Assembly (NCBI GenBank): GCA_014361455.1
Contig: JACIVP010000005.1
Location: 1-64,000 of the forward strand
Reading direction: 5' to 3'
Source: Candidatus Methanosuratincola sp.
GTDB lineage: Archaea > Thermoproteota > Methanomethylicia > Methanomethylicales > Methanomethylicaceae
Length of the DNA stretch: 64,000 nucleotides
The notes beneath the pieces were generated by a model that saw only the letters and a program-made list of their open reading frames with translations, made no database searches and was not told the DNA's origin. The stretch's first letter is position 1. The number at the start of each line of letters is the position of its first letter. Both the position numbers and the translations under genes were made by a program. Positions 1 through 64,000 of this stretch are shown here, in pieces.

Positions 1-2
1 TC

Positions 3-617
3 AGCCACCCGTCGGTCACAAGGCTTGCGGAGAGGAAAGGGAAGAGACCAGAGGAGACGCTGCTGGACATCTCGTTCCACTATGCTGCGATGAAGGGGCT
101 CAGGGACTGGGAGAGGAGAGGGAGGCCCGACATAACATTCCTGACGCTCCTCGACCTGCTGGAGAGACCACTGAACAAGGAAGGCCAGCTCCAGGTCTAT
201 GTCCATACGATAAACAATTTTGTGATCTGGGTTGCTCCGGAGATAAACATGCCCAAGAACTACACCAGGTTTGTCGGGTTAATGGAACAGCTCTTTTCGT
301 TAGGGAGGATCCCACCCAGAGGCAAGCCACTCATGCTGCTGAAGAGGGGCAATATCCGGGATGTGGTTAATGGGGTCGAACACAGCAAAGTGGTGTTCCT
401 CACAGAGAGAGGAAGAAAAGTCAAGCTCGACACGTACTTCTCTGAACTTGTGAAGCAAGAAAAACCAATCCTAGTGATAGGGGGGTTCCAGAGGGGGGAG
501 TTCACGGATCTCTCTCTTGCGGACGAGCAGATCTCGGTATACAAGAAGCCTTTGGACGCATGGATAGTGGGGTCAATGGTATCGCATGAGTTGGAGAGAG
601 CCCTAGGGATCATCTGA
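3..617 (+). CDS. nep1: Nep1/Emg1 rRNA pseudouridine N1-methyltransferase, 5' partial
   Basis: The frame is open from the window edge, so the N-terminus is missing; about 204 residues remain. The visible protein has Nep1 family landmarks: LLDISFHYAAMKG, ERRGRPDI, then NYTRFVGLMEQLF, and IPPRGKPLM. Nep1 is a SPOUT-fold SAM enzyme that methylates N1 of a pseudouridine in small-subunit rRNA during ribosome assembly. An internal ATG at 90 is unlikely to be the start because the conserved sequence continues upstream of it. It is the only + strand gene in this part of the window and converges on a small minus-strand ORF just downstream. Identification rests on motif recall, not a search. Confidence 0.85.
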   Translation, partial: SHPSVTRLAERKGKRPEETLLDISFHYAAMKGLRDWERRGRPDITFLTLLDLLERPLNKEGQLQVYVHTINNFVIWVAPEINMPKNYTRFVGLMEQLFSLGRIPPRGKPLMLLKRGNIRDVVNGVEHSKVVFLTERGRKVKLDTYFSELVKQEKPILVIGGFQRGEFTDLSLADEQISVYKKPLDAWIVGSMVSHELERALGII

Positions 618-624
618 AACCCGC

Positions 625-756
625 TCACAGGCCTGGGAAGAGCCATTTTATGAAGAGCAGCAAGGCGACTATGAATATCAAAGAGGCTCCAAAGATGGCC
701 AGCGCCATTATTAGGCACTTCAATGCCAGCTTCAGATCCCCTTCAGCCGCCTGCAT
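625..756 (-). CDS. Small single-span membrane protein (43 aa), predicted
   Basis: This is an uninterrupted ATG-to-TGA frame of 43 codons. It has a short polar N-terminus (MQAAEGDLKLALK) followed by one long hydrophobic segment (residues about 14-41) ending in FIKWLFPGL. The composition resembles small single-span membrane subunits such as OadG-like proteins, but no family is firmly recognised. It ends 8 nt from the convergent nep1 stop. A weak GGGGTGG lies upstream, and a TATA-like GTTTAAATAA is near 886-896. The rest of the 618-947 interval holds nothing else that I recognise. A chance ORF remains possible. Confidence 0.45.
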   Translation of the reverse strand: MQAAEGDLKLALKCLIMALAIFGASLIFIVALLLFIKWLFPGL

Positions 757-947
757 ATTAAAGGAGCCACCCCTACCCTTTGGGAATTTCTGTCATCGCG
801 CCCCTCCTCGGCGCTTGCAATCCTGGTTTAGAACATCATCACTCAAAACTCAGCTTCCCAGGACCATGTTAAAATCCTCATCGAATTATTTAAACATGAT
901 TTTGCAGCAAAGGCGATCGAATCCACAGCCTTTTCTGATCTTATAAG

Positions 948-1023
948 TGCGGCCGCCGGGATTTGAACCCGGGATCCGAAGCTTGGGAAGCTTCTATCCT
1001 AGACCGGACTAGACCACGGCCGC
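948..1023 (-). tRNA. tRNA-Gly (anticodon CCC)
   Basis: The minus strand folds as a class I cloverleaf. The acceptor is GCGGCCG/CGGCCGC with discriminator A. The D-stem includes a G.U pair, the anticodon stem GAAGC/GCTTC closes the loop TTCCCAA (anticodon CCC at 985-987), and the T-stem CCGGG/CCCGG has loop TTCAAAT. No intron and no encoded CCA are seen. A TATA element lies about 30-40 nt upstream. Confidence 0.93.
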
Positions 1024-1052
1024 TTAGTGAGTGATAAACCCTCCTGACCATA

Positions 1053-1064
1053 CCTATATTTATT
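1053..1064 (-). promoter_or_regulatory. TATA box of tRNA-Gly
   Basis: AATAAATATAGG on the minus strand lies about 30-40 nt upstream of the tRNA-Gly 5' end, the usual distance for an archaeal box A. Confidence 0.55.
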
Positions 1065-1159
1065 GTGGATGCAGATGCCCCAACCGTGGCATGCAAGCGA
1101 AATCAATACAGCCATTTAATGCGACCATCGTATGCAAAATCCTGTTGCAGAAATATTCA

Positions 1160-1196
1160 TTTTTTCAAAAATAGTAAAATGCCCAAAAAACAGGGC
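1160..1196 (-). terminator. Probable EF-2 transcription terminator
   Basis: Downstream of the EF-2 stop the minus strand has GCCC, a T-rich loop and GGGC (1181-1196), then further T runs (TATTTTTG). U-tract-rich sequence of this kind is the usual archaeal termination signal. Confidence 0.45.
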
Positions 1197-1218
1197 TTGA
1201 TTCTCTCACGGGTACCGT

Positions 1219-3426
1219 TCACATTGACATGAATTCCTGCGGCGTCGGCGGGTTCGGCGGAAGCCCCTTCCTTTCTCGGATCTTCCTTATGGTGTCAGAC
1301 AGCAGGCTCGACGGCACCGGAGACCATCTGGCGAACTCTGTCCCCCAGAATGCCTTGCCCGCGGTTGCGCTCCTGAGCTGGTCAGAGAGATCGAATGTCT
1401 CTGATACAGGGATCTCCGAGACGAGACGCATCACCTGCCCGACTTGGTCCATGTTGATTATCTTTCCGCGCTTTCCGGCGATTATGCGCGTGACGCCGCC
1501 CAAGAAGTCCTGCGGCACCTTCATGTCGAGCTTGATTATTGGTTCGAGGAGGATCGGGTTGCAAGAAAGGAAGCCACAGAACATTGCGTCCCGCATCGCT
1601 GGCATTATTTGACCTGGTCCCCTGTGCGCGGGGTCCTCGTGTACGTTCGCATCCATGAGCAGGACCTTGAGCCCCCTAATCGGCTCCCTCGCAAGCGGAC
1701 CCTCGGAGACGTTGAGGCGGAATGCCTGGATTATGGTGTCCTTGATCTCGCGTATATACTGAAGGCCCTTGGTCGCGTCCACCAAGACATTCACGTAGCT
1801 GTCTATCGCCCATATGCCCTTAGCCTCCTCGTTGTCCCAGCCAGCCTTTTCCCTCAGGATCTTGACCCTTTCCTTGGTGTCCATGTCCTCGTATATTATG
1901 CCATGCTGTATCAGATCGATCGTCTCCTGGTTGAGCGGCTCCACCTTCAGGTAGAGGCGGTTGTGCTTGTTCGGGGATTTTCCCTCGAATGGGCCGCCCG
2001 ATCCAGTGAGGCTCTCCCTGTACACGACGATTGGTGGCGTGGTAGTGATCTCTATGCCACCGGTCCTCTGCTTGAGATCCCAGAGCGCGATCTCGAGGTG
2101 GAGGCTCCCCATTCCTGCGATCAGGTACTCTCCGGTCTCCTGGTTTATCTTGACCGAAAGAGTGGGATCCTCGATCGCCATCTTGTGGAGGGAATCGATC
2201 AGCTTCGGGAGGTCCCTGCTGTACTTCGGCTCAATCGCAACGGTGACTACCGGGTCACTAATGTATTTCATCTTCTCGAACGGGAACATTGCTTCCTTGT
2301 CAACCGACCTCACCAACGTCTCGCCTGCGCGCACGTTCTCAAGCCCGAGAAGTGCCACGATGTTACCAGAGGACATCTCGGGGCAGATCTCACGGTATGG
2401 CCCCATGTAGAGGCTGACCTGCTGCACCCTTCCTTCGCTCTTCGACATAAGGCCGTAGAGCTGCTCGCCCTCATGGATCGTTCCTGAGAACACCCTGCCA
2501 GTCACGACCGGGCCTGCGTGCGGGTCCACGATAACCTTGTTCACGCAGATCACGAGGGGACCCTTCTCGTCGCAGTTGAGCATTGCCTGCCCTATAGGCG
2601 AGTTTATGTCCCCCTTCCAGATCTTTGGGATCCTGTACTTCTGCGCCTCGACAGGGTTTGGTATGTGGTCCACCGCCATGTCCAGTATTGCGACATGCAA
2701 CGGGAACTCTTTCTGAAGATACTCGATGTCTCCCTTGTTATAGGCATTGATCACGTCTGAGAATTTCATGCCCTTTGCTTTTATGAGGGGGAGAGTGAAG
2801 CCCCATTTGTGGAGCGCTGAACCGAATGCCACCTGTCCCTTGTCAGGATTGACCTTCCACTTGTCCTTGAACTCTGGATCGGCGTAGGTTTCCAGTAGTG
2901 CATTGAAGTCGCGTATGATCTTTAGCAGCCTCTCCAAGATCTCCTGGGGGGTAAGCCTGAGCTCCTTTATTAGACGATCCACCTTGTTCACATAGAGCAG
3001 TGGCCTGACCTTCTCGTCCATTGCCTGCCTCAGGACGGTCTCGGTCTGGGTCATCACGCCCTCAACGCTGTCCACGACGACTATTCCGCCGTCCATGACC
3101 CTGAGGGACCTAGTAACATGACCCGTGAAGTCGACGTGACCAGGAGTGTCGACCAGGTTGATGACATAACTCTGGTTGTTCTTCTCATGGAGTAAGCTGA
3201 CGTTCGCGGCCTTTACAGTCATCTGCCTCAGCTGCTCGATCTCGACGTAGTCGAGTGCGAGTGCCTGCGCAGCGATCTTCTGGGAGATGAGACCTGCCCC
3301 TGCGAGCAGGCTGTCCGAAAGAGTCGTCTTCCCGTGGTCCACATGCGCAAGTGTACCAATGTTTCTGACGTTGAGCTTATTGCTCATGAGTTTTATGATT
3401 TCCTCAGTCTGTTTATACTTCGGCAA
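1219..3426 (-). CDS. fusA: Translation elongation factor aEF-2
   Basis: This is the ribosomal translocase GTPase. G1 AHVDHGKT lies at residues about 27-34, followed by the G3 DTPGH and G4 NKVD motifs. Near residue 600, HEDPAHRGPGQ contains the histidine normally modified to diphthamide. I take the TTG at 3426 as start. It gives the family N-terminus (LPKYKQTEEIIKLM) and about 735 aa, it follows GAGGCGTG, and a TATA box at 3464-3474 would place transcription initiation downstream of the ATG at 3459. Initiating at that ATG would add 11 atypical residues. Confidence 0.95.
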   Translation of the reverse strand: MPKYKQTEEIIKLMSNKLNVRNIGTLAHVDHGKTTLSDSLLAGAGLISQKIAAQALALDYVEIEQLRQMTVKAANVSLLHEKNNQSYVINLVDTPGHVDFTGHVTRSLRVMDGGIVVVDSVEGVMTQTETVLRQAMDEKVRPLLYVNKVDRLIKELRLTPQEILERLLKIIRDFNALLETYADPEFKDKWKVNPDKGQVAFGSALHKWGFTLPLIKAKGMKFSDVINAYNKGDIEYLQKEFPLHVAILDMAVDHIPNPVEAQKYRIPKIWKGDINSPIGQAMLNCDEKGPLVICVNKVIVDPHAGPVVTGRVFSGTIHEGEQLYGLMSKSEGRVQQVSLYMGPYREICPEMSSGNIVALLGLENVRAGETLVRSVDKEAMFPFEKMKYISDPVVTVAIEPKYSRDLPKLIDSLHKMAIEDPTLSVKINQETGEYLIAGMGSLHLEIALWDLKQRTGGIEITTTPPIVVYRESLTGSGGPFEGKSPNKHNRLYLKVEPLNQETIDLIQHGIIYEDMDTKERVKILREKAGWDNEEAKGIWAIDSYVNVLVDATKGLQYIREIKDTIIQAFRLNVSEGPLAREPIRGLKVLLMDANVHEDPAHRGPGQIMPAMRDAMFCGFLSCNPILLEPIIKLDMKVPQDFLGGVTRIIAGKRGKIINMDQVGQVMRLVSEIPVSETFDLSDQLRSATAGKAFWGTEFARWSPVPSSLLSDTIRKIRERKGLPPNPPTPQEFMSM

Positions 3427-3463
3427 TTTACACGCCTCGCTACAAAAGGCGAAAGGCATGCTA

Positions 3464-3474
3464 GTTTTTAAAAG
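3464..3474 (-). promoter_or_regulatory. TATA box of the EF-2 gene
   Basis: CTTTTAAAAAC on the minus strand. With the usual spacing of about 25 nt, transcription would begin near 3445. That excludes the ATG at 3459 and supports the TTG start at 3426. Confidence 0.55.
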
Positions 3475-3552
3475 TTTCTTAATTAGGTCTGATCTGGAAG
3501 ACTCCCATACGGAATCGCCTTACTTTGGCCCAAGGAAAACAGGGAGGTCAGG

Positions 3553-4164
3553 TCACTCGATCGTGGCATGGCGCTTCTTCAGGTCAGTCTCGGTGACACC
3601 CATCCTCTGCATTAGCTCAGCCACGAGGCTGTCAAGGAATATGTTCAATGTCACCTCAAAGAGCGTCCCCAATGGTGCGAGGGGCTCATGCGAACCGAGT
3701 ATCTGGCGGATCACATAGTCGTCCTCTGTCGCCAGCTTGGTCCTGCCAGGGATTATTATGCAACCATCGGATAGCTTTGCCAACGGGGAGTCGCGGTGAG
3801 AGGTTATTGCGAGTATTTTTGACCCTATCTCCTTGCCAGTGATAGCAGAGGTCACCACCATCTTCGTGGACCCTGACCCTGAGATCGATATTACGAGGTC
3901 GCCCTGCCCCAGGGCAGGCGTTATGGTCTCTCCGAAGACGTAGACATTGAAGCCCAAGTGCATCAGACGCATAGCAAATGCCTTTCCGGCAAGGCCAGAC
4001 CTCCCTGCGCCGATGATCATGATCTTCTTCCCGTTCGTCTTGGTATCGATTAGCAATGAGATGGCTTGCTCCACCTCACCGTCATCGATTATATTTGAAG
4101 CATATAGGACATAGTTTGCCATTTCTCGCATGAAGCACTTTACCAGACAGTCTTTTGAGGACAT
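3553..4164 (-). CDS. hxlB: 6-phospho-3-hexuloisomerase (PHI), SIS domain
   Basis: Single SIS-domain protein of about 203 aa. The phosphosugar-binding signature IGAGRSGLAGKAFAMRL comes first, then ISISGSGSTKMV, and the C-terminus is a typical PHI helix (FLDSLVAELMQRMG). PHI interconverts fructose 6-phosphate and 3-hexulose 6-phosphate; in archaea the reverse ribulose monophosphate route supplies pentose phosphates. No hexulose-phosphate synthase partner is adjacent. The ATG at 4164 is preferred because longer versions run into ecfT, which ends at 4229. Specificity within the SIS family is inferred from length and motifs. Confidence 0.8.
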   Translation of the reverse strand: MSSKDCLVKCFMREMANYVLYASNIIDDGEVEQAISLLIDTKTNGKKIMIIGAGRSGLAGKAFAMRLMHLGFNVYVFGETITPALGQGDLVISISGSGSTKMVVTSAITGKEIGSKILAITSHRDSPLAKLSDGCIIIPGRTKLATEDDYVIRQILGSHEPLAPLGTLFEVTLNIFLDSLVAELMQRMGVTETDLKKRHATIE

Positions 4165-4228
4165 ATCTCTCAAAGGAGATAGATCGTTTAGTAATTTAAA
4201 GTTATTGAAGCAGAAATAAGCTATTGGA

Positions 4229-4978
4229 TCAGAGGAACAGGTTGACCGCAAAAAGGGCAAGGGAAGAGGCTAGTGCAACTGTTATGAACAGGAGGTCCCT
4301 GCGCCCCATCTTCAGGATATAGAGCGAAGTCCTCTTCTTGCTGGCTCCGAATGCGCGCGACTCCATCGCATCGGCGACCAGCTCGGCTCTCCGGAAGGAG
4401 CTGATTATCAGCGGTATTAGAACCGGGATGTAGTTCCTGATCCTAGAAATGAAGTTGCCCTTTTCCATCTCTAGCCCCCTCGATCGCTGCGCATCCATTA
4501 TGTACTGCGCCTCCCGGCTGAGGGTTGGGACGAACCGCATTGCCATATTGAAAGTGAGCGCGTAGTCGTATGGTATCTTCAGCTGAACCATTGATTGTGT
4601 GAGGTCTTCGGGCGAGGTTGTCAAGAAGAATATTGAGAACACAGAGATCAGGTTGAGGAACCTTAGCGACATTGCTATAGCCGAAATCGCGGCGCCGTAG
4701 ATGTTTCCTGACAGGTACGCGGTGGGAATGAAGTTGAATATGAATATGAAGACAATGAAGAACAGCGATCCCCTTAGGGACTGCTTCCATCTTGCAGATA
4801 TCTTGCCTATGTAGACCATCGGCAAGAATGAGAGGAAGACGAGGAGGAGGGCAAGGAGTCTTGTGAAGTAAACTGTGAGAACCGTGAATAGGATCAGGTA
4901 GACCAGCTTGGATCTTGGGTCGACTCTGTGGAGGATAGTCGTTCCCCTCCTGTACTCGAATGCCCTGAAAACTTTCAT
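4229..4978 (-). CDS. ecfT: ECF transporter transmembrane subunit EcfT
   Basis: Integral membrane protein of 249 aa beginning FEYRRGTTILHRVDPRSKL, typical of EcfT/CbiQ. It has several hydrophobic segments and two Ala-Arg-Ser/Gly type coupling motifs (MDAQRSRGLEM and MESRAFGASKK) that contact the ATPases. Its start overlaps the ecfA2 stop by 4 nt, so translation is probably coupled. The vitamin or metal substrate cannot be deduced because no S component lies in the neighbourhood; solitary EcfAAT modules often serve several remote S subunits. Confidence 0.88.
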   Translation of the reverse strand: MKVFRAFEYRRGTTILHRVDPRSKLVYLILFTVLTVYFTRLLALLLVFLSFLPMVYIGKISARWKQSLRGSLFFIVFIFIFNFIPTAYLSGNIYGAAISAIAMSLRFLNLISVFSIFFLTTSPEDLTQSMVQLKIPYDYALTFNMAMRFVPTLSREAQYIMDAQRSRGLEMEKGNFISRIRNYIPVLIPLIISSFRRAELVADAMESRAFGASKKRTSLYILKMGRRDLLFITVALASSLALFAVNLFL

Positions 4979-5790
4979 TTATTGGTCCTCCCCAACATAT
5001 GCCTGATCTCTTCGACGATCATCGCAGTGTTTATTGAAGGGGTGTTCAGGCCTATTTCCCAAGACAGCTCTGCAAGCTGCGGCGGCAGGATCGAAGACGC
5101 GTCCATTATATCTTTCCTAACCAGGATTTCCTCGGTTGGCCCGTCAGCGATGACTCTCCCCTTGGACATAACGACGACCCTTGGTATGAAGTCCGCGACG
5201 AACTCGATGTCGTGCGTTACCACGATCACGGTCTCCCCCTGTCGGTTCAGCCTAGTGAGTGTTGATGCGAGCCTGGTCTTCTGCAGGTTGTCCTGACCCG
5301 TCGTTGGCTCGTCGAGGACGATTATCTTGGGTCCATAGCAGAGCACAGATGCCAACGAAACGCGCTTCTTCTCCCCGCCGCTCAGAGTGAAAGGGGATCG
5401 GTCGCGGTAATTGGAGAGGCTGAATTCGATCAGGGCCCACTCCACTTTCTTCGCGATCTCCTCGGGGGGTACCCCGAAGTTGGTCAGGGCGAATGCGAGT
5501 TCCTTCTCCACGGTCTCTGCGAAGAGCATGTGGTCAGGGTTCTGGAAGACAAGACCCACCTTCCTGGCCAATGTGGCAACCGTGGTCTCTCTTGTGTCTA
5601 TCCCCTCTACGAGGACCCGCCCGTGCTGGGGTTTGAGTAGACCGTTCAGGTGTTTGACGAGCGTCGTCTTCCCTGCCCCGTTCTCGCCCACTATCGCAAG
5701 AAGCTCGGAGTCTCCGATCTCCAAGTCCACACCATCGAGAGCACTGATCCCTTCGCTGTAGGAGTATGTGACGCATTCTATCCTGATCAA
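4975..5790 (-). CDS. ecfA2: ECF transporter ATPase EcfA2
   Basis: ABC ATPase of 271 aa with Walker A GENGAGKTT, signature LSGGEKKRVSLA, Walker B IIVLDEPTTGQD and switch histidine VVTHD. It overlaps ecfT and ecfA1 by 4 nt each, giving the order A1-A2-T in transcription. It pairs with EcfA1 to power uptake of an unidentified micronutrient at the membrane. The assignment to A2 rather than A1 follows gene order and is not certain. Confidence 0.85.
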   Translation of the reverse strand: MIRIECVTYSYSEGISALDGVDLEIGDSELLAIVGENGAGKTTLVKHLNGLLKPQHGRVLVEGIDTRETTVATLARKVGLVFQNPDHMLFAETVEKELAFALTNFGVPPEEIAKKVEWALIEFSLSNYRDRSPFTLSGGEKKRVSLASVLCYGPKIIVLDEPTTGQDNLQKTRLASTLTRLNRQGETVIVVTHDIEFVADFIPRVVVMSKGRVIADGPTEEILVRKDIMDASSILPPQLAELSWEIGLNTPSINTAMIVEEIRHMLGRTNK

Positions 5791-6632
5791 TTCCTCCTCC
5801 CCCTAATGTAGGAAGCGAGCTCATCGGACGACAGGAACCGGAGCTGCTCCCCCACGAACTCTGACAAGTGCTTGGAGACCTGGACGATTTTCGGGATCCC
5901 AACCCCGAGCTCGGAGACCTTCTCGGAGTAGAGCACCTCCCTCGGTGCACCATCAGCGATTATCCGACCCGCATCGAATACGATGCACCTGTCGACCAAG
6001 TTGCTGACCATCTCGAGTCTATGCTCGACAAGTATGACCGTGACGCCGTTTTTTTCGTTTAACCTGTACATCAGCTCAAGAACCGATTTGGCACTCACTG
6101 GATCCAGGTTTGCAGTGGGCTCGTCAAGGACGAGGACCTTCGGCTTCATGGCCAAAAGCGCCGCGATCGCTACCTTCTGCTGCTCTCCCCCCGAAAGCTC
6201 CTCGGGTGACTTCTCCTTCAGGTGGGAGATCCCAACAGTCTCGAGAGCCTCCTCAACGCGCATCATAATCTCTTCCCTGGAAAGGGCAAGGTTCTCCGGC
6301 CCGAAGGCAACCTCCCGTTCCACAGTAGTGCAGAAGAGCTCGTTTTCAGGGTTCTGGAATACAAGCCCGACATGCTGAGCCAGCTCGTAGACAGGGGTCG
6401 TGGCGGTCAACATACCGTCTACGACGACCGTCCCCTTGAAGTCGCCCCCATACGAGTTCGGTATCAGCCCGTTCAGCACCCTGCAGAAGGTCGTTTTGCC
6501 ACACCCGCTCGGACCCGTGACCAGGACGAACTCGCCTGGGTCCGCTCTGAAGTCAATATCGATAAGGCTTGGGGTTTCAGACTCTGGGTACGTGTAACAG
6601 AGCCCCTTAACCTCAATGATTGCCAAAACCAT
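5787..6632 (-). CDS. ecfA1: ECF transporter ATPase EcfA1
   Basis: ABC ATPase with Walker A GPSGCGKTT, Q-loop VFQNPENEL, signature LSGGEQQKVAIA, Walker B VLVLDEPTANLD and H-loop VEHRLEM. It is the first gene of the three-gene ECF operon. Start choice is open: GTG at 6644, ATG at 6632, or a TTG at 6626 that sits just after a GGTGAT Shine-Dalgarno. A TATA-like TTTATTAG lies near 6669-6676. Confidence 0.87.
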   Translation of the reverse strand: MVLAIIEVKGLCYTYPESETPSLIDIDFRADPGEFVLVTGPSGCGKTTFCRVLNGLIPNSYGGDFKGTVVVDGMLTATTPVYELAQHVGLVFQNPENELFCTTVEREVAFGPENLALSREEIMMRVEEALETVGISHLKEKSPEELSGGEQQKVAIAALLAMKPKVLVLDEPTANLDPVSAKSVLELMYRLNEKNGVTVILVEHRLEMVSNLVDRCIVFDAGRIIADGAPREVLYSEKVSELGVGIPKIVQVSKHLSEFVGEQLRFLSSDELASYIRGRRN

Positions 6633-6681
6633 CACCGGGAGCACTGATCAGAGAATTTTGACCTCTAATAAATGTAGCTAC

Positions 6682-7707
6682 TCAGCCACGGGTTGAGATC
6701 TCCTTAAGCTCCCCAGGACTGAGGCCGAGTCTCTCAGAGATCAGGGACAAGGCGGCTGCGATCGCCTCCTCAGGTAGGGCGGAGACTTTTGCGCTCGCCG
6801 CTGATGGGTGCCCTCCTCCAGACCCTGAGAAGCGATCGACCAACGGGTGCATAACACAGCTTGCGAGGTTCAGAGAGGTTGACCTCTGGAACCTTTCATT
6901 CAGGCGCCCAGTTATCCTCGACGTGCTGTCCTCACCGCTTGCCACGAGTGCCAGGTCAGCACCAAGGTCGGTCAGGGATCGTGCGACAGAGGCCTCGAAT
7001 GCCCCTATATTCGACGTGGCAAAGATCCAGTCTCTCGCCCGGTAAAGCCGGACCCTTGCGACGCCCTTCAGCCGTGCTATCCTCTCAGAGATGTCCTGCT
7101 CGTTGAGCAGCATCTCGAGAGCAAGAGCGAAGTCGGCCCCCCGGTGTATCATCTTCATAGCTGCCGAGATGGACGAGTTCGGCTGTATGAGGAAGCGCCT
7201 GGAGTCGTAGATGAGTCCAGTCAGGAGGGCCTGGGTTGCGCGCCTATTCAGGTACTTCTTTGGAATGGAACGGTAGACGATCTCGCATGTCGAGGAGGTC
7301 GCCAGCAGCTTCGAATAGACTGCCCCCTCGAGTGATCTTGGCTCTGCAGTGTGGTGGTCCACAATGGCGTAAGGGATCTTCTTCAGGATCATTAGCTCTT
7401 TGACTTCAGGCAGCTGATCGAGCGAAGGCATGTCGACCAGCACAGCAAGTTCGCAGTCACCATCCATCGAGGAGGCAAACTCGAAGTCCAGGTACTCGAG
7501 AAGCTTTGATGATGCAGCGTTGATTCCGTCTGGAACTAGTATGGACACAGCCACCGATGGGGATCTTGCGCGGAGCGCTGAACGGATCGCATACGACGAT
7601 CCGATGCAATCAGGGTCAGCGTTCGGGTGGCAGACCAGAGCAATCCGGTTGTATGAAGAGAGGAACTCGAGAAGCTCAGGCAACTCTCTTCGCCCGCACT
7701 TTTTCAT
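6682..7707 (-). CDS. DHH/DHHA1 family phosphoesterase
   Basis: The N-terminal DHH domain carries CHPNADPDCIGSS, LVDMPS and IVDHHT, the aspartate/histidine metal ligands of the RecJ/NrnA superfamily. The C-terminal DHHA1 substrate-binding domain has GSGGGHPSAASAK. Length (341 aa) suits NrnA-like or archaeal DHH nucleases that degrade short oligonucleotides or cyclic dinucleotides; the substrate is not defined by sequence. It is the last gene of the prefoldin/exosome cluster, and with the ATG at 7707 it overlaps DUF3194 by 32 nt. Confidence 0.82.
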   Translation of the reverse strand: MKKCGRRELPELLEFLSSYNRIALVCHPNADPDCIGSSYAIRSALRARSPSVAVSILVPDGINAASSKLLEYLDFEFASSMDGDCELAVLVDMPSLDQLPEVKELMILKKIPYAIVDHHTAEPRSLEGAVYSKLLATSSTCEIVYRSIPKKYLNRRATQALLTGLIYDSRRFLIQPNSSISAAMKMIHRGADFALALEMLLNEQDISERIARLKGVARVRLYRARDWIFATSNIGAFEASVARSLTDLGADLALVASGEDSTSRITGRLNERFQRSTSLNLASCVMHPLVDRFSGSGGGHPSAASAKVSALPEEAIAAALSLISERLGLSPGELKEISTRG

Positions 7708-7957
7708 CGATCGCCTCCAGAGCACGGTCTGCAGCGGCATCGGCGAGCATCTCCAAATCAGTCTCTACGACAGGATCGACCTCAATTTCGATGTCGGCGT
7801 TGAAGTCCAGCCTTGAGGCGGACTCTTCTGAGGTCACCCTTATGTTGAGCGAAGATATGAGGTGGCGATCCAGGACTGAGAGGACATACTCGCGTGCAGT
7901 GTTCTCGCCCACGAGGCAGATCTCCTCTAGCTCCTTTTTCGTGAAAAGAGACTGCAA
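7676..7957 (-). CDS. DUF3194 family protein
   Basis: Acidic small protein of 93 aa with a predicted helix-strand pattern and the segment SSLNIRVTSEES...DFNADIEIEVDP. It lies directly after prefoldin beta, the conserved location of the archaeal DUF3194 family. No catalytic motif is visible and the role is unknown. Family assignment is from position and general sequence character. Confidence 0.6.
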   Translation of the reverse strand: MQSLFTKKELEEICLVGENTAREYVLSVLDRHLISSLNIRVTSEESASRLDFNADIEIEVDPVVETDLEMLADAAADRALEAIDEKVRAKRVA

Positions 7958-7967
7958 CTCAGCAACA

Positions 7968-8330
7968 CTACCCAGATACAGGAGTCTTTCCGGAGACTTG
8001 TTCCATTATCGACTTGCGGAGTTCTTCTAGCTGCTGCTTGAGCCTGAGTTCCTGCTTTTCGACAGTCTTTATCCTGAGGTCAAGCTCTTCTTTCTTCTCC
8101 GTAAGCTCAGCCACAACCTTTTGCTTCTCGGCTCTGAAGAGAAGAACACCAACAGACTTGTAGACCACAGCATCGTCTGGGAGTGCCTTGCTCTCATTAA
8201 GAGCCTTTTCGAGCTCCCTGCTCTCGTACTCGAACTGCTGCTTCCTGAGCACAATTGCCTTCAGCTGTTCTTGCATCTCTTGGAACCTGATCAACTGGTT
8301 CTGTACCTGAGGAGGTATCTTTTCGGCCAT
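7968..8330 (-). CDS. pfdB: Prefoldin beta subunit
   Basis: A 120-residue protein with two long amphipathic helices (residues about 5-45 and 75-110) flanking a beta-hairpin region (DDAVVYKSVGVLLF). This is the jellyfish-like tentacle architecture of prefoldin beta. With prefoldin alpha it holds unfolded proteins for the thermosome. The ATG at 8330 follows GGTGATTG with 3-5 nt spacing and is better than the upstream TTG at 8336. It starts just after the Pcc1 stop. Confidence 0.93.
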   Translation of the reverse strand: MAEKIPPQVQNQLIRFQEMQEQLKAIVLRKQQFEYESRELEKALNESKALPDDAVVYKSVGVLLFRAEKQKVVAELTEKKEELDLRIKTVEKQELRLKQQLEELRKSIMEQVSGKTPVSG

Positions 8331-8332
8331 TG

Positions 8333-8578
8333 TCAATCACCTAACTCCATAATCTCAAGAGAAGTAGAAAACCAGCGTATATAAGAATTGAGTAGGGCAC
8401 GGAGCGCCGCAAGTGAAGAGGCATTGATCTTGAGGGCTATCGATCCCCCCTCCATCGTCATCAAGACCTTTGCAACCCCAGGTTTAGTGCTTTGAACTTC
8501 TGGGAGTATTGCAGCGAAGAGGGTTCTGGCCCTGCCTTCGTCCTGGAGGTCGATATTCAGCATGGATGAAACGCTCAT
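8333..8578 (-). CDS. pcc1: KEOPS subunit Pcc1 (copy 1)
   Basis: Small protein of 81 aa with the Pcc1/CTAG fold pattern: strand NIDL, helix GRARTLFAAILPEV, strands around AKVLMTMEGGSIALKINA, and a C-terminal helix LAALRALLNSYIRWFSTSLEI. Pcc1 dimerises and docks Kae1 in the KEOPS complex that makes t6A on tRNA. The ATG at 8578 overlaps the Brix stop (ATGA). Its position in the L37Ae-Brix-Pcc1-prefoldin string is the classical archaeal locus. A second member lies at 24847. Confidence 0.82.
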   Translation of the reverse strand: MSVSSMLNIDLQDEGRARTLFAAILPEVQSTKPGVAKVLMTMEGGSIALKINASSLAALRALLNSYIRWFSTSLEIMELGD

Positions 8579-9105
8579 GCGTTGCACCTGAATGATTTGA
8601 GATATATTGCTGGACCGCAGGGGAGCTTTGAGATGCTGTCTATGAAAAAGATCTCAGGCGTTCCGCTGGAAAATTGGATGTGCACCTCTGTCGCCTTATC
8701 CCCTGTGACCGGTGATGCGCAATCGCCCAGTGCCAGCTTCATGCACTCGTAGAGGGGGCGCAGGTCCTCGGTATCGGGAGGCGCAAGGGCCAGCGGCCTG
8801 TGTCTCGTGCCCTTGGGCGATCGGACGCCCAGCTCCCTAATGAGCTGTACCCGCTTTACCAGGAAGGATACACTTGGCTCTGTCTTCCCAAGATCGTAGC
8901 ACTCGATCAGGCTTGGGCTTCCGAACCTGCTGTGCAGTATCCACAGCTTCGATGACTTCTGGTTCTTGGCATACTCAAAGAGGTAGGCAAGACTGGATTT
9001 TCCTCTCATAAATATAGAAAAGGCCGCACAGCAGGCGACCAGGTCGTTGCAGAGGCTCCTTGTCCTCTGGCTCGGCCTGAGGGAGGTCGTCAGCAGTATG
9101 GCCAT
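8575..9105 (-). CDS. Brix domain ribosome-biogenesis protein (Imp4-like)
   Basis: 176 aa with N-terminal LLTTSLRPSQRTRSLCNDL and then RGKSSLAYLFEYA, the hallmark start of archaeal Brix/Imp4 proteins. The C-terminus has strand-rich PEIFFIDS. These proteins help pre-rRNA folding during subunit assembly. It is placed between L37Ae and Pcc1, as in many archaea. RpoP, often present here, is absent: only about 30 nt separate this gene from L37Ae. Confidence 0.85.
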   Translation of the reverse strand: MAILLTTSLRPSQRTRSLCNDLVACCAAFSIFMRGKSSLAYLFEYAKNQKSSKLWILHSRFGSPSLIECYDLGKTEPSVSFLVKRVQLIRELGVRSPKGTRHRPLALAPPDTEDLRPLYECMKLALGDCASPVTGDKATEVHIQFSSGTPEIFFIDSISKLPCGPAIYLKSFRCNA

Positions 9106-9136
9106 AAAAGACCGACAGCTACAATCTTTCTTAATC

Positions 9137-9400
9137 TTACTTTATCTTCAGCTCGTCTGGCGTCAGAGTTTTTCCCAGAGTGGTCTGAGGCACGAAGGCG
9201 CCGCCTGCGAAGCGTACGCCGCATGCCCTGCAGTCCCATATGCCTGCGGCTACCCGCACGAGCTTGTCGACCGACTTGCACTTGGGGCACCTTAGGCTCT
9301 TCTCTGATTTCTGTTCGATAGCAAGCAGGCGTTTCCTAAGGGTGGCGCCGTATTTCGGGCCAAACCTTCCAGCAGACTTGACGGACTTTGTCTTTCCCAT
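9137..9400 (-). CDS. rpl37ae: Ribosomal protein L37Ae (eL43)
   Basis: 87 aa with KSAGRFGPKYGATLRKR at the N-terminus and a four-cysteine zinc ribbon (CPKC ... CRAC, residues about 38-60) followed by FAGGAFVPQT. It is a structural protein of the large subunit. The start overlaps the Rrp42 stop by 1 nt, making it part of the exosome transcription unit. Confidence 0.97.
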   Translation of the reverse strand: MGKTKSVKSAGRFGPKYGATLRKRLLAIEQKSEKSLRCPKCKSVDKLVRVAAGIWDCRACGVRFAGGAFVPQTTLGKTLTPDELKIK

Positions 9401-10230
9401 CAGGGTTCACCAACCTTATCGTTCTTCAGTTTTAGCGCCTCAACCACCTTCTTGCGGATCTCCTGGCTTTTATCTCTAGCTATTTCGACTGCACGCAGGA
9501 TCTCTTCTGGGGTGATGTACCCTGATTCTCCCTTCTGTATCGCACAGAGCATCCCGTTCTCCTTGAAGGCCACGCTGAACCTGCAGTCAAGAACCTCTTC
9601 TTCCTCGAAGGACGGATCCACAAACAGCCTGCTCCCAATTTTTGCTAGTGTGACGTTGATGGGGATGTCGGTTATTGGCATCGGCAGGCGCTTCCCGGTC
9701 AGATTGACCGCGTCACCCTCGATGCAAGCCTCAGGCATCGTTGCAGTGAGCATCGCTGTGAGAGCGGCAAGCGCAGCCGCATCGATGAGGTTCCCGCAGT
9801 GATCGAGTATGTAAACGTCCACGTGGACGATCCAGACCTTCTTCCCTGGGATAATGCAGAGCTTTGTCGTGTCTAGGACCTTTGACTCCCTGAGCCCTCG
9901 GTCAACGACCCTCGCGAGCTCGACTGCCACCTCGTCAGGCCTTCCAGGCTCGAAGTCAGGAGAAGCAAACGGAACAAACTCGGCACCGACCTGCATCACA
10001 CCCTCATTGGGAATATCCGGAAAGGGATCGCCGATCTCGAACTTTATACCTGCAACCACCTTAGTTCCACCTATGGAGACCAGCGACGAACCGTCTGCCT
10101 TCTCGACAAAACCGGTCTGTATAGATATATCCCTGTAGTCGGTCAGTGTCCTGCCGTCCATCCTCCTTCCGCTTTCTGAGAGCTCAATTATCTGTTTTCG
10201 CTTTACCGCTGGAACTATTCGCTGGCTCAT
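9400..10230 (-). CDS. rrp42: Exosome core subunit Rrp42
   Basis: RNase PH-fold protein of 276 aa. DGRTLTDYRDISIQTG and GSSLVSIGGTKVVAGIKFEIG mark the Rrp42 branch, which supports the hexameric ring but lacks the catalytic residues of Rrp41. It forms alternating Rrp41/Rrp42 dimers for phosphorolytic 3'-5' RNA decay and tailing. It sits 3 nt downstream of rrp41. Confidence 0.95.
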   Translation of the reverse strand: MSQRIVPAVKRKQIIELSESGRRMDGRTLTDYRDISIQTGFVEKADGSSLVSIGGTKVVAGIKFEIGDPFPDIPNEGVMQVGAEFVPFASPDFEPGRPDEVAVELARVVDRGLRESKVLDTTKLCIIPGKKVWIVHVDVYILDHCGNLIDAAALAALTAMLTATMPEACIEGDAVNLTGKRLPMPITDIPINVTLAKIGSRLFVDPSFEEEEVLDCRFSVAFKENGMLCAIQKGESGYITPEEILRAVEIARDKSQEIRKKVVEALKLKNDKVGEP

Positions 10231-10233
10231 CGC

Positions 10234-10977
10234 TCATACCTCCTCCATTTTTGATACTGCTCCCTTGAAGTGTTTTTCAATCGCTTCCTTCTGCTTCTTG
10301 TAGACTTCCATGCAGCCCTTCTTCAGGAGCTCGATTGATTGCAGGAACTCGTCGTGCGTGATCTGACCGTCCATTTGGAGCAACGTCACAGCGTTCTTGG
10401 AGGGCATGTATGCCATGGGCATATCAGACTCTCCAGTCTTGTCCTCCTTGTCCTGGACGTCCAGCACAAGCTTCCCCTCGACCTTGCCGACGGCAATGCT
10501 CGCGACGAGGTCGCGCATCGGTATGCCCGCATCCACGAGGGCCAACGAGGCTGCTGAGATCGAGGCGCACCTTGTGCTCCCGTCCGCCTGCAGGACTTCG
10601 ATGAATATATCTATGCTTGTCCTTGGGAAGAAGTCGACGAAGATCGCAGGCCCGAGCGCCTCGCGGATGACTTTGGAGAGCTCAACTTCCCTCCTCGATG
10701 GGGCTGGAGATTTCCACTCTTCCACCGAGAAGGATGCCATCCGGTAGTACGCCTCGACCCTTGCTTTGTCGGATAGGGCAAGGTGCTTTGGGTGGGATTC
10801 CCTCGGACCCATCACCCCCACCAAGATCTTCGTCTTCCCCCACTCAACATAGGCTGAACCATCGGTGTTCTTCAGGACGCCTAGCTGGAACTCTATTGGC
10901 CTTATCTCATCCAATCTTCTGCCGTCACATCTTATTCCGTCATCAGATATCAATCTTTCAATTTTCGAATCGCCCAT
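10234..10977 (-). CDS. rrp41: Exosome catalytic subunit Rrp41
   Basis: RNase PH-fold protein of 247 aa with CDGRRLDEIRPIEFQLGV, GSAYVEWGKTKILVGVMGP, EVLQADGSTRCASISAASLAL and ILVGVMGPRE. This is the active phosphorolytic subunit of the archaeal exosome, using inorganic phosphate to shorten RNA. It lies between rrp4 and rrp42 in the conserved order. Confidence 0.96.
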   Translation of the reverse strand: MGDSKIERLISDDGIRCDGRRLDEIRPIEFQLGVLKNTDGSAYVEWGKTKILVGVMGPRESHPKHLALSDKARVEAYYRMASFSVEEWKSPAPSRREVELSKVIREALGPAIFVDFFPRTSIDIFIEVLQADGSTRCASISAASLALVDAGIPMRDLVASIAVGKVEGKLVLDVQDKEDKTGESDMPMAYMPSKNAVTLLQMDGQITHDEFLQSIELLKKGCMEVYKKQKEAIEKHFKGAVSKMEEV

Positions 10978-10981
10978 AATA

Positions 10982-11668
10982 TCACCTTATTTTGCTAATC
11001 AAAAACTCTCTGATTCTATCCGTTAGGCCGGTAGTGTGTGCCTCAGCCTCGATCTTCCGTATAGCATCGGCAATCACGGCCTCCTCGTCGCGGGACTTTC
11101 CTGATATCCACACCCTGCCGTTCTGACCCACGAGAATCTGGGCGCCAGTCTCTTTCTTAAGCATCGTTATCATTGACCCCTTCTTTCCTATTATCCTGGG
11201 AACCCTTGTGAAGTCGATGTCTATGACTGTGCCCCGGTGTATCTTACCAAGCCCGTGGTCTCTTGCGGTCAGCGATGGGTTCCTTGTCCTGTCAAAGGCC
11301 ATTACCGTGGCGATCACCATCTCTCCGACGTCAAGATACCTGCGAGCTTCTTCCTTGAGAGGGTTCAGGGGCTTTGACAGGAATTCTGAGGCAAACAGAA
11401 CCCCTTGGTAGGGGGACCGGATGTCGAGCATCCACGCGGTAGAGATGCACTCAACCACCTTGCCGATCACAACATCCCCTGGCTGAGGTATGTAGCACCC
11501 CCTAAGAGGGATGACAGAGATCACGTTGTTCCTGATATCGGCAAGACCGACCATCGAGGCGTAATATCTCCCATCATCGCAATACACATTGAATCCGGGC
11601 TGGTAGTTCCCTTCTGCCAATAGCGTGCCCGGGGACACTAGCTGTCTTGGTTCGAAGAAAGTAGTCAT
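10982..11668 (-). CDS. rrp4: Exosome RNA-binding cap subunit Rrp4
   Basis: 228 aa with an N-terminal domain, an S1 domain (about 60-140: GDVVIGKVVECISTAWMLDI) and a C-terminal KH domain (VPRIIGKKGSMITMLKKETG). It caps the Rrp41/42 ring and selects RNA, with a preference for A-rich ends in studied archaea. It follows SBDS closely in the same operon. Confidence 0.95.
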   Translation of the reverse strand: MTTFFEPRQLVSPGTLLAEGNYQPGFNVYCDDGRYYASMVGLADIRNNVISVIPLRGCYIPQPGDVVIGKVVECISTAWMLDIRSPYQGVLFASEFLSKPLNPLKEEARRYLDVGEMVIATVMAFDRTRNPSLTARDHGLGKIHRGTVIDIDFTRVPRIIGKKGSMITMLKKETGAQILVGQNGRVWISGKSRDEEAVIADAIRKIEAEAHTTGLTDRIREFLISKIR

Positions 11669-11680
11669 TCAAGTAACACC

Positions 11681-12379
11681 TCATAGCTTTTTTATATCAA
11701 TATCACAATTACCCCTAGTTAGTTCGTTGACGCGGTCCACAAAGCTCTGCTGGATACCCGCCGGGAGCACCATCTCGCCCCGCCAAGACCCATCTGAGAG
11801 CCAGTCCGACCGCGTCATGTTCCCCATCTTCGATATCACACTGTAGACTCGCCTAGCATGGGCAGACGGGATGCTGATCCTAGCCACGACCTGCGATACC
11901 TTGAGAGGGAGCTCTGTCCTCAGGGCCTTGATAACCTCCTGCGCCTGTTCCTCCACAGACTTGAACGGATCTATGCTCACCCTCACATTTTCCATTGCGT
12001 TATCTATTCGCTGTGGAGGATGTGGGAATCCGCTCTTCGGGTCAATGCAATTCCGGGATATGAAATTGACTATCTGTTTCCGCTTGTTTTCGATCATCTC
12101 GCGCCTCTGCTCGGTAGTAAGCTGGAGCTCGCCCTTCCTGATTATTGCGGTGGCGATTGTCTTCGGGTCGTCGGTACCGAAGTTCTTCTTCAGGGACTCC
12201 TCCGATGCCTTCAGGCCCTTGCTTGCATCCTTGTAGATGATCTCGCTCACAAGAAGCTCATTGAAGTCTACTTCCTTGCCACTCTTGAGGGCCCAAGCGA
12301 GATCTGGGTCTACCATCACCTCAAAGTGCTCTCCGCGAATAACTAGCCTGGCAATGACTGACTTCTCTTCTTTCGGCAT
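11681..12379 (-). CDS. sbds: Ribosome maturation protein SBDS
   Basis: 232 aa with the three-domain SBDS layout: an N-terminal FYSH domain ([17 protein letters not shown]), a helical middle domain ([27 protein letters not shown]) and a C-terminal ferredoxin-like domain. SBDS with EF-2-like GTPases releases aIF6 from the 50S subunit. The PsmA-SBDS-Rrp4-Rrp41-Rrp42 order is a classic archaeal supercluster. Confidence 0.96.
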
Positions 12380-12383
12380 GGGC

Positions 12384-13106
12384 TTACGCCTTTAGCTTTT
12401 CTATGTATTCCATAAGGCGCTGTGGTAGGAGGTTTTCGAATTTTCCAGTCTCGGATCGCAGTATCGCCATCTCGACCTTGGCAGAGTCGAGTCCGCCCTC
12501 GACTATAGATGAGAGCGCCTTCAGCGCAAGCATTATTGCATCATCGATCTCAAGGTCAGGCTGGTAGTTCTTCTCGAAGAACTCCGTGGCAGTCTGGCTT
12601 CCTGCGCCTATCGCTACAGCATAGTATCCTGCGTAGGCTCCGCTCGGCTCGGTCATGAACAGCCTTGGCCCGAATCGGTCTATGCCTGCTATCAGCAGCG
12701 CGACGCCGAAGGGTCTAACACCAGCATGCTGGGTGTAGATCTGCTTCACCTCGCTGACTTTCTTGGTCAGCACCTCGACGTCGATTATCTCATCGTAAAG
12801 CATCCGGTTGATTTGTGCCTCCTGCCTCGCCCGCTCAACCAAGATCCTTGCGTCGGAGGAGAGACCTGCGAACGTCGCGCCAACGTGCTCGTCTATCTTG
12901 AGGATCTTCTCCATGGATGCGGGATCAATCAGAGGGCTGATCCTCTTCTTCTCTACTGCCAGAATGACGCCGTTCCTGCACCTGATCCCGATGGCCGTCC
13001 ACCCGCGCCTCACCGCCTCAAGAGCATATTCGACCTGGAATAGACGCCCATCAGGCGAGAATATTGTAATCGCACGATCATAACCCATTCCTGGAGGGCT
13101 AAACAT
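12384..13106 (-). CDS. psmA: 20S proteasome alpha subunit
   Basis: 240 aa with the alpha-subunit N-terminal signature [17 protein letters not shown] and [10 protein letters not shown], whose first helix gates the chamber. Lacking an N-terminal catalytic Thr, it is structural. It is the first gene of the exosome operon, with a TATA box at 13179-13190. No beta subunit is present in the window. Confidence 0.96.
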
Positions 13107-13178
13107 TTCATTTCACCACATGTAATAGCAACATATTATGCTAAGGATATTTTACCTTCAGCATAAAAGACTATGCAC

Positions 13179-13190
13179 ATTTTATATTCT
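13179..13190 (-). promoter_or_regulatory. TATA box of the PsmA-SBDS-exosome operon
   Basis: AGAATATAAAAT on the minus strand is preceded by purine-rich GCGAAA, a possible BRE. Initiation would be near 13155, giving a leader of about 50 nt before PsmA. Confidence 0.55.
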
Positions 13191-13201
13191 TTTCGCACTG
13201 C

Positions 13202-14107
13202 CTACTCGATCGCCAGCGCCATCAGGAGGTCTCTTTCTGTGAGTATGCCGACAATGCCTCCTCCATCCTCGACGAGCACTGCGCCAACGCCGCTGGTCCT
13301 GATCAGCGGAGCCACATCCCCTATCAAGTCCTTCGGGCTCACCTTCACAGCCCCCTCGCTCATTATCTCCTTTGCAGGCACCGAGATCACCTGGTCCATC
13401 TCGTCCAGCATGATCTTCCTGAACGCCTTCCCCTCACCGAAGTACCTGACAATATCCATAGTCGTTACGATCCCCCTTACTGTCCCCCCTTCCACGAGCG
13501 GGATCCTGCGGAACCCGTTCGAAACCATGAGGCGGGCCACCGACTTTATCGTGATCTCGGGCGATGCCATAACCGGGCTCTTGGACATGTAATCCTCAAC
13601 TTTTCCGGTCATTGATCTTCCTGAGAGGTACCTCACCACATCGTACTCAGTTATAATCCCCACCAAGACTCCGCCGTCCACAATGGGCACGGACCCGACG
13701 TTCTCACGGATCATCTTCCCGAGGACCTCCGAGAAGCTCTCCTCAATGCCGGCGGAAACGACCTCCCGGGTCATGATTGAGTCTACCGGCGCATATAGGG
13801 TAGAGAAGAACCTGCCGCCGTACCTCAGCTTTACGAGGTTGTAGTACTCGCCGCCGCCGAAGAGGTTGACCAAGTCGGTTGCGGTAATTATCCCTATGAG
13901 ATCGCCCTTTGTTGTGGTAATCGGGATCCTTCTTATCCCCTTGGAGAGCATGAGGTCTATCGCCTTTATTATTGGAGTGCGGGTGGTTGCGGAAATTGCG
14001 GGCTTCTGGACTATGAACTCCAGTTCTTTTGGCTTGCTATAGACGCTATTCGAGAAGTTTGGGGTCCCATCGCTCCTCAAAAAACCTCTGATTACCCGCC
14101 GGCTCAT
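13202..14107 (-). CDS. Four-CBS-domain regulatory protein
   Basis: 301 aa consisting almost only of four CBS repeats (two Bateman modules). Each shows the strand-helix pattern with RRIPI or GSVPIVDGG and VGIITEYDVVRYL-type motifs; repeats begin near residues 30, 90, 160 and 230. CBS pairs bind adenosine nucleotides and act as energy sensors. The N-terminus (RRVIRGFLRSDGTPNFSNSV) carries no DNA-binding domain that I recognise. It lies between psmA and the citrate-synthase-like gene; the target is unknown. Confidence 0.85.
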   Translation of the reverse strand: MSRRVIRGFLRSDGTPNFSNSVYSKPKELEFIVQKPAISATTRTPIIKAIDLMLSKGIRRIPITTTKGDLIGIITATDLVNLFGGGEYYNLVKLRYGGRFFSTLYAPVDSIMTREVVSAGIEESFSEVLGKMIRENVGSVPIVDGGVLVGIITEYDVVRYLSGRSMTGKVEDYMSKSPVMASPEITIKSVARLMVSNGFRRIPLVEGGTVRGIVTTMDIVRYFGEGKAFRKIMLDEMDQVISVPAKEIMSEGAVKVSPKDLIGDVAPLIRTSGVGAVLVEDGGGIVGILTERDLLMALAIE

Positions 14108-14161
14108 ACAAATTCCACGTTATCACATTCTGCAAGCAGCCTAAAAAAGTGTTTGATGAGG

Positions 14162-15586
14162 CTACTGCTGGAAAATGCGGTGTTTGTTGGCTTCGTAGAA
14201 TTCTGGCATGTGCTTCTCGACCAGGCTGAGCATCTCCTCATCGCTTATTGACAGTGCCTCCCCAGAATCGAATTTCTTCAGCACCTCACGGTATATCCTC
14301 ATCACGCCCTCGGAATCCTTGTCCACCTTTTCCCCATTCTTAAGGCCGAAGAAGTAGTTGATCCAGAAGGCTACGCCTGCGTTCCCCGAGTAGGGCGTGA
14401 TCGATACCCCGGGGGGGACGCCGAGCAGCTTCTCTGTGTCGAAAGGCAGATACATCTCTATGTTTTTGAGCGCCCCGTCCGCGTGGATACCCGCCCTCGT
14501 CACGTTGAAGTTCCTCCCCACAATCGGGTAGTAGGGTGGGATGTAGTAGCCTATGTTGCGCCTGTAGTACTTTGCCATCTCCGTGATGGCAAGCGTGTTC
14601 ATCCCGTCTAGGTCTCCCTTGAGGCCAGAGTATATGAAGACCATCGCCTCGAGCGGGACGTTGCCTGCCCTCTCGCCGATGCCGAGGAGGGTCGTGTTGT
14701 TGAGCGATGCCCCATACATCCAAGCCGCAGTCGCATTGGCGATGCCAAGATGGAAGTCGTTGTGCCCATGGAACTCGAGGTACTCGGATGGCACCCCTGC
14801 CAATTGCCGCATTAGATAGAATATTTTTGGTATGCTCCTCGGCAGAGCAGCCTTTGACCAAGGCAGCCCGAGCCCCAAGGTATCAGGAACCCTCAGTTTT
14901 ACAGGGATCCCGTATTTATCAGAGAGCTGCATGAGCCGCTTCGCAAACGGAACCACCACTCCCAGGATGTCTGCCCTAGTGCAGTCTTCAACATGGGCAC
15001 GCATTATTATCCCCGATTTGAGCCCTTCCTCGACCACGTCGAGGTACTTCTGGATGACCTGGGATCGGCTCATGCCCTTGAACTTGAAGAAAATGTGGTA
15101 ATCTGAAATCGACGCGAGCATGCCGACCTCGTCTACCTTAGCATCTTTAGCGATCTTTAGGTCGTCTTTGCTCGCCCTAATCCAACCAGTAATCCTGGGA
15201 TACTCGTACCCGAGATCCCTCACCCTCGACACCGCCTCCTTGTCCCTCTGGGTGTAGAGGAAGAATTCGGACATTAGTACCTTACCATTTGGCCCCCCTA
15301 TGCGGTGCAAGAAGTTGTAGAGATCCACTATCTGGTTAACGGTATACGGATCCCTTGATTGCTGACCGTCCCTGAAGGTCGTATCCGTTATCCAGAGGTT
15401 TTCAGGCACCTCCATCGGTACATCTATACCGTCCCAGACCATCTTTGGGGGGGACTCGAACGGGAAGAGATCCTTGTATATCTTCGGTGACTGGGTCTCG
15501 GCGATGTCGTACTCAGAATAGTCTATCCTCTCGCCTTTCAGCGCCCTCAGAAGATCGTCGCGCGCCTTTTCATTCAGGAGAGACAC
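14162..15586 (-). CDS. HMGL/isopropylmalate-synthase family enzyme, probable Re-citrate synthase
   Basis: 474 aa TIM-barrel Claisen-condensing enzyme. TTFRDGQQSRDPYTV carries the metal-binding Arg-Asp; the HxH metal ligands are in EFHGHNDFHLG, with NTTLLGIGERAGN after them. The segment PYTVNQIVDLYNFLHRIGGP and the length match what I recall of Re-face citrate synthases rather than LeuA, and no C-terminal leucine-feedback domain is visible. It would make citrate from oxaloacetate and acetyl-CoA. Homocitrate or citramalate synthase activity cannot be excluded. It has its own TATA box. Confidence 0.7.
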   Translation of the reverse strand: MSLLNEKARDDLLRALKGERIDYSEYDIAETQSPKIYKDLFPFESPPKMVWDGIDVPMEVPENLWITDTTFRDGQQSRDPYTVNQIVDLYNFLHRIGGPNGKVLMSEFFLYTQRDKEAVSRVRDLGYEYPRITGWIRASKDDLKIAKDAKVDEVGMLASISDYHIFFKFKGMSRSQVIQKYLDVVEEGLKSGIIMRAHVEDCTRADILGVVVPFAKRLMQLSDKYGIPVKLRVPDTLGLGLPWSKAALPRSIPKIFYLMRQLAGVPSEYLEFHGHNDFHLGIANATAAWMYGASLNNTTLLGIGERAGNVPLEAMVFIYSGLKGDLDGMNTLAITEMAKYYRRNIGYYIPPYYPIVGRNFNVTRAGIHADGALKNIEMYLPFDTEKLLGVPPGVSITPYSGNAGVAFWINYFFGLKNGEKVDKDSEGVMRIYREVLKKFDSGEALSISDEEMLSLVEKHMPEFYEANKHRIFQQ

Positions 15587-15915
15587 TCACTAAACCCCCT
15601 GGAACCACTAAGCTTAAGATTCAATAGCTTTTAAAGATATCGCTCTAAAAATGAATTTACATCAATAAGAACCATTGGTATTAAAAAATATTTTAATTTA
15701 CTCACGTTCCATTATGGCAATGTTTGAAAAACCATGATCCATGCTCAAAAAAGTTTAGAAAACGCAAAGAAACACTTTCTTTTTTTCGAAAAACGATTTT
15801 ACAAATGTAAAGTGGGCGCAGGGAGTCTCCCTGCGGGGCTTTTGCCCTCAGTCCGTCGCAGGTTCAACATCTTCAGCGTTCTGATTTGACTGGGACGGCT
15901 TCTTCATCCCCAACC
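15587..15915 (-). other. AT-rich intergenic region with tandem hairpins
   Basis: This spacer holds a TATA element (ATCTTTAAAAGC, 15627-15638) for the synthase gene and a long AT-rich stretch. At 15818-15845 there are two adjacent hairpins (GCAGGGA/TCCCTGC and GGGC/GCCC) downstream of pop5, followed on the minus strand by T-rich runs. The hairpins and T runs probably terminate the L15e-Pop5 unit. A 19-codon ATG frame (15852-15911) is too short to call. Confidence 0.4.
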
Positions 15916-16242
15916 CTAATCCACGCGTATTGCTTTTATTTTTTCCTTTGCCTTCTTTATTGTCCCGGTCGAGACGATGGAGATTGCGGTCCCGCCAGGT
16001 AGCTGCAGTTCAATCCTGCTGCCGAGGAAGCGCTGGATCGCCTTCAGTGCCTTTTGGTCGGCGCGGACTATCGCGTATTGCTCGTAGGACCCGACGAGCT
16101 TTATCCTGGACTCAGGTGGCGAGAACTTGGCTATGGCAGTAGGAATGAGGTAAGGGTTGAGTCCCCCAGTGCTTTTGAATACTATGTACCTGGTCCTGAG
16201 ATCCCTGCACTTCAAAAACGATCCCCCCAATTTGTTATCCAA
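15916..16242 (-). CDS. rnp2: RNase P protein component 2 (Pop5)
   Basis: 108 aa with RYIVFKSTGG near the N-terminus, then KLVGSYEQYAIVRADQKALKAI and the closing ISIVSTGTIKKAKEKIK, the typical Pop5 alpha/beta pattern. It pairs with Rpp30 on the RNase P RNA to mature tRNA 5' ends. Rpp30 is not in this window. It sits in the L15e / RNA-binding / Pop5 string seen in many archaea, here split from psmA by two metabolic and regulatory genes. Confidence 0.85.
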   Translation of the reverse strand: MDNKLGGSFLKCRDLRTRYIVFKSTGGLNPYLIPTAIAKFSPPESRIKLVGSYEQYAIVRADQKALKAIQRFLGSRIELQLPGGTAISIVSTGTIKKAKEKIKAIRVD

Positions 16243-16268
16243 ATCCAGAAATAAAAGTAGTAAGTAAG

Positions 16269-16703
16269 TTATGCGAGGCTAAGGATTTCGAGGAGCCTTG
16301 ATTTCGTGTCCTCCCCCTTCCTTAGCTGGAGCGAAATCTTCACCCTGATTATGTCGTCGCTCTCGGAGAGCCTCAAGGACCCAGCGTATGCCTTTTGCTT
16401 CTCGAACCGAATGAAGAGAGCCGATCTAGAGTCGAAAAAACGGTCTATCTCGTCCCTGAGGCGAAGAAGGTCTCCGGGCGGCAGGAGCTTAGTCATGTAA
16501 TCCACAGCATCTTTTGCGCGTGTCCCTTCCTCCTCGAGGGATGCAACCCGTATCTCGTTTCCGTGGTGCCCCCTCGCAATCGTGTATTTGATCTGGGCTG
16601 ATCCCCGCATCCCCTCAGGGAGTAGGTTCAGTAGCGCCTGCTCGACTTTCCTTGGGTCTTCAGTTGCATGGCATATCAGGCTCATTGAAACTTTCGATAT
16701 CAT
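16269..16703 (-). CDS. RNA-binding protein of the COG1325/DUF54 type
   Basis: About 144 aa from the ATG at 16703. Helix DPRKVEQALLNLLPEG is followed by basic strand GHHGNEIRVAS and later FFDSRSALFIRFEKQKAY. This is the L5-like fold of archaeal proteins annotated as exosome-associated RNA-binding factors. The shorter start avoids overlap with L15e, which ends at 16762. Its position next to Pop5 and L15e supports an RNA role; the precise function is unknown. Confidence 0.75.
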   Translation of the reverse strand: MISKVSMSLICHATEDPRKVEQALLNLLPEGMRGSAQIKYTIARGHHGNEIRVASLEEEGTRAKDAVDYMTKLLPPGDLLRLRDEIDRFFDSRSALFIRFEKQKAYAGSLRLSESDDIIRVKISLQLRKGEDTKSRLLEILSLA

Positions 16704-16761
16704 CGAGACAGCACCAGTCGACGAAAAGCGAAAAGGCTGCCCTTTCGGACAATCGGTTACC

Positions 16762-17280
16762 CTACAGACCCCTTGCACGCTTTCCTGCAGCAGTGAGGCC
16801 CCTAAATGCCCGCCCCCGCTGGGCTGGCCGAGCTGTCCAGCCTAGGTTCTTGTCGCCCTTGATCGACGGGTTCGACGGGTCGACAAGAATGACCTCATAC
16901 CAGGCATACCTTCCGTCAGAGGCAACCCAGTAGCTTCCAATTACATTCATGTTCGGGAATCTCTTGGCTGCCCTCTCCTCAGCTATCCATCTCACGCTCT
17001 TGTTAACAGTGAGGCCGTAGATGCCCATCCTCTTTGGGCGCCTTCCGGAACGCGGGCGCGGCACATTCATCGGACCCCTTATCAATCTCACCCTGGTCAC
17101 GACTATGCCAGGCTTCGCCTTGTATCCCAGCGACCTTGCCTTGTCAATACGGGTAGGATGCGCAACTGTGCAGACTGCGGGCTCCCGCCTCCACTTGATG
17201 AGGCGCTCCGTGCGCAGGCTCTTCACAAGCCCCTCTCCAGGGCTCCGCCACGCATCCCTGACGTACTTGTAAGCAGACAT
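16762..17280 (-). CDS. rpl15e: Ribosomal protein L15e (eL15)
   Basis: 172 aa beginning MSAYKYVRDAWRSP and containing PTRIDKARSLGYKAK, RGPMNVPRPRSGRRPKRMG, GSYWVASDGRYAWYEVILVD and NLGWTARPAQRGRAFRGL, all strongly conserved in archaeal L15e. It is a large-subunit structural protein and the first gene of the L15e-Pop5 unit. Confidence 0.97.
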   Translation of the reverse strand: MSAYKYVRDAWRSPGEGLVKSLRTERLIKWRREPAVCTVAHPTRIDKARSLGYKAKPGIVVTRVRLIRGPMNVPRPRSGRRPKRMGIYGLTVNKSVRWIAEERAAKRFPNMNVIGSYWVASDGRYAWYEVILVDPSNPSIKGDKNLGWTARPAQRGRAFRGLTAAGKRARGL

Positions 17281-17298
17281 GGTAACACCAACCGCAGA

Positions 17299-18225
17299 CT
17301 AAAGCGGTTTAAAGGCGTTTATAATGTTTTCGGCTATGAGCTCTGCCCCAAGCAACTGTGCCTCCCTTGTCTGCGCACCGATGTGGGGGGTGGCGATTAC
17401 ATTCGGCAATGAGACGAGCTCCCTCTCCTCAGGGGTCTCTGGGGGCTCATGCTCGAAGACGTCGATCGCGGCCCCGGCAATCATGCCGCTCTTCAGTGCT
17501 CTCAGGAGTGCGCCCGTATCGACTACCTCGCCCCTCGAGGCATTTATGAAGAAAGACCCATGCCGCATTGTCGAAAATGCAGCCTCCCCAAACATGTGGT
17601 AAGTCTCAGGGATGAGCGGGACATGCACGGTCACAACATCCGACCTCTGAAGCAAATCTCCGATCTTGCTCACCCGCTCTCCGCCGACTCTTGTGAGCGC
17701 ATTCTCGTCGACTACCACATCATATACGAGTATATTCATACCGAACGCCCTGGATCTCTCGGCAACTGCACGCCCTATCCTTCCGAACCCGACGACCCCA
17801 AGCGTCTTTCCCTTCAATTCAATGCCATGGAGTTTCTTCTTCTCCCAAAGCCCTTTTTTCATTGACTCACTGGCAAGGCAGATCTTCCTTGCCAGGCCAA
17901 GCATCATTCCCATCACCAGCTCAGCCACCGCGACGGTAGACATCTGCGGCGTGTTGAGGATCTTTATGCCGGCTTCCTCGGCGGCTTTTACGTCGATTGT
18001 ATCCAGGCCTACACCTACCCTTCCGATTGCCCTAAGGTTCTTCCCCCGCTCAATTATTTCGCGCGTTACTTTGGTCCTGCTCCTCACTATGAGGATGTCA
18101 TAGGACCCGATTATACCTTTCAGTGCATCGTATGAAACGCCAAATTTCTCGTCGACCTCGAAGCCCGCGGCCCTCAGTCGCACCCCGCAAACAGGGTCGA
18201 CCTCGTCAGCAATTAGCACCCTCAT
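17299..18225 (-). CDS. serA: D-2-hydroxyacid dehydrogenase, SerA-like (3-phosphoglycerate dehydrogenase)
   Basis: 308 aa. It has a Rossmann motif GFGRIGRAVAERSRAFGM (around residue 150), a catalytic Arg in NASRGEVVD, a Glu in DVFEHEPPE and a His in ATPHIGAQT. The protein ends without an ACT or ASB regulatory domain, so it is the short form. The likely reaction is NAD-dependent oxidation of 3-phosphoglycerate toward serine, though other hydroxyacids are possible. It has a TATA box and is divergent from the YchF-like gene. Confidence 0.8.
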   Translation of the reverse strand: MRVLIADEVDPVCGVRLRAAGFEVDEKFGVSYDALKGIIGSYDILIVRSRTKVTREIIERGKNLRAIGRVGVGLDTIDVKAAEEAGIKILNTPQMSTVAVAELVMGMMLGLARKICLASESMKKGLWEKKKLHGIELKGKTLGVVGFGRIGRAVAERSRAFGMNILVYDVVVDENALTRVGGERVSKIGDLLQRSDVVTVHVPLIPETYHMFGEAAFSTMRHGSFFINASRGEVVDTGALLRALKSGMIAGAAIDVFEHEPPETPEERELVSLPNVIATPHIGAQTREAQLLGAELIAENIINAFKPL

Positions 18226-18263
18226 ATGATGACCCCCAGCGTCCTCTACTCTAAAGACTCAAG

Positions 18264-18274
18264 AGTATAAAATA
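18264..18274 (-). promoter_or_regulatory. TATA box of serA-like gene
   Basis: TATTTTATACT on the minus strand, about 45 nt upstream of the start codon in the divergent spacer shared with the YchF-like GTPase. Confidence 0.5.
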
Positions 18275-18373
18275 GTTTATGCTGCCATGGTTACAGGAGC
18301 CTAAGAGATCCAGCGACCGTGACCGATCGAGGCACTGGCAGCTGCTGAAATCCGCAAATATGAGGCAGTGTTG

Positions 18374-18386
18374 GTATATTAATATA
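18374..18386 (+). promoter_or_regulatory. TATA box of YchF-like gene
   Basis: GTATATTAATATA on the + strand. A GAAGGGGGC ribosome-binding region precedes the ATG at 18419. Confidence 0.5.
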
Positions 18387-18418
18387 GACTCGGCTCAGAG
18401 TATTGAAGGGGGCGCAAA

Positions 18419-19630
18419 ATGATCGCGGGTTTGGTAGGCAAAACGCATGTAGGTAAAACCACATTTTTCTGCGCCAGTACTCTGGCCCCCGCCAAGATAG
18501 GGGCGGTGCCCTTCACAACTATAGAGCCGAACCAGGGGATCGCCAACATAAGGGTAAAGTGTGTATGCAAGGAGATGGGTGTTGAAGACACCCCCAGGAA
18601 TTCCGCCTGCATCGACGGAATCAGATGGGTGCCTGTGAGGCTTGTGGATGTCGCAGGGCTGGTACCGGACGCGCACAAGGGCCGCGGGCTCGGAAACAAG
18701 TTTCTGGACGACCTGCGCCAGGCAGACGGGTTCATACAAGTAGTCGATGCATCGGGCAGTACAGACGCCAACGGCAACGCATGCCAGCCGGGCACTAGGG
18801 ATCCTGTCGAGGACGTGAGGTTTCTAGAGTATGAGATCACAATGTGGATGATCGGGATTCTGAAGAAGGACTGGGACAGGATCGTCAAGGGGATTAGGCA
18901 GCTCAAGGAAGACGGGGTAGCACTGCTCACCGAAAGGCTTACTGGGCTGATGATAAGCAGGCGTCATGTTTTGGATGCGATCAATGCCAAGGACGAGCTG
19001 AAGAAGAGGATCGATGATTGGACAGAGGAGGATCTGAAAATCTTCGTGGAGGAGTTGAGGAGGGCGTCCAAACCAATGGTGATAGCCGCAAACAAGATCG
19101 ACATGAGGCAGGCTGAGGAGAACATTGAGAGGCTGAGGCTGGAGTTCAGGGAGAGGACGGTGATCCCCTGTTCGGCAGAGGCTGAGCTGGCACTGAGGCT
19201 GGCAGCCAAGAAGGGGATAATCAGCTACAGCCCGGGCGACTCGGAGTTCAGGGTACTTAGGGATGCGGAACTGAACGAGAAGCAGAAGGAAGGGCTCAGG
19301 AAGATAAGGGACCTATTGGGGAAGTGGGGAAGCACAGGGGTGCAGGATGCGATCGAGAGCATCTACAAGAAGGAACTGAAGATGATATCGGTGTTCCCTG
19401 TTGAGGACGCAAACAAGCTGACTGACCACAAGGGGAACATCCTTCCAGACGTGGTGCTGGTCCAGGATGGGACGACTGTGAGGGGGCTGGCCTACAAGAT
19501 CCACTCGGATCTGGGCGAAGGATTCATGTACGCGATCGACGCGAGGACAGGACAGAAGATCGGAGAGAACTACAGGCTAAAGGACAGGGATATAATAAAG
19601 ATAGTTTCTGCAAAAGGGATGCGGAGTTAA
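18419..19630 (+). CDS. Archaeal YchF-type GTP-binding protein
   Basis: 403 aa Obg-superfamily P-loop protein. G1 is GKTHVGKTT, G2/G3 lie in FTTIEPNQG and VDVAGLVPDAHKGRGLGNKFLDD, and G4 is NKID. An all-helical insertion follows, then a C-terminal TGS domain (LVQDGTTVRGLAYKIHSDLG). Unlike bacterial YchF, which prefers ATP through an altered G4, this protein keeps NKxD and probably uses GTP. The family associates with ribosomes and translation; its archaeal role is not established. It is one of few + strand genes. Confidence 0.88.
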   Translation: MIAGLVGKTHVGKTTFFCASTLAPAKIGAVPFTTIEPNQGIANIRVKCVCKEMGVEDTPRNSACIDGIRWVPVRLVDVAGLVPDAHKGRGLGNKFLDDLRQADGFIQVVDASGSTDANGNACQPGTRDPVEDVRFLEYEITMWMIGILKKDWDRIVKGIRQLKEDGVALLTERLTGLMISRRHVLDAINAKDELKKRIDDWTEEDLKIFVEELRRASKPMVIAANKIDMRQAEENIERLRLEFRERTVIPCSAEAELALRLAAKKGIISYSPGDSEFRVLRDAELNEKQKEGLRKIRDLLGKWGSTGVQDAIESIYKKELKMISVFPVEDANKLTDHKGNILPDVVLVQDGTTVRGLAYKIHSDLGEGFMYAIDARTGQKIGENYRLKDRDIIKIVSAKGMRS

Positions 19631-19932
19631 CGGAACTTCTTGAAGTAGTGACCTGGTACCCTCTTCTCCCCGAAAGACCTTATCCCCGACTCTGCTATCC
19701 TTTTTCTCAGAGATTCCGCGTAGTGCTTTGAGATCTCGCCCCTCTTTTCCATAAAGTCCACGACCTCAAACCCCTCCTGATCTGTATCGCACCGCTGCAG
19801 GAAGTCTATGATCGATGGGACGTAACCCCTGCCTCGATCCACCTTGATCGATCGCTCCTCCCCGGTCGAGGATGTTATCTCCTTGTAAAGGTTCGGATAG
19901 TCCCGCTTAAGCTCATTCTCCGAGATTCCCAT
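19627..19932 (-). CDS. DUF2095 family protein
   Basis: About 101 aa, charged, with SENELKRDYPNLYKEI at the N-terminus and VDRGRGYVPSIIDFLQRCDTD in the middle. This fits the archaea-specific DUF2095 family as I recall it. The ATG at 19932 is preferred because longer frames overlap the radical SAM gene deeply. It overlaps the convergent YchF-like gene by 4 nt. No function is known. Confidence 0.6.
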   Translation of the reverse strand: MGISENELKRDYPNLYKEITSSTGEERSIKVDRGRGYVPSIIDFLQRCDTDQEGFEVVDFMEKRGEISKHYAESLRKRIAESGIRSFGEKRVPGHYFKKFR

Positions 19933-19937
19933 CGCGC

Positions 19938-21491
19938 TCACCCGCCGACGGCCCTTTTGAACTCGGTCAATAATAGAGACTTCTCTGGCCCCCCTTTTAT
20001 CCGTTCCCATGGAAGGACGTCGCCCTCGGACCAGGCCCGCTGGATTGTCTCAAAGTCCTTTCCCATCGCCTTCAGCACGCGCCTCCAGGTCCCGAGGTCT
20101 CCCTGGCCTCCTTCAGAAATGTCTTTTAGCGCAAGTGCCAGGACCGAGGAAGCCCCGCGCTCTGATGTTGAGAGAAATGCCTGCACTGCACCCCACCTGT
20201 AGTCCATCGAATCGAACCGCCGGATCCCCAAGTCCGAGCAGATCGACTTCATCACTGACACCCTCGAGCGGTACTCCAGCTCACTGATCATGCGGACCCA
20301 TTGGAACGGCGTATTGCTCTTAGGGATCATGGGGTTGACGCTTACATGGATTGATCTTGGGTCGAAGCCAGTCGAGATTATTTCTGATAGCATCGGCCGC
20401 AACAGCAGCAGGTCAGATCTCTCCTCGCCAGGTATCCCAACCATGAAATAGAGCTTTAGAGATCTGATCCCTGCAGTGCAGGAAGACTCGAGAAGCCCGA
20501 CTAGGTCTGATTCGTCGAGGGGTTTATTCACTGTCTCCCTCAGACGCCTAGAAGGCGATTCTGGGGCGATGGTGATTGACCGCTGCCCGCCCGCGGCGAG
20601 CAGCTCGGCGATCTCACGCCCTACCTTAGAGATCCTTACCGAGGGCAGGGAGTACCTTATGCGCCTGTCACGCATCCATCCTAAGATATCGCTTATCTCT
20701 TGATGGTCGAAGAACGCAGAGCTTATGCATGTGACCTTATCTAGGCGCGAAAGGGGGAGGCCCTCCTCGAGGATCTCACTGACCTTTCTGAAGGAGCGCG
20801 ATCGCATGGGACGGTATATGGATCGCTCAAGGCAGAACCTGCACCCCCTGTTGCAGCCCCTGCTCACCTCAAGCAGAAACGTCGAGGAGAACCCCTGACC
20901 TGAGACGGGGTGCACCTGCCTGATCGCATGCTGCGCCTCTTCGAGCGAAATCGCATGCGCCCGCTCTGTTTCAATGCCTGGAACATAAAGACCGGGGGTG
21001 TGGCCGGCTAACTGCGAGGGAGGCTCCCCTTCAGAGAGCCCGTCCAGGAGGCGGCCGATCACAAGCTCAGCCTCGCCCAGCATGAAGAGGTCCACGAATT
21101 CCTCAAGCGGAGAAGGGTTGGAAGAAGCGGCTGGGCCTCCAGCGATGACAATGGGGCGCTTCCTTCGGGACGAAGAGATCGCGATCGAAGAGGAGGCGAG
21201 CATGTCGAGCATCCGGATGTAGTCGATCTCATGTTGGAGTGAGAAACCAACGACGTCGAAGGCGCTGAGGGGAAGGTTAGATTCCAAACTGGCAGGAGGG
21301 ATCCTAAAACCTTGGAAGAAGAAGCGCTCGCATAAGCAGTCTTCCCTGTTGTTTATAAGCTCATAAAGCAACCTGACTGCTAGGTTACTCATGCCGACTG
21401 AGTACGGGCTCGGGTATGCGAGGGCGAACCTCAGCTTGACCTTTCTATGATCCTTTTTGACTACGTTCCTCTCGAGTGGTATCCCATTCAC
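19938..21491 (-). CDS. Radical SAM protein with N-terminal B12-binding-like domain
   Basis: 517 aa. The N-terminal Rossmann-like half (LRFALAYPSPYSVGMSNLAV ... VIAGGPAASSNPSPLEEFVD) resembles cobalamin-binding or TIGR-type radical SAM proteins. The iron-sulfur site is CNRGCRFCLE (about residues 208-216), followed by RSFRKVSEILEEG. TIAPESPSRRLRETVNKP is typical of this group. Substrate unknown; such archaeal proteins are candidate methylthiolases or methylases. It overlaps the nucleotidyltransferase by 4 nt, so co-expression is likely. Confidence 0.8.
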   Translation of the reverse strand: MNGIPLERNVVKKDHRKVKLRFALAYPSPYSVGMSNLAVRLLYELINNREDCLCERFFFQGFRIPPASLESNLPLSAFDVVGFSLQHEIDYIRMLDMLASSSIAISSSRRKRPIVIAGGPAASSNPSPLEEFVDLFMLGEAELVIGRLLDGLSEGEPPSQLAGHTPGLYVPGIETERAHAISLEEAQHAIRQVHPVSGQGFSSTFLLEVSRGCNRGCRFCLERSIYRPMRSRSFRKVSEILEEGLPLSRLDKVTCISSAFFDHQEISDILGWMRDRRIRYSLPSVRISKVGREIAELLAAGGQRSITIAPESPSRRLRETVNKPLDESDLVGLLESSCTAGIRSLKLYFMVGIPGEERSDLLLLRPMLSEIISTGFDPRSIHVSVNPMIPKSNTPFQWVRMISELEYRSRVSVMKSICSDLGIRRFDSMDYRWGAVQAFLSTSERGASSVLALALKDISEGGQGDLGTWRRVLKAMGKDFETIQRAWSEGDVLPWERIKGGPEKSLLLTEFKRAVGG

Positions 21492-22771
21492 CGCCTTGGG
21501 CGTGTTTCAAACTCTACCTCTACCTTTGGGATCACCACAGTCTCCGGCGGTATGTCCCTTTGAACAGAGACGTGTGGACCTATCCAGCTCGAATGCCCTA
21601 CCTTCACACCAGGGTAGAGAGAGACGTTTATGCCGGTCTTCACCCCGTCCCCGAGGAAAGCGCCAAGCTTCCTGTGACCAGTGTCCATTAGCCGTCCCCT
21701 GATCGATACCCTGACATTTTTTCCGTCGAACCTCAGGTTAGCGGTTATTGTCCCTGCGCCTATGTTGCAGTCCTTGCCAACAACACTATCCCCTATGTAC
21801 GAAAGATGCCCTATGTGGGTCCCCTCCATAACCACACTCCCCTTTATCTCGCATCCATTGCCAACCCTGACCCCTGATGCCAGGTAGGTGTAGGGCCGCA
21901 GGTAACAGCTCGGCCCGACTCTGCAGCCTCTTGAGATCCAGACAGGACCCTCGATGTAAGTCCCGGAGAGTACCGACGCCCCTTCCTCTATAAGCGCATC
22001 GCCCCTTATCTGGACTCCCTCTTCAACATCCCCCCTGATTGACCTGCCCCTTACGAGGTCGCTGAGTAGCATCTGGTTTGCCTCGAGTATGTTCCAGGGC
22101 CTCCCCACATCAACCCAGCTTCCTTGCCGCAGCTCATATATTGAAAAAACCATGCCGTTCTCAGCAGCGATGTTGATTGTGGAAGTCAGCTCGTATTCGC
22201 CTCTTTCCGACAAGGGGGTCGCTTCAAGGTACTTGAGTATACGGCCTGGAAGCACATACATCCCAGCGTTCACGAGGCCAGGCCCGGGAAAACAGGGCTT
22301 TTCCATTATCCGGACCAGCTGCCCACCAATTGATTCGATGGCGCCGTACTCAGATGCATCTGAAAGCCTTATTGCGCCGATTGCGCCCTGCCCTCCGGAC
22401 CTCTCCCAGAAGGAGATGAGGTCGACGAGTAAGTAAGGCTTGAATGCGAGATCGCCGTATATCAAGAGAAAGTCGTCGCTTCCGATTAGTGGCGCGGCTG
22501 CCCGAAGGGCATCCCCAGTCCCACCCAATCGTCCCTGATCGGCATAATTGACCTTGACCGAGAGTGCACTTCCGTCGCCGACGCATGAGGCTATCATGTC
22601 GCCCATGTGGTGCACGACGATGATTACCTCAGTTATTCCGGCTTTTTGCATTGCACGGATTGTGTGGAAGATCAGGGGGGACCCCCCGATAGGAAGGATA
22701 TGCTTCGGTCGGCTGGCATTCATTGGTTCAAGCCGCTCCCCCTTGCCAGCGGCGAGTATTACGCCTTTCAT
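21488..22771 (-). CDS. Sugar-1-phosphate nucleotidylyltransferase / left-handed beta-helix protein (GlmU-like)
   Basis: 427 aa. The N-terminal nucleotidyltransferase domain has GVILAAGKGERLEPM and RPKHILPIGGSPL, with IYGDLAF as metal/sugar site. The C-terminal half is a hexapeptide-repeat beta-helix (IRGDALIEEGASVLSGTYI ... IGHLSYIGDSVVGKDCNIGAG), as in archaeal bifunctional N-acetyltransferase/uridylyltransferases. It probably makes UDP-GlcNAc or a related activated sugar for glycans. It is coupled by 4-nt overlap to the phosphosugar mutase at 22768, which would supply its substrate. Confidence 0.85.
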   Translation of the reverse strand: MKGVILAAGKGERLEPMNASRPKHILPIGGSPLIFHTIRAMQKAGITEVIIVVHHMGDMIASCVGDGSALSVKVNYADQGRLGGTGDALRAAAPLIGSDDFLLIYGDLAFKPYLLVDLISFWERSGGQGAIGAIRLSDASEYGAIESIGGQLVRIMEKPCFPGPGLVNAGMYVLPGRILKYLEATPLSERGEYELTSTINIAAENGMVFSIYELRQGSWVDVGRPWNILEANQMLLSDLVRGRSIRGDVEEGVQIRGDALIEEGASVLSGTYIEGPVWISRGCRVGPSCYLRPYTYLASGVRVGNGCEIKGSVVMEGTHIGHLSYIGDSVVGKDCNIGAGTITANLRFDGKNVRVSIRGRLMDTGHRKLGAFLGDGVKTGINVSLYPGVKVGHSSWIGPHVSVQRDIPPETVVIPKVEVEFETRPRR

Positions 22772-24126
22772 TCGAGATCGCCCATTGCAGCCTTTACGAG
22801 TGCCACTCCACGGTCAGCCAGGCTGGTTGCCAAAGCCCTCTCCTGGGATTCAGAGGTTACCCTGACTACAGGCTCGGTCCCGGAGGGCCTGATCAGTACC
22901 CAAGACCGGTCAGGGAACCTGACCCTCACACCGTCGAAATTCTCGACCCCAGCCCCTCCGAACCAGCCGAGTGCCCTAGAGGAGATCGCTTGCATCAAGG
23001 CCTCTTTTTTGATCTTGGGACAGGGAACATGGCGCCTCTCAGTGTAGAAGGTGGGGATGCCGCAGGATACCTCAAAGGGGCGCAGCCCAGACTCCTCGAT
23101 CAGCGAGAGGAAGATTATGGAGGAGAGCACTCCGTCCGGGCAGAGCGACTCTTCTGGGAATATCCATGCCCCGCAGGCCTCACCACCAAACGGGCCGCCC
23201 AGTCTGAGAAGCGACTCCAAGACATAAACATCACCCACGGGGGCCCGGTGGACGCTCCCCCCTGCGCTCTCGACCATAAAATCGACCACTGAAGAGGTGT
23301 CAACGTTGACTACGATGTCCTTCATCCCCCGCCTTATCATCTTAGAGGCTACAAAAGCGAGGGCTACGTCCTGCTTCAGGCACTGCCCCTTGTCGTCCAC
23401 GACTGCGAAGCGATCACCGTCGCCATCGTACGCAAATCCGACATCCAAGCCCTCAGATCTGACAAAGTCTGAGAGGGACGAGAGGGAATGCTCATCCGGC
23501 TCAGAGCCTCTCCCCTTGAAGAGCGGATCTGGGTGCGAGTTGATCACTTCCACCTTGCAGCCTGCGGACTCAAATGCCAGCGGCGCCGTCAGGCATGTTG
23601 CTCCGTTCCCCGGGTCGAGGCCTACCCTCCAGCCCCGCTTCAGCACCCGCCTAGATGCCAGCCACTCAATGTACTTGTGCAACCCATTGCCATGCCCAGA
23701 TGATCCCACCGAGTCCCACCTCTGGTATCGCATTGATCCCTTTACAGCACCAACCAGATCGAGATAATCTGACGGGCTCCAGGACGCCCCCCTGCCGTCG
23801 AAGATCTTCGCGCCGTTATACTGCGGGGGGTTGTGGCTAGCGGTGATCATCACCCCACCTGCGAGCCCTCTCGAAAGGAACGCAATCGCCGGCGTCGGGG
23901 CCAGCCCGCATATGACTGCATGCGACCCGCCGGCATTCAGCCCGCACCGGAAGGCATCGGAAAGCAGAGGCGAGGTAGACCTGACATCATAGCCGATAGC
24001 ATAAGTGCCCGGCCTGATTGAGGAGGCTGCCAACCCGCACTTGAAGAAGAGGTCCGGAGTGACCTCCTCCATCGCAATCCCCCTTATCCCAGAGCTGCTG
24101 AGTAGGTGATCCATTTTCAACAACAA
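22768..24126 (-). CDS. Phosphohexomutase (phosphoglucosamine/phosphomannomutase family)
   Basis: 452 aa alpha-D-phosphohexomutase. The catalytic phosphoserine loop is TASHNPPQYNGAKIF, the metal loop DGDGDRFAVVD, the sugar loop near GGEACGAWIF and the phosphate loop RPSGTEPVVRV. It interconverts hexose 6- and 1-phosphates; the pairing with a GlmU-like enzyme suggests glucosamine phosphate (GlmM). It is the first gene of this three-to-four-gene unit. Confidence 0.88.
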   Translation of the reverse strand: MLLKMDHLLSSSGIRGIAMEEVTPDLFFKCGLAASSIRPGTYAIGYDVRSTSPLLSDAFRCGLNAGGSHAVICGLAPTPAIAFLSRGLAGGVMITASHNPPQYNGAKIFDGRGASWSPSDYLDLVGAVKGSMRYQRWDSVGSSGHGNGLHKYIEWLASRRVLKRGWRVGLDPGNGATCLTAPLAFESAGCKVEVINSHPDPLFKGRGSEPDEHSLSSLSDFVRSEGLDVGFAYDGDGDRFAVVDDKGQCLKQDVALAFVASKMIRRGMKDIVVNVDTSSVVDFMVESAGGSVHRAPVGDVYVLESLLRLGGPFGGEACGAWIFPEESLCPDGVLSSIIFLSLIEESGLRPFEVSCGIPTFYTERRHVPCPKIKKEALMQAISSRALGWFGGAGVENFDGVRVRFPDRSWVLIRPSGTEPVVRVTSESQERALATSLADRGVALVKAAMGDLE

Positions 24127-24160
24127 TAAAGAGAATGGGGGCGGATAATAAAATAGGTTT

Positions 24161-24793
24161 TCACTGGGGCAGCTGAGCCTCGGGCTGCTGGACCGGCTGA
24201 GCCTGGGAGGGAGCCTCTACAAGCTCGCTTTTCCTTACCTCGATCTTCCTCAGCGGGTATACAGACTTTGCCGCGTTGTATATCTCCGAGGCGATCTTTC
24301 CGAGCACCAGCTGCTGCGCCAGTTCGTCATAGAGCAGCTGCGCACTCTTTTTGTTTATGGTATCTTCCATCAGGTGGCGTACTATCCGCTTCTGTGAGCT
24401 CTTGGTCCTGACCCCTGATAGCGCAACGATACCAACACGCACCTTGTAGCCATCCTTAGTGACCATGTTGAATATCCCATCGATCCTAGAGCCTCCTCTC
24501 CTTACTAGGCTCCTGAGGTAGTCCCTCGCGAGGTCATGACCTATGAACATCGTGTATGCCTTATCCCCTTCAACTTTCGTGACCCTGAAGTGCAGCTTGA
24601 CGTGCAGAAGCGAGAAGTCCTCAGTAATGTTGTAAAGGGTGGTCTCCAACACCCGTCCGACTAGCTTCTGCGGATCATCGGCAAGAGTCTTGCCTATCTC
24701 GACGTTCCCGAAAGCGGCGGGTGCAAATACGTTGTACCATTTCTTTTGTCGCCACTTATCCTTCAATTTTACCGGTGCTTTCGTTTCGGACAT
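24161..24793 (-). CDS. rps3ae: Ribosomal protein S3Ae (eS1)
   Basis: 210 aa with KLKDKWRQKKWYNVFAPAAF, VGRVLETTLYNITEDFSLLH and HDLARDYLRSLVRRGGSRIDG, strongly characteristic of archaeal S3Ae. The C-terminus is Gln/Pro-rich (PSQAQPVQQPEAQLPQ), a low-complexity tail. It follows the Pcc1-like gene in the S15-RecJ-Pcc1-S3Ae arrangement common in archaea. Confidence 0.97.
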   Translation of the reverse strand: MSETKAPVKLKDKWRQKKWYNVFAPAAFGNVEIGKTLADDPQKLVGRVLETTLYNITEDFSLLHVKLHFRVTKVEGDKAYTMFIGHDLARDYLRSLVRRGGSRIDGIFNMVTKDGYKVRVGIVALSGVRTKSSQKRIVRHLMEDTINKKSAQLLYDELAQQLVLGKIASEIYNAAKSVYPLRKIEVRKSELVEAPSQAQPVQQPEAQLPQ

Positions 24794-24846
24794 GATCTCA
24801 CCGCAGCATCAGATGAGAAAAGAAGAAGATCAATATAAACTTGTTT

Positions 24847-25113
24847 TTAGCCGCGAGGGTTGGGATCGCTGTCAAGCGAGGCTATCGCGCGCTCTGCCGT
24901 CTGTATGCAGAAGAGGAGGTCGTCGACCGTCCTCAGGAAGGATGGGAGGTCGCCCGAGGAGATAATTTTGATTAACAGCCGCTTGCCCGAGATAGAGATT
25001 TTAATCTCCGTGTCGGCAGGTGCCTCCCTGTTGTCCGGCAGGACCGCGCGCATCACAGTCTCAGCAGTTTCACGGCTCTCGTAGTCACGCTCGATCAGGA
25101 TCTCTGATCTCAT
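24847..25113 (-). CDS. KEOPS Pcc1-family protein (copy 2, possible Pcc2)
   Basis: 88 aa with the Pcc1-type pattern: strand SEILIERDYES, helix ETAETVMRAVLPD, strands TEIKISISGKRLLIKIIS, and C-terminal helix DLPSFLRTVDDLLFCIQTAERAI. Known archaeal KEOPS contains a Pcc1 paralogue (Pcc2) as fifth subunit; this divergent copy, outside the Brix locus, is a candidate. Which copy is which cannot be settled here. Its stop-to-start overlap with the RecJ-like gene implies coupling. Confidence 0.72.
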   Translation of the reverse strand: MRSEILIERDYESRETAETVMRAVLPDNREAPADTEIKISISGKRLLIKIISSGDLPSFLRTVDDLLFCIQTAERAIASLDSDPNPRG

Positions 25114-26588
25114 AGCCTGACCTCCCCAATCATCTTTGTCACGATCCCGTCGGCTATGGAGATGAACTCCTCTTCCTTCCCGATCGGAATTTGCCCCCCG
25201 GCCGCTATATTGTGGCCTCCACCAGTCCCACCGACCCGCTCGGATGCCTCCCGTACGGCAGAACCCAAGTCGAGACCCCTGCGTACAAGCTCGGTAGTCC
25301 CCCTGGCAGAGACCTTCACCACACCCTCCGCGTTCGAGAGACCAAAGATGGGCTTGCTCCGCGTGAATGGTTTCATAGAGAAGGCAATAGAAATGATTGT
25401 GCCTATCATACGGTCGTCTATATTGCTGCCCGCAAGGATCACCTGGATGCTGTTCATCATCCTAACAGCCGACTGGTTGCGCTCCAGCCACTTTAGGTAG
25501 CCAGCGATCGTCTTCCTGTACTCCAAAAGTAGTTCTTTGAGCTCAGAGAGGGCACCCGATCGGTCACCAAAACAGAGGGCGATGCCAAGACCATACCTAC
25601 CTAGGCGCCCGCATGCGTTGATCGATGAGGAGTACTCCCTTGCGTCTCTCAGCGGGGAGTCGACAGTCTCCGATTTTATCGAGTAAACAACGCCCACAAC
25701 GCTTTCGGCGTCCTGACTTGATAGGCCTTGTGAGATCAGGTACTTTATGAGGGCATTAGTAACCTGCCGGATCTCCTCGGTCGAGAGATCAGATATGGAT
25801 CTCCAGCTACCGTCCGGCTTGCGCGGATCGACGCCAGCATCCTTCAAGAATTTGAAGCATGCCCCCTCGTCGCCGCTCAGGCCTGGCAGGTAGGGGTTTA
25901 GCGTATACTCGAGACACTTGACGAGAGGCCTCGACTCAAAACCGTAAAGCTTGAGGCCCTTTACAATCGCCACCTGGCCTGACTTTTGCGCCTCATCCGC
26001 GATCGAGGCGTTGAGCCCAATAAGTGAGCTCCGATCCCCCTTGTCCTGCATGTCCCCGAGTGCCCCCACTATCGCTAGCGGGGCGAGTGAAGAGTTCTCG
26101 GAGGACATCTTCTTTGCGACCAAGAATGCGGTACCCGCAGCCGATATCTCTGTGGACCCGTCGAAACCAAAGAGGTGCGGGTTCAGCTCGATTATGCCAC
26201 TGTCGGTCTCCTGGCCCTGGGCGCCTGGCGTGGGCTGGTGGTGGTCGATCACAAAGAGGCGCCGATCCTCAGACCCAAAACTCCTGAGCAACCCCTTCTG
26301 GCCTGTGCCCAAGTCGGTGAATATAACATGCCTTGCCTTGATCGGCAGTATCCCGCCCAGTGCAGCCTCGTCCAGCTGCTTCACGATCCTGATGTGGGGC
26401 GCGGCGCCTGACCTGATCAGTGCTGCCGCGATTATGCTGCCAGAGGTGATGCCATCGGCATCGAGATGAGAAACGACCAGGACGGGCTCGCCTGCAGGTA
26501 TTGATGAGAGCTCCCCTGCGATCTCTAGAGATCGCTGATCTAGCCCTTTGGGGTCTTTATGGAGGGACAGTGAACTCCCCCCGAACAC
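25110..26588 (-). CDS. RecJ-like DHH single-strand exonuclease (GAN/RecJ homologue)
   Basis: 492 aa. DHH domain motifs: SHLDADGITSGSIIA, FTDLGTGQKG and VIDHHQPTPG. The DHHA1 domain near the C-terminus has RVGGTGGGHNIAAGG. This is the archaeal RecJ/GAN type, homologous to Cdc45 and found with GINS at replication forks; some members are active nucleases. All catalytic aspartates and the DHH are present, so activity is expected. Located in the S15-RecJ-Pcc1-S3Ae string. Confidence 0.88.
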   Translation of the reverse strand: MFGGSSLSLHKDPKGLDQRSLEIAGELSSIPAGEPVLVVSHLDADGITSGSIIAAALIRSGAAPHIRIVKQLDEAALGGILPIKARHVIFTDLGTGQKGLLRSFGSEDRRLFVIDHHQPTPGAQGQETDSGIIELNPHLFGFDGSTEISAAGTAFLVAKKMSSENSSLAPLAIVGALGDMQDKGDRSSLIGLNASIADEAQKSGQVAIVKGLKLYGFESRPLVKCLEYTLNPYLPGLSGDEGACFKFLKDAGVDPRKPDGSWRSISDLSTEEIRQVTNALIKYLISQGLSSQDAESVVGVVYSIKSETVDSPLRDAREYSSSINACGRLGRYGLGIALCFGDRSGALSELKELLLEYRKTIAGYLKWLERNQSAVRMMNSIQVILAGSNIDDRMIGTIISIAFSMKPFTRSKPIFGLSNAEGVVKVSARGTTELVRRGLDLGSAVREASERVGGTGGGHNIAAGGQIPIGKEEEFISIADGIVTKMIGEVRL

Positions 26589-26593
26589 TCCGC

Positions 26594-27052
26594 CTAACGG
26601 ACAAGTATCGAAGCCTTTTCAGGAGAGTACTTCCAGTCCTTTGGGAGGTGCCCTGTAGCAACGTAGTACTTCGATAGCCGCCTTATCTTTGACTCGAGCA
26701 GCTGCAGGCCCCTCTTTGAGCTCATATCCTTCGGCTGCTCCTCGAGATGGCGCCTAATATCGGCAGTGTGCCTGATCAGGTTGAAAAGGTCTTCTGGGAT
26801 CTCTGGAGCAGCGCCCCTAGATCTCAGGATCGCAAGTATCTTCTTGTTGGTTATCTGCCTAGCAAGAGGGATCCCGTACTGATCCCTGAGCTGCACTCCT
26901 ATTTGAGAAGGCGAAAGCCCCTTCTTTGCCATCTCCAGGACTATTGACTCGACCTCTTCTGGAGAGGCCTTAACCCATTTTGGAGCGCCGCTCTCTATCG
27001 GCCTGATCGAGTGGGAGCTGCCCTTAATCTTACTCTTCCTCAATATGCCCAC
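26594..27052 (-). CDS. rps15: Ribosomal protein S15 (uS15)
   Basis: 152 aa, the long archaeal/eukaryotic form. The N-terminal part holds [20 protein letters not shown] and [19 protein letters not shown]; the conserved core is [16 protein letters not shown] and [17 protein letters not shown]. It binds 16S rRNA helix junctions early in 30S assembly. It lies 5 nt upstream of the RecJ-like gene. Confidence 0.97.
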
Positions 27053-27079
27053 CTGAGCAATGCATAGAATAAAGAACGT

Positions 27080-27661
27080 TTATTTAAGCGTATGGTATCT
27101 TGCTGAGGCGCTGATCCACTCCCCAAACGACCTGAAGGCCTTCCCTCGGTGGGATACTGCCGACTTCTCAAGCGGGCTCAGCTCCGAGAAAGTCCTATCC
27201 CCGCGATCTTCGCTTATGAATATCGGATCAAACCCGAAACCGCCGCCACCCCTAGGCGCCTCTGCGATTGACCCCCTAGCTGTGCCCACAAACGACCGCA
27301 TGGTCTCCTTGCTCGCGTAGACGACAACGCATTCGAAGCATGCCGCCCGGTTGTCAAACCCCTCCAAGAGGCGGAGGATCCCCTCACATCCGATGGTCTT
27401 GTACGCGTATGATGAATACGGCCCGGGGAACCCTTTCAGCTGGTCTATGAACAGGCCCGAGTCCTCCACTATCAAAGGGGCGCGAAGTGAGCGGAACGCA
27501 GCCTCGGCAGCATACTTGGCTATCTCCTCGAGTGAATCGGACTGGATCTCTATCTTCAGCGAGGGGATGGGCTTGAAGGCGATCCCGAATTTGGAGAGAA
27601 TGGCGTTCGCCTCAGCGACCTTGTGCGGGTTCCCGGTGGCGAAATAGATGTCCAAACTCAC
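27080..27661 (-). CDS. rdgB: XTP/dITP pyrophosphatase (RdgB/HAM1)
   Basis: 193 aa with ATGNPHKVAEANAIL at the N-terminus, VEDSGLFIDQLKGFPGPYSS in the middle and GFGFDPIFI, the family metal and nucleotide site. It hydrolyses non-canonical purine nucleoside triphosphates to monophosphates. It is adjacent to bud32, a pairing common in archaea. Confidence 0.93.
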   Translation of the reverse strand: MSLDIYFATGNPHKVAEANAILSKFGIAFKPIPSLKIEIQSDSLEEIAKYAAEAAFRSLRAPLIVEDSGLFIDQLKGFPGPYSSYAYKTIGCEGILRLLEGFDNRAACFECVVVYASKETMRSFVGTARGSIAEAPRGGGGFGFDPIFISEDRGDRTFSELSPLEKSAVSHRGKAFRSFGEWISASARYHTLK

Positions 27662-28306
27662 TTACCCCTCCTTCCTCTGGCTTACGTCAACGTACCTGCC
27701 GCGCCTTCGGATGGCGTCTACTCTCCTGAGCACTAGCTCAGAGAGGCTGCCCATGATATACTGGTAGCCCTCGATGAAGGAGAGATATGCTGCTGAAGAT
27801 ACTTCATGATGAGAACTTTCGAGCGCCCGCCTCATGAGGTGTATGTCGACCCCTCTCGACTCGACATCGGAAGTGTGCTCGCCGAGACCGAAATCGATCA
27901 GGTAGAGCAAGCCGGAATAGGGGATGATGTTCGAGGTCGTGAGGTCGCCGTGGACGATGCCGCCTTTGTGTAGCCGCCCCACCATCTCCCCTACCCTTAA
28001 GAAAGTCCTTGCGAGGTCCGCACTGCCCATGCCTCCAACCAGCATCTTCAGGGGTGGTGCATCGATGTAACTCATCAGTATCTCGCAGTCCCTCTTGTCA
28101 ACAGAGTAAACTATTGGGGTTGGGACTCCCAAGCGGCGGGCTTCGGATAGGAGCTTTGCCTCGTTCGAGGTCCGGGTTCCCCGAATATGCAAGTCCAGGT
28201 CAGGGTTCCTGTAACCCTTCTTTACCCTCCTCTTGAGGATTGCCTCCAAGCCCATCCACTCGGTGAGATAGAGCTCCGCCTCTGCCCCCTTCTTGAGGAG
28301 CCTCAT
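27662..28306 (-). CDS. bud32: KEOPS kinase/ATPase Bud32
   Basis: 214 aa minimal protein-kinase fold: LLKKGAEAELYLTEW, the Lys region LEAILKRRVKKGYR, catalytic loop HGDLTTSN and metal DFG-like IDFGLG. It activates Kae1 by ATP hydrolysis in the KEOPS complex. The ATG at 28306 overlaps the Kae1 stop (ATGA). It is encoded separately from Kae1; in some archaea the two are fused. Confidence 0.94.
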   Translation of the reverse strand: MRLLKKGAEAELYLTEWMGLEAILKRRVKKGYRNPDLDLHIRGTRTSNEAKLLSEARRLGVPTPIVYSVDKRDCEILMSYIDAPPLKMLVGGMGSADLARTFLRVGEMVGRLHKGGIVHGDLTTSNIIPYSGLLYLIDFGLGEHTSDVESRGVDIHLMRRALESSHHEVSSAAYLSFIEGYQYIMGSLSELVLRRVDAIRRRGRYVDVSQRKEG

Positions 28307-29295
28307 CTCCGCCAAAGCACTTCCACCTCGTCAAGCCTCCAGTTCGGGTTCACATAGCTTGATTCAACTGGCACGCTCATTCCTTCTCTCAGGCCCAAGT
28401 ACCCGGTCCAGGCGATCATCCCTCCGTTGTCGCCTGCGAGGTCTGGCGGGACCACGTGGAACCGTGCGGAGTGATCGCTGCAGATGAAGGAGAGGGCACG
28501 CTGAAGCCTCTTGCTCCTCGCTACACCGCCCGTTAGGAGGAGCGCACCCTTCTCTGTTTGCGCTATCGCCCTCTCTGTGACTTCGGCCACCATGCCGTAT
28601 GCCACCTCCAGCAGGCTCAGGCTCAGATCCCTTCGGTCGCACTCTCCTGCCAGCCTCGATGCCATGGTCAGTAGCCCGGAGTAGGAGACGTCCTGCCCTT
28701 TGACAACATAAGGCAGCGGTATGAACCTTCGGCCCTCGTCAGCGAGCTGCTCGAGCTTCGGTACGCCAGGGTGGGAGAGACCGAGGTGGCGCGCGAAGGT
28801 ATCGAGGCAGTTCCCAAGCGCAATGTCCAGGGTCTCTCCGAAGACACGGTACCTGCCTCCAGAATAAGCCGAGATTATCGTATTGCCACCGGAGACGTAA
28901 ACGACGAGTGGGTCATCCTCCCCGGTCACTAGCCTGCCAACTTCAATGTGCGCCACGCAGTGGTTGACGGGCACGAGGGGGCACTTCCTGATAAGCGATA
29001 CAGTCCTTGCGACGGTTGCACCGGTCCTCAGGCATGGCCCTAGCCCCGGACCCGCTGAGAATGCGACAGCTGTGATATCCCCTATGCGCAGGCCTGCTTC
29101 ATTCAATGCGACTGCGATCGTTCCAGCCGCCTTCGATGCATGGTGCTGGCTTGCCTCCCTAGGGTGTATTCCTCCAGAGGTGGGAATGTACTCACTCTTG
29201 ACATTAGATAATATCTTCCCTTCTGAGGAGGCGATTCCGCAACCAAAGGTGTGAGCGGTGGACTCGATGCCGAGCACATACTGCACCGAGTTCAT
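28303..29295 (-). CDS. kae1: KEOPS tRNA t6A transferase Kae1
   Basis: 330 aa ASKHA-fold protein. It begins LGIESTAHTFGCGI; IHPREASQHHASKAAG and VNHCVAHIEVG (HxxxH metal ligands) follow, then AFSAGPGLGPCLRTG and DNGGMIAWTG near the end. It transfers threonylcarbamoyl to A37 of ANN-decoding tRNAs. The Kae1-Bud32 pair plus the two Pcc1-type genes give most KEOPS subunits in this window; Cgi121 is not seen. Confidence 0.96.
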   Translation of the reverse strand: MNSVQYVLGIESTAHTFGCGIASSEGKILSNVKSEYIPTSGGIHPREASQHHASKAAGTIAVALNEAGLRIGDITAVAFSAGPGLGPCLRTGATVARTVSLIRKCPLVPVNHCVAHIEVGRLVTGEDDPLVVYVSGGNTIISAYSGGRYRVFGETLDIALGNCLDTFARHLGLSHPGVPKLEQLADEGRRFIPLPYVVKGQDVSYSGLLTMASRLAGECDRRDLSLSLLEVAYGMVAEVTERAIAQTEKGALLLTGGVARSKRLQRALSFICSDHSARFHVVPPDLAGDNGGMIAWTGYLGLREGMSVPVESSYVNPNWRLDEVEVLWRR

Positions 29296-29309
29296 AAAGC
29301 GCGCTGCCT

Positions 29310-29483
29310 TCAGGATCTTATGAATTCAGTAAAGCCACAGAATCCACATGCCCATCTCGGGGTTGGTTTCATGTGCTTAGCCATCATCCTGCCGCATCTT
29401 GAGCATCGCTTGTTCCTCGGTTTTATTGTGCCATTGCTGTAGTCAACTTCGTACAGCTCATGAGCTTTTACCAAATCAATCAC
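29310..29483 (-). CDS. rps27ae: Ribosomal protein S27Ae (eS31)
   Basis: Short zinc-ribbon protein: HELYEVDYSNGTIKPRNKRC with CSRC and CGFC ligand pairs. The frame extends upstream to 29528 but then overlaps S24e. I prefer GTG at 29483 (57 aa) or TTG at 29474; the latter has a GGTGAT motif 4 nt upstream. There is no ubiquitin fusion, as usual in archaea. Confidence 0.9.
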   Translation of the reverse strand: MIDLVKAHELYEVDYSNGTIKPRNKRCSRCGRMMAKHMKPTPRWACGFCGFTEFIRS

Positions 29484-29493
29484 CCCTTTATGA

Positions 29494-29823
29494 TCAAGCG
29501 ATCGGAGTCGTCGCTTGTTTCCTTTCATTCCTGGAAAGGTTTCTCATCTGTATGTGCTTCGGTTCGATGGCCTTTCCTCTTGCAGCATCATCATAGACGT
29601 GGGCAGTGCAGGTGCAGATCTGTGAGCCGTACGAGGAGATCACGTTCCTTATGTATACATTCTCCACCGGAACCTTTAGTGCCGAGGCGAGTGCCTTCCT
29701 GAGCAGATCCCTCCTTGGGGAGGCTTGTGAAGCTACTTCAAGCTTGATCTCCCGACGCTCCATCAGCTTGTTGACACGTTCCTCAACGATCGATATCTGG
29801 TACGCAGTCTCCTGAGAGGACAT
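29494..29823 (-). CDS. rps24e: Ribosomal protein S24e (eS24)
   Basis: 109 aa with LMERREIKLEVASQASPRRD near the N-terminus and VENVYIRNVISSYGSQICT in the middle, the typical eS24 pattern. It is first in the S24e-S27Ae-Kae1-Bud32-RdgB unit. A TATA-like CTTTTTAATTCG lies close upstream (about 29843-29853). Confidence 0.95.
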   Translation of the reverse strand: MSSQETAYQISIVEERVNKLMERREIKLEVASQASPRRDLLRKALASALKVPVENVYIRNVISSYGSQICTCTAHVYDDAARGKAIEPKHIQMRNLSRNERKQATTPIA

Positions 29824-29913
29824 CTTACCACAACCATTTCGAATTAAAAAGAGCTCCTTTTTTAGCTTATCTGTTTTCCTTCGGTTTTAGTGTAGTGATG
29901 CTTTTTGCGAAAA

Positions 29914-30231
29914 CCTCCGCCGATTGAAAACGGCGGCTAGCTTCGTTCGTACGTTCAGCCATCAGAGCGGTGCTATTCATGGGAGCTTCTGAGGTTTGCG
30001 CATTATGCTGCAGCTGCTCAAACCGCCTTCCACAGGAGCCCGAAGGAACGGAAGGGAAGGGAAGAGTTGCAGCTCACGCAAGGGCTGTGCCGCACAGCGG
30101 TTGCATCCACCCAGCCTCTCTCCAAAGAAAGGTATGCTGGAGAACTCCCGGATGATTGGTTGGCAACCGCCTTAATCTAAGGAAGGCTGAATGCATTAAG
30201 CTTTGATTCATCCGCCCTACAAGCAGGGAGG
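29914..30231 (-). mobile_element. Possible decayed miniature IS200/IS605-type element
   Basis: This otherwise gene-free interval is bounded by two hairpins. One, at 30212-30231, is CC-GCCCTAC-AAG-CAGGGAGG (+ strand reading). The other, at 29917-29936, is CCGCCG/CGGCGG, with GAAGC on its inner side as in IS605 right ends. Between them the minus strand reads short stretches such as RAPVEGGLSS that recall TnpB tails, with frame breaks. A hairpin matching the first at 16 of 20 positions occurs at 58697. The element identity is inference; the paired hairpins are seen directly. Confidence 0.35.
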
Positions 30232-30253
30232 GGGGTCTTGCCAAAAAGTATAA

Positions 30254-30284
30254 TTTTTGATTGTAAAAATCAAGATTAAATGAA
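30254..30284 (+). promoter_or_regulatory. Candidate regulatory palindrome and TATA of gdhA
   Basis: An inverted repeat TTGATT-GTAAA-AATCAA (30257-30273) is followed by TATA-like GATTAAATG. Lrp-type regulators bind AT-rich palindromes like this near amino-acid metabolism genes, but binding here is only a guess. A 5' leader of about 80 nt would precede the start at 30385. Confidence 0.3.
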
Positions 30285-30384
30285 CCCACAAAATTCTCTT
30301 TTTTGATAAAGAAAAATTAAACAAAAGAAGAATTAATAAGGAAGCCCTATCATGGATTATAGAAAAAATCAGGAGGCTTTAAGA

Positions 30385-31629
30385 ATGGCAGTGAAAACGC
30401 CATACGACATGGCGGTAGAACAGCTTGAAAAGTGCGCCAAGATAATGGACCTAGATCCGAACGCCTTGGAGATCCTCAGGTATCCTAACAGGGTATTGTC
30501 AGTCTACATCCCTGTGAGGATGGACAACGGCAAGATTAAGGTATTCAAGGGGTTTAGATCCCAGCACAACAACGCGCTCGGCCCCTACAAAGGGGGCATC
30601 AGGTACCACCCGGATGTGACCATAGAAGAAGTGATGGCGCTTTCGATGTGGATGACCTGGAAGTGCGGTGTTGCAGGCATACCCCTCGGAGGGGGCAAGG
30701 GAGGAATAGTGTGCAACCCCAAGGAGATGAGCGCGGGCGAGAACGAGAGGCTTTCAAGAGGATACTTCGCAGCCATCAGTAGAATCGTCGGCGATAAGGA
30801 AGACATACCAGCACCTGACGTCAACACGTCCGGAAGGGAGATGGCATGGTTCATGGACGAGTACAGCAAGTATAAGGGATACAATGTCCCAGGAGTTGTA
30901 ACCGGAAAACCCTTAGATATAGGCGGTTCTGAAGGGAGGACTGAGGCGACAGGCAGGGGCCTCTGGGTCACGGTATGCGAAGCGGCGAAGAAGAAGGGCA
31001 TAAACCTAAATAATGCCACTGCGGTTGTGCAGGGATTTGGTAACGTGGGGCTGTACTCTGCTCTCTTCCTGAACTCGAGCGGTGTCAAGATACTCGCAGT
31101 CAGCGACTCGAAGGGCGGGATATACAACAAGGATGGGCTCAATATCCAAGCAGTCGCGGATTTCAAGGCGAAGACTGGCAGCGTCGTGAACTTCCCAAGA
31201 TCGAAGAGTATAAGCAATGAGGAGCTGCTGGAGACGGAGTGCGACATACTAATCCCCGCCGCCTTCGAGAGCCAGATAAATGCATCGAATGCGAACAAGA
31301 TAAACGCAATGCTAGTCGCAGAGGGTGCAAACGGCCCGATTGCCCCTGACGCAGACGAGATCCTGTTTCAGAAAGGGATAATGGTGATCCCGGACATCCT
31401 GGCCAATGCAGGAGGGGTGAGCACATCCTACTTCGAGTGGGTTCAGAATCTGCAGAACTACTACTGGACTCTAGACGAGGTCAGGATAAAGCTCGACGCC
31501 CTGATGGTGAAGGCGTTCAACAACGTCTATGAAAAGGCCAACAAGCATAAGATAGACATGAGGATGGGAGCCTACGTCTGTGCGGTCGACAGGGTTGTGA
31601 AGGCGATGAAGCTGAGGGGGCTGGTGTAA
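30385..31629 (+). CDS. gdhA: Glutamate dehydrogenase
   Basis: 414 aa from the ATG at 30385, which follows AGGAGG by 9 nt; the upstream ATG at 30352 has no such site and adds 11 atypical residues. Conserved motifs: GPYKGGIRYHPDV, PLGGGKGGIVCNP with the catalytic lysine, PAPDVNTSGREMAWFMDEY, and a Rossmann segment VVQGFGNVGLYSA. It interconverts glutamate and 2-oxoglutarate plus ammonia; the coenzyme is not certain. It sits as a lone + strand gene splitting what is often one S24e-Spt4-RpoE cluster. Confidence 0.96.
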   Translation: MAVKTPYDMAVEQLEKCAKIMDLDPNALEILRYPNRVLSVYIPVRMDNGKIKVFKGFRSQHNNALGPYKGGIRYHPDVTIEEVMALSMWMTWKCGVAGIPLGGGKGGIVCNPKEMSAGENERLSRGYFAAISRIVGDKEDIPAPDVNTSGREMAWFMDEYSKYKGYNVPGVVTGKPLDIGGSEGRTEATGRGLWVTVCEAAKKKGINLNNATAVVQGFGNVGLYSALFLNSSGVKILAVSDSKGGIYNKDGLNIQAVADFKAKTGSVVNFPRSKSISNEELLETECDILIPAAFESQINASNANKINAMLVAEGANGPIAPDADEILFQKGIMVIPDILANAGGVSTSYFEWVQNLQNYYWTLDEVRIKLDALMVKAFNNVYEKANKHKIDMRMGAYVCAVDRVVKAMKLRGLV

Positions 31630-31681
31630 CTTTCCCCCACAGCTTGGACTTCTTTCTCTCCTTCTTTTTGTTTGATCCCCC

Positions 31682-31895
31682 TTACCGACCGCCCCTGCTC
31701 TGGGAACTTTGGGATCCAGGAGGGGGCGCTTCATCAACCGATCGATCCCTCGCCTTCATGCCCGAAGGGTCGTGTTGTGGAGACCCAGCCTCCATAGGCT
31801 TATTCAAGGTAGCCCCCTGCTTGTTAGAACTTTTCTTGCAAGTCAGTATAATGCCATAGTCTTTCATCCCACCCACCCCAGCTTGCGCATGGGGC
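31682..31895 (-). mobile_element. Possible IS200/IS605-type left-end hairpin and remnant
   Basis: At 31876-31894 the minus strand has CCCCATGCGCAAGCTGGGG, a hairpin with a GCAA loop. Its 14-nt core TGCGCAAGCTGGGG recurs exactly at 49849-49862, upstream of a TnpB remnant. Beyond it the minus strand is open as a short low-complexity frame (NKPMEAGSPQHDPSG), loosely like a TnpB tail. No intact transposase is present. The 31630-31927 spacer between gdhA and the dephospho-CoA kinase holds nothing else that I recognise. Confidence 0.4.
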
Positions 31896-31927
31896 TTCCC
31901 GCCGAGAGTTGAAAAGCAACCCGTCAC

Positions 31928-32443
31928 TCAATCAACCCTCTCGAAACGGTCAAGTATCGACCTTATCCTATTTTTCATCCTTTCATCTGCTTCTACAAGC
32001 ATCATCCCACGGCCAGGTATCCCGTAAACCACGATCGACCCGACTGGAGATAGCAGGATTGCCGGGAGGGAGAGGAGATCCTCTTCGCCTTCGACACAGA
32101 TTAACGAGTGCTTCTCAGAGCGCAGGGAACGCTCGATTGCCGAAAATGCCTCGTCGGTGATCGTCCCAGGTGGGTTCCTCACCATGTGGGTCGGGTGGAG
32201 ATCCAGCTTCTTGAAGCCAGATCGACGGGTCCTGTTGTCGAAGACCGCGAGGTCAGGCGAGAACCCAGAATCGATCAGAGCCTTGAGCGTGAAGTCCCCC
32301 ACCACAACAACTTTCGGAGGGTTCTTTGAGCTGAAGTATGCCATGGCCCTAGCCGCATTCTCGTCTGGCGGACCTGTGAGCAGCTCTCCGTACTCCTTTG
32401 TCAGCTCATTTCGGAGGCTTTCGGGGAGTTTCAGGTACCCCAA
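31928..32443 (-). CDS. GTP-dependent dephospho-CoA kinase (DUF359)
   Basis: 171 aa with PPKVVVVGDFTLKALIDSGF, PDLAVFDNRTRR and VEGEEDLLSLPAILLSPVG, characteristic of the archaeal DUF359 family shown to phosphorylate dephospho-CoA with GTP, the last CoA step in archaea. It is adjacent to Spt4 as in many archaeal genomes. Confidence 0.88.
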   Translation of the reverse strand: MGYLKLPESLRNELTKEYGELLTGPPDENAARAMAYFSSKNPPKVVVVGDFTLKALIDSGFSPDLAVFDNRTRRSGFKKLDLHPTHMVRNPPGTITDEAFSAIERSLRSEKHSLICVEGEEDLLSLPAILLSPVGSIVVYGIPGRGMMLVEADERMKNRIRSILDRFERVD

Positions 32444-32446
32444 AGC

Positions 32447-32656
32447 TCACCGCACCCTTATTGCATATCTCCCTTCTTTTTTTGCGCCGATTACTTCTGC
32501 CAGCTTTGATCTGGTGTCGAGAATAATCACCAGTCCAGCCCATTCATCGGATAGGTCTGTGCTTCCGCAGACTGGGCACTTTTTTTCCTCCCCAGAAAAA
32601 ACGAACTTGCACTTTCTGCATGCGAGCTGTTTTGATGAAGGGTTCGCTTTGCTCAT
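32447..32656 (-). CDS. spt4: Transcription elongation factor Spt4 (RpoE'')
   Basis: About 69 aa with a zinc ribbon (CRKC ... CPVC) and the Spt4 core SDEWAGLVIILDTRSKLAEVIG ending GRYAIRVR. It binds Spt5 and RNA polymerase to promote processive elongation. It is encoded right after RpoE, as typical. Confidence 0.94.
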   Translation of the reverse strand: MSKANPSSKQLACRKCKFVFSGEEKKCPVCGSTDLSDEWAGLVIILDTRSKLAEVIGAKKEGRYAIRVR

Positions 32657-32661
32657 GACCA

Positions 32662-33261
32662 TCACTTCTTTGGCTCTTCAGTTGCCTTTTCAGGCTTCTC
32701 TCCCCTCGCCTTCTTCAGATCCTCCTCGATCCAGCTCAGCGCCCCCAGATAGGGCTGCCTCATCGTCATCCCGATCTTGCTGCTCCTCGAGGCTCCGCTG
32801 CCGAGGCTTACAGTGATGATCCTGCACCTTACTTTAGTACCCTTCTCGACTACGCGGTTGGTCTCCTTGCCGATCAGGGCACCCCTCTTTTCGTCATACG
32901 TTATGAAGTCATCCATGAGCTGCGATACGTGCACGAGACCGTCCATCGGACCGATCCTCACGAACACACCAAAGTCGGTCACCTCGACGACCTCACCCTC
33001 GACGACCTCCTGCACGATCGGCGAGTAGACGAGTAGGTCAAATGAAGCGCGGTGGAATATTGCACCATCTCCAGGGAGTATCTTCCCTACATTAGATACG
33101 CTGACGTTGAGTACAGCAAGCACTGCACCGAACTCCCGCATCACAACTCCCTCATATGTCGAGCGCAGGACCTCGGAAGCAACTTGCTCGAGCGGCTGCC
33201 CAAACTTTTCGGGCGGGATCCGGACGACGTCATTAATGTGAAGAAGCCTGTACACCTGCAT
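32662..33261 (-). CDS. rpoE: RNA polymerase subunit RpoE (Rpb7)
   Basis: About 199 aa from MQVYRLLHINDVVRIPPE. The N-terminal tip domain is followed by an S1 domain (EGEVVEVTDFGVFVRIGPMD, then VHVSQLMDDF). It forms the RpoE/RpoF stalk of archaeal RNA polymerase. The last 25 residues are charged (KARGEKPEKATEEPKK). A TATA element at 33301-33312 suggests transcription starts here. Confidence 0.95.
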   Translation of the reverse strand: MQVYRLLHINDVVRIPPEKFGQPLEQVASEVLRSTYEGVVMREFGAVLAVLNVSVSNVGKILPGDGAIFHRASFDLLVYSPIVQEVVEGEVVEVTDFGVFVRIGPMDGLVHVSQLMDDFITYDEKRGALIGKETNRVVEKGTKVRCRIITVSLGSGASRSSKIGMTMRQPYLGALSWIEEDLKKARGEKPEKATEEPKK

Positions 33262-33300
33262 CCACCTTAAAACCATGATTATGGTAAAGGCTATTCAAAG

Positions 33301-33312
33301 ACATATAAAAAC
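33301..33312 (-). promoter_or_regulatory. TATA box of the RpoE-Spt4 unit
   Basis: GTTTTTATATGT on the minus strand, about 40-50 nt upstream of the RpoE ATG at 33261. Confidence 0.5.
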
Positions 33313-33371
33313 TTGCTGTAAAAGATCATAGATCTTCAGCACATCCAATTCCAGGGGAGTCGGCTCGCAAC

Positions 33372-33770
33372 TCACTCGGTGGCATCGATGATCCGGCGAT
33401 CCTTCAGAAGCAGGACGCGTATTCCATCCGATATCAAGCGCCTTCGTAACGCAGAGTCTGCTGTCGCGACAGCACACCTCTTCTCTTTGGCAAGCCTGAG
33501 TATCTTCTCGTCTACGTCGCTCCCCTCGACGTGGGCGTCTAACCTGATGAATCCCTGCGCAATCCGGATGGCGAGCCTGGCGAACCTGCCACGCTTGTCA
33601 GCACCCCTTCCGATACACTGCAGCTCGTCGAGGACAAACGAAGGGACGACGATCTGTGTGAATCCGATCTGCCTCATCTCTGACTCGAGGTTGAATGGCT
33701 TTGAGGCAGAATAAATGAGTATGTTGGTATCCAGGATCACCAACCTTCTGCTGTCACTGGACAAAGCCAT
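33372..33770 (-). CDS. PIN-domain endonuclease, Fcf1/Utp24-like
   Basis: 132 aa with LVILDTNILIYSAS, VVPSFVLDEL and AVATADSALRRRLISDGI, giving the acidic residues of a PIN nuclease. Archaeal PIN proteins at this locus (eIF2-gamma next to RpoE) resemble Fcf1/Utp24, which cuts pre-rRNA, and they lack a neighbouring antitoxin. A VapC-type toxin is a less likely alternative. Overlaps the eIF2-gamma end by 17 nt. Confidence 0.75.
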   Translation of the reverse strand: MALSSDSRRLVILDTNILIYSASKPFNLESEMRQIGFTQIVVPSFVLDELQCIGRGADKRGRFARLAIRIAQGFIRLDAHVEGSDVDEKILRLAKEKRCAVATADSALRRRLISDGIRVLLLKDRRIIDATE

Positions 33771-34989
33771 ACCCTATCAGCCGCCAACGGTTGGCCAGCA
33801 TCCGGCTGATCGCAACCCGTGCACCATCCTCGACGCAAACCGGGCGCTTTAAGATGATTTGGGCATCGTCCTTGAATGCTGCGCTGACGAGCCCCACAGT
33901 CACTGAAGATCCTACGACCAGCATCAGGTTCTCCCTCGCCTTCAGGTGCTCTACCTTCTGCATCTCCTTTGTGCCAACGACCCGGTCGAGCAGATTCACC
34001 TTTAGCTTCAGCTCGGTCCTGGTTGGCGGGAGTGTGCCAGGTTTGCCGACAACGCTCCCGACAAGGTTGTCAGCCTTGGTCAGAGCAGGATCGAGACATG
34101 TGCCGAGCCCGACGAGCCCTCCCGGACCAATCTCCTCGACTGGCAAGCTGCCCGACATCAGGCTCGATATCCTTGTGAATAGAGGCTCGTAAGCAACCTT
34201 GCCGCTCTGCTCGACCTTCATTCCCGGCCTTATCTCGATCTCATCACCTACCCTGAGCCTCCCCTGGAGCAGCGAACCCCCGAGCACACCGCCGTGAAGG
34301 GCGCTTGGCGGGGTTCCTGGCTTGTTGATGTCGAAGGAGCGGGCCACGTACATCCTCGGGGGCTTCGACGGATCCCGCTTTGGGGTCGGGATCGCATCTT
34401 CCAGAACTTTGATCAGATAGTCAATGTTGGCGCCGTGGAGTGCTGATATTGGGACTATGGGCGCGCCCTCTGCAACCGTGCCCTTTACGAACTTGAGGAT
34501 CTGGTCATAGTTCTCCAGGGCCTTCTCGCGGTCGACTGCGTCTATCTTGTTCTGAACGATTACTATGTTCTTCACGCCTATGATCTCAAGCGCCACAAGG
34601 TGCTCCCTTGTCTGGGGCTGTGGGCACTCCTCCGCGGCGGATATGATCAGCATCGCGCCGTCTATAAGCGCGGATCCTGAGAGCATTGTAGCCATAAGGC
34701 TCTCGTGACCCGGTGCATCGACAAACGAAACCTTCCGGAGTATGTCGGTCTTTACATTATGGACAGGACAGACCTCCGAGACGGTGTATGCCTCTGGGCC
34801 AGGGCATAGTGGGCACTTCCTGAAGACGGTGTCGGCATAGCCGAGCTTGATCGTGATGCCCCTCTTCAGCTCCTCGCTGTGGTGGGCAGCCCAGACCCCG
34901 CTGAGGGCAGAGACCACGGTGGTCTTCCCGTGATCGACGTGCCCAGTGAGGCCGATGTTGCATTCGGGCTGCCTACTCTCTTTACTCAC
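33754..34989 (-). CDS. eif2g: Translation initiation factor aIF2 gamma subunit
   Basis: 411 aa GTPase: G1 GLTGHVDHGKTT, G3 VDAPGHESL, G4 VQNKIDAV. A zinc knuckle (FRKCPLCPG ... VCPVHN, C-C-C-H) lies before G3; domains II and III follow (GSLLQGRLRVGDEIEIRPG). It delivers initiator Met-tRNA to the small subunit. Its start overlaps S6e by 8 nt. Confidence 0.97.
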   Translation of the reverse strand: MSKESRQPECNIGLTGHVDHGKTTVVSALSGVWAAHHSEELKRGITIKLGYADTVFRKCPLCPGPEAYTVSEVCPVHNVKTDILRKVSFVDAPGHESLMATMLSGSALIDGAMLIISAAEECPQPQTREHLVALEIIGVKNIVIVQNKIDAVDREKALENYDQILKFVKGTVAEGAPIVPISALHGANIDYLIKVLEDAIPTPKRDPSKPPRMYVARSFDINKPGTPPSALHGGVLGGSLLQGRLRVGDEIEIRPGMKVEQSGKVAYEPLFTRISSLMSGSLPVEEIGPGGLVGLGTCLDPALTKADNLVGSVVGKPGTLPPTRTELKLKVNLLDRVVGTKEMQKVEHLKARENLMLVVGSSVTVGLVSAAFKDDAQIILKRPVCVEDGARVAISRMLANRWRLIGYGFVQ

Positions 34990-35356
34990 GCCTCTTCCCT
35001 GCTTCCTCTTTCTTCAATATAACCGCGTTGATCTGGACTATGTCTTCTGTGATCATGTTGCCTCTGACGAGCTTCCGCCTTCTCTCGCCGTCTTCACGCG
35101 GCTTGAAGGCCGGAGGCGAAGAGAGCAGGAGCTTCCGCTTGGATCCGCCAGGCACATCGCTGCGCATGGCGATCCCGCTCTTATCACTTCCACCGAGTAT
35201 CTTAAGCTCGGCCCCTGCCAACCCAAACGGGTCCCCATTCAGGGTGTCTCCGATCTTCATGCCGATGAACGCCTGCGCCTGCGGATCAGATACCGTCACT
35301 GTCTTCGATGTCCCATCAGACGGGTTCGAGACCACGAGTTTGAACTCTACCAACAT
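34982..35356 (-). CDS. rps6e: Ribosomal protein S6e (eS6)
   Basis: 124 aa, the short archaeal S6e: FKLVVSNPSDGTSKTV, FIGMKIGDTLNGDPFGLAGAE and KLLLSSPPAFKPREDGERRR. It precedes eIF2-gamma, a conserved archaeal pairing. The ATG follows GGTGATGC, and a TATA box lies at 35401-35413. Confidence 0.96.
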   Translation of the reverse strand: MLVEFKLVVSNPSDGTSKTVTVSDPQAQAFIGMKIGDTLNGDPFGLAGAELKILGGSDKSGIAMRSDVPGGSKRKLLLSSPPAFKPREDGERRRKLVRGNMITEDIVQINAVILKKEEAGKRRE

Positions 35357-35400
35357 GCATCACCGAAATAATGATTGTTGATCACAGTCCGAAGTGTAAG

Positions 35401-35413
35401 ATAGTTTATATCC
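35401..35413 (-). promoter_or_regulatory. TATA box of the S6e-eIF2-gamma-PIN unit
   Basis: GGATATAAACTAT on the minus strand, about 50 nt upstream of the S6e start, preceded by GCGAAAG (possible BRE). Confidence 0.6.
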
Positions 35414-35463
35414 CTTTCGCAGTTATCTACAGGGCGGCTGCGGGGGCTGATCTGCCCTTTTTT

Positions 35464-37263
35464 TCAAAATCCTGATGATTTCCACTTTATATTCATTATC
35501 TTATCGATTATTGCCCGCTCTTCCTCACCAACCCGGTCCTTGTACTTCTCCCTGAGCAGGAAGAGGTCGTTGTCTGGGATGGAGACCAGCAGGATCTCGC
35601 CCTCCTGCACATGTCTCCCGACCATGAAGTCCCCTTTCATCGAGATGGCTATCTTGTCTCCCCGCTTAGCCTCCTGGAGGTTTTTCCCGCTGTCCTGTAT
35701 CTGCATGATGGAACCGAGGATCTCGCCGTTCTCTTTCATGAGCTGGTACCCTGGTCTGATCCTCCCACCCACCACTTCGACACCGAAGATGGGCGGGGAG
35801 CTCTTCCTGAAGACGCAGCCGGGGAGTAGCCTGACCTCGCCAGGCAAGGTTAAGCTACTGAACTCTTTTGTGGCGATCTCCTCAACGAGCTTTGATGACC
35901 AGGCCTTGAAGTCGTCGACGATGTGGTATATGACGTTGCTCGTAAATATGGGGATGCCTCTCTCCCTCGCCTCGGCCTCGGCCTCCGGCGCGACCTTCAC
36001 ATTGAAGCCAACTACCGCAGCGTATTCAGGCTTTGCCCTCTTCACAACCGTAGCCTCAATGAGATCGCGCTTCGAGATGGGACCAATCTCCGAGACCCTC
36101 ACTGGGATCTGCTGGCTGCGGAGGAAATTCACGAGGGCCTCCAAGGATCCGAGCGCGTCCGCCTTAACGACGATGCCCTGGGAGGTTGTGGAGAACCTCA
36201 CCTCTGACATCTCTTCGCGGATTGTCTTGACTGCTGATTCGAGCTCAGAGTCGGTGTTTGCGACGATTAGTGGGGCACCCGCGACGGCGTCCTCTAACCC
36301 GGGGGCAGCTATCTTCACCCCGACTGCAGCCACCACCTTGTCCACCGATTGGAACTTATCTTCCGGATCCCTTATTTCATTCATCGGCTTCGGGAGCAGG
36401 AGGGCCCTCACCTTTGTCGTGATCGGCTTGTTGAAGCCCCCGACGACTATCCTGTCGCCACGTTTGAGCATCCCGTCGTAGAGGATGACGTCTATGGTAT
36501 GCCCGATCCCAATGTCTTCCTTGGCCTCGAGGATAACGCCCTTCCCCTGCCCCAAGGTGATGTCAAGGCGTTGCAGGAGGTACTGCTGTACCAGCCCGCA
36601 AAGGAGGGCAAGAAGCTCAGGTATGCCCTCCCCAGTGACTGCGCTAGTTGGCACTATTGCGACGGACTTTGTGAAGTCACGGATCCTGTCGAGGCGGTCC
36701 GATGCGAAACCGTACTTCGCGAGGTCCCCAATGATCCGGTATATCATCTCGTCTACCTTAGCCTGGACGGCTTTAGTCTGGGCCCGGTAGGACTCGAAGA
36801 ACGGTTTCTCTGGGAACGGCTTCCACCCCGGAATTTTGTCCACTTTGTTGGCTGCAACAATAAACGGCGTCTTTCTGGATCTCAGGATCTCTATGCACTC
36901 CTCGGTCTGTTTCTCGGCGCCCTCGAGTATGTCTATGACGAGGATGGCGATGTCAGATACCGATCCGCCCCTGACCCTCAGGTTGGTGAATACCTCGTGG
37001 CCCGGCGTGTCGATCACGAGGATCCCAGGTATCGTGACCTTAACTTGGAAACCCTTGACTACAGGTGAGCAGTAGCGCTCGATGACATCAATGGGCAAGA
37101 ACGAGGCGCCGATGTGCTGGGTTTACCACCATGGCAATGCTGCCATGGTCATGGCCCCAACCTCTCGCGCCATCACTGCACTCCCCCTTATCTTGTCGAG
37201 GAGGAGCGTCTTGCCCACGTCAACATGCCCCAGTACAGTGACTATAGGTTGTCGGATTGGCAT
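35464..37263 (-). CDS. infB: Translation initiation factor aIF5B (IF2-like), split by a 27-nt BHB intron
   Basis: Exon 1 (37150-37263, 38 codons) encodes [19 protein letters not shown] with the G1 loop and ends ...AREVGAM. Exon 2 (35464-37122) resumes [13 protein letters not shown], completing G2; G3 is IDTPGHE (about 75-81) and G4 NKVD (130-133). Domains II-IV follow to a charged C-terminus. The spliced product would be 590 aa, the normal length. Unspliced, the frame hits TAA at 37123-37125 after only 47 codons. The factor is a GTPase for subunit joining. G1 reads VDVGKT rather than VDHGKT, close to the eukaryotic VDTGKT. A shared TTG at 37098 could not rescue GTPase function, because it would lack G1. 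Confidence 0.93.
37123..37149 (-). other. BHB-type pre-mRNA intron (27 nt) in aIF5B
   Basis: Minus-strand RNA folds as a strict hBHBh'. The exon helix is GUUGGG/CCCAGC (6 bp), then central 4-bp helix GCCA/UGGU; 3-nt bulge UGA is on the 5' side and AAA on the 3' side. The intron stem is CCAUGGCA/UGCCAUGG (8 bp) with loop GCAU. The splicing endonuclease cuts after the second bulge base, removing 27 nt and joining AUG to ACC. This gives GAM-TQHIG in frame, phase 0. The intron ends with UAA. Known archaeal protein-gene introns of this type occur in cbf5; cbf5 in this window has none. Confidence 0.88.
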
Positions 37264-37404
37264 AATGTATACCCCAGAGATCCCTTCTGAAATGTAGAAA
37301 AGCAGCTCACTCATAAATAATGCGGAATGCCGCATCGGCATAAATCAAAAATAGACCGAGAGAAAGAGAGGAAGAGAGACAAGTTGAGCAGAACCAAGAG
37401 CAGG

Positions 37405-37854
37405 TCAGCAGACCCATTTCGCGTCTAGGCGCTCGTAGGAAAGCATCTCTTTTTCGTCGAAGAAGATCGCTAGCTCTTTCTGAGCGTTCTCGAGTGAGTC
37501 CGAGGCGTGGATCACATTCATGCTCTTGGAGCAAGAGAGGTCCCCTCGCACAGTACCCGGGGAGGCTTCCTTGGCATCTGTGGACCCTATGAGCCTGCGC
37601 ATCACCGAAACGGCGCTTTCCCCCTCTATCGCCACCACTACGACAGGCGCTGACCTGATGAAGGACACAAGCTCGCCGTAGAAGGGCTTTTCCCGGTGGA
37701 CCGAGTAAAGGCGCGAGGCCTGGTCTTCGGACACCCTGATCATCTTCATCCCGACTATCTTGAGACCCTTCTTCTCTATCCTAGATAAGACCTCACCGAT
37801 GATACCCCTTATCACGGCGTCTGGCTTTACCATCGAAAAGGTGCGCTCAATCAT
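37405..37854 (-). CDS. ndk: Nucleoside diphosphate kinase
   Basis: About 149 aa from MIERTFSMVKPDAVIRG. The active-site histidine lies in MNVIHASDSLENA; nucleotide-site residues are in HREKPFYGELVSFI and GSTDAKEASPGTVRGD. It transfers gamma-phosphate among NTPs. The start at 37854 is 5 nt after the L24e stop. Confidence 0.97.
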   Translation of the reverse strand: MIERTFSMVKPDAVIRGIIGEVLSRIEKKGLKIVGMKMIRVSEDQASRLYSVHREKPFYGELVSFIRSAPVVVVAIEGESAVSVMRRLIGSTDAKEASPGTVRGDLSCSKSMNVIHASDSLENAQKELAIFFDEKEMLSYERLDAKWVC

Positions 37855-37859
37855 CACGA

Positions 37860-38036
37860 CTACACCTTGGAGGACGCCCACTTGAGGTCCCGTGGGATCC
37901 GCTTCATCTTTAGCATGTTTATGCGGCACTTGCTGGAGCAGAACCGGAGTATGGTCCCGTCATTTTTGACGTACATCAGACCGGCACCAGCAGGTATCTC
38001 ACGGCTGCAGAAGGAGCATTTTTGGATCCTTACCAT
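37860..38036 (-). CDS. rpl24e: Ribosomal protein L24e (eL24)
   Basis: 58 aa: MVRIQKCSFCSREIPAG with CSFC, then ILRFCSSKCRINMLKMKRIP with the second cysteine pair, and LKWASSKV at the end. It is a treble-clef zinc protein of the large subunit. The S28e-L24e-NDK order, with IF2 next, is a well-known archaeal operon. Confidence 0.95.
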   Translation of the reverse strand: MVRIQKCSFCSREIPAGAGLMYVKNDGTILRFCSSKCRINMLKMKRIPRDLKWASSKV

Positions 38037-38060
38037 ATGGCATCAACCAATCCGATCGAA

Positions 38061-38279
38061 TCATCTTGGCATTAATTTCTTGGCTTCGCGTTCAGTTTCC
38101 CTGAGCAACAGGACGTCCCCGATTCTAACAGGGCCCTTGACGTTCCTAGTGATGATCCGCCCCTTGTCCTTTCCATCCAAGACGCGGACGCGGACCTGAA
38201 TTACTTCGCCAGTGACGCCGGTCCTGCCAACTATCTGAATGACTTCGGAAGGAGAGACGTCACCTGTTTCTCGGCTCAT
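38061..38279 (-). CDS. rps28e: Ribosomal protein S28e (eS28)
   Basis: 72 aa with [39 protein letters not shown] and ETEREAKKL, typical OB-fold eS28. It lies between L7Ae and L24e. Confidence 0.97.
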
Positions 38280-38296
38280 CTACGATCACCAAGAGT

Positions 38297-38842
38297 TCAT
38301 GCTTCAGATCCAGGAGTCTCCTCGGATTCGCCTTGAGTCTTCTTTGCGGCCTTCTTCTTCGGCTTCTCCTTCTTCGGAGTCTCTTCCTTCACGGCTGCTT
38401 CCTGCTTTGGAGCTTCCTGCTTTGGAGCTTCCTGCTTTGGAGCCGCTGGTTTCTCTTCGGCTGTGCCTTTCATCCTCAGGGAAGATATTCTAGAGACAAC
38501 TTCGTCGATTAGGGGCTTCCCTTTGCCTGGCTCGACTATCGCGATTGCAGCCGACGGAACATCGATTCCTGCGGCAGTACCAAGCTTCACCTTGGAGTCC
38601 ACATATACATAGGAGATCTTCTTCTCGTCCGCAAGAAGAGGGAGGTGCGCAACTATCTCTGGCGGGTCAACGTCCTGAGCTATAACCAAGAGTTTTGCTA
38701 TCCCGCGTTCGACAGCTTTGGTCGACTCATTTGCGCCTTTCCTTAGCTTCCCGTCCTCTTTCGCCAATTTTACTGCTTCATAAGCGCGCTCCATTATCTC
38801 TGGAGGCACATCAAACCTCACGAATATTGGTTTCTTGGACAT
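38297..38842 (-). CDS. rpl7ae: Ribosomal protein L7Ae with repeat-bearing C-terminal extension
   Basis: The L7Ae core (residues about 1-123 from MSKKPIFVRFDVPPE) has KGANESTKAVERGIAKLLVI and LGTAAGIDVPSAAIAIV, binding kink-turns in rRNA, C/D and H/ACA RNAs and RNase P RNA. Unusually it continues about 58 residues as a Lys/Glu/Ala/Pro tail with three APKQE units, then EETPKKEKPKKKAAKK. Upstream ATGs to 38947 lack conservation. The tail is absent from typical archaeal L7Ae of about 120-130 aa. Confidence 0.94.
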   Translation of the reverse strand: MSKKPIFVRFDVPPEIMERAYEAVKLAKEDGKLRKGANESTKAVERGIAKLLVIAQDVDPPEIVAHLPLLADEKKISYVYVDSKVKLGTAAGIDVPSAAIAIVEPGKGKPLIDEVVSRISSLRMKGTAEEKPAAPKQEAPKQEAPKQEAAVKEETPKKEKPKKKAAKKTQGESEETPGSEA

Positions 38843-38924
38843 ATCCCTTACCTCGGATGTCTTCATCGCTTGTTCAATTAGACAAAAGGGAGGGTATTTA
38901 TGTGCTTTTTGGTAACCCAATGGT

Positions 38925-40655
38925 TTAGCTGTGTGCAAAGTAGCCAATCAGGGAATTGCCAGATCTGCAGACCCTTACGAACCCGTACCTGTAGAACTGA
39001 AAGACTTGGGGTAGCGCCTCACCGATCACCCCGGAGTCGACCAATCCAGGATCCCTCGAAGCATCCGGCTTTACAACGCTGATGGGAGTCCCAGCCCCTT
39101 CAGGCAGCCACTGTATGATCGGTGCTCCGATCGACCTCGCTTCGGCAATCCCCTCGCTGTGGAACCTGCAGCTCCCAGAGGGCGTGATCTCGACGTTGAA
39201 TAGGTTCATCAGCCTCAGGTAAGGGGTCTTTCTTGTTTTTGTGCTGATCAGATCCGAGGACTGGATGATGATCCTCGATCCCAGACCGATCTTGAAGCGC
39301 CGCGATCCCCAATCAGGATGGTCAGGGTGTATCGGTATGCTCACCTCGAACTCCTTCTCGATCCCCTCTAGAGACATTGGCTTTGGGTCAGCGAGGAATA
39401 TGTAGCGCTTGGATACGGGGTCGAGGATCTTCCGGTTTATGGAAGAGAGGTTCTCCCAGCTGATTGTCGCCTCAGAGGGCCTGACTCCGACCTCAAGGAT
39501 CAGGCGCCTTATGGCTTCGGGCATAAAGCCACGCCTGCGGAGGGCGGAGATGGTACCAAGACGGGGATCGTCCCAGCTCTCGTAGATCCCAGACTCGATT
39601 CCAGCCCTTATTTTGGACTTGCTCAGTACAGTGCCCTCGATCTTCAGGCGCCCGTAGTGTATTGCCTCAGGGTATTCCCAGCCGAAGTATTCGAACATGA
39701 ACTTCTGCCTCGCCATGTTAACCTCGTGTTCTTTGCCCCTGAGGATGTGGGTTATCCCCAACAGGTGGTCGTCTATCCCAGAGGCAAAGTTGTAAAGGGG
39801 CCAGACCCTGTATCGCGTACCAATTCTTGGGTGGGGCTTTGTGTCGATGCGCATCGCGGGCCAGTCCCTGATCGCAGGGTTTGGGTGATCCAGGATCGTC
39901 TTCACTCGCATGACTGCGCCGCCCTTCTTCACTTCCCCCTCGAGCATGCCTCTCCACCTTGCGATCTGCTCATCGACCGGAAGATCCCTGCAGGGGCAGG
40001 TCTTCTTCTCTGAAATGAGCTCCCTGAACCGATCTACTGGGCACGTGCAGATGTACGCCCCACCAATCCTCAGCAGCCTCTCGGCGTAATCATAGTATAC
40101 CGGTAGGCGGTCGGACTGGATCACCTCGTTGTCCCACCTCACGTCGAGCCACTTCAGGTCCTCTTTGATCGCCTCATATGCCTCGGGCTGTGGAGGCTTG
40201 ATCGATGGAGAGGTGTCCTCAAAGCGCAGGGTGAAGATCCCCCTATAGATCTTTGCGTACTCATCGCTTAGAATGGCGGCCCGGCTGTTCCCGAGGTGGA
40301 TCACCGAGTCTGGGTTTGGTGCGAACCTGACATGGATCCTCGGGTATCGTTCAGCGTTAGGAAGCGGAGGGAGCGGGTGCTGCTGTGGCCTCGGCTTCTC
40401 TTTTACCGTAGCTAGGCCTAAAGACTCGGCCATCCCCCTCTGGACATCAGGTGGCATTGCGTTTATCTCTGCCGATACCTCCTCTGCCAAACGGAAGATC
40501 TCATAGGCCCTCGACTTGAGGGCAGGCTCCTCTGCAAACGCCTTTCCTGCGACCGCCTTTGGATTCGCCTTTCCGCCGTATTTGACGGCATTGAGTAACG
40601 CATGGTTCATGAGCAACTTCCTTATCCGCCCTTCCTCAGAGGGTTCGCGCGACAC
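38925..40655 (-). CDS. gltX: Glutamyl-tRNA synthetase (archaeal type)
   Basis: 576 aa class I synthetase. The HIGH-like motif is HLGNSRAA in RFAPNPDSVIHLGN; the KMSKS-like motif is VLSKSKIR. A zinc-like CTCPVDRF...CPC segment lies near 185-205, and the anticodon-binding beta-barrels are C-terminal, as in the archaeal/eukaryotic GluRS group. The GTG start at 40655 follows TAAGGTGATT. The N-terminal 90 residues are the helical extension of archaeal GluRS. Confidence 0.95.
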   Translation of the reverse strand: MSREPSEEGRIRKLLMNHALLNAVKYGGKANPKAVAGKAFAEEPALKSRAYEIFRLAEEVSAEINAMPPDVQRGMAESLGLATVKEKPRPQQHPLPPLPNAERYPRIHVRFAPNPDSVIHLGNSRAAILSDEYAKIYRGIFTLRFEDTSPSIKPPQPEAYEAIKEDLKWLDVRWDNEVIQSDRLPVYYDYAERLLRIGGAYICTCPVDRFRELISEKKTCPCRDLPVDEQIARWRGMLEGEVKKGGAVMRVKTILDHPNPAIRDWPAMRIDTKPHPRIGTRYRVWPLYNFASGIDDHLLGITHILRGKEHEVNMARQKFMFEYFGWEYPEAIHYGRLKIEGTVLSKSKIRAGIESGIYESWDDPRLGTISALRRRGFMPEAIRRLILEVGVRPSEATISWENLSSINRKILDPVSKRYIFLADPKPMSLEGIEKEFEVSIPIHPDHPDWGSRRFKIGLGSRIIIQSSDLISTKTRKTPYLRLMNLFNVEITPSGSCRFHSEGIAEARSIGAPIIQWLPEGAGTPISVVKPDASRDPGLVDSGVIGEALPQVFQFYRYGFVRVCRSGNSLIGYFAHS

Positions 40656-40715
40656 GACAGAATCACCTTAAGAGATGGAGAACTCGATTATGCGAGGGAG
40701 CACTTATCTTTTTTT

Positions 40716-40785
40716 GTTTTGTTTTGTTTTGTTTTGTTTTGTTTTGTTTTGTTTTGTTTTGTTTTGTTTTGTTTTGTTTTGTTTT
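40716..40785 (+). repeat. (GTTTT)14 pentanucleotide tandem repeat
   Basis: Fourteen uninterrupted GTTTT units lie in the 150-nt spacer between the prenyl synthase stop and the GltX start. On the transcribed (minus) strand this is a run of CAAAA/AAAAC. No known function. The run is long enough to be prone to slippage. Confidence 0.97.
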
Positions 40786-40805
40786 GTGGTGCTCCTCCTC
40801 TTCCT

Positions 40806-41771
40806 TCACTTCCTCCTCTTGACCGCAAATTCGACGAGCTGAACCAAGGACTCCTTTGGATTAGAGTCAGGCAGGCATGAGAGGGCCCTCTTTGCATCTT
40901 CGACATATCCCATTGCCTTGCCCCTGACGTAGTCCAGGACGCCCTCCTCGCGCAGTGAAGAAATGAGGCTCGAAAGCTCTGCCTGGGGCGTGTTCCTGTT
41001 CCCGAGAAGTGATTTTATTGCATCCTTGGATTTGGTCTGCATGCCCTTGATGACTATGAGCGTCTTCTTCCCCTCCCTCAGATCGTTCCCAACAGACTTG
41101 CCGAGCTCATCCTCGCTCGAGGTCATGCCAAGGTAGTCGTCGAATATCTGGAAAGCCATACCAAGGTTCCACCCGTATTCACCGAGTTTCGCGATGATCT
41201 CCTCCCTACCTCCGCCTATGACCGCACCTATCTCGGCGCATGCCCGGAAGAGTGTGGCTGTCTTGCCCGAGATCATCTCCAAGTACTCCTCCTCGAGTAT
41301 ATCGTCCCTCCCCTCGAATGACATGTCCTGGAACTGGCCCACCGAGAGTCTTATTGTAGCCTTAGCAAGTATGGAGGCAACCCTCCTAGCCCTGTAGTCG
41401 TCCAGGGTGCTCCCCAGGATCGCGTCAAATGCCTCCGCAAAGAGGAGATCGCCAGCAAGTATCGCCGTGGGCGTCCCCCAGAGCACATGGACCGTAGGCA
41501 CCCCGCGACGCATTATGTCGTTGTCCATTATGTCGTCATGGACGAGCGTGAAGTTGTGCAGGAGCTCGACTGCGGCCGCAGGGGTAACCGCCGATTCCTT
41601 CTCACCGCCGACTGCCTCGCATGACTTGATCACGAGGTAAGGGCGCATCCGCTTGCCCCCGTGGGAAGGCAGGTGATATGCGGACTTGAAGAGCGGGTCC
41701 TCTTTCTGGAGCAATGAGGAGATGATGCCGCTCACTTCTTCGGCCAAGGATGCCATCTCTGCTTCAATCAT
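40806..41771 (-). CDS. idsA: Trans-polyprenyl diphosphate synthase (GGPP/FPP synthase)
   Basis: About 321 aa. First aspartate-rich motif HDDIMDND and second FQIFDDYLGMT; GGKRMRPYLVIKS precedes the first. It condenses isopentenyl and allylic diphosphates for archaeal lipids. It follows fni with overlap; ATG at 41771 after GGTGA is a good start. The whole block IPK-Fni-IdsA is the archaeal isoprenoid operon. Confidence 0.93.
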   Translation of the reverse strand: MIEAEMASLAEEVSGIISSLLQKEDPLFKSAYHLPSHGGKRMRPYLVIKSCEAVGGEKESAVTPAAAVELLHNFTLVHDDIMDNDIMRRGVPTVHVLWGTPTAILAGDLLFAEAFDAILGSTLDDYRARRVASILAKATIRLSVGQFQDMSFEGRDDILEEEYLEMISGKTATLFRACAEIGAVIGGGREEIIAKLGEYGWNLGMAFQIFDDYLGMTSSEDELGKSVGNDLREGKKTLIVIKGMQTKSKDAIKSLLGNRNTPQAELSSLISSLREEGVLDYVRGKAMGYVEDAKRALSCLPDSNPKESLVQLVEFAVKRRK

Positions 41772-42846
41772 CATTGTCACCATCTAGACCTCTCTGCCGT
41801 ATCCAGTTTAAAAGCCCCCCGCTTAAGACAACCGGGGCGGACCTGAGGGAGGAGATGTCCCGGGCTCCGGACAGGAGGGTTGCAGCCTTCAGCTCGTGCA
41901 CCATCCTTTCCAGCCTTGCAGAGACCTCCCAGTAGCCCTTGAATGCAGGTATGAGCAGTTCCCTGGCAACGCCGGCCAGATCAGCGCCCAAAGCGATCGA
42001 CTTTGCGATATCTAGGCCGTTCTTTATTCCTCCTGAGGCGATTAGGGTTATCGCTGGTTTGAGCGGACGGACCTCGCAAATGCTCATAGCAGTCGGTATC
42101 CCCCAATCCCAAAAGGTCTCGGCGACCTCTGCATTCGATCGCTCACCCTGCTTCAGTGCGTTGTAGTACTCGACCGCCGCCCAGCTGGTGCCGCCTGCGC
42201 CGGCCACCTCTATTGCGGAGACGCCAGAGTCCACCAGGCTTCTCGCGACCTCCCTGGAAATCCCGCATCCGGTTTCCTTGGCGACTAGAGGCACACCCAG
42301 ATCCCTAGACAGGTCTCTTATCGCGCTCAGGACCCCACGGTACTTGGTGTCGCCCATCGGCTGGACGATCTCCTGGAGCGGGTTCAGGTGCACGGCGATC
42401 GCATCGGCTTTGAGCATCGAAACCGCCCTGCTTGCCAAGGAGAGCCGATCGGGGGAGAGGAGCTGCGCTGCCCCAATGTTCGCGATAACCGGCATCTCCT
42501 CTGATGCATCCCTCACTACTCGGAAAGTCTCCTCCTGCGAAGGATCTTCTAGGGCCGCCCTTTGGCTTCCGACACAAATCCCCAGACCCAAACCGGCCGC
42601 TGCCTTCGCGAGGCTCTCGTTGATCTTCCTCGTTGACGGGTGCCCTCCAGTCATTGCGGAGATGATCAGCGGGGCTGAGAGCTTTTTCCCGAGGAAAGCA
42701 GTGGAAAGGTCGACCTCCGTGAGGTCAAGCTCAGGCGTGGCGAGGTGGACGAGCTCGACGTCCTCGAGGTGAGTAGTCTTCCATCTGGATCCGACGTCCA
42801 TGTCCCTGCATATCTCCAGGTGCATCAGCTTCCTTTCGGAGGTCAT
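41764..42846 (-). CDS. fni: Type 2 isopentenyl-diphosphate delta-isomerase
   Basis: 360 aa FMN TIM-barrel enzyme: APLIISAMTGGHPSTRKIN, LGLGICVGSQRAALEDP, MPVIANIGAAQL, VAGAGGTSWAAVEYYN and IASGGIKNGLDIAKSIALG. It interconverts IPP and DMAPP. It sits between the isopentenyl phosphate kinase and IdsA genes. Confidence 0.95.
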   Translation of the reverse strand: MTSERKLMHLEICRDMDVGSRWKTTHLEDVELVHLATPELDLTEVDLSTAFLGKKLSAPLIISAMTGGHPSTRKINESLAKAAAGLGLGICVGSQRAALEDPSQEETFRVVRDASEEMPVIANIGAAQLLSPDRLSLASRAVSMLKADAIAVHLNPLQEIVQPMGDTKYRGVLSAIRDLSRDLGVPLVAKETGCGISREVARSLVDSGVSAIEVAGAGGTSWAAVEYYNALKQGERSNAEVAETFWDWGIPTAMSICEVRPLKPAITLIASGGIKNGLDIAKSIALGADLAGVARELLIPAFKGYWEVSARLERMVHELKAATLLSGARDISSLRSAPVVLSGGLLNWIRQRGLDGDNDD

Positions 42847-42879
42847 ATCTCAACGCCCTTTTCATCTCTTCATTCTGCT

Positions 42880-43644
42880 TCACTCTATATATGTCCCTTC
42901 CACTTCTTCGCCAAGGAGGAGGCGCGCGACGTTTCCGGGCCTAGACGCGTTGAAGATCAGAACGCGTCCCCCCCCAGACGAGAAGTACTCGCTAATCTCC
43001 ATCAGCTTGCCAGCCATCCCTCCGGTCACATCGTTACTCCTGCCCTTTGCTCCTGCGACGATCCCTTGGAGGCTGTTGCGTCCTACTTTTCTTAGAGGCA
43101 CCCCTCCCTCGAGGTATCCATCAACATCAGTCCCAAAGGCTAAGAGCCGCGCAGAGCTTGCCAACGCGAGCATGCGGGCGATTGTGTCTCCTGAGAGTAT
43201 CCGTCCTCGCCCCATGGTCGAGATCACGATGTCTCCCCCAAGTGAAGGGAGAAGCCCAGCCTCGAGAACCAGCTCCACGGGCCGGAGGAAGGGTTTTATC
43301 TTGAACCCACCGCCCTCCTCTTCTTCGCAGAGGAAGCACGCAGACGGGTCAACTGCGAAGAACGGCACTCCCCGACCCAGGAAGGCTTCGGCGAGCAGGG
43401 AGGTGAGACGGTGCATCGCATGCCTAATTTCGGCCATGCCCCTGGGATCTAGAATCTTGCCGCTCCCGTCAATGTACTTCATGGCAGCGTGGTGCCCAAA
43501 AGACCCGCCGCCGTGTACGAGCAGAACTCGCCTCCCATTCCAGGATGAGGAGAACTCCTGCGCGATCTGCTCTATCAGAGGCATGTTCGGGCTCATTGGA
43601 ACATCTTTGTGCGTTATCGCGCTTCCGCCGAGCTTGATCACCAT
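42880..43644 (-). CDS. ipk: Isopentenyl phosphate kinase
   Basis: About 254 aa amino-acid-kinase fold: VIKLGGSAITHK, VHGGGSFGHHAAM with the IPK-specific histidine, and GDTIARMLALA and DVDGYLEGG for nucleotide. It makes IPP from isopentenyl phosphate in the archaeal mevalonate route. It abuts the GHMP-kinase-like gene upstream. Confidence 0.93.
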   Translation of the reverse strand: MVIKLGGSAITHKDVPMSPNMPLIEQIAQEFSSSWNGRRVLLVHGGGSFGHHAAMKYIDGSGKILDPRGMAEIRHAMHRLTSLLAEAFLGRGVPFFAVDPSACFLCEEEEGGGFKIKPFLRPVELVLEAGLLPSLGGDIVISTMGRGRILSGDTIARMLALASSARLLAFGTDVDGYLEGGVPLRKVGRNSLQGIVAGAKGRSNDVTGGMAGKLMEISEYFSSGGGRVLIFNASRPGNVARLLLGEEVEGTYIE

Positions 43645-43645
43645 G

Positions 43646-44473
43646 TCAGCCCTCAATCTCAGTCACCCCATCGTATGTAAAGCGCATCACCTGCAAGTCG
43701 TCTGGTAGCTTCCTGTCAAGAGGGATTGCTAGGTCTGCAACCAGCGTCGGGGAGACAACTACCTTGCTCCCGTAGGATGGTATTTCCGAGATTCTTTGGA
43801 GATCTGCCAACGTGATCTGGCCGGTGGCATGTAGAAATGAGGCCTCGAGCGAGAGAGCCCTACCCAGGGCAGCAATGTCGCCACCCTGGATGGCATCAAT
43901 ACCCACGAGAACCAAGTGTGCCAAGAGGTGCCACATCGGATCGGAGAGCCCAGGGAACTCTTTTGAGAACTTGTCTAAAACCTCAGAATGGTATGGTTCG
44001 GGCAGGATCCTCAGACAGATCGGGCCGGAAGTGCCGGAGTCGATTGAGAGAAAGCCCTCGCCCTGCCGGCTCGCGACGATCCCTCCTGAGAGCGCCGTCA
44101 GAGCCCTCGCTGCGGTTATGAAGTCCCCTGACCCCGCCTTCTTCAGGAGAGGCTGCAGATCAGATTCGATAGCGTCACACTCGGTCAGGTAGAGCAGGGC
44201 GGCTGCGTTCACATAGTCCTGGTCTGATCCTCCCACATGGGGGCCAGAGACTGAGTAGCAACCCCCAAGGCCTTGGGAAGAGAGGAACCTTGAGACAGCC
44301 TTGTTCAGGAAGGGGGACTTTATTGGGACGGAGGGCATTTCAGAATGAGACTCTTTGACAGTCACGTGCCAAGAGAAATCGAGTGCCGCGGTGATCATGG
44401 GATTGCCTACCTCGACGAATGCCTCCCCGAGTAGCGGCACTGTGAAAGGCACGTCCAGCTTGATCGCATCCAT
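43646..44473 (-). CDS. GHMP-kinase-like protein in the mevalonate kinase position, divergent
   Basis: About 275 aa. The N-terminus LLGEAFVEVGNPMITAALDF aligns with the GEHAVVYGxPAIAAAID start of mevalonate kinases, and the gene sits where MVK usually lies, upstream of ipk. However the expected PxxxGLGSSAA ATP loop is replaced by a segment around GPHVGGSDQDYVNAAALLYL, and no C-terminal GAGGGG-type motif is visible. It may be an inactive relative, a decarboxylase-like member, or a highly divergent MVK. Catalysis is unproven. Confidence 0.55.
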   Translation of the reverse strand: MDAIKLDVPFTVPLLGEAFVEVGNPMITAALDFSWHVTVKESHSEMPSVPIKSPFLNKAVSRFLSSQGLGGCYSVSGPHVGGSDQDYVNAAALLYLTECDAIESDLQPLLKKAGSGDFITAARALTALSGGIVASRQGEGFLSIDSGTSGPICLRILPEPYHSEVLDKFSKEFPGLSDPMWHLLAHLVLVGIDAIQGGDIAALGRALSLEASFLHATGQITLADLQRISEIPSYGSKVVVSPTLVADLAIPLDRKLPDDLQVMRFTYDGVTEIEG

Positions 44474-44521
44474 AGTAGACCTTCCCACACGATAAGATTA
44501 AGGCTTTCGTCGCAAAGTAGA

Positions 44522-45376
44522 TCAGCCGAACTCGATTGAGAACGACCCGTAACCTACAACATCACCCTTTGGCCCAGAGGTGTCGCCCGAGGTCGCATAG
44601 CAGAGCTTCCTGCAGCCTTTTGCTCCGAGTGCGAGCGACGCAGTCATGACGGCCATTACCGGACCAGGACCGCACATCGTGATCCCCTCCCGCTTTACGA
44701 CCTCCTCGACGCCCTTTGGGCGCATCCCGAGGATCTCTGCGATCACGAGCGAGTCCCGCTCATACGCAGACCTGTAAGGCACATAATGCGAGAAGTCGGT
44801 GCTCGCAACAAGCAGAGCATGCCTTCCATTGACCGCGGAGGCGATGGCCTCGCCGAGCTCCCTCGAGGTCTCAAAGTCCTGGAGCATCATGCAGATAGGA
44901 ACGATCCTGAATGGAGATCTGAAAACGTACTGGAGGAACGGGATCTGGACCTCAATCGAGTGCTCATATTCGTGCGCATCGCAGTCTGGCTCGGCAGATC
45001 CTGATCGCGCGATCGCGTCGGAGAGATCGCGGTCGACTTTGACGCGCCCCAACGGGGTGAGCCAGTCGCCCCCGTCCCAGATCGAGACCCCGGCGCCCAT
45101 GCCTGTATGGTTTGGGCCGATGAGGACAACCGTCTCAGGCTGGGGCTCCTTTGAGACCTCAAGGAATCCATGGGCTGCCACGGGACCTGAGTAAACATAG
45201 CCAGCATGCGGGGAGATGACCGCACAGATCTTCCGTTCCAGGGAAACGGGCATCGAGGGGAGCTTACCAGGACCAACTTTGTGGAGAAAACACCACTTTA
45301 TCTGGGATTCAAGATCATCAGGGTCAGCTTCATAAAATGAGCCGGAGACAGAGGGATGCCTATCCCTCAAGACCAT
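44522..45376 (-). CDS. MEMO family protein (AmmeMemoRadiSam B)
   Basis: 284 aa with [54 protein letters not shown] and [10 protein letters not shown]. The conserved histidines match the extradiol-dioxygenase-like MEMO fold, which binds metal or peptide; archaeal function is unknown. It is in the S2-MEMO-MVK-IPK string that is widespread in archaea. Confidence 0.92.
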
Positions 45377-46016
45377 AGTCTCCTCCGTACTCCTCTTCTG
45401 AAACTAGCACCTTCGACTCGAAGTCGTCTATTGTTGCAGGCAGGTCTTCGCTTGGACCCAATACGCCCCTCTCCCGGAGGACTTGCCTGGTAAGGAGCCA
45501 GTATGCGAGGGCGATGGATTTCCTTCCCTTATTGTTGATTGGTATCACCAAGTCCATCAGCTGGGCGCGGTTGTCGGTGTCACAGAGCCCGACGACAGGT
45601 ATCCCCATCTCTGCTGCCTCGACCATGCCTTGCCAGTCCGCCCTGGGGTCGGTCACAACGAGCAGCCTTGGTTCGCAGTAGTTCGAGAGCTTCGAATTCG
45701 TAAACGTGCCAGGTATGAAACGCCCAGTCAGGCTCTTGCCTCCGATCATAGAGGCAAACTTCTCGACTGGCTTGAAGCCATACTGCCTCGCCGAGGCGGC
45801 ATATACACTTTCGGGCGAGAACTTTGAGATGAACTTTGAGGCGACCCTGATGCGCTCATCGGTCTTCCTAACATCCAAGACGTACAGGCCATCAGGCCTT
45901 ACACGGTATATGAAGGGGCGCATATCGTTGGTCTTTACATGCGTGCCAATATGGATCCCGGCCGCGAGGTATACCTCCAGCGGCAGCAGTAGATCAGCAG
46001 ATTCGATAGTCGCCAT
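45360..46016 (-). CDS. rps2: Ribosomal protein S2 (uS2)
   Basis: About 218 aa from [16 protein letters not shown], then [51 protein letters not shown] and [20 protein letters not shown], diagnostic for archaeal S2. It follows RpoN; RpoK, often between them, is not here. Confidence 0.97.
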
Positions 46017-46062
46017 GCAATTACTCCCCAATGATGCAAATCTGTGAAAACGATAAGAGCTT

Positions 46063-46278
46063 TTATATTTTTCCTTCCTTCTCCTTCACCGAGAACTTGA
46101 GCGCCTCGCCAACCAAGTCGACATGCGAAAGGAAGATACGCCTGCAGCAGTACCTGTCGATGCCCAGAGAGTCTAGCACCTTGGCAGGGTTCTCGCCCCT
46201 CCCAACCTGCTCATTGAATGCCTCCCACTTATCGGCAATGATCTTGCCGCAGGTGAAGCACCGGACTGGGATTATCAT
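46063..46278 (-). CDS. rpoN: RNA polymerase subunit RpoN (Rpb10)
   Basis: 71 aa with [18 protein letters not shown] and [14 protein letters not shown], the atypical zinc-binding CxxC...CC motif of Rpb10. It assists assembly of the RpoD/RpoL platform. It is located between S9 and S2. Confidence 0.97.
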
Positions 46279-46287
46279 GATGACACC

Positions 46288-46692
46288 TCATCTGTATGAC
46301 TTCTGCTTCCTTCTGCGGGCGCTGTAGCCACCAAACTTCTTCGGCTCTGTCCTCCTCGGATCCTCCACAAGCATTCGCCTGTCATAAGCCATCAGCTTGC
46401 CCTTGAGGGACTCCCCGAATATCTCTGCCAGGGAGTTTGCGATGACTACTCTGGCAGCCTCTGCTTGACCCATCACGCCACCACCCTCGATCTTCACGTC
46501 GATGTCTATGGCGTTTGCGTACTCACTCCCTGCGACGAGCAGGGGCTCTATGACCTTCATCCTCACTAGCTCTGGTTTTACTATTTCGATCGGAGTGTTG
46601 TTGATGTAGATCTTCCCTGTGCCCTTTGTGGCGACTGCCCTCGCAACGGCAGTCTTCCTCTTTCCACTAACAACGACCACTTTCTCGCTCAT
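46288..46692 (-). CDS. rps9: Ribosomal protein S9 (uS9)
   Basis: 134 aa from MSEKVVVVSGKRKTAVARAV to PRRTEPKKFGGYSARRRKQK, with the invariant basic C-terminal tail reaching the P site. The start overlaps the L13 stop by 4 nt (ATGA), so ATG 46692 is preferred over 46704. Confidence 0.97.
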   Translation of the reverse strand: MSEKVVVVSGKRKTAVARAVATKGTGKIYINNTPIEIVKPELVRMKVIEPLLVAGSEYANAIDIDVKIEGGGVMGQAEAARVVIANSLAEIFGESLKGKLMAYDRRMLVEDPRRTEPKKFGGYSARRRKQKSYR

Positions 46693-47126
46693 TGTACAGA
46701 CCATCCTAGACTCTTTGAGAGCTCGCCGAGCTCCATATACGGACCCCGAAGGTTCTTTATATGGACTTCTTCAATTGTTTGGAGCTTGGCATTCGAAAAC
46801 TCCCCTGGGACACCGATGAATACCTTCAGCCTCTTCAGAGCGGCCTTCCCTGTCGGGGTCTTCGGGAGCATATTCTTGACCGCGTTATGGAAGAGTCTGT
46901 CAGGGGAACGGTGCTGCTTCATCCCGACATCTTCAGGGTTCTTGAGCGTCCGTATGGACATCCACCTCTCGTACTCGCTCATGACAGATTCCCGGTCCCC
47001 AGAGACCGCAACCTTCTCTACATTGACCAATATTACCTTATTCCCAGCCATGAGGTGCTTGGCTATCTTTGAGGCAGCCCTGCCCAGCCTTAGACCCCTT
47101 CCATCGATGTATAGAACTTCGGACAA
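46689..47126 (-). CDS. rpl13: Ribosomal protein L13 (uL13)
   Basis: 145 aa: VLYIDGRGLRLGRAASKIAK, NVEKVAVSGDRESVMSEYER and DRLFHNAVKNMLPKTPTGKA, typical archaeal L13. Located in the L18e-L13-S9-RpoN order. Confidence 0.97.
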   Translation of the reverse strand: MSEVLYIDGRGLRLGRAASKIAKHLMAGNKVILVNVEKVAVSGDRESVMSEYERWMSIRTLKNPEDVGMKQHRSPDRLFHNAVKNMLPKTPTGKAALKRLKVFIGVPGEFSNAKLQTIEEVHIKNLRGPYMELGELSKSLGWSVQ

Positions 47127-47132
47127 CGCATG

Positions 47133-47495
47133 TCACCTCAGTATCCTGACCCCTCTGCCCCTCGGGTTGAGGTTCAGGAGGACTTCGAGTGAGATCGCCC
47201 TTCCCCCAGCACTGGTTATCTTTTCTCTGGCCGAGGGGCTGAATGAGAGGGCGGCAACATCCACCTTCTTGGATATGCTTCCGAAACCGAGCACTTTCCC
47301 CGGAACGGCAATGAACTCGCCTTCCTTGGCGAATTTATCGATCTTGCTTACATTTACGGAGATCTTCTGCCTGGTCGGGACGGAGAGAAGATCAGACAGA
47401 TCTCTCCAGACGCCGACGTTGTTTGATCTTGAAGCACGTCTGAGCAGCCGTATTAAACGCCTGGTCTTCGGATTTGTTGGTAATGTTCTCTTCAT
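47133..47495 (-). CDS. rpl18e: Ribosomal protein L18e (eL18)
   Basis: 120 aa: NPKTRRLIRLLRRASRSNNV, WRDLSDLLSVPTRQKISVNV and AVPGKVLGFGSISKKVDVAAL, as in archaeal L18e. Sits directly after RpoD. Confidence 0.97.
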   Translation of the reverse strand: MKRTLPTNPKTRRLIRLLRRASRSNNVGVWRDLSDLLSVPTRQKISVNVSKIDKFAKEGEFIAVPGKVLGFGSISKKVDVAALSFSPSAREKITSAGGRAISLEVLLNLNPRGRGVRILR

Positions 47496-48302
47496 TTAAG
47501 ATGCCTCCTTTGTATTTTCAAGCGCGATCCTGATAGACTCAAATCTGTTTTTTAGAGTGTCGCATGCAGCAAGAATCAACTCCTGCGCTGTGAGCGACCC
47601 CTCGCTCTCGAGCACCAGCATGGCATTCGCAGGGTTGTATGAGACGGAGATCGCCCCGTTTGGGCATGATTCGGCACATTCGTTGCACAGCGTGCAGTCC
47701 CAGATAGAGGTCACTTTCAGGGTATTGCTCTCTACGACGAGTATCCTCTTAGGGCATGCCTGGACGCAATTCGCTGAGAGTGAACACTTGCTCGTATCGA
47801 TCTTGATGAGGGGCTCGTACTTAACCACCGCCTCTGAGACAGGCTGCCACTTGGCGTGCTCCTTCCCAGTTCCGAGCCTTGCGTGGGCCTCCAGCGCGAT
47901 CTTCTGCCCCTTGTTCAGAACGGCAAGTGGGATGTCGTTGTTCGCGACGAATACAGACCCCTCCGGCTTGAGCCTCCCGGAGTAAACGGTGTAGTTGTCT
48001 TCAGGTGCCTCGACTTCCAAGGAGAGTATCGCCTCGCACCGCGGACACCCCTTCCCTTCGCAGTCGCATTCAGACGGGTGGATCAGCCCCTCCCCGCCCT
48101 TTAAGGGTACTAGCCCGATCCTGTGAGCGAGAATCTCGTCGTATAGGACACCAGAGTTCTCTGCTATATAGACTTTGTCGACGGCAGGGATGGCAACTTC
48201 GGCCATTACGGTCCTCCTTATCGCGTTCATGAAAGACGGATCGACCCCCCTTGCGATTAGCCTAAACCTCGCGCCGAAATTGCCGAGAACTTCAACATCC
48301 AT
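47496..48302 (-). CDS. rpoD: RNA polymerase subunit RpoD (Rpb3) with ferredoxin-like insert
   Basis: 268 aa. The N-terminal alpha-like domain has DPSFMNAIRRTVMAEVAIPA; a ferredoxin-like domain follows at about 170-225. Its second motif is complete (DCTLCNECAESCP). The first is CSLSANCVQACP, where serine occupies the usual second-cysteine position, so one of the two possible 4Fe-4S sites lacks a ligand. A zinc-like CDCEGKGCPRC lies at about 79-89. It dimerises with RpoL to seed polymerase assembly. Confidence 0.95.
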   Translation of the reverse strand: MDVEVLGNFGARFRLIARGVDPSFMNAIRRTVMAEVAIPAVDKVYIAENSGVLYDEILAHRIGLVPLKGGEGLIHPSECDCEGKGCPRCEAILSLEVEAPEDNYTVYSGRLKPEGSVFVANNDIPLAVLNKGQKIALEAHARLGTGKEHAKWQPVSEAVVKYEPLIKIDTSKCSLSANCVQACPKRILVVESNTLKVTSIWDCTLCNECAESCPNGAISVSYNPANAMLVLESEGSLTAQELILAACDTLKNRFESIRIALENTKEAS

Positions 48303-48342
48303 ACCGCCAGACCTCCAACCATCGGTTTTTAAGTGAAAGAAT

Positions 48343-48367
48343 AAAGAAGGTATTTAAAACCTTCTTT
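48343..48367 (-). promoter_or_regulatory. TATA box of RpoD operon inside an 8-bp inverted repeat
   Basis: AAAGAAGG and CCTTCTTT flank a TTTTAAATA TATA-like core on the minus strand. The same stem-loop lies just after the S11 stop, so it may act as S11-unit terminator, as operator, or both. Confidence 0.5.
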
Positions 48368-48371
48368 TAGT

Positions 48372-48773
48372 TTAGACCCTCCTTCCTCTCCTTCCGCCCG
48401 GCCTCCTAGTCGTATCATGCGGTATCGGAGTCACATCCTCGATCCTGCCGATCATTAGTCCAGCCCTTGCAAGTGCCCTGATCGCGGCCTGGGCGCCAGG
48501 TCCTGGAGTTTTGCTCTTGTGCCCACCCGGAGCCCTGACCTTGATGTGGATCCCGCTTATCCCCTTTTCTAGGGCTTCCTGCGCTGCCCTAGTCGCGGCG
48601 ACCATGGCTGCGTAGGGCGAGGGTTTCTCGCGGTCAGACTTAACTATCCTGCCGCCTGACTGGAATGCAACGGTCTCAGCGCCAGTCAGATCGGTGATAT
48701 GAACGATCGTGTTGTTGTAGGAGCTGAATATGTTGGCGACTCCCCATTTCATCCCTTTGTCAATCTTGGACAT
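48372..48773 (-). CDS. rps11: Ribosomal protein S11 (uS11)
   Basis: 133 aa with [39 protein letters not shown] and the C-terminal [18 protein letters not shown]. Last gene of the S13-S4-S11 set; RpoD follows after a stem-loop. Confidence 0.98.
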
Positions 48774-48775
48774 CG

Positions 48776-49285
48776 CTATGCCTCCTGTGGAGCTGCCTCA
48801 GGCGATGCAACCCTGATGTCGCAAGTTATCCTGGACTCCTCATCCATCTTGACCAGATACCCAGGTGAGGTCACCCTCCGCCCGTCGAGGAGGATGTGTC
48901 CGTGGACTATGAGCTGCCTCGACTGGTACGGCGTAGATGCTAAGCCGACTCTCATGAGGACGCTCTGGAGCCTCCTGTCGAGTATGTTTTCGACGCTGAG
49001 GCTCAGCACGTTGTCGAGCACCGCGTCCTCGCTCAGGAGGCCAAGTTTCGCGAGCCGCATAACAAGCTTCTTTTCCTCGGCATTCCTGACCTCAGGATCC
49101 TCGATTGAGAGGATCTCGCTGGCTCTCCCCCTAAAAGACTTGAGCTGAGTGTTGGCTCTCCAGAGCTCCCTCTTGTTCCTGAGGCCGTACTTCCCAAGCA
49201 GCGCTAGCTCTGAGACCAGGTTTTCCTTCCTCCAAGGATGCCTTGGGCCTTGCCATTTCCTGCGGCTCTTCTTTGGGTCACCCAT
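48776..49285 (-). CDS. rps4: Ribosomal protein S4 (uS4)
   Basis: 169 aa: [17 protein letters not shown] and [20 protein letters not shown], with the S4 RNA-binding domain RRLQ-type segment [20 protein letters not shown]. The archaeal short form without the bacterial N-terminal zinc domain. Confidence 0.97.
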
Positions 49286-49298
49286 ATCAGATCACCTG

Positions 49299-49784
49299 TT
49301 ACCTGGACTCCTGTGAAGCGCTAGGCCCAGCCACACTCCTCCTAGCTACACCCACGGATGGCCCAAACCTCCCGGTGGTCCTTGTGCACTGCCCGCGGAC
49401 CTTCAGCCCCAGAGAATGCCGGACGCCCTTCCAGCTCTTTATCTTCTTCATGAGGTCTATATCGGACTTTATCCCAACCACCAGGTCTGATCCGAGCAAA
49501 TGGCGGTCCTGACCAGTGAAGGGGTCTTTCCTCCTATTCAACATGTAACCCGGGAACTTGGACGAGACGCTTGAAAGGGCCTCCTCGAGCCGCTTTATGT
49601 CGCTATCCTGTAGGTAGCCTACGCGGGCCTCAGGATCGACCCTGCAGCTTCGTGTGATTGCATACGCCATATTGATCCCGATACCCCTTATTCTGCTTAG
49701 GGAGTAGCCTACCTTCTCCTCCCCCTTGAGGTCGGTATCGATCAGCCTGACTATGTGTCTGTACGACGAACTCAATAGACGCAT
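49299..49784 (-). CDS. rps13: Ribosomal protein S13 (uS13)
   Basis: 161 aa: SYRHIVRLIDTDLKGEEKVG, RIRGIGINMAYAITR and SLGLKVRGQCTRTTGR. It contacts the large subunit and P-site tRNA. First gene of the S13-S4-S11 unit, with TATA box upstream. Confidence 0.97.
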   Translation of the reverse strand: MRLLSSSYRHIVRLIDTDLKGEEKVGYSLSRIRGIGINMAYAITRSCRVDPEARVGYLQDSDIKRLEEALSSVSSKFPGYMLNRRKDPFTGQDRHLLGSDLVVGIKSDIDLMKKIKSWKGVRHSLGLKVRGQCTRTTGRFGPSVGVARRSVAGPSASQESR

Positions 49785-49819
49785 CCCCTTCTTAAAGGCA
49801 AATAAAGAATAATATGTAA

Positions 49820-49830
49820 GTATTTAACTT
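49820..49830 (-). promoter_or_regulatory. TATA box of the S13-S4-S11 operon
   Basis: AAGTTAAATAC on the minus strand, about 40 nt upstream of the S13 start; AAGGGGATG provides ribosome binding. The accessory island begins immediately beyond it. Confidence 0.5.
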
Positions 49831-49844
49831 TGTCGGCAGGAATT

Positions 49845-50547
49845 CCCCTGCGCAAGCTGGGGGATGAGAGCTGATATGATTAAGCAGATATGATTATGGT
49901 TGCATAGGAAAATGCAACTGTGGATCATCAGCTTGACAGGGGATTGCATCCTGCCTGTGCATTACAGTGCCACCTTGCAAGCAGCCAAACAGTGGAAGCC
50001 AGCTTTAGAAAGCGGAGTTACCCTTGATTTCTTAGCAAAAAGCAAGGGAGATTAGTGTTAGCTTTGGAGGCTGAGGTTCTGGATATCGAATTCGGCAAAG
50101 AAAGATCATTTCACATTATTTCCAAAGGAAAGCATATATTGGATACCTAAATGCATCAATGCTATCAAGACCATAATATCAAGGAAGATTCAACGCAATT
50201 TTCCTGAGGCAAAGCAGAAGTCTCTCGCAAGCCTAAAAAATGCGGAGTCTTGTCAAGGAAGAAGGAAAAAAAGAAAGGCTCTAAGAACACTTAAGGCAAG
50301 GGCGAAGCCTGCACGGGTCTGCTTACGAGTGATTAGTGAGCCGGCGGGATGATTTTCTGCAGAAGCTTTCAAGGTTCTACGTCAACAGATACGGTGCAAT
50401 CGTCGTCGAGGACTTACTCCAAGGGCATGGCTAGAACATGGTCTAGCCCAGGATGTACTGGCACCCCTTGGGGCAAGTTTCTTCAGATGCTCTCCTAAAG
50501 CTGAGAACGCTGGTAGGACTTGTGAGGGTGAATCCGAGAGGAACCTT
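49845..50547 (+). pseudogene. tnpB: Decayed IS200/IS605-type element with TnpB remnant
   Basis: A hairpin CCCCTGCGCAAGCTGGGG (49845-49862) resembles an element left end. Downstream the + strand contains TnpB pieces in shifting frames: MQLWIISLTGDCILP-like near 49910, RRDDFLQKLSRFYVNRYGAI then VVEDL (from 50342), WGKFLQML (about 50468), KAENAGR and VRVNPRGT (about 50522-50545). Several stops and frameshifts intervene, and the zinc-finger C-terminus expected after PRGT is missing. No TnpA is present. Clearly non-functional. Confidence 0.8.
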
Positions 50548-50683
50548 TTTCTGAAGAAAAAGCTTCACTAAAAAGCCTCTCGATGAAGTCAGGGAGCGAG
50601 AGGTTAAGGCTTGAGGCCCTTTCCTGGAGCCTTTCGTAGAGGCCTTCAGAAAGCGTTATGGACTTGAAGCCTCTGCGGGGCAT
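50495..50683 (-). CDS. Ribbon-helix-helix (CopG/antitoxin-like) protein, chimeric C-terminus
   Basis: About 62 aa: MPRRGFKSITLSEGLYERLQ then ERASSLNLSLPDFIERLF, the strand-helix-helix pattern of RHH or VapB-like DNA-binding proteins. The last residues (about SRIHPHKSYQRSQL) are read from the antisense of the TnpB remnant, so the original C-terminus and any downstream toxin were probably lost when the element decayed against it. No partner toxin is next to it. Confidence 0.6.
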   Translation of the reverse strand: MPRRGFKSITLSEGLYERLQERASSLNLSLPDFIERLFSEAFSSEKGSSRIHPHKSYQRSQL

Positions 50684-50814
50684 GATTAACAATATGCTTA
50701 AGCTATCGGAAATGCGTTTCGGCGGTCACTTTCGCCCATTACCCTCCGGCTATCGGTTTTCCGGAAATCCTTAAGCCCTCCCAAGGCGATCCTCCTCCCA
50801 ACAGGTGAGGCAAC

Positions 50815-51111
50815 GTGAGACTAGCAGATCGAGGCGAGGAGCTCTTCAGCGGGAGGGTGAAGTGCAGGAGGTGCGGGAAGTGGTGCGCCTCGTGGTTGGG
50901 GCTCGCGGTCCACTGTAGGAAATCGTACGGGAAGGAGGTAGAGAGCGAATGACGGGCTGGGGAGTGCGAGGACGTGCTGGAGCTGGCGCTGCTCAAGATG
51001 AAGAGGTGCGGGACGGCGGAGGAGTGCCGGGAGGCCGTGGCGGAGGTGCTGTTCCTGCTCAAGGAAAGGAAGCTCGAGCGGCTGAAGGAGGAGCTGGGGG
51101 TGCTGGAATGA
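50815..51111 (+). pseudogene. Zinc-finger-like small protein interrupted by in-frame TGA
   Basis: A GTG start at 50815 follows AGGTGAGG. The first 45 codons encode a C2H2-like motif (KCRRCGKWCASWLGLAVHC), then TGA at 50950. The same frame continues 52 codons with uniform composition (GECEDVLELALLKMKRCG, REAVAEVLFLLKERKLERL) to TGA at 51109. The simplest view is a nonsense mutation (CGA to TGA) in a gene of about 98 aa; two overlapping genes or recoding are less likely. Strong AGG/GAG/CTG bias suggests a foreign origin. Confidence 0.5.
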
Positions 51112-51296
51112 TCAGTGAAGAAGCAAAGGCACCGAACATTAGCACACTGCCTCCCTCACCCTGACTGTTCAACAAAGTAGAGAAAATCGGCTGGGTCAGA
51201 GTTTGCCTTCATACAAAATGGCAAAAGCGAATGGATGGCAGCAAAATTTTTCCTTGTCCAAGATTAGTTGACTTCATAATATGCTTTCATATACAC

Positions 51297-51310
51297 AAAA
51301 TATATATGCC
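51297..51310 (+). promoter_or_regulatory. TATA box of the TasA-like gene
   Basis: AAAATATATATGCC on the + strand lies 45-55 nt upstream of the ATG at 51353. A long T/A tract follows, and AAGTGAC may serve ribosome binding. Apart from this, 51112-51296 shows no gene. Confidence 0.5.
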
Positions 51311-51352
51311 ACCGCATTTTTTTTTAAAAAAAATAAAAAAAGTGACAGACAA

Positions 51353-51964
51353 ATGAAAAAGAGGTTTGGGGCATTAGCCCCAGCGATATTGCTGCTACTT
51401 GTGGTAGGCGTGGCGTCCATAGGCACGGGGGCATATGCCTACTTCATCGACAGAGCGAATAGCAACAATAACACCTTCACGGCTGCAAGTCTTGACCTGA
51501 AAGTCAACGGCACAGAAAATTTAGATCAAGCGTTTACCGTCAGCAACATGGTACCCGGCGGCAGCACAATAGGAGCATACAACCTGACCAACGCAGGTAC
51601 GACAACAGGTTACCTCAACTTCGAATTCGAAGTCGTGGACTACGAGAACGGTTTGTTAGCGCCTGAAATCGAAGCGGGCGACGATGGCACTACAGGAGAG
51701 CTGAGCCAGTTCGTATACCTATCGCTCTACGTAGACGAGAACCATGATGGGGAGTTTAACGGGAATGACATTCAAATCTACTATGATCCGGTATCTATTA
51801 TACAGTCGCCCCAGCCATCATTAAATGTGGAACTCGGAGCCGGACAGAGCTTGGAAGTCGTTGCGAGCTTTTACTGGCAACCGACAGACAATGACAACAA
51901 AGCAATGACAGACAGCTTTACCTTGGGCATCACCTTTGTGCTATCGCAGTTACAACAGGCGTAA
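51353..51964 (+). CDS. Secreted TasA/camelysin (AbpA-like) pilin or matrix protein
   Basis: 203 aa from the ATG at 51353. N-terminus: MKKRFGALAPAILLLLVVG, a hydrophobic signal segment ending GTGAYAYFID, followed directly by NTFTAASLDLKVNG and later MVPGGSTIGAYNLTNAG and NFEFEVVDYENG. This is the layout of TasA/CalY proteins (SipW-processed) and of archaeal bundling pilins homologous to TasA. It is predicted secreted, all-beta, and acidic. No SipW-like peptidase is adjacent. The upstream ATG at 51281 lies at the TATA box and is rejected. Confidence 0.75.
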   Translation: MKKRFGALAPAILLLLVVGVASIGTGAYAYFIDRANSNNNTFTAASLDLKVNGTENLDQAFTVSNMVPGGSTIGAYNLTNAGTTTGYLNFEFEVVDYENGLLAPEIEAGDDGTTGELSQFVYLSLYVDENHDGEFNGNDIQIYYDPVSIIQSPQPSLNVELGAGQSLEVVASFYWQPTDNDNKAMTDSFTLGITFVLSQLQQA

Positions 51965-51970
51965 TCCATA

Positions 51971-52022
51971 CTTTTTTTCTTTCTAAATTGGTGCAGCCCG
52001 ATCAAGCTGGCTATTCGGGCTG
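51971..52022 (+). terminator. T-tract and hairpin after the TasA-like gene
   Basis: CTTTTTTTCTTTC follows the stop, then an 8-bp inverted repeat CAGCCCGA/TCGGGCTG (51994-52022). The remaining 52023-52367 has no convincing gene on either strand. Confidence 0.5.
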
Positions 52023-52367
52023 TAGACGATATTTTTCCTTTTTCTGCTCCGATCCAGCAGTTGGTGCGCTGGCAGATGCTGCCAAAGCAAAAAATGCTTT
52101 GTTAACTAACCGTGTTACCGAGCGGCGAATTCACCGTTTTCGGTCACCAGCCTCCCAAGTTCGAGTTCTTTCATTCATAAATTGCAGCAAGGCGGGGCAG
52201 GTCAAATGTGAAGAAAGAAGCGAATTAACAAATCCCTTCATCAATACACAGAGCAAGAAAAGTTATAAATGAGCCAAAGGGAACAAATTTAACAATTGTA
52301 CCGAAAAGATCGCTTATCATTTTATCTCGCTGTTTAATGTAAAAAGTGGGGGTTCCTGCTTACTGGA

Positions 52368-52727
52368 TTATCTCTTGCTCTTGCGCATCGCAAGGTATGC
52401 GGCTGCTGCGCCGAGGATGACGACGACGACGGCTATCCCAACGTAGACGAGGGTCATGTCGGCTCCGCCTCCTGCTGCTGCCTCGGAGGCGGTTATCATC
52501 CACGACTCGGATTCAGTGTTGCCGGCGGCGTCGGTGAGGCGGAGGGTTATGGTGTGGTTGCCCGCCAGTACCCGGTAGTCGACATTAATCGTGGCACAGG
52601 CTTCGAAGAAGCCCTTGAGGAACTGGCAATTTGACTTGGCCCTCCCTGCCTCAATCTCAGTTTCTTGAAAAGATGGATAAGAAGCAGGGGAAATAGTTCC
52701 AGACGGCACACCATCATTGCATAACAT
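52368..52727 (-). pseudogene. C-terminal fragment of an Ig-like, membrane-anchored surface protein
   Basis: The last 75 residues look genuine: ATINVDYRVLAGNHTITLRL, then TDAAGNTESESW (end of a beta-sandwich repeat), a Gly/Ala linker, a transmembrane helix (MTLVYVGIAVVVVILGAAAA) and a short basic tail MRKSKR. Such tails anchor S-layer-associated or pseudomurein-independent surface proteins. The 40 residues before it have a different character, and no signal peptide is present, so this is probably the stub of a larger deleted gene. Confidence 0.6.
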
Positions 52728-52734
52728 ATCATCT

Positions 52735-52979
52735 TCATCTTAACTGATCTTCGATTTCCTTTAACAACTCAGCTACCTTCCTCCCCTTCTCGGTGAGCGA
52801 GATCAGCCGCCTCCGGGGGAACTCCTGCTCGAGCTCTTCCTGAATGAGGCCCATGTCTTTGAGGCACCTGTCGATGAGGCAGAACCTTTCAAAGTCCTTG
52901 AGTGTACCGTACTCCTGTACCGTAACATTACGGTACTTGAACCTGAAGCCTATCCTCTCAAGTTGATTTTCATATGTTA
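52735..52979 (-). pseudogene. Winged-helix regulator fragment lacking a start codon
   Basis: An open frame of about 80 codons ends at TGA 52735: YENQLERIGFRFKYRNVTVQ, YGTLKDFERFCLIDRCLKDM, LIQEELEQEFPRRRLISLTE and KGRKVAELLKEIEDQL. The RLISLTEKGRKVAELL part is the wing and last helix of MarR/ArsR-like winged-helix proteins. No ATG, GTG or TTG lies in frame before the internal Met, and the frame runs into the 3' end of tRNA-Ser. It therefore appears truncated at the tRNA. Confidence 0.55.
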
Positions 52980-52983
52980 AAAA

Positions 52984-53110
52984 TGGCGCCGAGGGGGGGA
53001 TTCGAACCCCCGAGACCCTTACGAGTCACAAGCTCTCGGGAAGAGCCCTAGCCTTCTCCAGGCTTAAGCCCTGCACAGGATTGCTCCCTACCAGGCTAGG
53101 ATACCTCGGC
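52984..53110 (-). tRNA. tRNA-Ser (anticodon GGA), CCA encoded, with one or two introns
   Basis: 127 nt on the minus strand. Acceptor GCCGAGG/CCTCGGC, discriminator G, encoded CCA; T-arm GGGGG-TTCGAAT-CCCCC. The class II variable arm is GACTC-GTAA-GGGTC, and the anticodon stem TAAGC/GCTTG closes loop CTGGAGA (anticodon 53057-53059) only after removing 21 nt at 53035-53055, the canonical 37/38 position. The D-arm to position 26 region carries about 17 surplus nt (around 53068-53084), best read as a second, noncanonical intron. Mature length would be about 89 nt. Confidence 0.82.
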
Positions 53111-53127
53111 TCGCTTTCCCCTTACAA

Positions 53128-53140
53128 ATGGGGGCGGATA
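53128..53140 (-). promoter_or_regulatory. TATA-like element of tRNA-Ser
   Basis: AAAAAAATATCC on the minus strand, about 25 nt upstream of the tRNA 5' end. Confidence 0.45.
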
Positions 53141-53182
53141 TTTTTTTGCTTTTTCCCCAATAACTACGTTTGGTTGCTTTAG

Positions 53183-53812
53183 TTAGTCCTTCGCGATGGC
53201 ATTGCCCGGAGGCACCTTGTAGGACCTGAAGACCCTGTAGCCGCTCTTTCTCGAGACGACATAAACGTTATGGAAAATCTCCTCCATCTTCCTCGGGATC
53301 GCATTGACCCCCTTGCGGAGCACAATCTGCAGGAAACCACCCTCCACGAGGTGATCGAACGCCCCTTCGATCATTGGGAAGATCGTCTTGTAGCCCGCGG
53401 CAAGGGGCGGATTAGAGACTATTGCATCGAAATCCTTGCCCCCAAGCATGGAATAGAGATCGCTGTGGAGGACTTCGGCGTTGTGGACCTCGTTTCTCTC
53501 GATGTTCTCCCTGACCAGCTTCACCGCAGCAGGGTTCACGTCTACCATGGTGACTTTAATCGCGGGGTAGAGCTTGGCAATTGTGATGCCGATCACACCG
53601 TAGCCGCAACCCATGTCCAGCACATCTCCAGACTCGGGCAGGTTCAAGCTGTCTATGAGCACGAGGGTCCCCAAGTCGACTTTGTCCTTTGAGAATATGC
53701 CGCTAGAGCTGGCTAGCTCAAGAAACTGCCCCTTTATGTTGAGCCGTATTATGAAGCGCCTCTTCGGCTGCTGGGGCCGAGAATCATAATAGTGTGTGCC
53801 GTGCTGATCCAT
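53183..53812 (-). CDS. Class I SAM methyltransferase, RsmC-like small domain
   Basis: 209 aa: motif I VLDMGCGYGVIGITIAKLYP, motif II TMVDVNPAAVKLVREN, and catalytic NPPLAAG typical of amino-methylating RNA/protein methyltransferases. The N-terminus HYYDSRPQQP and FSKDKVDLGTLVLIDSL resemble the archaeal rRNA guanine-N2 methyltransferase group (RsmC/COG2813). Substrate inferred only. It ends the spc-side transcription unit after Cbf5. Confidence 0.85.
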   Translation of the reverse strand: MDQHGTHYYDSRPQQPKRRFIIRLNIKGQFLELASSSGIFSKDKVDLGTLVLIDSLNLPESGDVLDMGCGYGVIGITIAKLYPAIKVTMVDVNPAAVKLVRENIERNEVHNAEVLHSDLYSMLGGKDFDAIVSNPPLAAGYKTIFPMIEGAFDHLVEGGFLQIVLRKGVNAIPRKMEEIFHNVYVVSRKSGYRVFRSYKVPPGNAIAKD

Positions 53813-53845
53813 ATCAGCTCAACTCAAGCCAACTTGATCCGATAA

Positions 53846-53880
53846 ATCCAATCCAATCCAATCCAATCCAATCCAATCCA
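53846..53880 (+). repeat. (ATCCA)7 pentanucleotide tandem repeat
   Basis: Seven perfect ATCCA units in the spacer between the methyltransferase start and the Cbf5 stop, followed by a degenerate unit. Together with the GTTTT and AAAG arrays it shows a tendency for short tandem repeats in intercistronic DNA. Confidence 0.95.
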
Positions 53881-53917
53881 ATCAATCCAACTCACAAAAC
53901 CAAAAACAACCAACAGA

Positions 53918-54889
53918 TTAACCCGATGCCCACCCCTTCGGGTACGTCCCAGGCTCCATTACAATCCGTTCAGTGTCAGCGATTAGCCCACTCTCAGAAC
54001 GGATACATTCCTCGCTGCTCAGCCTCGCTTTGGCTATGCCTACAAGTTCGCCTTTTCCTGTCATTATGCATAGGGTGTCCCCTGGCTTGACCCCCTTGCT
54101 TATCTTAAGAAGACCCGGCGCAGCAAGATTGGCGCCGTGGCAGATCGCGTCTACGGCCGAGTCCCTGATGAAGACCTTTGGAAGACCCCCGATGAATTCC
54201 TCGACCGGGGAGACCACCCCCCTCAGCATTGTTTCTTCCCCCCGGTCCTTCCAGATCGTGATCGCGTCGAGGAGCTCGTGCAGGGTGTGGATGCCCTCAT
54301 CTTCCCTGAAAGGCCCGGCCCGCGTCCTCCTCAGCTCGCGCATGTGTGCACCGACGCCCAGCACCTCGCCTATGTCGTGGCAGAGCTTCCGGATGTACGT
54401 TCCAGCTTCGCAGCTCACCCTCATCAGGACGTACTTGCCCTCTTTTTCGATGAGATCGATCGAGTAGACGTTCCTCACCCTTAGGGCGCGCTTGACTGCC
54501 GACCGGACGGGCGGGAGCTGGTATATCGGCCCGATGAACTCTTTTATTATGCCCTCGAGTCGCTGCCTTTCGACGTCCTCGTGAAGCTCCATGACGCAGA
54601 CATATTCTTTCCCGGAGCGCATGATGAAGGAGATGATCCGTGTCGCCCTCTCGAGGGTTACAGGGAGGACGCCGCTGACCTTCGGGTCGAGGGTTCCGCC
54701 ATGGCCGGCCCGGCTCAGGGAAAGGAGTTTCTTGACCCAGGCCACTACCTCGTGGCTGCTTGGTCCTGGAGGTTTGTCGAGGTTAATCACGCCCACGGCG
54801 AGGTATTCTCTGATCGGCCTCTCCCGGGGAACCCACCCGTGCGACGGGTTTGACTGCTCTTCGGCCCTGACCAAGAAATCATCGTACAA
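53918..54889 (-). CDS. cbf5: tRNA/rRNA pseudouridine synthase Cbf5 (TruB family)
   Basis: About 323 aa. Catalytic Asp region GHGGTLDPKVSGVLPVTLER, Tyr/basic YQLPPVRSAVKRALRVR and YIRKLCHDIGEVLG; C-terminal PUA domain (KGVKPGDTLCIMTGKGELVG). It is the catalytic subunit of H/ACA RNPs and also makes tRNA Psi55. I prefer TTG at 54889, which follows GGTG and gives the family start YDDFLVRAEE, rather than 54964, which overlaps cmk. No intron is present. Confidence 0.94.
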   Translation of the reverse strand: MYDDFLVRAEEQSNPSHGWVPRERPIREYLAVGVINLDKPPGPSSHEVVAWVKKLLSLSRAGHGGTLDPKVSGVLPVTLERATRIISFIMRSGKEYVCVMELHEDVERQRLEGIIKEFIGPIYQLPPVRSAVKRALRVRNVYSIDLIEKEGKYVLMRVSCEAGTYIRKLCHDIGEVLGVGAHMRELRRTRAGPFREDEGIHTLHELLDAITIWKDRGEETMLRGVVSPVEEFIGGLPKVFIRDSAVDAICHGANLAAPGLLKISKGVKPGDTLCIMTGKGELVGIAKARLSSEECIRSESGLIADTERIVMEPGTYPKGWASG

Positions 54890-54935
54890 AAGGATGCACC
54901 ATTCATCTCGAAATTTGTTCCCTGCTCTATTTATC

Positions 54936-55508
54936 TTATGTCCTGCTGAAATGTGTCGAAACATATAGGTCTATTATGAGCCTGAGCAGGGCGATAATCT
55001 CCTCCTTGCCCCATATCGACGTGTTCACAACGAAGTCGTAGCCCGAGAGGTCTGAGATGTCGATCCCGTAGATCGAGAGGTAACGCTGCCGCTCACTCTC
55101 CTGTCGCTCCTTTGTCTTTGCGATCGCCTCTTCGATCGGAAGGTTCTCCCTCTCTGCTATCCGGCGGGCCCTCACCTCGAACGGGGCGGTCAGGTAGAAG
55201 CTCAGCTTTGGGGCGCCCTCCGAGAACCATGAGACGAGCCTCCCTTCCAAGATGCACCCGCCATTCTTTGCGTACTCCTCGGTCCTCATGTCGATCTCCC
55301 TGTCAATCGACGGATCGTGCGCGGACGCCTCGGAGAGCTCCTCGAGCGAGATCCCTCTCTCCCTTGCGATCGACCTGAAGATGGAACCTGCAGAGTAGTG
55401 GGGGACACAGTAGATCTCCGCAAGCCTCGAGGCGCAGTGCGACTTGCCAGACCCGGGAGGACCGCTTATCGTGACCAGGAACCCTTTTGGGAGCGGCGAT
55501 TGATCCAA
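54936..55508 (-). CDS. cmk: Cytidylate kinase (archaeal type)
   Basis: 190 aa with P-loop ISGPPGSGKSHCASRLAEIY, YSAGSIFRSIARERG, CILEGRLVSWF and ARRIAERENLPIEEA. It phosphorylates CMP/dCMP. In many archaea L34e and L14e flank this gene; neither is present here. Confidence 0.93.
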   Translation of the reverse strand: MDQSPLPKGFLVTISGPPGSGKSHCASRLAEIYCVPHYSAGSIFRSIARERGISLEELSEASAHDPSIDREIDMRTEEYAKNGGCILEGRLVSWFSEGAPKLSFYLTAPFEVRARRIAERENLPIEEAIAKTKERQESERQRYLSIYGIDISDLSGYDFVVNTSIWGKEEIIALLRLIIDLYVSTHFSRT

Positions 55509-55525
55509 GCCAGAGCCCCCGTGCG

Positions 55526-56047
55526 CTAGTCAACTGCTGAAGGTAGACCAAAGAGGCGCTGCATCAGGGATGAAACGCTGAACGAGGAGATGAGGTACCA
55601 GACCCAGAAGTTCAGTTCCGTGCCAACGAAAGGTAGGGATATCGGGGAGACCGCAACGACTGACTGGTTGTACCCGAAGACTGCGTAGAATATGTAGTAG
55701 AAAATGAAGAACGGGATGATCGTGAATATCATCGGCTTTAACTGCTCCTTCGACATCTCAGACTGGGCTGCCTTGATCGCCGTTTCCTTCTTCTTCAGCC
55801 GCGCGATAGCCTTATCGTCCTTGGCTCGGACCGCCTGCGTGTACTCACTCTGCCAGGCTCTGACCTCAGCAGTCCGCCTCCTGAGCAGGTCTACGTCCAC
55901 GACGAGCCGTGTAACGCCAGAGGAGATCGCTGCCATCATGATCGTAATCAGGAAGACCGACAGGACTGCCCATGGGTACTCCTTGGCAGGGCCCATTGCC
56001 CCCGATATTGCATTTACAATCCCAAGGTAGATCTCGTTCAGATCCAT
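55526..56047 (-). CDS. DUF106/EMC3-like membrane insertase homologue
   Basis: 173 aa with three hydrophobic segments (about 22-45, 105-125 and 140-160) and a positively charged coiled region LLRRRTAEVRAWQSEYTQAV between the first two. This matches archaeal DUF106, a distant YidC/Oxa1 relative thought to insert membrane proteins. Its placement between secY-adk and cmk is conserved and fits a translocation role. Confidence 0.88.
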   Translation of the reverse strand: MDLNEIYLGIVNAISGAMGPAKEYPWAVLSVFLITIMMAAISSGVTRLVVDVDLLRRRTAEVRAWQSEYTQAVRAKDDKAIARLKKKETAIKAAQSEMSKEQLKPMIFTIIPFFIFYYIFYAVFGYNQSVVAVSPISLPFVGTELNFWVWYLISSFSVSSLMQRLFGLPSAVD

Positions 56048-56051
56048 CAGA

Positions 56052-56645
56052 TCAACCCTCCCAGAAGAGGGAGGCTATCACTTTGGCGGCCTCAATGTAT
56101 CCGCCTTCCCTGTTCTTGGCGACAACGACTGTGCACCCAGTCTGAACTGAGACCGCAGCAGCGCCGGCCCTGCCCATCATCTGGTGCTCGGTGATCCTTT
56201 CAGGCGAGTCGCTCTCCCTCACACGTATGGCAACATCCTTGCTGCGGCGCTTGGATATCTCCTCAGGGTCAGCCTCGAGGAGGACTATAGCATCGGGCTT
56301 CAGTGCCCCAGCGACCCAAGATGGGATCCCAGGCATGTAACCCTTGGAGGTGTTTATGAACATGTGCGTATCGACTATCACGTTTCCATTTATCTGCCTT
56401 ATGGATTCGGACGCCTGTAGCTGAAGGTCCACTTGGGTCTTGACCGGGAGGCGGCGCATCTCGTCCCTTGCCCTCACGAGGCCAAGCTTGGAAGCCTCTT
56501 CGAACATAATGTTCCCGTAGTTGACCAGTGAAACGTCCTTCCCGCTCTTCAGGCAAAGGTCGAGGGCGGCGTTGAGGACGGTGGTCTTCCCGACCCCCGG
56601 GACGCCGGTGACTATCACGATTTTACCTTGCTTAGTCGACGACAT
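56052..56645 (-). CDS. adkA: Adenylate kinase, archaeal AdkA type
   Basis: 197 aa: P-loop IVTGVPGVGKTTVLNAAL, FEEASKLGLVRARDEMRRLP and VIVDTHMFINTSKGYMPG. The archaeal trimeric adenylate kinase interconverts ATP, AMP and ADP. It directly follows secY. Confidence 0.94.
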   Translation of the reverse strand: MSSTKQGKIVIVTGVPGVGKTTVLNAALDLCLKSGKDVSLVNYGNIMFEEASKLGLVRARDEMRRLPVKTQVDLQLQASESIRQINGNVIVDTHMFINTSKGYMPGIPSWVAGALKPDAIVLLEADPEEISKRRSKDVAIRVRESDSPERITEHQMMGRAGAAAVSVQTGCTVVVAKNREGGYIEAAKVIASLFWEG

Positions 56646-56655
56646 CTCCAGCGCC

Positions 56656-58071
56656 TCACTCCTGACCGAGCAGCCTCCCTAGACCAGGGTATGTCTCAGC
56701 AAGCTGCTCCTTCGCAAGTATCTGGTAGTACTGATATATAATGCCCACGGAGAGCAGTATCCCTATTCCGCTGCCGATGGCGCCAAGCATATCTGCAAAG
56801 CCTGCGAGCAGCCCTATTGTTACGCCGCTGATTATGGTGAGGGACGGGATGTACCGGTTCAGCATGGACTCAATGACCGCCGGAGATCTCCTGAAGCCAG
56901 GTATCTGGAGGCCAGCATTCACCAGCTGCTCGGCCTGGTTCCTTGCGCTCATACCCGAGACCTCGACCCATATCTTGGCGAAGAGCGCCGAGAATCCCAC
57001 GAGTATGAGAATGTACACCAGCGCATGGAGCGGATCCTGGGCAACGGCAGTGAGGCTCCGCGGTGCCTGGATGTAGTACAGGAGGTTGCCGGGTAACAAG
57101 GCGTAGTTCTCGTCGAACTGGACCAGCCAGTTCAGCCACGGGTTGGTATTGCCCTGGTTGAAGTTGTTCCAGATTATCTGGCCTAAGTAGTAAAAGTTTG
57201 CAAAGAGCGCTGAGGTGAGTATCACAGGGATGTTTGAGACGTAGAGGAACTTGAGCGGGATCTTCGCCCTCATGCCCCCGTACTTCGCGTATGCGACGGG
57301 GATCTCGATCTTCATGCCCTCCAAGTACACAGCGACGAAGAAGACCAGCAGCATTGCTATGACACCGATCATGTCCGGATACGGATACCTAGAGAATGCC
57401 GAGAGCAAGTTCTCCCCGCTTAACGCGGTCTGGAAGAACGCGATGATGGCGCCAAGCGACTTGCCGTCCTCAACAGGCCCCACAGGCGAGAAGCAGAGCC
57501 ACATGACTTGCTGCGCAACGCCAGCAAGGATGAAGAGGCTTATACCACTCCCGAGCCCCCACCCCTTCTGTATCATCTCGTCTAGGAGCAACACCAGTAT
57601 GCCCACTGCCACAAGCTGCCCTATAATGAGTGCGGATGCAGTCGGCGTTGGGCTCCCATAAAAGCCTCCAAGAAGGAAGGCGAACGCCTCGACAACGGTC
57701 ATCACGATCGCGAATATCTTTTGGGTGCCGGTGAACAGCCCACGGTCTTTAGGGTTGGACATGTTGACATTGAGTATCTTGGATCCAGCGAGTATCTGCA
57801 TTATAAGTCCCGCGGTAACGATTGGACCGATCCCGAGATCCATCAGTGTGCCCTGCTTCGAGGCGAAGATTATCCGGTAGACGAGGAACTGCTCGAATGT
57901 GCTTTCCGAATATGGGATGCCGTAAAGCGGGATCTCAGCCATTATCAGGTAGATTGCGAGTGCCAGGACAGTCCAGAGGATCTTCTCCTTCAGGCTAATC
58001 TTTCTCTGCGGCTTCGGTATCTCTGGAAGGCGCCTGACTAATGGCTCTACCAGCTCTAAGAACCTGGGCAT
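56656..58071 (-). CDS. secY: Preprotein translocase SecY (Sec61 alpha)
   Basis: 471 aa with about ten transmembrane helices. The N-terminal KPQRKISLKEKILWTVLALA, plug region LMDLGIGPIVTAGLIMQILA, and cytosolic loops GMKIEIPVAYAKYGGMRAKI and AEQLVNAGLQIPGFRRSP are diagnostic. It forms the protein-conducting channel. Confidence 0.97.
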   Translation of the reverse strand: MPRFLELVEPLVRRLPEIPKPQRKISLKEKILWTVLALAIYLIMAEIPLYGIPYSESTFEQFLVYRIIFASKQGTLMDLGIGPIVTAGLIMQILAGSKILNVNMSNPKDRGLFTGTQKIFAIVMTVVEAFAFLLGGFYGSPTPTASALIIGQLVAVGILVLLLDEMIQKGWGLGSGISLFILAGVAQQVMWLCFSPVGPVEDGKSLGAIIAFFQTALSGENLLSAFSRYPYPDMIGVIAMLLVFFVAVYLEGMKIEIPVAYAKYGGMRAKIPLKFLYVSNIPVILTSALFANFYYLGQIIWNNFNQGNTNPWLNWLVQFDENYALLPGNLLYYIQAPRSLTAVAQDPLHALVYILILVGFSALFAKIWVEVSGMSARNQAEQLVNAGLQIPGFRRSPAVIESMLNRYIPSLTIISGVTIGLLAGFADMLGAIGSGIGILLSVGIIYQYYQILAKEQLAETYPGLGRLLGQE

Positions 58072-58098
58072 GCATCAACCACTCGTGAACATCCATCA

Positions 58099-58530
58099 CT
58101 AGGCAGCTACAACTTCGCCATTAGCCTCGGCAATCTTCTTCTTTGCAAGCTCTGTGAATTTGCTTGCCTTGACCACGACAGGGAAGTCAATCTTGCCACC
58201 GCCGAGGAGCTTGTCGTAGCCAAGCGAGGCGAGATCGATCATTGCCCGCCCTTTCTCGTCCTTCTCAACCACCTTGCGATCTATCAGGGACTGGAGGGAG
58301 CCGACGTTTATTGCAGACACCTCGTCCACGACCGCAGCCGGCCTGACGAAGCCGTCTTTCCCGTAATGATCCTTACCATACTTCACTGCCCAGCTCCACT
58401 TGTGCTTGTGCAGGCCTGCGTTTCCGAAACCGCCCCGCATCCCAGACTTCCTGTGCTGGCCAACCGTGCCCCACCCATATAGCCTAGAGCCGCGCTGTCG
58501 ACGGACCTTACGATCTCTTCTGACGACCAT
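58099..58530 (-). CDS. rpl15: Ribosomal protein L15 (uL15)
   Basis: 143 aa starting VVRRDRKVRRQRGSRLYGWG, then GQHRKSGMRGGFGNAGLHKH and KYGKDHYGKDGFVRPAA. It has its own TATA box (58575-58586), separated from L30 by an unusual 240-nt spacer. Confidence 0.97.
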   Translation of the reverse strand: MVVRRDRKVRRQRGSRLYGWGTVGQHRKSGMRGGFGNAGLHKHKWSWAVKYGKDHYGKDGFVRPAAVVDEVSAINVGSLQSLIDRKVVEKDEKGRAMIDLASLGYDKLLGGGKIDFPVVVKASKFTELAKKKIAEANGEVVAA

Positions 58531-58574
58531 CTGTAAACACCACTAGGATTAGCGTTTAGAAGAAAGATGCCTAT

Positions 58575-58586
58575 CTTAAATATTTT
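58575..58586 (-). promoter_or_regulatory. TATA box upstream of L15-SecY
   Basis: AAATATTTAAGA on the minus strand, about 50 nt before L15, so L15-SecY-AdkA and downstream genes can be transcribed separately from the upstream ribosomal genes. Confidence 0.5.
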
Positions 58587-58636
58587 TACCTTTTGGAGGA
58601 CCCGCAAAGGGAGACCTACAACAGGAGATGGCGGAC

Positions 58637-58655
58637 AAGAAAGAAAGAAAGAAAG
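58637..58655 (+). repeat. Short AAAG tandem repeat
   Basis: AAGAAAGAAAGAAAGAAAG, four to five units, inside the L30-L15 spacer; CTTT on the transcribed strand. Confidence 0.9.
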
Positions 58656-58696
58656 ACAAAACAAGACCGAGCGGCGACTGGTTGGGGAGCGGACTG

Positions 58697-58752
58697 CCAC
58701 CCTACAAGTAGGATGGTCTTCCTGGTGACATGCCTCCACCCCTTTGGGTGTG
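58697..58752 (-). mobile_element. Adjacent hairpins resembling IS200/IS605 right and left ends
   Basis: Hairpin CCACCCTAC-AAG-TAGGATGG (58697-58716) matches the one at 30212-30231 at 16 of 20 positions and shares the flanking GGTCTT. About 16 nt away a second hairpin (about 58734-58752: CCACCCC-TTT-GGGTGTGG) carries GAAGC on one side as in IS605 right ends. No transposase frame is present. Both are within the L30-L15 spacer. Confidence 0.35.
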
Positions 58753-58789
58753 GGCTTCTTGCTCAAATATAAAAGAAAATGAAGGCGCG

Positions 58790-59248
58790 CTATATCATCT
58801 TGCGCATCAGCTCTACTATCGCTGGACCTCGGTACCCGAGCTCGCCGCCTGATTTCAGATGCCTTGTTATGTGCCCCTTGAACCCTCCGCTCGGGGGCGT
58901 GAGGCGGAATGCCCTCTTTATAGGCGGGACGACACGCCCCTCCTCAAGCATCCTCTCCGCCAGTTCCTCGAATGTCCCCAGTGAGAGCCCTTTCATGGCA
59001 TCCTCACTCAGGCGTTTCTCACCTGGCAGGCGGCCCCTCTTCTTCAACAATTCGACCAGAGCTGGCTGTTCGATCTCACCCCAAGTGATATAGTCAACGA
59101 CCTTGTTCAGCATGCCCAGATTTGAAGGGGTGTCCGAAATTAGCGTTGCAGAGAACTTCGATGGGAGATTCAGCCTCGCTAGAGTGTCCAATACCTCTGG
59201 GGCCAACCCCATCTCGCCTCTGAGGCGAATAACAAGATATGTCTTCAT
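58790..59248 (-). CDS. rpl30: Ribosomal protein L30 (uL30)
   Basis: 152 aa from MKTYLVIRLRGEMG, the long archaeal form: LARLNLPSKFSATLISDTPS, YITWGEIEQPALVELLKKRG and RLTPPSGGFKGHITRHLKSG. The ATG at 59248 avoids overlap with S5. Confidence 0.96.
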   Translation of the reverse strand: MKTYLVIRLRGEMGLAPEVLDTLARLNLPSKFSATLISDTPSNLGMLNKVVDYITWGEIEQPALVELLKKRGRLPGEKRLSEDAMKGLSLGTFEELAERMLEEGRVVPPIKRAFRLTPPSGGFKGHITRHLKSGGELGYRGPAIVELMRKMI

Positions 59249-59256
59249 TTCCGACC

Positions 59257-59862
59257 TCACCGCTTGAACTTGTAAGTATTCTTCAATGCATCGTATACTG
59301 CTCCGGCGAAGTTTATTGTAGTCCTGGTCTCCCCGAAAGAGACCACCCATGCATCATTGACCCCAGCGTGCCGGAGTATCGTCTTTGCAACCTCGCCGCC
59401 CACGAGACCGACGCCCTTTGGGGCGGGCAGAAGGACAACGGATACGCTTCCGTTTTTGCCAGTGACCTTGAATGGAAGGCTGTGTGGCTTGCCACAGGGG
59501 CACTCCCAGTTGCCGCAGCCCCTCCTCACAGGAGTGAGGTTGAGCTTGGCATCAGCCACTGCCTTGTCAATTGCGAAGCGCATCTGCTTCGACTTCCCGA
59601 TCCCGAAACCAATGTACCCGTCCCCGTTTCCGACCACGACGCCGATCTTGAATTTGGTGATCTCGCCTGCGTCAGTCTGCTTCTGGACCACGCTTACGTC
59701 CAGAACCTCGTGCTTCATTTCGGGAAGGAGCGCGTCTACGATCTCTGGCTCCTTGATCGGCTGGTTCTGCTCAAAGACCTCTTTGATGCTTGTGATCTTG
59801 CCTTCCAGAACAGCTCTCCCTAGAGATGTCCTCGGGATCCACTGGGTCGTTTGGTATGACAA
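59257..59862 (-). CDS. rps5: Ribosomal protein S5 (uS5)
   Basis: 201 aa: GEITKFKIGVVVGNGDGYIG, the archaeal Cys-rich loop GCGNWECPCGKPHSLPFKVT, and APKGVGLVGGEVAKTILRHA. It lines the mRNA entry site. Confidence 0.98.
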   Translation of the reverse strand: MSYQTTQWIPRTSLGRAVLEGKITSIKEVFEQNQPIKEPEIVDALLPEMKHEVLDVSVVQKQTDAGEITKFKIGVVVGNGDGYIGFGIGKSKQMRFAIDKAVADAKLNLTPVRRGCGNWECPCGKPHSLPFKVTGKNGSVSVVLLPAPKGVGLVGGEVAKTILRHAGVNDAWVVSFGETRTTINFAGAVYDALKNTYKFKR

Positions 59863-59863
59863 C

Positions 59864-60454
59864 TCATTTCACCTCTTTCTCAATTGCCGCCCTGACACTC
59901 TCGAAGTGTTCAACAATGTTTTCAGGGGGCAGCGCGTTATTCAAGTAGCAGGAGAAGATGCGCTGGTACTTTGCAGGGTCTTCAGTCTTCAGAGCCGAGG
60001 CGAACTCGGCGATCATACTCCCGCGCGTCCTATCCTCGTCAGGAAGAACCGCTTCCCCGTGGGGGATATCCAGCCCTGAGTCTACTGCACCCTTCATTGC
60101 GCTCAGTATGCGGTTCGACTTGGTGACAGCATATCCATTGATGTCAACAATTGCCTTGTTTATTCCATGCGCGAGTGCTTTTTTACCTACCATGAACCCT
60201 GCCAAGTACGCGGCAGGAATGTTTCCGGTCCCGCCTTTCCATCCGTATTTCTTCAGCTCCGCGGTGCTCGCAGAGACCAGGACGCGATCCCCTTCTATCC
60301 TTGCCTCGACGACCTGGAGATAGGTGTGCTTTAGACTGCGCCTTATCACAAGCCGCGGAAGCCGGCTGGATATGAGCCTCTTCCTGAGCCGGTAGTCAGT
60401 CCTGCCCTCACGCCTTCTTCGGAAGGTCACCCTGTAAATCGTCCCCTTCGCCAA
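59864..60454 (-). CDS. rpl18: Ribosomal protein L18 (uL18)
   Basis: 196 aa: YRVTFRRRREGRTDYRLRKR, SRLPRLVIRRSLKHTYLQVV and NIPAAYLAGFMVGKKALAHG, the 5S-rRNA-binding archaeal form. Located between L19e and S5. Confidence 0.97.
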   Translation of the reverse strand: MAKGTIYRVTFRRRREGRTDYRLRKRLISSRLPRLVIRRSLKHTYLQVVEARIEGDRVLVSASTAELKKYGWKGGTGNIPAAYLAGFMVGKKALAHGINKAIVDINGYAVTKSNRILSAMKGAVDSGLDIPHGEAVLPDEDRTRGSMIAEFASALKTEDPAKYQRIFSCYLNNALPPENIVEHFESVRAAIEKEVK

Positions 60455-60460
60455 TCAACA

Positions 60461-60895
60461 TTACCTCCTTGCCAAACCTCGCTCCTCGATATATGTCTTG
60501 AGCTGCCTCTTGTCGTGGAAAGCGCCGCCTTTTGCCTTCAAGTAGAGCTCCCTATAAACGCCGGGCGTGATTATCTTCCGCTTCTTGAGGAGGCGCAGGA
60601 ACTCGCGCATTGAGCGGATGCGGTACTCCCACTCGTCGCCCTCGACTTTCCCTTTCCTGCTGCCGGGGCCCTTCCGCAGGCCCTTCTTCTTCTGGAGGTG
60701 GGTCTTCCGGTACCTGCCCCTGCTGACGCCTCTCTCGGGCCTAGCCTTAATCACCCCTTCCTTGATCAGGTTCCTTATGTCTTCGCGTGTTATCGCCGCG
60801 ACGACGTCCTCGAACCTCGTTGGGTCTATCCACACGCGGGTTTCCCCGACGTCGAGGACATCCGCTGCGAGACGTCTCTGGTTGCTCAGGCTCAT
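60461..60895 (-). CDS. rpl19e: Ribosomal protein L19e (eL19)
   Basis: 144 aa: LSNQRRLAADVLDVGETRVW, DIRNLIKEGVIKARPERGVS and KKGLRKGPGSRKGK, typical eL19. Overlaps the L32e stop by 4 nt. Confidence 0.97.
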   Translation of the reverse strand: MSLSNQRRLAADVLDVGETRVWIDPTRFEDVVAAITREDIRNLIKEGVIKARPERGVSRGRYRKTHLQKKKGLRKGPGSRKGKVEGDEWEYRIRSMREFLRLLKKRKIITPGVYRELYLKAKGGAFHDKRQLKTYIEERGLARR

Positions 60896-61416
60896 TCTTT
60901 GTTACCTCCCTGATCCTCATCAGACTCCTCTGAAGCCTCTGTACCTTCTGTAGCTCCTTCCTGATCCTCAGCCTGAGCTACCTTTTCCTCCTTCGGCTTC
61001 TCGTACTGTCTGAGATTGACTATCTCGACGCCAGATCCTTCGGCCCGCTTGATTATCTCGGCACGCTTCCTCTTCCCGACGCTTGCCGCTATTCGGATTG
61101 CCATGATGTATGGGTCTATGAACTCGACGTCTTCTGGCGTGTGCACCAACACCTCTACCTTACCTTTGGGGTTCAGACCCCTCGTGAGCCTCGGTCCGCG
61201 ATACCCTGTCTCGACTATTGGACACCTGCCCCTCTTCTTCAACCTCATCTTGGAGCGGATCCCCTTGCTGCTTCTCCACCCGTCGCCGAGCCTCGGGAAC
61301 CTGTTTGACTCGGATCGCCTGAACTTGGGGCGGCGGCTGGCTATCTTAGCCCGCTTCTTGAGCGACGACTCGAACTCGTGTGTGCAGCACTCTTGTGAGC
61401 AACCGCAACCAGTCAT
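60892..61416 (-). CDS. rpl32e: Ribosomal protein L32e with Cys-rich N-terminus and acidic tail
   Basis: About 174 aa from ATG 61416, directly after the L6 stop. The core is conserved: RRPKFRRSESNRFPRLGDGW, RSSKGIRSKMRLKKRG and GYRGPRLTRGLNPKG. Two oddities: the N-terminus MTGCGCSQECCTHEF packs four Cys and a His in 13 residues, and the C-terminus ends with about 35 mostly acidic residues (AEDQEGATEGTEASEESDED). Function of both additions is unknown. Confidence 0.94.
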   Translation of the reverse strand: MTGCGCSQECCTHEFESSLKKRAKIASRRPKFRRSESNRFPRLGDGWRSSKGIRSKMRLKKRGRCPIVETGYRGPRLTRGLNPKGKVEVLVHTPEDVEFIDPYIMAIRIAASVGKRKRAEIIKRAEGSGVEIVNLRQYEKPKEEKVAQAEDQEGATEGTEASEESDEDQGGNKE

Positions 61417-61417
61417 T

Positions 61418-61945
61418 TTACACCCTCTCCGCAAGATATATTCCGTCTTGGAACACCCTAGGGTCCATCTTCTTCACATGAGTGGCCGTGTGGATGTTCG
61501 CGGCGGTCTGCCCGACCTCCTCCTTATCAATTCCCTCGATAACGAGCTCCTCCCCCTGGATGGAGACATTCACATTGCCGACTACCTTGGCCCGCCGCTT
61601 GGATCGCTCCCCCATGAAGTTTTCGATCAGGACGTCCTTGCCAGCAACCTTGACTGTGATCGGGAAGTGCGCGTAGACGATCTTCATCGTGTAAATGTGT
61701 CCTTTGGTCGCTCCCTTTATCATGTTCTTTATGTGGGACGCAACTGTCCCGACGAGAGCCTTTTGCTTTTTCCCCTTCATTGTTGCGGTAATGTCGACGG
61801 TATTGCCATTGAGTGAGAGCCTCAGTCCTGTATGAGAGAAGTCCCTGGTGATCGTGCCCTTCGGACCAGTCACAGTGACTTCGGATGCGTTCAGATCGAC
61901 CTTAACGTCGTCGGGGATCTGGACTTTGATGGATGGGAGATCAGC
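61418..61945 (-). CDS. rpl6: Ribosomal protein L6 (uL6)
   Basis: 175 aa from MADLPSIKVQIPDDVKVDLN; GPKGTITRDFSH, IKGATKGHIYTMKIVYAHFP and NFMGERSKRRAKVVGNVNVS are conserved in both L6 repeats. It follows S8 closely. Confidence 0.97.
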   Translation of the reverse strand, partial: ADLPSIKVQIPDDVKVDLNASEVTVTGPKGTITRDFSHTGLRLSLNGNTVDITATMKGKKQKALVGTVASHIKNMIKGATKGHIYTMKIVYAHFPITVKVAGKDVLIENFMGERSKRRAKVVGNVNVSIQGEELVIEGIDKEEVGQTAANIHTATHVKKMDPRVFQDGIYLAERV

Positions 61946-61960
61946 CATGCGCATCCCACC

Positions 61961-62353
61961 TCAGTACACGTAAGCCAACAGCCTTCCGCCGATCCTGTTG
62001 GCCATTGCCTCATTGTGAGTCATGATTCCCATGGATGTCGTGAGAATGATGAAGCCGATCCCCTTTCCTGGCAGGTATTGCTGTGCGACGTGCTCTAGAT
62101 CCTTGTACGAGACATTGAAGTAGGGCTTGATCACGCCGCACTTATTGATCCTTCCCAGTAGCTGGATCCGGAGCTTCCCCAGCCTGCCGTCGTCTATGTA
62201 CTCGAACTCTCCCACATATCCTGCCTTCTGGAGGACCCTGAGGACGTTCGCGATTAGTTTCGGGGCCGGAGTCACTATGCACTCGTTCTTGCCCCTCTCT
62301 TCGCTATTCATGATATTGACGAGCGAATTTGCAAGAGGATCCTGTACCCACAT
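61961..62353 (-). CDS. rps8: Ribosomal protein S8 (uS8)
   Basis: 130 aa: QDPLANSLVNIMNSEERGKN, LRVLQKAGYVGEFEYIDDGR and GIGFIILTTSMGIMTHNEAM. A central 16S rRNA binder in 30S assembly. Confidence 0.97.
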   Translation of the reverse strand: MWVQDPLANSLVNIMNSEERGKNECIVTPAPKLIANVLRVLQKAGYVGEFEYIDDGRLGKLRIQLLGRINKCGVIKPYFNVSYKDLEHVAQQYLPGKGIGFIILTTSMGIMTHNEAMANRIGGRLLAYVY

Positions 62354-62365
62354 AATCGATCACCA

Positions 62366-62533
62366 TCATAGATACTTCTTGAAACCGAGTGTCTCAGCCG
62401 ATTCTCTGAAGCACTGCCTGCAGAGGTTCAGACCATACCGCCTTATCAGGGTGCTCCCCTTGGATCCGCACCTTTTGCACTTTCTGCTACCCTTTCCGAA
62501 CTTCCTCTCCTTTGGCTGACGATACTTACCCAT
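62366..62533 (-). CDS. rps14: Ribosomal protein S14 (uS14), zinc type
   Basis: 55 aa: [19 protein letters not shown], then CKRCGSKG and [20 protein letters not shown], with two CxxC pairs for zinc. It occupies the gap between L5 and S8, its usual spc position. Confidence 0.96.
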
Positions 62534-62535
62534 GA

Positions 62536-63105
62536 TTAGGCCTCCGTTTCTACATTGATTCCGAACCGCTTCTTCATGTAGTCTATAGCTTCCGCCTTGC
62601 TGACCCGGTGGTCCATTCCGATCGGACCGGGCCTCAGCTTCCGCCTGGCGACGCGGTAGCCGGGGCGCTCCAGTACTATGCAGACATTCATGCCAAATAT
62701 TCCGAGCGTCGGGTCATACTTAGTCCCGGGAAGATTGATATGCTCCTTGATACCGAAAGATACATTCCCATAGTTGTCGAAGCAGCTCTCTCTGATCTTG
62801 TTCTTCAAGGACTCGAAGGAACGCTTCAGGAAGTCCTCTGCCTGCGGACCCCTAAGAGTGACGACACAGCCGATGTTCTCGCCTTTCCTGACACCAAAGT
62901 CCCGGATGGATTTCTTTGCCTTCCTAGGGCACGGCTTTGCGCCGGTAATCGACTTGAGGACGGCCATAGCCCTCTCCAGATTCTCTCCGCCCTCTCCCAA
63001 TCCCATGTTGACGACGACTTTGCCAAGCCTTATCTCACGCATGGGGTTCAATTCGCCGCCAGTGGCGGCGGTAGCACCCTCGGACAACCTATGCCACCTC
63101 TCCAT
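62536..63105 (-). CDS. rpl5: Ribosomal protein L5 (uL5)
   Basis: 189 aa at most. The core begins [40 protein letters not shown] and [20 protein letters not shown] follow. Starts at 63105, at a TTG (about 63048) or at ATG 63042 are possible; the 20-residue leader to 63105 overlaps S4e by 17 nt and is not typical. It binds 5S rRNA. Confidence 0.95.
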
Positions 63106-63820
63106 TTATGGTAATGATCGGACTCTCCTTCCCTATAGGGAATAAATACTTAAGCGTAACGGTCGTCTCATTTCCTCCGATTGAAACCTTGGCTAGCGCA
63201 TCTGGCGACTTGCTCGGCGGAACTTCGAGGACAGTCCCGTACTGGCCTACATTGCGCCCACCAGTCACGACCACGAATGCACCCCGGACCAACGGGATGT
63301 GATCCAGCACCTGATTGTCTGACAATGATACCTTCAGCACGTCATTCGTCATGTACGGGATCTGGATGCTGAAGGGGTCTTCCTTGAATATCATCGTGCT
63401 GCCGTCGTGGAAGGCGATCTGGAGCCTCCCCTGCTTCAGTAGCCTCTTTCCAGTTATCTTGAGAAGCTTGAATCCAGCCTCCTCCGCGTCGATCTTCATC
63501 AGCGCCAATTTCTTGATCCTGTGAGACATCACCCTGAAGTATGCTCCCTCTGGCTTGATGTGTACGATGTCCATGAGGCCGACCGGATATCTGTAGTCGG
63601 TTCTCGCCCTTCCGTCCACAAACACATTCCTTTCCGAGAGGGCCACCTTCGCCTCGCTGATCGTAGTTACCTTGCCTAGCACGTCCCTTAGCACGATGCC
63701 AAGGGGCATGCACCCCTCCAGCGAATGCGGACCCGGAGAGGGCCTGATAGTGAAGGCTTTTTTCTTTATGGCGACAGGCCAGTGCCTTGGCGCCGGATAA
63801 GTTCTAAGATGTCCTGCCAA
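63089..63820 (-). CDS. rps4e: Ribosomal protein S4e (eS4)
   Basis: About 243 aa: HLRTYPAPRHWPVAIKKKAF, TIRPSPGPHSLEGCMPL and a KOW-like region VVVTGGRNVGQYGTVLEV. I take TTG at 63820, preceded by GAGGAGG with about 8 nt spacing, over the upstream TTG at 63838 that overlaps the L24 stop. Confidence 0.95.
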   Translation of the reverse strand: MAGHLRTYPAPRHWPVAIKKKAFTIRPSPGPHSLEGCMPLGIVLRDVLGKVTTISEAKVALSERNVFVDGRARTDYRYPVGLMDIVHIKPEGAYFRVMSHRIKKLALMKIDAEEAGFKLLKITGKRLLKQGRLQIAFHDGSTMIFKEDPFSIQIPYMTNDVLKVSLSDNQVLDHIPLVRGAFVVVTGGRNVGQYGTVLEVPPSKSPDALAKVSIGGNETTVTLKYLFPIGKESPIITINGEVA

Positions 63821-63834
63821 TCTTAATCCTCCTC

Positions 63835-64000
63835 TCAATCACCTTTGAACGAATTCTTCCTCTTCTTGTCGGATAGATTCAGCTTGGTGATCATTACCTT
63901 TGAGGGCGAGATCTTGACGGGTATCGTGGTCCCGTCCATCTTCTTCGTATTGACGCCCTCGATCGTTATACGCATCTCAGAGGTGTCGATCGAGGCTACC
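63835..64000 (-). CDS. rpl24: Ribosomal protein L24 (uL24), 5' partial
   Basis: The C-terminal 54 or so codons are present: SEMRITIEGVNTKKMDGTTI, PVKISPSKVMITKLNLSDKK and a basic end RKNSFKGD. It matches the archaeal L24 tail (VEGVxxKKxDGTxxxxPIxPSxVxITxLxLxD). The gene continues beyond the window. Confidence 0.9.
   Translation of the reverse strand, partial: VASIDTSEMRITIEGVNTKKMDGTTIPVKISPSKVMITKLNLSDKKRKNSFKGD

Follow-up and report, generated by a model that had tools for sequence, protein, structure and literature searches.

The window, the whole 64,000-nt stretch of DNA analysed here, carried on its minus strand (53110 to 52984, 127 nt) the single-copy tRNA-Ser(GGA) gene of a Methanosuratincola-like archaeon (Methanomethylicia). 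Judging from the sequence, we put a probability of about 0.95 on this being a functional gene with two BHB-type introns, one of 17 nt at position 29/30 and one of 21 nt at 37/38, whose precursor would likely be cut by a heteromeric endonuclease and joined to an 89-nt tRNA.

The gene and its spliced form

The gene began with GCCGAGG and ended with CCUCGGC-G-CCA. Its anticodon is GGA, its long variable arm is GACUC/GGGUC, and a T-arm is present. Excision of 53055-53035 (21 nt) and 53080-53064 (17 nt) produced an 89-nt tRNA in which every stem was paired, namely a 7-bp acceptor stem, a 4-bp D-stem, the anticodon stem CAAGC/GCUUG and a 5-bp T-stem. ARAGORN found all the class II traits in the spliced sequence (GGA anticodon, long variable arm, G73 and cloverleaf). 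A good Ser cloverleaf was obtained at the locus only when both segments were removed. Thus the earlier note was correct in reading 52984-53110 as a serine tRNA on this strand, with GGA anticodon, G73, long variable arm and two introns.

In the order of transcription, the 5' exon (53081..53110, minus strand, as are all the parts that follow) spans positions 1-29, which comprise the acceptor 5' strand, the D-arm and C27 A28 A29 of the anticodon stem. It was assigned from the sequence, the spliced cloverleaf and its retention in relatives. The noncanonical 29/30 intron follows (53064..53080, 17 nt, UCCUGUGCAGGGCUUAA). The middle exon (53056..53063) covers positions 30-37 (G30 C31 C32 U33, the anticodon GGA and G37), and was defined by the sequence and the spliced cloverleaf, like the 3' exon. 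The canonical 37/38 intron (53035..53055, 21 nt, AAGGCUAGGGCUCUUCCCGAG) was placed by the spliced fold and by enumeration of excisions, and is absent in the G013 and G017 genes (L018 and L019). The 3' exon (52984..53034) covers positions 38-76, with the anticodon stem 3' strand, the variable arm, the T-arm, the acceptor 3' strand, G73 and an encoded CCA.

An A-rich, TATA-like element (AGCAAAAAAATATCC, 53136..53150, minus strand) lies upstream of the tRNA. It is conserved in the genus, as seen in the upstream sequences of relatives, and is the probable promoter of the gene. The DNA flanking the gene could be aligned across the loci of the same genus, and these tRNA-Ser(GGA) genes were therefore taken as orthologous.

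The unspliced locus was not recognized for what it is by automatic finders. ARAGORN called a tRNA-Gly(ccc) at 52984-53074. Since the acceptor and D-arm in this prediction came from the 29/30 intron and the middle exon, the call was rejected. With the Rfam tRNA model, the locus fell below the gathering threshold. Such miscalling and missing might be expected of a pseudogene or a decayed, unspliced copy, but all stems are intact once spliced, and the exons and BHB are conserved family-wide while the intron cores vary. Moreover, a search with GGA anticodon-arm patterns, with or without an intron, found no other match in the genome. A pseudogene is thus very improbable.

Several other tRNA genes in this genome were inspected. 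Those for Ser(UGA) and Ser(CGA) (L198 and L200), the remaining UCN serine tRNAs, contained only the canonical intron by manual reading, and were labelled Ala by ARAGORN. A second tRNA-Ser(GCU)-like gene (L203:112-201; G000:C1:107864-107950, minus strand) had a 3' end, CCCCCCCUCGGCGCCA, that matches that of tRNA-Ser(GGA), and a mismatched acceptor stem. It resembles a chimeric pseudogene or the scar of an integration event; the intact Ser(GCU) gene of the genome is L049. Three low-scoring tRNA genes (L206, L207 and L208, at G000:C68:124988, C123:24504 and C134:41445) had long or extra inserts, which are probably further noncanonical introns. Two of them were Leu-like with inserts in the D-arm.

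Position of the second intron

The second intron was well supported by sequence comparison as lying at 29/30, in the anticodon stem. The placement was fixed by enumeration, two covariations and a gene with an empty site. The earlier note had placed this intron around positions 22-26 of the D-arm region (53068-53084), with ends left ambiguous by an AGGG repeat at both borders. The two placements differ in their products. Excision at 29/30 (product ...UAGGGAGCAAGC) kept all 4 bp of the D-stem and gave an anticodon stem of five Watson-Crick pairs. The D-arm excision (product ...UAGGGCUUAAGC) was also called tRNA-Ser(GGA) by ARAGORN, but it lost the 10-25 pair of the D-stem and created U27.G43.

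The BHB at 29/30 was complete. In its central helix, exon bases 24-27 (GAGC) pair with GCUU of the intron, giving 4 bp between two 3-nt bulges; the outer helix is formed by 20-23 and 31-34, and the inner helix by CCU and AGG. On the other hand, none of the five junctions possible within the AGGG repeat gave a BHB when checked by hand. With the true border elsewhere, the ambiguity from this repeat disappeared.

All excisions were enumerated in the 17 family genes that contain both introns, including that of the window. Excision at 29/30 was the best solution in all 17 of them for cloverleaf and BHB together, with a full 4-bp central helix. In the window, neighboring junctions would give an identical mature sequence, since the UUAA tail of the intron resembles exon bases 27-29 (CAA). 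The same mimicry makes the D-arm misplacement understandable. The choice of junction was settled by relatives with U or C as the last intron base, or with G at position 29; in these only 29/30 works.

Covariation was examined in 72 archaeal tRNA-Ser(GGA) genes, which were pattern matches with a downstream T-arm; the pattern had left exon base 25 and intron base -4 free. These two bases formed a Watson-Crick pair in 66 of the 72 genes (A:U in 34, C:G in 20 and G:C in 12), that is, with compensatory changes in the 29/30 BHB helix among relatives. In the pattern matches read as non-tRNA, they paired in just 3 of 16. Three of the six exceptional tRNA genes belonged to Bathyarchaeum, in which a different register may apply. 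Exon pair 29:41 also covaried (57 G:C, 11 A:U, 3 G.U and one mismatch).

The tRNA-Ser(GGA) gene of a sister-family genome (G022; L030/L213) reads GGGAGCAGGCCUGGAG; the exons are the same, the insert is missing, and a 37/38 intron comes next. GGGAGC, which the D-arm placement would assign to the intron, is exon in relatives and is present in this empty-site gene, and therefore cannot be intron. These results leave a D-arm intron highly improbable.

That only one intron is removed and the other insert is kept in the mature RNA is possible in principle, but a retained insert would disrupt the anticodon stem. Furthermore, family members differ in insert length (12 to 17 nt), yet the 3' GCUY of the insert is kept and pairs with exon 24-27. 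We consider such retention exceedingly improbable, and removal of both introns is the reading followed below.

Splicing of the two introns

The 21-nt intron at 53055-53035 is inserted just after G37, as proposed before, and its BHB is indeed relaxed, with a single mismatch, opposite U33, in the central 4-bp helix. Four genes (L018, L019, L076 and L185) contained the 29/30 intron without the 37/38 intron. The two introns are therefore independent of each other.

Bases 31-34 take part in the outer helix of the 29/30 BHB, and bases 32-35 in the central helix of the 37/38 BHB. Exon bases 32-34 are common to both, so the two structures cannot form simultaneously, and splicing must be sequential. 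In folding of the full precursor, the structure with the 29/30 BHB had an energy of -60.5 kcal/mol, within 0.2 of the minimum (-60.7), versus -51.5 kcal/mol with the 37/38 BHB. These calculated energies favor the 29/30 BHB and thus suggest that 29/30 is cut before 37/38.

The 37/38 intron (53035-53055) contains AGGCUAGG, which is complementary to CCUAGCCU in the D-arm (53093-53100). This complementarity, of 6-8 bp, is kept in L001-L010 and not in L012-L017. It is conceivable, though unlikely, that in Methanosuratincola and close kin the conserved GGCUAGG of the 37/38 intron pairs over 6-8 bases with CCUAGCC of the D-arm 5' strand, lengthens the outer helix at 29/30 and enforces the order of splicing. 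By this extension, one intron would scaffold the removal of the other.

The genome encodes two splicing endonuclease subunits, EndA alpha (L031) and beta (L032). L031 matched PDB 3p1z_B, the Aeropyrum pernix enzyme, with E=7e-48, and retained the catalytic His and the Lys aligned to K44. In L032, Pro occupies the position of the catalytic His of the aligned M. jannaschii enzyme. K44 is the key loop lysine. On sequence grounds, L031 and L032 are predicted to be a heteromeric (alpha-beta)2 endonuclease with the Crenarchaea-specific loop, in which alpha is catalytic and beta structural. Enzymes of this kind have been linked to cleavage of noncanonical introns (PMC4033280, PMC12397907).

In the proposed pathway, this endonuclease would cut the precursor at the 29/30 BHB first and at 37/38 afterwards, and the exons would be joined by the archaeal tRNA ligase. 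The product would be the 89-nt mature tRNA, which would be aminoacylated and decode UCC/UCU.

Distribution and relation to known introns

The 29/30 intron was present in all 19 tRNA-Ser(GGA) genes recovered from the family (the window and 18 relatives). That 18 relatives share both the insert and its site is more than chance. No tRNA-Ser(GGA) gene was recovered from three genomes of the family, all of them incomplete. The pattern search gave an empty 29/30 site or no match in the other sampled families of the class. A match in G023 was a chance match in protein-coding sequence rather than a tRNA. With its rejection, no sampled family of the class beyond that of the window showed the intron.

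Beyond the class, the 29/30 intron was found in tRNA-Ser(GGA) of Bathyarchaeia, many Nitrososphaeria-type genomes and Borrarchaeota, among pattern matches of which a large share overall were bacterial and non-tRNA. The Candidatus Borrarchaeota genes (L131 and L139) place this intron in Asgard-group archaea, outside Thermoproteota. Some genes apparently have three introns. In Bathyarchaeum and kin (L078, L085, L096 and L137) these are a D-loop insert with 29/30 and 37/38, and in Nitrososphaeria-type genomes (L073, L081, L082, L097 and L102) they are 29/30 and 37/38 with a T-loop insert.

The remark in the earlier note that multiple tRNA introns occur mainly in Thermoproteota fits the literature and the host genome, which belongs to that phylum (GTDB). 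Multi-intron genes of Thermoproteales, such as Pyrobaculum islandicum tRNA-Pro(UGG) (PMC4090602), likewise contain several short BHB introns, one at 37/38, and occur with a heteromeric endonuclease within one broad archaeal group. In contrast, the host here is a methanogenic member of Methanomethylicia, and the second intron is a fixed feature of one tRNA species throughout the family. Position 29/30 is listed as a known noncanonical intron site, and is the identical anticodon-stem position at which tRNA-Ala of Caldivirga maquilingensis is split (PMC4090602). The window, however, has a cis-spliced intron of tRNA-Ser(GGA) rather than a split gene.

According to PMC8450103, archaeal tRNAs have up to three introns that need ordered removal, and the Thaumarchaeota introns modelled in tRNAscan-SE 2.0 are likewise BHB introns at noncanonical sites. 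Its passages on these introns do not name tRNA-Ser(GGA) of Methanomethyliaceae, Bathyarchaeia or Borrarchaeota as having one at 29/30. A literature search on Verstraetearchaeota/Methanomethylicia returned no description of this case; subscription papers were mostly outside this search, and an earlier description is possible. What is new is the exact 29/30 placement and its wide recurrence in tRNA-Ser(GGA); the site itself and multi-intron archaeal tRNAs were already known.

The analysis corrects the position of the intron and supplies a tRNA-Ser(GGA) where ARAGORN calls tRNA-Gly and Rfam misses the gene. One site of one tRNA species recurs in distant archaeal classes, with compensatory changes. 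This recurrence provides a test set for deep ancestral inheritance versus repeated gain at preferred sites of noncanonical introns, and also for an enforced order of splicing.
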